This document shows positions 1 to 11,923 of a stretch of 11,923 nucleotides of DNA, piece by piece. The number at the start of each line of letters is the position of its first letter. The first letter of the stretch is position 1. The DNA comes from a bacterium. Lineage in GTDB: Bacteria > CSSED10-310 > JAJRTK01. The stretch spans positions 1-11,923 of the forward strand of contig JAJRTK010000244.1 of the NCBI GenBank assembly GCA_024278345.1. Direction: 5' to 3'. The notes under the pieces are model-generated. The model ran no database searches, was not told the DNA's origin, and saw only the letters and a list, made by a program, of their open reading frames with translations. The translations under genes and the position numbers were made by a program.

Positions 1-549
1 ATAGACTACTTCAGGGATTCAGGAGGAGGCGCCACCGTTTCAGGCGGGGAGCCCATGCTCCATGTCCGTTTCCTCCGGCTCTTTCTCCCGGAGCTCGCCA
101 GCCGCGGCATCGGCGTCAACCTGGAGACTTGTGGTCTCTTCCGGTGGCCTGACATCCAAGATCTCCTGCCTTACCTGAATCTTGTTTATTTCGATCTCAA
201 GCATCTTGATTCCGGCGATCACCAGCGGCTTACCGGGAAGGAGAATAATGGGATCTTGGAAAATTTTCGGCGGCTTTCCAAGATTTTTCCGCACCTTCAG
301 GCAAGAATGCCCATCGTTCCCGGAATGAACGACGCACCAGCGCAGATCGTCAAGATCGCGAGGTTTTTGCGGAGTTGCCACCAAAAGACAATTCACTGCT
401 TGCCCTACCACAACTATGGTGAAGCCAAGTTGCCCCGCATCGGCTCTACCCTGAAACCGCTGGAGTTGGCAAGCGCGACCCCCGAAGAGATGGGGCGAGT
501 GGAGCGTCTCTTCCAGAAGGAGGAAATCCATGCCATCGTCTACGATTGA
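1..549 (+). CDS. Glycyl radical enzyme activating enzyme (radical SAM), 5'-truncated by window edge
   Basis: The reading frame is open from the first base and ends at TGA 547-549, giving 182 visible residues, so the N-terminal part (with the expected CxxxCxxC iron-sulfur motif) lies outside the window. Near the visible start is the string SGGGATVSGGEP, the SAM-binding GGEP region of PflA-type activases. Further on come VNLETCG, a YFDLKH strand and a late HCLPYHNYGEAK segment, all in the order seen in GRE activases. The known role of the family is to reduce SAM with a [4Fe-4S] cluster and abstract hydrogen from the glycine of its partner GRE. That partner is surely the next gene, which starts 20 bp before this one ends, so the two are translationally coupled. 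Activase-before-GRE is the less common order. Any ferredoxin-like cluster insert cannot be assessed. Confidence 0.93.
   Translation: MDYFRDSGGGATVSGGEPMLHVRFLRLFLPELASRGIGVNLETCGLFRWPDIQDLLPYLNLVYFDLKHLDSGDHQRLTGKENNGILENFRRLSKIFPHLQARMPIVPGMNDAPAQIVKIARFLRSCHQKTIHCLPYHNYGEAKLPRIGSTLKPLELASATPEEMGRVERLFQKEEIHAIVYD
517..523 (+). promoter_or_regulatory. Ribosome binding site of the glycyl radical enzyme
   Basis: AAGGAGG lies inside the end of the activase gene, six bases before the ATG at 530. This near-perfect Shine-Dalgarno fixes the GRE start and shows that it is translated independently as well as being coupled to the upstream gene. Confidence 0.8.
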
Positions 550-2962
550 TCTATCGCGCGGAGCTTCCCCCACCGCGGACTTCCCAAAAGGGGAGAAGAC
601 GGGAGATCATCACGGTTCCCGTGGGCGGCTCGCCAGGCTCAAATCCGCCGTCCAGTCCGCTCGGCCGGGGATCTGCCCGGAACGGGCGCTACTCTGGACC
701 GAGTGGTATCGAGACCGGAAGAATCGGGCCAAGCCACCCCTGATCCAGATCGCCTTGGCGCTCCGGCACGTCCTGCTCAACAAGACCACCGAGATCTACC
801 CCGATGAGATCATCGTCGGAAATTTTTCTTCCAGGCGTGTGGGTGGCTCCCTCTACCCGGAGCTTCACGGCCTTGTGGTCATGGAAGATCTCCTGCGCTT
901 TTCCACGCGCCGGACCAATCCACTGGAGCTCCGGCGCGTAGAGGCGTGGAAACTCCTCAAGACCGTTCCCTTCTGGCTTTTTCGTTTTCTGGCGATCCGG
1001 GCACATCCTACTCTCCGAGAAACACTGCGTTTCCTGGTGGGACAGCTCCGCTGCACTGATTACCTGATCAACGAATCCGCCGGTATCGCTCACCTTGCTC
1101 CTGACTATGCCAAGCTCGTGAGGCTCGGGACCGAGGGAATTGTCGCCGAAGCCATGGAGCGATCAAAGGCGTCGGCGGACGATGGTGCAAGGACTTTTTA
1201 CGAGGCGGTTGCCATCGCTGGAGAGAGCCTTGCCAGCTTCGGGGAAAGATATGCTGACCTGGCCCGGAACCGTGCGAAACAGGAAAGCGATCCGCGGGTT
1301 CGCCGCGACCTTGAGGAGATCGCACGGGTTTGTTGTCATGTTCCCAGAAAGGGCGCCCGCACCTTCCGGGAAGCGGTCCAATCCATCTTCTTCGCCCAGG
1401 TTGCCATCAACCTTGAAAGCCTGGACAACGCCATCTGCCCCGGGAGGCTGGATCAAATCCTGTGGCCTTATTACCAGCGAGAATGGGCAAACGGGCGCCT
1501 GACGCCTCCCCGGGCGAAGGAAATCCTCACCGCCTTTTGCATCAAGATGTCGGAGATCATTCCCGTTTTCTCCCAGCGTCTCACTCGTTTCCACGGCGGG
1601 ATGTTCAACGGTCAGGTGGTCACCGTGGGCGGCGTGGATGAGGAGGGCCGGGACGCCACCAATGAGTTGACCTACATCTTTTTGGAAATCATGGACGAGC
1701 TTCGGATGCGTCAGCCCAATTTCCATGCCAGGATGCACGAGGGTTCGCCAGTTGAATACAGGTCGAAGACAGCCGCTCTTTTGGCCCGCGGCGGCAATTC
1801 ACCGGCCCTTTACAACGACGACGTGATCGTTCCGGCCCTTTGTGGGCAAGGGTACGAGGTGACGGATGCCAGGAACTATACCGGCGTCGGCTGCGTCGAG
1901 CCCGTGGTCCAAGGGAAGAGCTTCGCCTCTACCGATGCGGCACTCTGCAACGTGCCCATCTTGCTTGAACTCGCACTCAACGAAGGAAAGAGATTCGGGG
2001 CTTGGCTCCGCTCCGGGGCGAAGACACCGCCAGTTTCCAAGATGACCCGTATGGCCGATATCAAACGGGCTTTTCAGGATCAGCTCCAGCACCGCATCGG
2101 GCGGCTCATCAAGGACCTCCACGCCATTGAAAGAGCGAACCGCGCCCTCCATCCCACGCCGCTCACCAGTATGCTCTTGGAGGGTTGCCTGGAGTCCGGT
2201 GTCTGCTCCACGGCGGGAGGCGCAAAATACAACTTCTCCGGAATCCAGTGCGTGGGGCCCGTGGATACGGGCGATGCTCTCTATGCCATCCAGCGGGTGG
2301 TGTTCGCCGAAAACCGCCTTGGCCTCAAGGAACTCGTGGACCTTTTGAATGACAACCTGAAAGACGAAACCTGGTTTGCGCGTCTTCGGGGGTTGCCAAA
2401 ATTTGGAAACGATTGCGCGGAAGTTGATGTCTGGACCGCCTGGGTCGTGGATCGGTTTGTGGATGTGTTGGAGGGATACTCCAGTACCCGTGGAGGCAAG
2501 TACGTCGCTGGGATCTACTCGGTGACGATTCATCAGCATTTCGGGAGCGTCACCGGAGCCATGGCCCATGGCCGGCAGCGTGGGGCGAGTTTTGCCTCTG
2601 GGATGGCCCCTGTCAACGGGATGGACAAGAAAGGGCCAACAGCTCTCTTCAACTCGGCGAACCGATTGAAGTTTCAGCGGATCAGCAATGGCGTCAACTT
2701 CAACGTCAAGTTTGATACTCACTGCCTCCGAGGGAACAAGGGCCCCCGGGTTTTGGAGAGCTTGCTTCGCACTTTCTTTCGGCGCGGCGGGATGCAGGTC
2801 CAGGTGAACGTCGTCGATCCTGCGGTTCTCCTGGAGGCGCGGGACCATCCGGAGAGATATCCGAACCTCTTGGTTCGAGTCTCGGGTTACTCGGCCTACT
2901 TCAATGACTTGACGCCAGAGATGAAAGACGAAATCATACAGAGATCCTGTCTGACAACATAA
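530..2962 (+). CDS. Glycyl radical enzyme (pyruvate formate-lyase superfamily), GCVE dehydratase/eliminase-type, substrate unknown
   Basis: The 810-residue product spans the PFL-like domain (about residues 35-660) and the C-terminal glycine-radical domain (about 680-792). The thiyl-radical loop reads GVGCVEP with Cys455 and Glu457. The radical motif RVSGYSAYF places the radical on Gly786, 24 residues from the C-terminus. In this family a Cys-x-Glu loop marks C-O, C-N, C-S or C-C bond eliminases and decarboxylases (glycerol or propanediol dehydratase, CutC, HypD, IslA, arylacetate decarboxylases), whereas true PFL has Cys-Cys. Other family strings are TVGGVDEEGRDATNEL, AGGAKYNFSGIQ and MDKKGPTALFNS. 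The segment after the Cys loop (QGKSFASTDAALCN) departs from the GWHDA pattern I recall for CutC/HypD-type enzymes, so I do not assign a substrate. The first ~35 residues are Gly/Ser/Pro-rich and do not look like a microcompartment targeting helix. No transporter or shell gene is visible. Oxygen-sensitive cytoplasmic enzyme. Confidence 0.95.
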   Translation: MPSSTIDLSRGASPTADFPKGEKTGDHHGSRGRLARLKSAVQSARPGICPERALLWTEWYRDRKNRAKPPLIQIALALRHVLLNKTTEIYPDEIIVGNFSSRRVGGSLYPELHGLVVMEDLLRFSTRRTNPLELRRVEAWKLLKTVPFWLFRFLAIRAHPTLRETLRFLVGQLRCTDYLINESAGIAHLAPDYAKLVRLGTEGIVAEAMERSKASADDGARTFYEAVAIAGESLASFGERYADLARNRAKQESDPRVRRDLEEIARVCCHVPRKGARTFREAVQSIFFAQVAINLESLDNAICPGRLDQILWPYYQREWANGRLTPPRAKEILTAFCIKMSEIIPVFSQRLTRFHGGMFNGQVVTVGGVDEEGRDATNELTYIFLEIMDELRMRQPNFHARMHEGSPVEYRSKTAALLARGGNSPALYNDDVIVPALCGQGYEVTDARNYTGVGCVEPVVQGKSFASTDAALCNVPILLELALNEGKRFGAWLRSGAKTPPVSKMTRMADIKRAFQDQLQHRIGRLIKDLHAIERANRALHPTPLTSMLLEGCLESGVCSTAGGAKYNFSGIQCVGPVDTGDALYAIQRVVFAENRLGLKELVDLLNDNLKDETWFARLRGLPKFGNDCAEVDVWTAWVVDRFVDVLEGYSSTRGGKYVAGIYSVTIHQHFGSVTGAMAHGRQRGASFASGMAPVNGMDKKGPTALFNSANRLKFQRISNGVNFNVKFDTHCLRGNKGPRVLESLLRTFFRRGGMQVQVNVVDPAVLLEARDHPERYPNLLVRVSGYSAYFNDLTPEMKDEIIQRSCLTT

Positions 2963-2977
2963 AAAGACAGGATTTTT
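2942..2977 (+). terminator. Rho-independent terminator overlapping the end of the GRE gene
   Basis: ATCCTGTC (2944-2951) pairs perfectly with GACAGGAT (2966-2973), and a G-U and an A-U pair can extend the stem outward by two. The 14-base loop contains the TAA stop at 2960-2962. The right arm runs into T residues 2973-2977. The left arm is the coding sequence for the last residues of the GRE, so the coding end doubles as terminator. It separates the activase-GRE unit from the phosphatase. Confidence 0.72.
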
Positions 2978-3157
2978 CCCTTGACGCACGGGTTATGCCA
3001 ATCTCCGCGGGCATTTCTGGAGTCCTTTCCTGTTTTGCCCTGGATGCACCGGTGGTGCTCCAGACTTGGGGCGTTGAACGGGAGAGGGGCGAAAATGGCG
3101 AACAGCGGGCGACGGACTGCGCCCGATGGGAGCGGAACGCAACAAGGATGCCAGGCG
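2978..3157 (+). other. Intergenic leader upstream of the phosphatase
   Basis: No gene is supported here, although the downstream frame is open back to 2981. The stretch holds a separated inverted repeat, TCTGGAG (3016-3022) with CTCCAGA (3058-3064), and inside it GCACC-GGT-GGTGC (3046-3058). I could not find a convincing sigma70 -35/-10 pair: a TTGACG at 2981 has no matching -10. AAGGA at 3144-3148 sits nine bases before the chosen phosphatase ATG. A promoter is expected because a terminator lies just upstream, but I cannot place it. Confidence 0.4.
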
Positions 3158-5386
3158 ATGAACCGACTCTGGAAATCAGGACTTTTTGTGGCGATGCTCT
3201 TATGCGTGGGCTGTGGATCTTCGGTGGAAGGCGCTTCTATCGTCCGGGGTCCTTATTTGCAGCTTGGTACGCCGACGAGCATGGTGGTCCGGTGGCGCAC
3301 CGATGTTCAGACTTCTTCGAGGGTCGATTACGGTCTTAGCCGGGAGCAACTGGGGCAGACGGTGATCAAGAATGAGTGGGTGACCGAGCACGAGGTTTGG
3401 ATCACCGGTCTGAAGCCCGGGACGAAATACTATTATGCCGTGGGCGACGGCACGGAAATCCTGGCCGGTGGCGATCTGGAGCATTTTTTCGTCACCTCGC
3501 CGCCCGTAGGCCTGCCGACCCCAACGCGGATCTGGCTTTTGGGGGATTCCGGGACGGCCAATGATGACGCTCGGGCGGTTCGGAATGCCTTTCTGGCGAA
3601 TGGAGGCAGCGGTCCTCCCGACCTATGGATCATGTTGGGGGACAACGCCTATCCCAACGGGACCGACAGCGAATACCAGGCCGCGGTTTTCGACATGTAC
3701 CCATCGGCTTTGGCGCAGTCGGCGCTTTGGCCTACTTTGGGCAACCACGATGGGCACACCTCCGATTCGGCCACCGAGACGGGACCCTACTACGACAGTT
3801 TCAGTCTGCCCGGGGCAGCGCAAGCCGGGGGAATCGCCTCGGGCACCGAAGCCTATTACTCGTTCGATTATGGGGACATCCATTTTGTTTGCCTGGAGAG
3901 CTACGAAACCGATCGTTCACCATCCGGTGCGATGTTGACCTGGCTTGAGGAGGATCTTGCTCAGACCGCGCAACGCTGGATCATTGCATTTTGGCACCAT
4001 CCACCTTACAGCAAGGGTTCGCACAACTCCGACAGTGATACGCGGATGACGGAGATGCGGGAAAACGTGCTCCCGATTCTCGATAGCTACGGAGTTGATC
4101 TCGTGCTCTCAGGCCATAGCCATTCGTACGAACGCTCTTTCTTGCTGGACGGGCATTACGGGACTTCCGACACGCTCCAGCCCTCCATGATCCTCGACGG
4201 TGGGGATGGGCGCGTCGATGGAGACGGTGCTTATGAGAAGCCCTCTTCAGGGAACGCCGCTATTCGAGAGGGAGCCGTCTACGTCGTTGCGGGGAGCTCG
4301 GGAAAGACTGGCGGTGGCTCCTTGAACCACTCGGTGATGTTGACTTCCTTCAGCCTGCTCGGTTCCGGGATCTTGGAAATCGATGGAAATCGCCTGCGGC
4401 TGCTTTCCCTCGATGCATCCGGTGTCGTGAGGGATCGGTTCACGATTCTCAAGGGCGCCGATCTGGATGCGCCGCGCTTGGTTTCGGCGACGGCGGACCT
4501 TGCCGCGCCCACGGAGGTCACCGTCCGCTTTTCCGAAGAGGTTGGCGTCGCATCCGCGACGAACCCGGGAAACTATTCCCTGAATCCGGCTCTCCCCATT
4601 GCGTCCGCAACCCTGGGAGTGGATGGAAAGAGCGTTGTCTTAATGACCACGGAGCTGTCACCGGCGGAAATCTACCAGCTCACGGCACCGGGCGTTCAAG
4701 ATCTTCAGGGGAACCCCGTGGGGTCGGCTAGTGTCGTGGAGCTCCGGCTTTGGAGTCAGGCCCAGGTTGCCTTTCAAGACGGAGCCGCTCCCGATGCCAG
4801 TTATGCGGGGACCCGGGATACTACCCTTCGGGAGAATAAGCCGGACAAGAACGAAGGGGCTTTGGACACGATCTTCATGGATGGCGACGATCCTTTTTTG
4901 AGTGGTAAAGATGTTGCGGCCTTGGTCGCATGGGACTTGTCCTCGATCCCGGCCGGTGCTCGAGCCCATGGCGCCTCTATCGCGTTCAATGTCACCAACG
5001 GGAGTTCCAAGGTCTACGAAATCTACGCCATGAACCGCCCCTGGAACGAGATGGAGGCTACATGGAACCGATTTGCCACGGGGGCCGGGTGGCAAACTGG
5101 CGGTGCCACGGGTCTACTGGATCAGGGTGTGACGCTGTTGGGCACGGTGGAGGCTCCCAATACCGGGCAGATCGTCGTTCCTCTCAATCCCAGAGGCGTC
5201 CGGGTGGTCCAGGATTGGATCGATTTTCCAGCGGAGAACCAGGGCTTCGTTTTGCGGAACGGGTCCGCCCGTAACGGTCTCGATCTCAGTTCCAGTGAGG
5301 CGTCCGCCGTCGCTCTTCGTCCCAGGCTCGAGCTTCAACTGGCGCTTCCCGGAACAGCGACGGTGGCGGTGCGGTCGCCATCATGA
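3158..5386 (+). CDS. Secreted purple acid phosphatase-like metallophosphoesterase with Ig-like and DNRLRE domains
   Basis: The frame is open from 2981, but ATG 3158 is preferred: it follows AAGGA by nine bases and begins a signal peptide (MNRLWKSGLFVAMLLCVGC), giving 742 residues. Cys19 could be lipidated, although the -3 residue is Cys rather than the usual Leu. Domains in order: fibronectin-III-like PAP N-domain (about 27-115); calcineurin-like phosphoesterase (122-325); an SbsA/Big_5-type Ig-like domain (about 437-525); and a DNRLRE/CBM96-like domain (about 535-735). The full metal-ligand set is present: GDSG (Asp130), GDNAY (Asp162, Tyr165), GNHD (Asn196, His197), His280-His281 and GHSH (His320, His322). 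Tyr165 matches the Fe(III)-binding Tyr of purple acid phosphatases. The likely role is hydrolysis of phosphate esters outside the cytoplasm, with the C-terminal domains used for surface or polymer attachment. The actual substrate is unknown. No sortase or PEP-CTERM signal is seen. It overlaps the opposite-strand gene by 6 bp. Confidence 0.92.
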   Translation: MNRLWKSGLFVAMLLCVGCGSSVEGASIVRGPYLQLGTPTSMVVRWRTDVQTSSRVDYGLSREQLGQTVIKNEWVTEHEVWITGLKPGTKYYYAVGDGTEILAGGDLEHFFVTSPPVGLPTPTRIWLLGDSGTANDDARAVRNAFLANGGSGPPDLWIMLGDNAYPNGTDSEYQAAVFDMYPSALAQSALWPTLGNHDGHTSDSATETGPYYDSFSLPGAAQAGGIASGTEAYYSFDYGDIHFVCLESYETDRSPSGAMLTWLEEDLAQTAQRWIIAFWHHPPYSKGSHNSDSDTRMTEMRENVLPILDSYGVDLVLSGHSHSYERSFLLDGHYGTSDTLQPSMILDGGDGRVDGDGAYEKPSSGNAAIREGAVYVVAGSSGKTGGGSLNHSVMLTSFSLLGSGILEIDGNRLRLLSLDASGVVRDRFTILKGADLDAPRLVSATADLAAPTEVTVRFSEEVGVASATNPGNYSLNPALPIASATLGVDGKSVVLMTTELSPAEIYQLTAPGVQDLQGNPVGSASVVELRLWSQAQVAFQDGAAPDASYAGTRDTTLRENKPDKNEGALDTIFMDGDDPFLSGKDVAALVAWDLSSIPAGARAHGASIAFNVTNGSSKVYEIYAMNRPWNEMEATWNRFATGAGWQTGGATGLLDQGVTLLGTVEAPNTGQIVVPLNPRGVRVVQDWIDFPAENQGFVLRNGSARNGLDLSSSEASAVALRPRLELQLALPGTATVAVRSPS

Positions 5387-6598
5387 AAGCCCATCGAGAT
5401 CCGCAAGGAACGCCTCGGCACAGGGGGGGCAGAGGCCGTGGGTGAACTGGGCCCCGGTTCGGTCGCTCACGTAGTGTTCGACGCTGACCCAATCGTCATC
5501 TTCGTTACGGATGCTCTTACACTCCGCGCAGATTGGCAAAAATCCTGCCAGCACCTTCGTCAGGGCTTTGTCGAGCCGTTCCTGCAAACAGGCTTGTTCC
5601 TTCAGCATATTCTTCCGCTCCGAAAGAGTCGCCGCCAGCAGTAAGGCTGACACGGAGATGGTGGCAAGGAATCCGTGAAGGGAGAGAAGGCTCCACTGGA
5701 GCGTCTCCATGGCAAAGGCTCCGCGGCCCATGAATGTGCCCCAGATGGAGATACTGGCCACGATGAAAACCGTGGTCACTGCTCCTCGCGGCCCGAACCG
5801 GAGAGTTGCCCAAATGATGAAGGGGAAGACCGTATAGCTCGAAGCTCTCACGGACGGAAAATCCAGGAGCCCGCCGTACACCATGGAACTCGTGATGAGA
5901 AGGAGCAGTGTCAGCAAGGCCGCCTCAAAGAAGCGGTAGCTCACAATCTCCCAGAGAGGCCGGACGCTCCAGGTGAGGAGTAGGGGAGTCACGATGAGCA
6001 TTCCCATTCCGTCCCCCAGCCACCAGCCCCACCAGGCCATGGGGAAGTTTGGGACGGACAGAACTTCCGCCACCCAGAGCCCCATGACCCCGAAGGTGGC
6101 GCTGATACCCGCGCTCACCGGTACCGCCAGAACCACGAATCCCAGAACGTCCTGGAGGCGGCCCATCTCCGACCGGAAGTCCACTGCCTTCTTGAGCAGG
6201 TAAGCGCCTGTCAGCGACTCCAGCGGATTCCCCACTGCCGTGGCCAAGCAAAAGGTCAAGGAGCTTCCTTCCATGAAATTGGTGAGAAACGCGCCAACGG
6301 CCAGAGCCGGCCAGACTCGAGGACCGTAAAGGACGACCGCCGCAAGACCGATGCCTGCGGTCGGCCAGACCAGGGTGACCGATTCTTGGTAGAAGGCCAG
6401 GGCCAACCCGATTTGCCCCGCTGCAACATAGAACGCGGCCAACACAACCTGAAGCAGCAGCTCTTCCGGCCAGTTCTTCGGAAAGGTGTTCTGCTCGAGA
6501 TCGGGAGGCGGTGTTGTCTCTGAGTCCAAAATTTCCGGCCCGGTGGTTTTATCGGGAGAATCAGCCAATGGATTGGCTCCTTTCCTCGCAGTGATCAT
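5381..6598 (-). CDS. MASE1-domain membrane sensor with C-terminal four-cysteine module
   Basis: The 405-residue product has a polar Pro-rich N-terminus of about 45 residues and then a multi-helix membrane region (about 48-330). That region carries MASE1 hallmarks: WPTAGIGLAAVVLYG, the WPALAVGAFLTNF segment, GNPLESLTGAYLL, and a WWLGDGMGMLIVTPLLL stretch. A short helical linker rich in Glu, Lys and Leu follows. The last ~50 residues read LPICAECKSIR ... FTHGLCPPC, with Cys357, Cys360, His387, Cys390 and Cys393. I recognise this C-x2-C ... H-G-x-C-x2-C module from the C-termini of many response-regulator, PAS and GAF proteins, but I know of no established function; a small metal knuckle is an inference. 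MASE1 normally senses a signal for a histidine kinase or GGDEF output, yet no such domain is present here. The ATG at 6598 has only a weak ribosome site; a TTG at codon 11 has a better one. Confidence 0.87.
   Translation of the reverse strand: MITARKGANPLADSPDKTTGPEILDSETTPPPDLEQNTFPKNWPEELLLQVVLAAFYVAAGQIGLALAFYQESVTLVWPTAGIGLAAVVLYGPRVWPALAVGAFLTNFMEGSSLTFCLATAVGNPLESLTGAYLLKKAVDFRSEMGRLQDVLGFVVLAVPVSAGISATFGVMGLWVAEVLSVPNFPMAWWGWWLGDGMGMLIVTPLLLTWSVRPLWEIVSYRFFEAALLTLLLLITSSMVYGGLLDFPSVRASSYTVFPFIIWATLRFGPRGAVTTVFIVASISIWGTFMGRGAFAMETLQWSLLSLHGFLATISVSALLLAATLSERKNMLKEQACLQERLDKALTKVLAGFLPICAECKSIRNEDDDWVSVEHYVSDRTGAQFTHGLCPPCAEAFLADLDGLS
6577..6586 (-). promoter_or_regulatory. Internal Shine-Dalgarno suggesting a TTG start at 6568 for the MASE1 gene
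   Basis: Read on the minus strand this is AGGAAAGGAG, with eight bases between GGAG and an in-frame TTG (6568-6566, codon 11). The upstream ATG at 6598 has only AGGG seven bases ahead. Translation may therefore begin at 6568, which would shorten the polar N-terminus by ten residues and leave every membrane helix intact. Confidence 0.45.
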
Positions 6599-6704
6599 CG
6601 ACTTGCCCTGTTTTCGCTTACCTTGTGGAAGTCGGTTGTAGACCGCCTTCAGGGCATCTTTTCCAAGAATCGCTTTTCCTTCTTATGGCCGGCGCACGAG
6701 TTCC

Positions 6705-6730
6705 CCGCCGCCGTCCGCCCGTCATCGCCC
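6705..6730. repeat. Imperfect intergenic repeat, copy 1
   Basis: This 26-base GC-rich stretch matches 9733-9758 at 21 positions by eye. Both copies begin CCGCCGCC and share a TC-rich, CCC-ending half, and both occur a short distance after a GAGTTCC string in non-coding DNA. It could be a decayed dispersed repeat or simply similar low-complexity GC sequence. Confidence 0.25.
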
Positions 6731-6773
6731 GGGATCTACGTCTGTGCCCTAGAAGCGTGCCGCTACCCAGAAG

Positions 6774-6801
6774 CTGACTTACTATACAATTGCTTTATAA
6801 A
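6774..6801 (+). promoter_or_regulatory. Candidate sigma70 promoter for the methyltransferase gene
   Basis: CTGACT (6774-6779, four of six) and TATAAA (6796-6801, five of six) are 16 bases apart, in an AT-rich island within GC-rich surroundings. The start would lie near 6808, leaving a leader of about 65 bases before ATG 6873. Confidence 0.42.
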
Positions 6802-6829
6802 CTATAGTTGTTGCCAAATTGCATGGCAA
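6800..6829. repeat. Palindrome and inverted repeat in the divergent control region
   Basis: AACTATAGTT (6800-6809) is a perfect 10-bp palindrome. It is followed by TTGCCA (6811-6816) and its inverted partner TGGCAA (6824-6829) around a seven-base spacer. Both lie over or just after the candidate promoters, so they could be operator sites. The palindrome also supplies the minus-strand -10, so part of this symmetry may simply be promoter sequence. Confidence 0.45.
6801..6829 (-). promoter_or_regulatory. Candidate sigma70 promoter for the MASE1 gene
   Basis: On the minus strand TTGCCA (6829-6824) and TATAGT (6806-6801) are each one base from consensus and are separated by exactly 17 bases. Transcription would begin near 6794, giving a leader of about 195 bases before the MASE1 ATG. 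It overlaps the plus-strand candidate promoter. Confidence 0.55.
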
Positions 6830-6860
6830 AGATGGCTCCAGCAATTTCCAATAAGATCAC

Positions 6861-6865
6861 AGGAG
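6861..6865 (+). promoter_or_regulatory. Ribosome binding site of the methyltransferase
   Basis: AGGAG stands seven bases ahead of ATG 6873. This fixes the start in the frame that encodes the first half of methyltransferase motif I. It argues against the longer but out-of-frame open stretch starting at 6808, whose first ~60 residues match nothing. Confidence 0.75.
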
Positions 6866-6872
6866 AGCTCTT

Positions 6873-7524
6873 ATGGACTTTGACGAAAGTTACCGGACCA
6901 TTTCTGACGTTTTTGGGAAAAACCCGCCGGAGATTCTTGCGAAACACTGGCCGGTCATCAGCCTTGCCGAACCGGTACTGGATATTGGGGCCGGGCAGGG
7001 CCTCGCTTTTTCTGGCCCGCAAGGGGTTCGAGGTGGAAGCTATCGATCCCTCGACGGTGGGAATGGCCGATCTGGCCCGTGTATCAGAGCTAGAGGGATT
7101 GCCGATCCAGACATTTGTCTCTGGCTTTGAGGACTGGTGGCCCGAGAGAAGGCCTTATTCGGCAATCCTGGCGTTTGGCATCATTCCGCTGCTCCGGTGG
7201 GATGCGATTCATCTATTGGTGGAACGGATCCAGCAGTGGCTCGTTCCCGGGGGATTGATTTTCTTGTCGGCTTTCGTGACGGGCGATGAGGGATTCAAGA
7301 GGCACTCTCGGGAGTGCGAAAAGATTGGTCGCAATTCGTTCCTTTTAGGGGGTGGACAGGTTCGGACCTATCTGGAGCCTGGTGAGCTCCGGGGAATGTT
7401 GATGGGCTTCGACATTATTTTTTACTGGGAAGGGACGGGCCAGAGGCATCGCCATGGAAAGGGTCCGTTGGAACAGCATTCACAAGTACTGGCTGTGGGT
7501 CGTTGGACACCTTTTGGGGCATGA
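6873..7524 (+). pseudogene. Class I SAM-dependent methyltransferase (TehB-like), frameshifted in motif I
   Basis: From ATG 6873 the frame reads MDFDESYRTISDVFGKNPPE and on to VLDIGAGQG, the first half of SAM-binding motif I. It then loses similarity and stops at about 7130 after 85 residues. A different frame picks up at 7003 with SLFLARKGFEVEAIDPS (end of motif I and acidic motif II) and continues to TGA at 7524 through a LVPGGLIF strand and a C-terminal EPGELRGMLMGFDIIFYWEG segment. Restoring one copy of a 5-bp repeat (GGCAG) at 6994-7001 joins the frames and yields a perfect motif I, GQGRASLFLARKG, in a 218-residue protein, a normal size for this family. As written, the gene makes only a truncated, inactive product. 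It could be a recent pseudogene, a slippage variant or an assembly error. The substrate is unknown; TehB-like proteins methylate small molecules such as tellurite or thiol compounds. Confidence 0.85.
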
Positions 7525-7529
7525 GTCTT

Positions 7530-7552
7530 GATGGCGGGGCGCTTCATGGGCA
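7530..7552. repeat. Short intergenic repeat, copy 1
   Basis: This 23-base stretch begins six bases after the methyltransferase stop and matches 9646-9668, beyond the next gene's stop, at 20 of 23 positions by eye (shared GATGGCGGG, CGCTT and GGGCA blocks). Both copies lie in the same orientation in gene-free DNA. It may be a fragment of a dispersed repeat. Confidence 0.3.
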
Positions 7553-7665
7553 TGATGACTGTCGATGGTTTTTGACAGCTCCCCGATTCCGCTGGAGACG
7601 GTTGTGAAGTAGAAAGCCGGCGATTTGCTGGGTCTCCTCCCAGGACTGGACGGCGCTTCGGAATG

Positions 7666-7674
7666 TGCTATGTT
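7666..7674 (+). promoter_or_regulatory. Possible extended -10 promoter for the PilT-like gene
   Basis: TGC-TATGTT forms a TGn-extended -10 hexamer, placed so that the leader to GTG 7713 would be about 30 bases. No good -35 lies 16-18 bases upstream, which extended -10 promoters can tolerate. Weak evidence. Confidence 0.25.
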
Positions 7675-7698
7675 GCTAGAGTCAGGAAGAGAGGAATC

Positions 7699-7704
7699 AG
7701 GAGG
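7699..7704 (+). promoter_or_regulatory. Ribosome binding site fixing a GTG start
   Basis: A perfect AGGAGG is followed after eight bases by GTG 7713. No other start in this frame is as well placed, so the PilT-like protein most likely begins with GTG read as Met. Confidence 0.8.
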
Positions 7705-7712
7705 TATAGCCG

Positions 7713-9584
7713 GTGAAGACGATTGCATTGGAAGGTGGCTTGAAGGACCAATTGGTGGCTGCTCTGACGCGTTCGGAGTTGTTTCATGGAATGGAGCCCG
7801 CGCGGGTCACGGAGGTCGTGGGACAGCATGGTTCGTTGGTGCAGTGCGAAGAGGGGGATCTTTTGATCGAAGCGGGCACGCCTGCGGATTCGTTCTATCT
7901 CCTGCTTCAGGGGGAGGCGTCGGTTCACGTGACGTCCGGCGGGGAAATGATGGAGGTGGGCCGGTTGAAACCGCCCCAGACTCTGGGCGAGGTGGGGCTG
8001 CTGTTGCGCCAGTCACGGACGGCGACGGTCATTGCTGAAGGGCAGGTCGTGGCGCTGAAGATCGATCAGAATGCTTTCCACAACCTGTTTCGCATGTTGC
8101 CTTCTTTCGGGACGGCGGTTTCCAAGGGGCTTGCGCTCCGGCTGCGGGATGCCTCGAACCAGATACCGCTTCCGAGGCATGAGGACGGGGAAGGTATTCC
8201 GCCGGCGGAGGTTCTTGAGCTGTTGCCTTTGAGTTTTTTGCAGCGGCACCGAATCCTACCTCTTGAGCGGAAAGGGCGGGTGCTGGTCTTGGGATTCGTG
8301 GATGATCCCAGTTCTCCCGCCATCCGTGCGGCTCGACAACGATTGCCCGGGATCGAGTTCCGGCCAAGGCGGATCAGCCTTGAGCTTTTCAACCGCGTGA
8401 TGCAGCGCCAGTCAGGCCTTGGAGAGGCTAAGGATTCTCCTGGCCGTGTGGCCGTGGACGAAGTCAAGCGGAGCTCTCCCAAGCTCGATGCTCTCCTGGC
8501 CCGCGTCGTGGAGGAGGGGGCCTCTGACCTCCATTTGTCCGGTGGGCAAAAGCCCAGGTGGCGCATCGATGGCGATATGCAGGAGCTTTCCGACCTGCCT
8601 CCCTTTCGGGGCGATGAGATCTTTGAGATGGTCCGCCCCATCATGGGTCCTCGGCACAGCGAAGAGTTTGATGCTACCAGCGACACCGACCTCGCCTACG
8701 AGATCCCGGGTCTGGCAAGGTTCCGTGTCAATATCTTCCGCGACCGTGGCGGTGTGGGCGCTGTTTTGCGAAACCTTCCCAGCAAGATTATGAGCTTCGA
8801 GGAGCTGGGGCTTCCTCCCATCATCAAAACCTTGTGCGACATTCCCAAGGGACTGATTCTTGTGACGGGTCCCACCGGCTCAGGGAAATCGACGACCCTG
8901 GCTTCCATGATGGACTATCTCAACAGGGTCCGTAGTGACCACATTATCACGCTGGAAGACCCGGTGGAGTTTGTTTACAAGAGCGAGAAATGCCTTGTGA
9001 ACCAAAGAGAAGTCTTCTCTCATACCAGCAGCTTTTCCAGGGCGCTTCGCGCCGCACTGCGCGAAGATCCGGACATCATCCTGGTGGGGGAGATGCGGGA
9101 TGCCGAAACCATGGGGCTTGCCATAGAGACGGCCAATACTGGCCACTTGGTTTTCGGAACCCTTAATACTTCCAATGCCGTGATGACCGTGGACCGGGTT
9201 TTGGGCATGTTCCCTCCGGCCCAGCAGCCGCAAATCCGAGCAACGTTGGCCGACAACCTCAAGGGCGTCATTTCTCAGATGCTCTGTAAGAAGATCAAGG
9301 GTGGCCGGGTGGCGGCCATGGAGGTGATGGTTTCCACGGTGGGCATCTCGAACATCATCCGCGAGGCGAAGACCCATCAACTCGAAAATTCCATGGTAAC
9401 CGGGCAAAAGCTGGGGAATATCCTCCTAAACGACAGCCTCTTGAAACTTATTGAAAAGCGGATCATCAGCAGGAGCGAAGCGCTGGACAAAACTCTCAAC
9501 AAAGAGGATCTGCAAAAGAAATTCCTCAAGCTCATGCCACCTGGTGGAGCCCAGCCAGGCAACCGTAGGCGACCGTCACGGTAG
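7713..9584 (+). CDS. Cyclic-nucleotide-binding domain / GspE-N-like / PilT-type pilus retraction ATPase fusion
   Basis: The 623-residue product is far longer than a normal PilT (about 340-370). Residues ~10-140 form a CRP/PKA-type cyclic-nucleotide-binding domain. Its phosphate-binding cassette, LGEVGLLLRQSRTATV, keeps Glu93 and Arg102, the residues that hold ribose and phosphate in cNMP binders. Residues ~165-235 (LELLPLSFLQRHRILPLERK and onward) resemble the C-terminal half of the GspE/PilB N-domain. From ~255 on it is PilT: Walker A GPTGSGKST (386-394), Asp box around Glu415, Walker B with Glu460, and His box with His478. A NIIRE segment corresponds to PilT's AIRNLIRE motif, and the tetra-Cys zinc motif of GspE/PilB is absent. 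The second His-box His is Asn485 (TLNTSN instead of TLHTNS). It most likely drives or regulates type IV pilus retraction at the inner-membrane pilus base under cAMP or cGMP control. No other pilus gene is adjacent. Stop at 9584. Confidence 0.93.
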   Translation: MKTIALEGGLKDQLVAALTRSELFHGMEPARVTEVVGQHGSLVQCEEGDLLIEAGTPADSFYLLLQGEASVHVTSGGEMMEVGRLKPPQTLGEVGLLLRQSRTATVIAEGQVVALKIDQNAFHNLFRMLPSFGTAVSKGLALRLRDASNQIPLPRHEDGEGIPPAEVLELLPLSFLQRHRILPLERKGRVLVLGFVDDPSSPAIRAARQRLPGIEFRPRRISLELFNRVMQRQSGLGEAKDSPGRVAVDEVKRSSPKLDALLARVVEEGASDLHLSGGQKPRWRIDGDMQELSDLPPFRGDEIFEMVRPIMGPRHSEEFDATSDTDLAYEIPGLARFRVNIFRDRGGVGAVLRNLPSKIMSFEELGLPPIIKTLCDIPKGLILVTGPTGSGKSTTLASMMDYLNRVRSDHIITLEDPVEFVYKSEKCLVNQREVFSHTSSFSRALRAALREDPDIILVGEMRDAETMGLAIETANTGHLVFGTLNTSNAVMTVDRVLGMFPPAQQPQIRATLADNLKGVISQMLCKKIKGGRVAAMEVMVSTVGISNIIREAKTHQLENSMVTGQKLGNILLNDSLLKLIEKRIISRSEALDKTLNKEDLQKKFLKLMPPGGAQPGNRRRPSR

Positions 9585-9645
9585 GAAAACCCACTTGCCT
9601 CCGCGCTCCGTTTGGCTTTCAGCCGCGATTTTACGGCAAAAAGTG

Positions 9646-9668
9646 GATGGCGGGACGCTTGAAGGGCA
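9646..9668. repeat. Short intergenic repeat, copy 2
   Basis: Partner of 7530-7552 with 20 of 23 matching positions, same orientation, 62 bases after the PilT-like gene's stop. The two copies bracket the PilT-like gene. Confidence 0.3.
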
Positions 9669-9716
9669 AAGTTCCCATGAGTTCCTTTGTTTTACACTGT
9701 GTTGAGTTCCGCTCCC

Positions 9717-9740
9717 GGCGGCGGCAGTCCGTCCGCCGCC
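9717..9740. repeat. GC-rich perfect stem-loop between convergent genes
   Basis: GGCGGCGG (9717-9724) pairs with CCGCCGCC (9733-9740) around an eight-base loop, midway between the convergent PilT-like and hydrolase genes. Neither strand has a T-run after it, so it is not a canonical intrinsic terminator. It could still slow polymerase, stabilise 3' ends, or be a REP-like element. Confidence 0.5.
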
Positions 9741-9758
9741 ACTCGCCCATCACCGCCC
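9733..9758. repeat. Imperfect intergenic repeat, copy 2
   Basis: Partner of 6705-6730 (21 of 26 positions). Its first eight bases are the right arm of the stem-loop at 9717-9740; copy 1 lacks the left arm. Confidence 0.25.
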
Positions 9759-9788
9759 TTTACCCACGCTCAATGCCCGCAAGGCCTC

Positions 9789-10499
9789 TCACGACCCAAA
9801 AGTGAGTTCCTTTTTGGCCAGGCATTGGGCGATGGTGGCGAAAACTTCGGGGCTAAGGCCCAGGCCCGAGTGGGTTGCCCGGACTTCCAGATGTGCCACG
9901 TGAGGATTCCAGGGATCGATGGAGGCCTGCCACGCCACGACGCGGTCCCAGCGGCTATAGATGGAGGTCACCGGTACCCGTAGCGGCGTTTGATTCCGCT
10001 TCGCGACGCGGGCTTCCGCGGCGTCCAGGTCGATCCCGCGCCTCTTGTTGGCCGCGGAGAAAGTCGTGTATTTCGCTCCGCCCACCACAGGAGTTCCCAG
10101 CGTGATGACTTGAGCAATGGATCCGGGGCGTTGACGCGCCAATTCCCGCGCGAAGACACCTCCAAGGCTCCAACCGATGAGGTGGAGCTTTTGCCCCGAC
10201 TTGGCACACAGAGCGGTCGCTAAGTCCAAGACCTTGGGGAGCGTGCGTCCCAGGTTTCCCTTGTTGGTGCCAAGACCCCATCCATGGGGCTGGTAACCCA
10301 GAAATCGGAGGTAGCCCCGGAGCGGAAGAGTCGTGGCGTCCCCTGTTCCATAGCCGGGAAAGACGAGGACCGGCTGATTCTTTCCTCTTGGCTGGCGCAG
10401 GAGGCTCGGCGCGCGGAGAAGGAGCCTGCCAAGTTGATGAAGAGCGCCGAAACCCTCGAAGATGACCATCCGTAGGGAGGGCGGTGGCGGGGGGTGCAT
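9789..10499 (-). CDS. Alpha/beta-fold hydrolase (esterase/lipase-like)
   Basis: The product has 236 residues. An N-terminal strand VLVFPGYGTGD (about 44-54) is followed by the nucleophile elbow IGWSLGG with Ser111. Candidate acid and base are Asp185 (YSRWDRVV) and His210 (ATHSGLG), so a Ser-Asp-His triad is complete and correctly ordered. LGTPVVGG after the elbow recalls lipase and PGAP1-like acyl hydrolases. No signal peptide is evident; the N-terminus is Pro-rich, then MVIFEGFGALHQLGRLL. The ATG at 10499 has AAGGAG upstream with a longish 11-base gap; Met11 is an alternative start. It is the last gene of the minus-strand run, 22 bases after the serine hydrolase. The natural substrate is unknown; a short or lipid ester is the family's usual target. 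Confidence 0.88.
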   Translation of the reverse strand: MHPPPPPSLRMVIFEGFGALHQLGRLLLRAPSLLRQPRGKNQPVLVFPGYGTGDATTLPLRGYLRFLGYQPHGWGLGTNKGNLGRTLPKVLDLATALCAKSGQKLHLIGWSLGGVFARELARQRPGSIAQVITLGTPVVGGAKYTTFSAANKRRGIDLDAAEARVAKRNQTPLRVPVTSIYSRWDRVVAWQASIDPWNPHVAHLEVRATHSGLGLSPEVFATIAQCLAKKELTFGS

Positions 10500-10521
10500 G
10501 CTGGGTTTTGCTCCTTGCGGC

Positions 10522-11715
10522 CTACCCCAGGCAGCGGTAGAGGGCGTCTCTTAGAGACTTGTCCCGGGGGTCGTCATACCGGTGGATGCCTAGCTGGTTC
10601 ATGACATAGGAAAACCCCACGCCGGCGTCGGGATCGGCGAAGGCCTGGGAGCCGCCGGTTCCTCCGAATCCGAAGGAGCGGGTCGAGGATCCGAAGGTAA
10701 GGAGGCGGCCCGGTTTGATGAAGCCCAGGGCAAAGCTGATTTCGAAGCCCAGGACAAGATCCCGGTCTCCACGCCTTGGAGGAGTTGCCGGCGCCTGAAG
10801 GAGGCTGAGAGTCTCCTTTTTGAGTCCGATCCGTTTGCCGCCGGTGGCGGCTTCGCTATAGGCGGTGGCTAGGGCTCGGGCCGTTCCAATGCCCCCGGCC
10901 GAAGGAAGCTCGATAGCCCGCCATTTGGGGCTGTCGATTTGAGCGGCTGCCAGGATCGGGGGGTTAGAAAAGCTCTGCCGGACAAGGGACCAAGGCCATG
11001 CGCCGCTAAGCATAGTCCGGAGTGGCAGGCCCCGAGGGTGGAACAAGAAAGGCAGAAGGCCGGGTGAACGAATTTTTGCCAGTCGGTCTTGGGGAAAATC
11101 ATTCGGAAGCTTGATGTGGAAATCGAGGTCTAACGGCTTGGCGATTTCTTCGCGGAAGAACTGGCTCAACGTGCGTTTCTTGGGATCGACGCGGCGCAGA
11201 ATGGCGTTTTCGTACCAGCCAAGGGAGAGGGCATGGTAGCCGTGGTAGTCTCCGGGAGTCCAGGCCGGTGCCTGCCGGGCGATAATCGGCTCGATTCGGT
11301 TCGGTTCGGCCACGGTCTCTTGATCGAGGCGCTGGCCGATTTTGGAGAGTCCCGCCTGTTGGGAAAGAAGTTGGCGCACGGTGATGGCTTCTTTGCCGCC
11401 CTGGGCGAACTCTGGCCAGTAATCGGCTACGGGGCGGTCGTAGTCGAGCCAGCCCCTGGAGTGGGCAAGAGCCAGCGCGAGAGCACACATTCCCTTGGTG
11501 GTGGAATAGACCAGGACCGCGGTGTCTCGTTCCCAGAGATCGCCGGTTTTTGCGTCACGGACTCCTCCCCAAAGATCGACGACGGTCTTGCCCTGGAGCA
11601 CGACGCAGCAGGCCGCGCCCAGTTCTCCTCGTTCGGTGAAGTTCCGGCTGAATTCCTCCCGAACCTCCTCGAATCCAGGCGCGACGAATCCATCCACTGG
11701 CGGTTTCGGCTTCAT
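10522..11715 (-). CDS. Beta-lactamase-family serine hydrolase (class C / EstB-like esterase)
   Basis: The 397-residue product, close to the usual length, has the class C beta-lactamase/EstB fold signature. The Ser71-Thr-Thr-Lys74 motif gives nucleophile and general base. A conserved GGVRDAKTGDLWERDT strand region precedes it. The Tyr160-His-Ala motif replaces the Tyr-x-Asn of true beta-lactamases, and a C-terminal FGFGGTGGSQAF replaces KTG. These replacements are typical of esterases such as EstB and of LACTB-type peptidases, so beta-lactam hydrolysis is not implied. No signal peptide is seen, so it is probably cytoplasmic. ATG 11715 follows AAGGAA at a good distance. It begins 16 bases after the stop of the DUF885 gene and ends 22 bases before the alpha/beta hydrolase, so all three are probably one transcript. 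Confidence 0.92.
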   Translation of the reverse strand: MKPKPPVDGFVAPGFEEVREEFSRNFTERGELGAACCVVLQGKTVVDLWGGVRDAKTGDLWERDTAVLVYSTTKGMCALALALAHSRGWLDYDRPVADYWPEFAQGGKEAITVRQLLSQQAGLSKIGQRLDQETVAEPNRIEPIIARQAPAWTPGDYHGYHALSLGWYENAILRRVDPKKRTLSQFFREEIAKPLDLDFHIKLPNDFPQDRLAKIRSPGLLPFLFHPRGLPLRTMLSGAWPWSLVRQSFSNPPILAAAQIDSPKWRAIELPSAGGIGTARALATAYSEAATGGKRIGLKKETLSLLQAPATPPRRGDRDLVLGFEISFALGFIKPGRLLTFGSSTRSFGFGGTGGSQAFADPDAGVGFSYVMNQLGIHRYDDPRDKSLRDALYRCLG

Positions 11716-11731
11716 TGGGGCTTTCCTTGGC

Positions 11732-11923
11732 TCACGCCAGGTCTGCCGTCACGCTTCCGGCCCATCGATGGACCTGGCGTTCGAGAAGATCGAGGGGCAG
11801 TGCGCCGTTTTCCAAGACGCAACGGTGGAAGGCCTTGAGGTTGAAGCGGTTCCCAAGTTTGGCTTCCGCTCGGCGGCGGAGCATGAGGATACGCATTTGG
11901 CCGACCTTGTAGGCAAGGGCCTG
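11732..11923 (-). CDS. C-terminal end of a DUF885 family protein, cut by window edge
   Basis: The last 63 codons of a minus-strand gene are visible, stopping at 11732. The sequence QALAYKVGQMRI ... LKAFHRCVLENGALPLDLLE matches the conserved tail of DUF885 proteins, in which a Q-A-x-x-Y-K-x-G helix and a final F-H-x-x-V-L-x-x-G-x-x-P-L-x-x-L-E-x-x-V segment recur. DUF885 proteins are about 550-600 residues, often exported, and are thought to be metallopeptidase-like; the catalytic region lies outside the window. It heads the three-hydrolase run. Confidence 0.82.
   Translation of the reverse strand, partial: QALAYKVGQMRILMLRRRAEAKLGNRFNLKAFHRCVLENGALPLDLLERQVHRWAGSVTADLA

Follow-up and report, generated by a model that had tools for sequence, protein, structure and literature searches.

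A PilT-family motor ATPase fused to a predicted cyclic-nucleotide-binding domain, with possible gating by cAMP

The window (the whole 11,923-nucleotide stretch that we analyzed) is an entire contig of a 6.06 Mb host genome that is assembled in 550 contigs and is 88% complete. The gene under study is a single open frame (Table 1), and its GTG start agrees with its homologs, which open with MKTI or MQVL in the same alignment column. Its neighbors in the window encode a glycyl-radical enzyme with its activase, a purple-acid-phosphatase-like protein, a MASE1 protein, a methyltransferase, an alpha/beta hydrolase, and a beta-lactamase-fold esterase; none of them is pilus related, and an Rfam scan of the window gave no matches. 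The glycyl-radical enzyme is of the PFL2/HYPD type and lies with its radical-SAM activase at positions 1-2962, and it scores below every equivalog cutoff. The MASE1 protein (5381-6598, reverse strand) is a membrane sensor with no recognized output domain and a short Cys-containing tail (FLPICAECKSIRNEDDDWVSVEHYV...THGLCPPCAEAFL).

Table 1. Positions of the fusion gene and its parts in the window, and of the GAF-PilB genes that adjoin two of its relatives
Feature	Position	Strand	Basis or remark
CNB-MshEN(half)-PilT fusion protein, 623 aa	7713..9584	+	GTG start 7713, stop 9584; open frame, Pfam/NCBIfam, orthologs
Cyclic-nucleotide-binding (CNB) domain (PF00027), residues 43-127	7839..8093	+	Pfam, PDB fold match
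Phosphate-binding cassette (PBC), residues 91-106	7983..8030	+	GE..R[TS] in 22/23 copies
PBC residues Glu93, Arg102, Thr103	Glu93 7989-7991; Arg102 8016-8018	+	
CNB C-helix, residues 130-148	8100..8156	+	predicted helix; E. coli CRP alignment
MshEN/GspE-N alpha/beta lobe, residues 163-233	8199..8411	+	without c-di-GMP-binding RLG...Q motifs
PilT-family motor (TIGR01420), residues 258-598	8484..9506	+	NCBIfam
Walker A GPTGSGKST, residues 386-394	8868..8894	+	
ASP box IITLEDPVEF, residues 411-420	8943..8972	+	
Walker B and catalytic Glu, DIILVGEMRD, residues 454-463	9072..9101	+	
HIS box NTGHLVFGTLNTSNA, residues 475-489	9135..9179	+	His478 present; Asn485 (AAT, 9165-9167)
GISNIIREA, AIRNLIRE-like motif of retraction ATPases, residues 544-552	9342..9368	+	
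GAF-MshEN-PilB	L083:7480-9897	-	
GAF-MshEN-PilB	L078:6204-8780	+	

Three regions of the protein were recognized by Pfam: a cNMP_binding domain (64.5 bits; cutoff 27.5), an MshEN domain at residues 163-214 (31 bits; cutoff 23.1), and a T2SSE domain at residues 257-529 (154 bits). Matches of this strength lie well beyond what chance would give. In NCBIfam the motor matched TIGR01420, PilT/PilU, with 441.9 bits (cutoff 319), and by this curated score the protein is a member of the PilT/PilU family. A sequence-only reading had described a CNB domain with both key residues, a GspE-N-like segment, and a complete PilT motor. Its description of the CNB domain stands, as Glu93 and Arg102 are canonically spaced in LGEVGLLLRQSRTATV and the PF00027 match exceeds its cutoff. 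The other two descriptions hold in part: the middle segment does match MshEN and comprises the alpha/beta lobe only, without the helical motif that binds c-di-GMP, and the motor has the TIGR01420 match and intact Walker and ASP motifs and carries Asn485 where the second histidine of the HIS box is expected.

The order of CNB domain, MshEN lobe, and PilT motor is repeated in at least 24 proteins, and it recurs in three phyla (Schekmanbacteria, Riflebacteria, and Myxococcota), so the architecture defines a family and is not a one-off. One relative that matches along its whole sequence, from the same phylum as the host, shares 47-49% identity and an identical domain order. About 85,000 species genomes were scanned with two peptide patterns only, and this added members from Riflebacteria and Myxococcales UBA5297. 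When Riflebacteria were searched as a phylum, 13 of 39 genomes were positive, all within one family of 24 genomes; the fusion was present in about 8 of 195 genomes of Myxococcota (the phylum of the Myxococcales member) and in 3 of 386 genomes of a mixed sample of bacteria. We then have, from a tree of 80 motor domains (N-domain left out; quick search, no bootstrap), a single clade that contains 24 of 24 CNB-PilTs (SH-aLRT 100), which indicates one fusion event followed by spread through descent or transfer. The window DNA had no match in a plasmid search, and in a tblastn search of plasmids with the protein the fusion was absent, with matches to the PilT half alone among the 5000 best records counted.

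By sequence, the isolated CNB domain is near CNB-B of PKA RI (E about 4e-20). A predicted model of the N-domain (pLDDT 81.6) had MtbCRP-cAMP as its best fold match in the PDB (Z 18.7, 2.3 A over 143 residues), and further top matches were other cAMP or cGMP complexes; FNR-type structures also matched, at similar Z. Alignment with E. coli CRP paired Glu93, Arg102, Thr103, and Ser148 with CRP Glu72, Arg82, Ser83, and Ser128 (mature numbering), of which Ser128 contacts the adenine. The GE...R[T/S]A cassette is intact in 22 of the 23 CNB-PilT copies read, and the Ser128 equivalent is Ser or Thr in 20 of 21 copies from the three phyla, across which the N-domains are 27-37% identical (about 30% overall). 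The sole cassette failure is copy L155, from which the Arg, the Ser128 equivalent, and the MshEN lobe are all gone. Among close Riflebacteria orthologs, dN/dS was 0.03-0.13 for the CNB domain, a sign of strong purifying selection; it was 0.06-0.14, where defined, for the MshEN lobe and 0.015-0.05, the lowest of the three regions, for the motor. Some CNB domains have lost cNMP binding or act constitutively. For this one, the conserved PBC and Ser128 equivalent, the purifying selection, the predicted fold that resembles cAMP-bound CRP, and the pil and cyclase genes described below all support ligand binding, and we regard it as highly probable that the domain binds a cyclic mononucleotide. The earlier expectation of binding, which had been drawn from the intact cassette, is thus strengthened by conservation, selection, and the modeled fold.

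MshEN domains that bind c-di-GMP contain two 24-residue RLGxx...Q motifs (PMC5013675). A relaxed version of this motif was absent from all 21 CNB-PilTs scanned, and the same relaxed version recovered several PilBs, two of them in the host genome. We ruled out c-di-GMP as a ligand acting through MshEN on the basis of the missing motif. The absence of the motif suggests that a mononucleotide sensor has replaced the c-di-GMP sensor: the CNB domain appears to take the place of the c-di-GMP helices, and the alpha/beta lobe appears to have been retained as a linker or transducer.

The sequence-only reading would have been refuted by a genome without type IV pilus genes or a nucleotide cyclase; the host genome contains both. 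A canonical PilB-PilT-PilC operon is present on one host contig (C400), PilM is present on another (C358), where the next frames read as PilN and PilO, and there are 12 matches to class III cyclases. The seven carrier genomes tested had 12, 18, 20, 34, 62, 63, and 64 such matches. In the 58 remaining genomes of a 60-genome sample the median was 1, and among the 12 of them that measure at least 4.3 Mb it was 4 (Mann-Whitney p = 0.0006). As Riflebacteria account for four of the seven carriers, this enrichment is correlative, covers few independent lineages, and is phylogenetically uneven. The 62-64 class III cyclase matches in each of the Riflebacteria genomes G125, G388, and G389 are a very high number for genomes of 4-6 Mb. 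The strongest host cyclase carries IKTIGDAYM and YDVWGD, which we take to be the Lys/Asp adenine-selecting pair of adenylate-type class III cyclases, and because of this pair we favor cAMP, which is probably the ligand. Thr103 was considered as a sign of cGMP selectivity and dropped, because Ser or Thr is common at this position in bacterial CNB domains, including cAMP-binding CRP (Ser83).

We propose that the 623-aa protein is a PilT-family motor ATPase of type IV pili that is allosterically gated by a cyclic mononucleotide, probably cAMP, and we hold this reading with moderate confidence. The ligand, most likely cAMP, would bind the N-terminal CNB domain and shift its C-helix, as happens in CRP and PKA. 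This helix is predicted to lead directly into the N1-type alpha/beta lobe and from there into the PilT core, and its shift could alter hexamer assembly, ATP turnover, or docking to PilC, with the outcome that retraction would be licensed or blocked. The conserved anatomy leads us to favor a positive direction, in which cAMP relieves auto-inhibition and so licenses retraction, although we hold this tentatively and at somewhat less than even confidence. A model of the full-length protein (pLDDT 70.8, pTM 0.45) was too poor for domain contacts to be read from it.

The motor of the window copy retains the Walker A Lys, the ASP box, the catalytic Glu of Walker B, and the AIRNLIRE-type motif. Its HIS box, however, reads GTLNTS in place of GTLHTS; His478 is kept, and the second His is replaced by Asn485 in this copy only, with the His present in all 20 other tabulated CNB-PilTs. 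Published work lists the histidines of the HIS box as essential to the activity of PilT (PMC5065972), and His420 of G. metallireducens PilB, which is equivalent to the Asn485 site, touches the gamma-phosphate (PMC5424180). As Asn485 takes the place of this His, "complete motor" is too strong a description, and we lowered the claim that the motor is fully active. The window motor may hydrolyze ATP poorly or may work in a mixed hexamer, and Asn485 could conceivably be a single-base assembly error.

The replacement at Asn485 also lends weight to an unlikely alternative, in which the CNB domain binds a cyclic nucleotide and steers localization or the choice of partner, not the catalysis of its own motor. 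The protein might, for example, dimerize, or act as a PilU-like regulatory subunit that docks into mixed hexamers, and the window copy would then be a regulatory subunit with weak activity. A Riflebacteria CNB-PilT (L122:1474-3315) fits this alternative, since it has a dead-looking motor (GSGRS, VGALRD, GRLVLASMHT) that lacks the Walker A Lys, the Walker B Glu, and the first HIS-box His, yet it keeps an intact nucleotide-binding cassette. The alternative also gains from the many other PilT paralogs of the host, one of them canonical and beside PilB, and from PilU, which is described as acting in a PilT-dependent manner (PMC6762196). Most of the family speaks against this alternative: the second HIS-box His is kept in 20 of 21 CNB-PilTs, the Walker A Lys and Walker B Glu are likewise kept in 20 of 21 (motif table), and dN/dS is lowest in the motor. 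A second divergent CNB-PilT copy, L132, comes from a genome that also has an intact copy.

We consider it improbable that the motor drives some other T2SS- or T4P-like or competence process and not pilus retraction. The CNB-PilT gene mostly stands alone, in that neither an operon nor pil neighbors are conserved across carriers, and genomes carry many T2SSE paralogs (22 matches in the host), which would fit such a role. Against it stand the PilT family score above the cutoff, the retained AIRNLIRE-type motif, two prepilin genes upstream of the CNB-PilT copy in L079 (one lineage), and a GAF-MshEN-PilB gene that adjoins CNB-PilT in L083 and L078, which belong to two phyla. The two GAF-PilBs are 46% identical over 790 aa, and their genes are divergent from CNB-PilT in L083 and codirectional with it in L078. 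Full-length GAF-PilB was found in two of nine genomes searched (L083 and L078 only), and it was not found in the host genome (88% complete). The GAF domain of both looks to be of the phosphodiesterase type (FRTxxxLxxPV...GVLQLIN...F...D). Apart from the fusion family, we observed PilT motors (836-857 aa) that carry a long extension at the N-terminus, each adjoining a second PilT gene, in L042:2-2509 (host G000:C245) and, from the same phylum as the host, in L027:1498-4068 and L028:1468-4041; HEAT repeats were seen in L042 and L027, and the architecture is apparently unusual.

Least probable of all is that the CNB domain is a fold-only relic or a protein-protein module that does not bind nucleotide; such domains exist (as the FNR-type matches illustrate), and L155 is a case of cassette loss within the clade. 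Against this reading, GE, R, T/S, and Ser148 are nearly invariant in sequences from three phyla that are about 30% identical, and the domain is under strong purifying selection.

Like PilT/PilU (TIGR01420), the fusion has a motor with Walker, ASP, and AIRNLIRE-type motifs, about 50% identical to PilTs from unrelated bacteria, and it differs by an extra N-terminus of 250 aa (CNB domain and MshEN lobe) and, in the window copy, by Asn485. Like the c-di-GMP-binding MshEN proteins MshE, PilB, and GspE (PMC5013675), it runs from an N-terminal second-messenger sensor through an alpha/beta lobe to a motor, but its sensor is a CNB domain, no member has RLGxx...Q, and its motor is of the PilT type. The fold, the PBC, and the CRP-like C-helix with its Ser128 equivalent resemble the CNB domains of CRP/Vfr and of the PKA regulatory subunit; unlike these, the fusion has no DNA-binding or kinase-inhibitory part (no Pfam match in the 623 aa to a C-terminal helix-turn-helix of the CRP/Vfr type), and its output would be a motor ATPase. 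Sequence matches also relate it to the mycobacterial cAMP-gated acetyltransferase Pat/KATmt, where a CNB domain is likewise fused to an enzyme as a cis-acting regulator but the output is an acetyltransferase. An identical N-terminal order is seen in CNB-MshEN-PilB fusions that we observed in Myxococcota (L149-L154 and L156-L159), which share the PBC GEMALxTxxxRSA, have the full GE...RSA cassette in 9 of 10 cases, and differ in carrying a PilB-type assembly motor. Their occurrence besides CNB-PilT indicates that putative built-in cNMP sensors are found on both kinds of motor. L070 (genome G134) also combines CNB and MshEN with a PilB-type motor, and its phosphate-binding cassette is not recognizable. 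Each part of the window protein is known, and CNB-enzyme fusion is known from mycobacterial Pat; the CNB-PilT fusion is apparently undescribed, as we found no publication describing CNB on PilT in the open-access literature, and the architecture may be recorded in domain databases.

Control of type IV pili by cAMP has been described as transcriptional, through Pil-Chp, CyaB, and Vfr (PMC11656802), and assembly motors have been described as gated directly by a nucleotide, c-di-GMP (PMC5013675). If confirmed, a retraction motor gated by cAMP would unite the two on a much faster time scale, and it would give a clean experimental handle (ligand in, pilus watched) on what switches retraction on. 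Members of the family come from three phyla, in genomes rich in adenylate or guanylate cyclases. It is possible, though we think it rather doubtful, that second-messenger sensors on the two opposing motors (CNB on PilT, CNB or GAF on PilB) represent a general push-pull control of pili; if so, cyclic mononucleotides would set extension versus retraction within seconds, bypassing transcription through Vfr/CRP.
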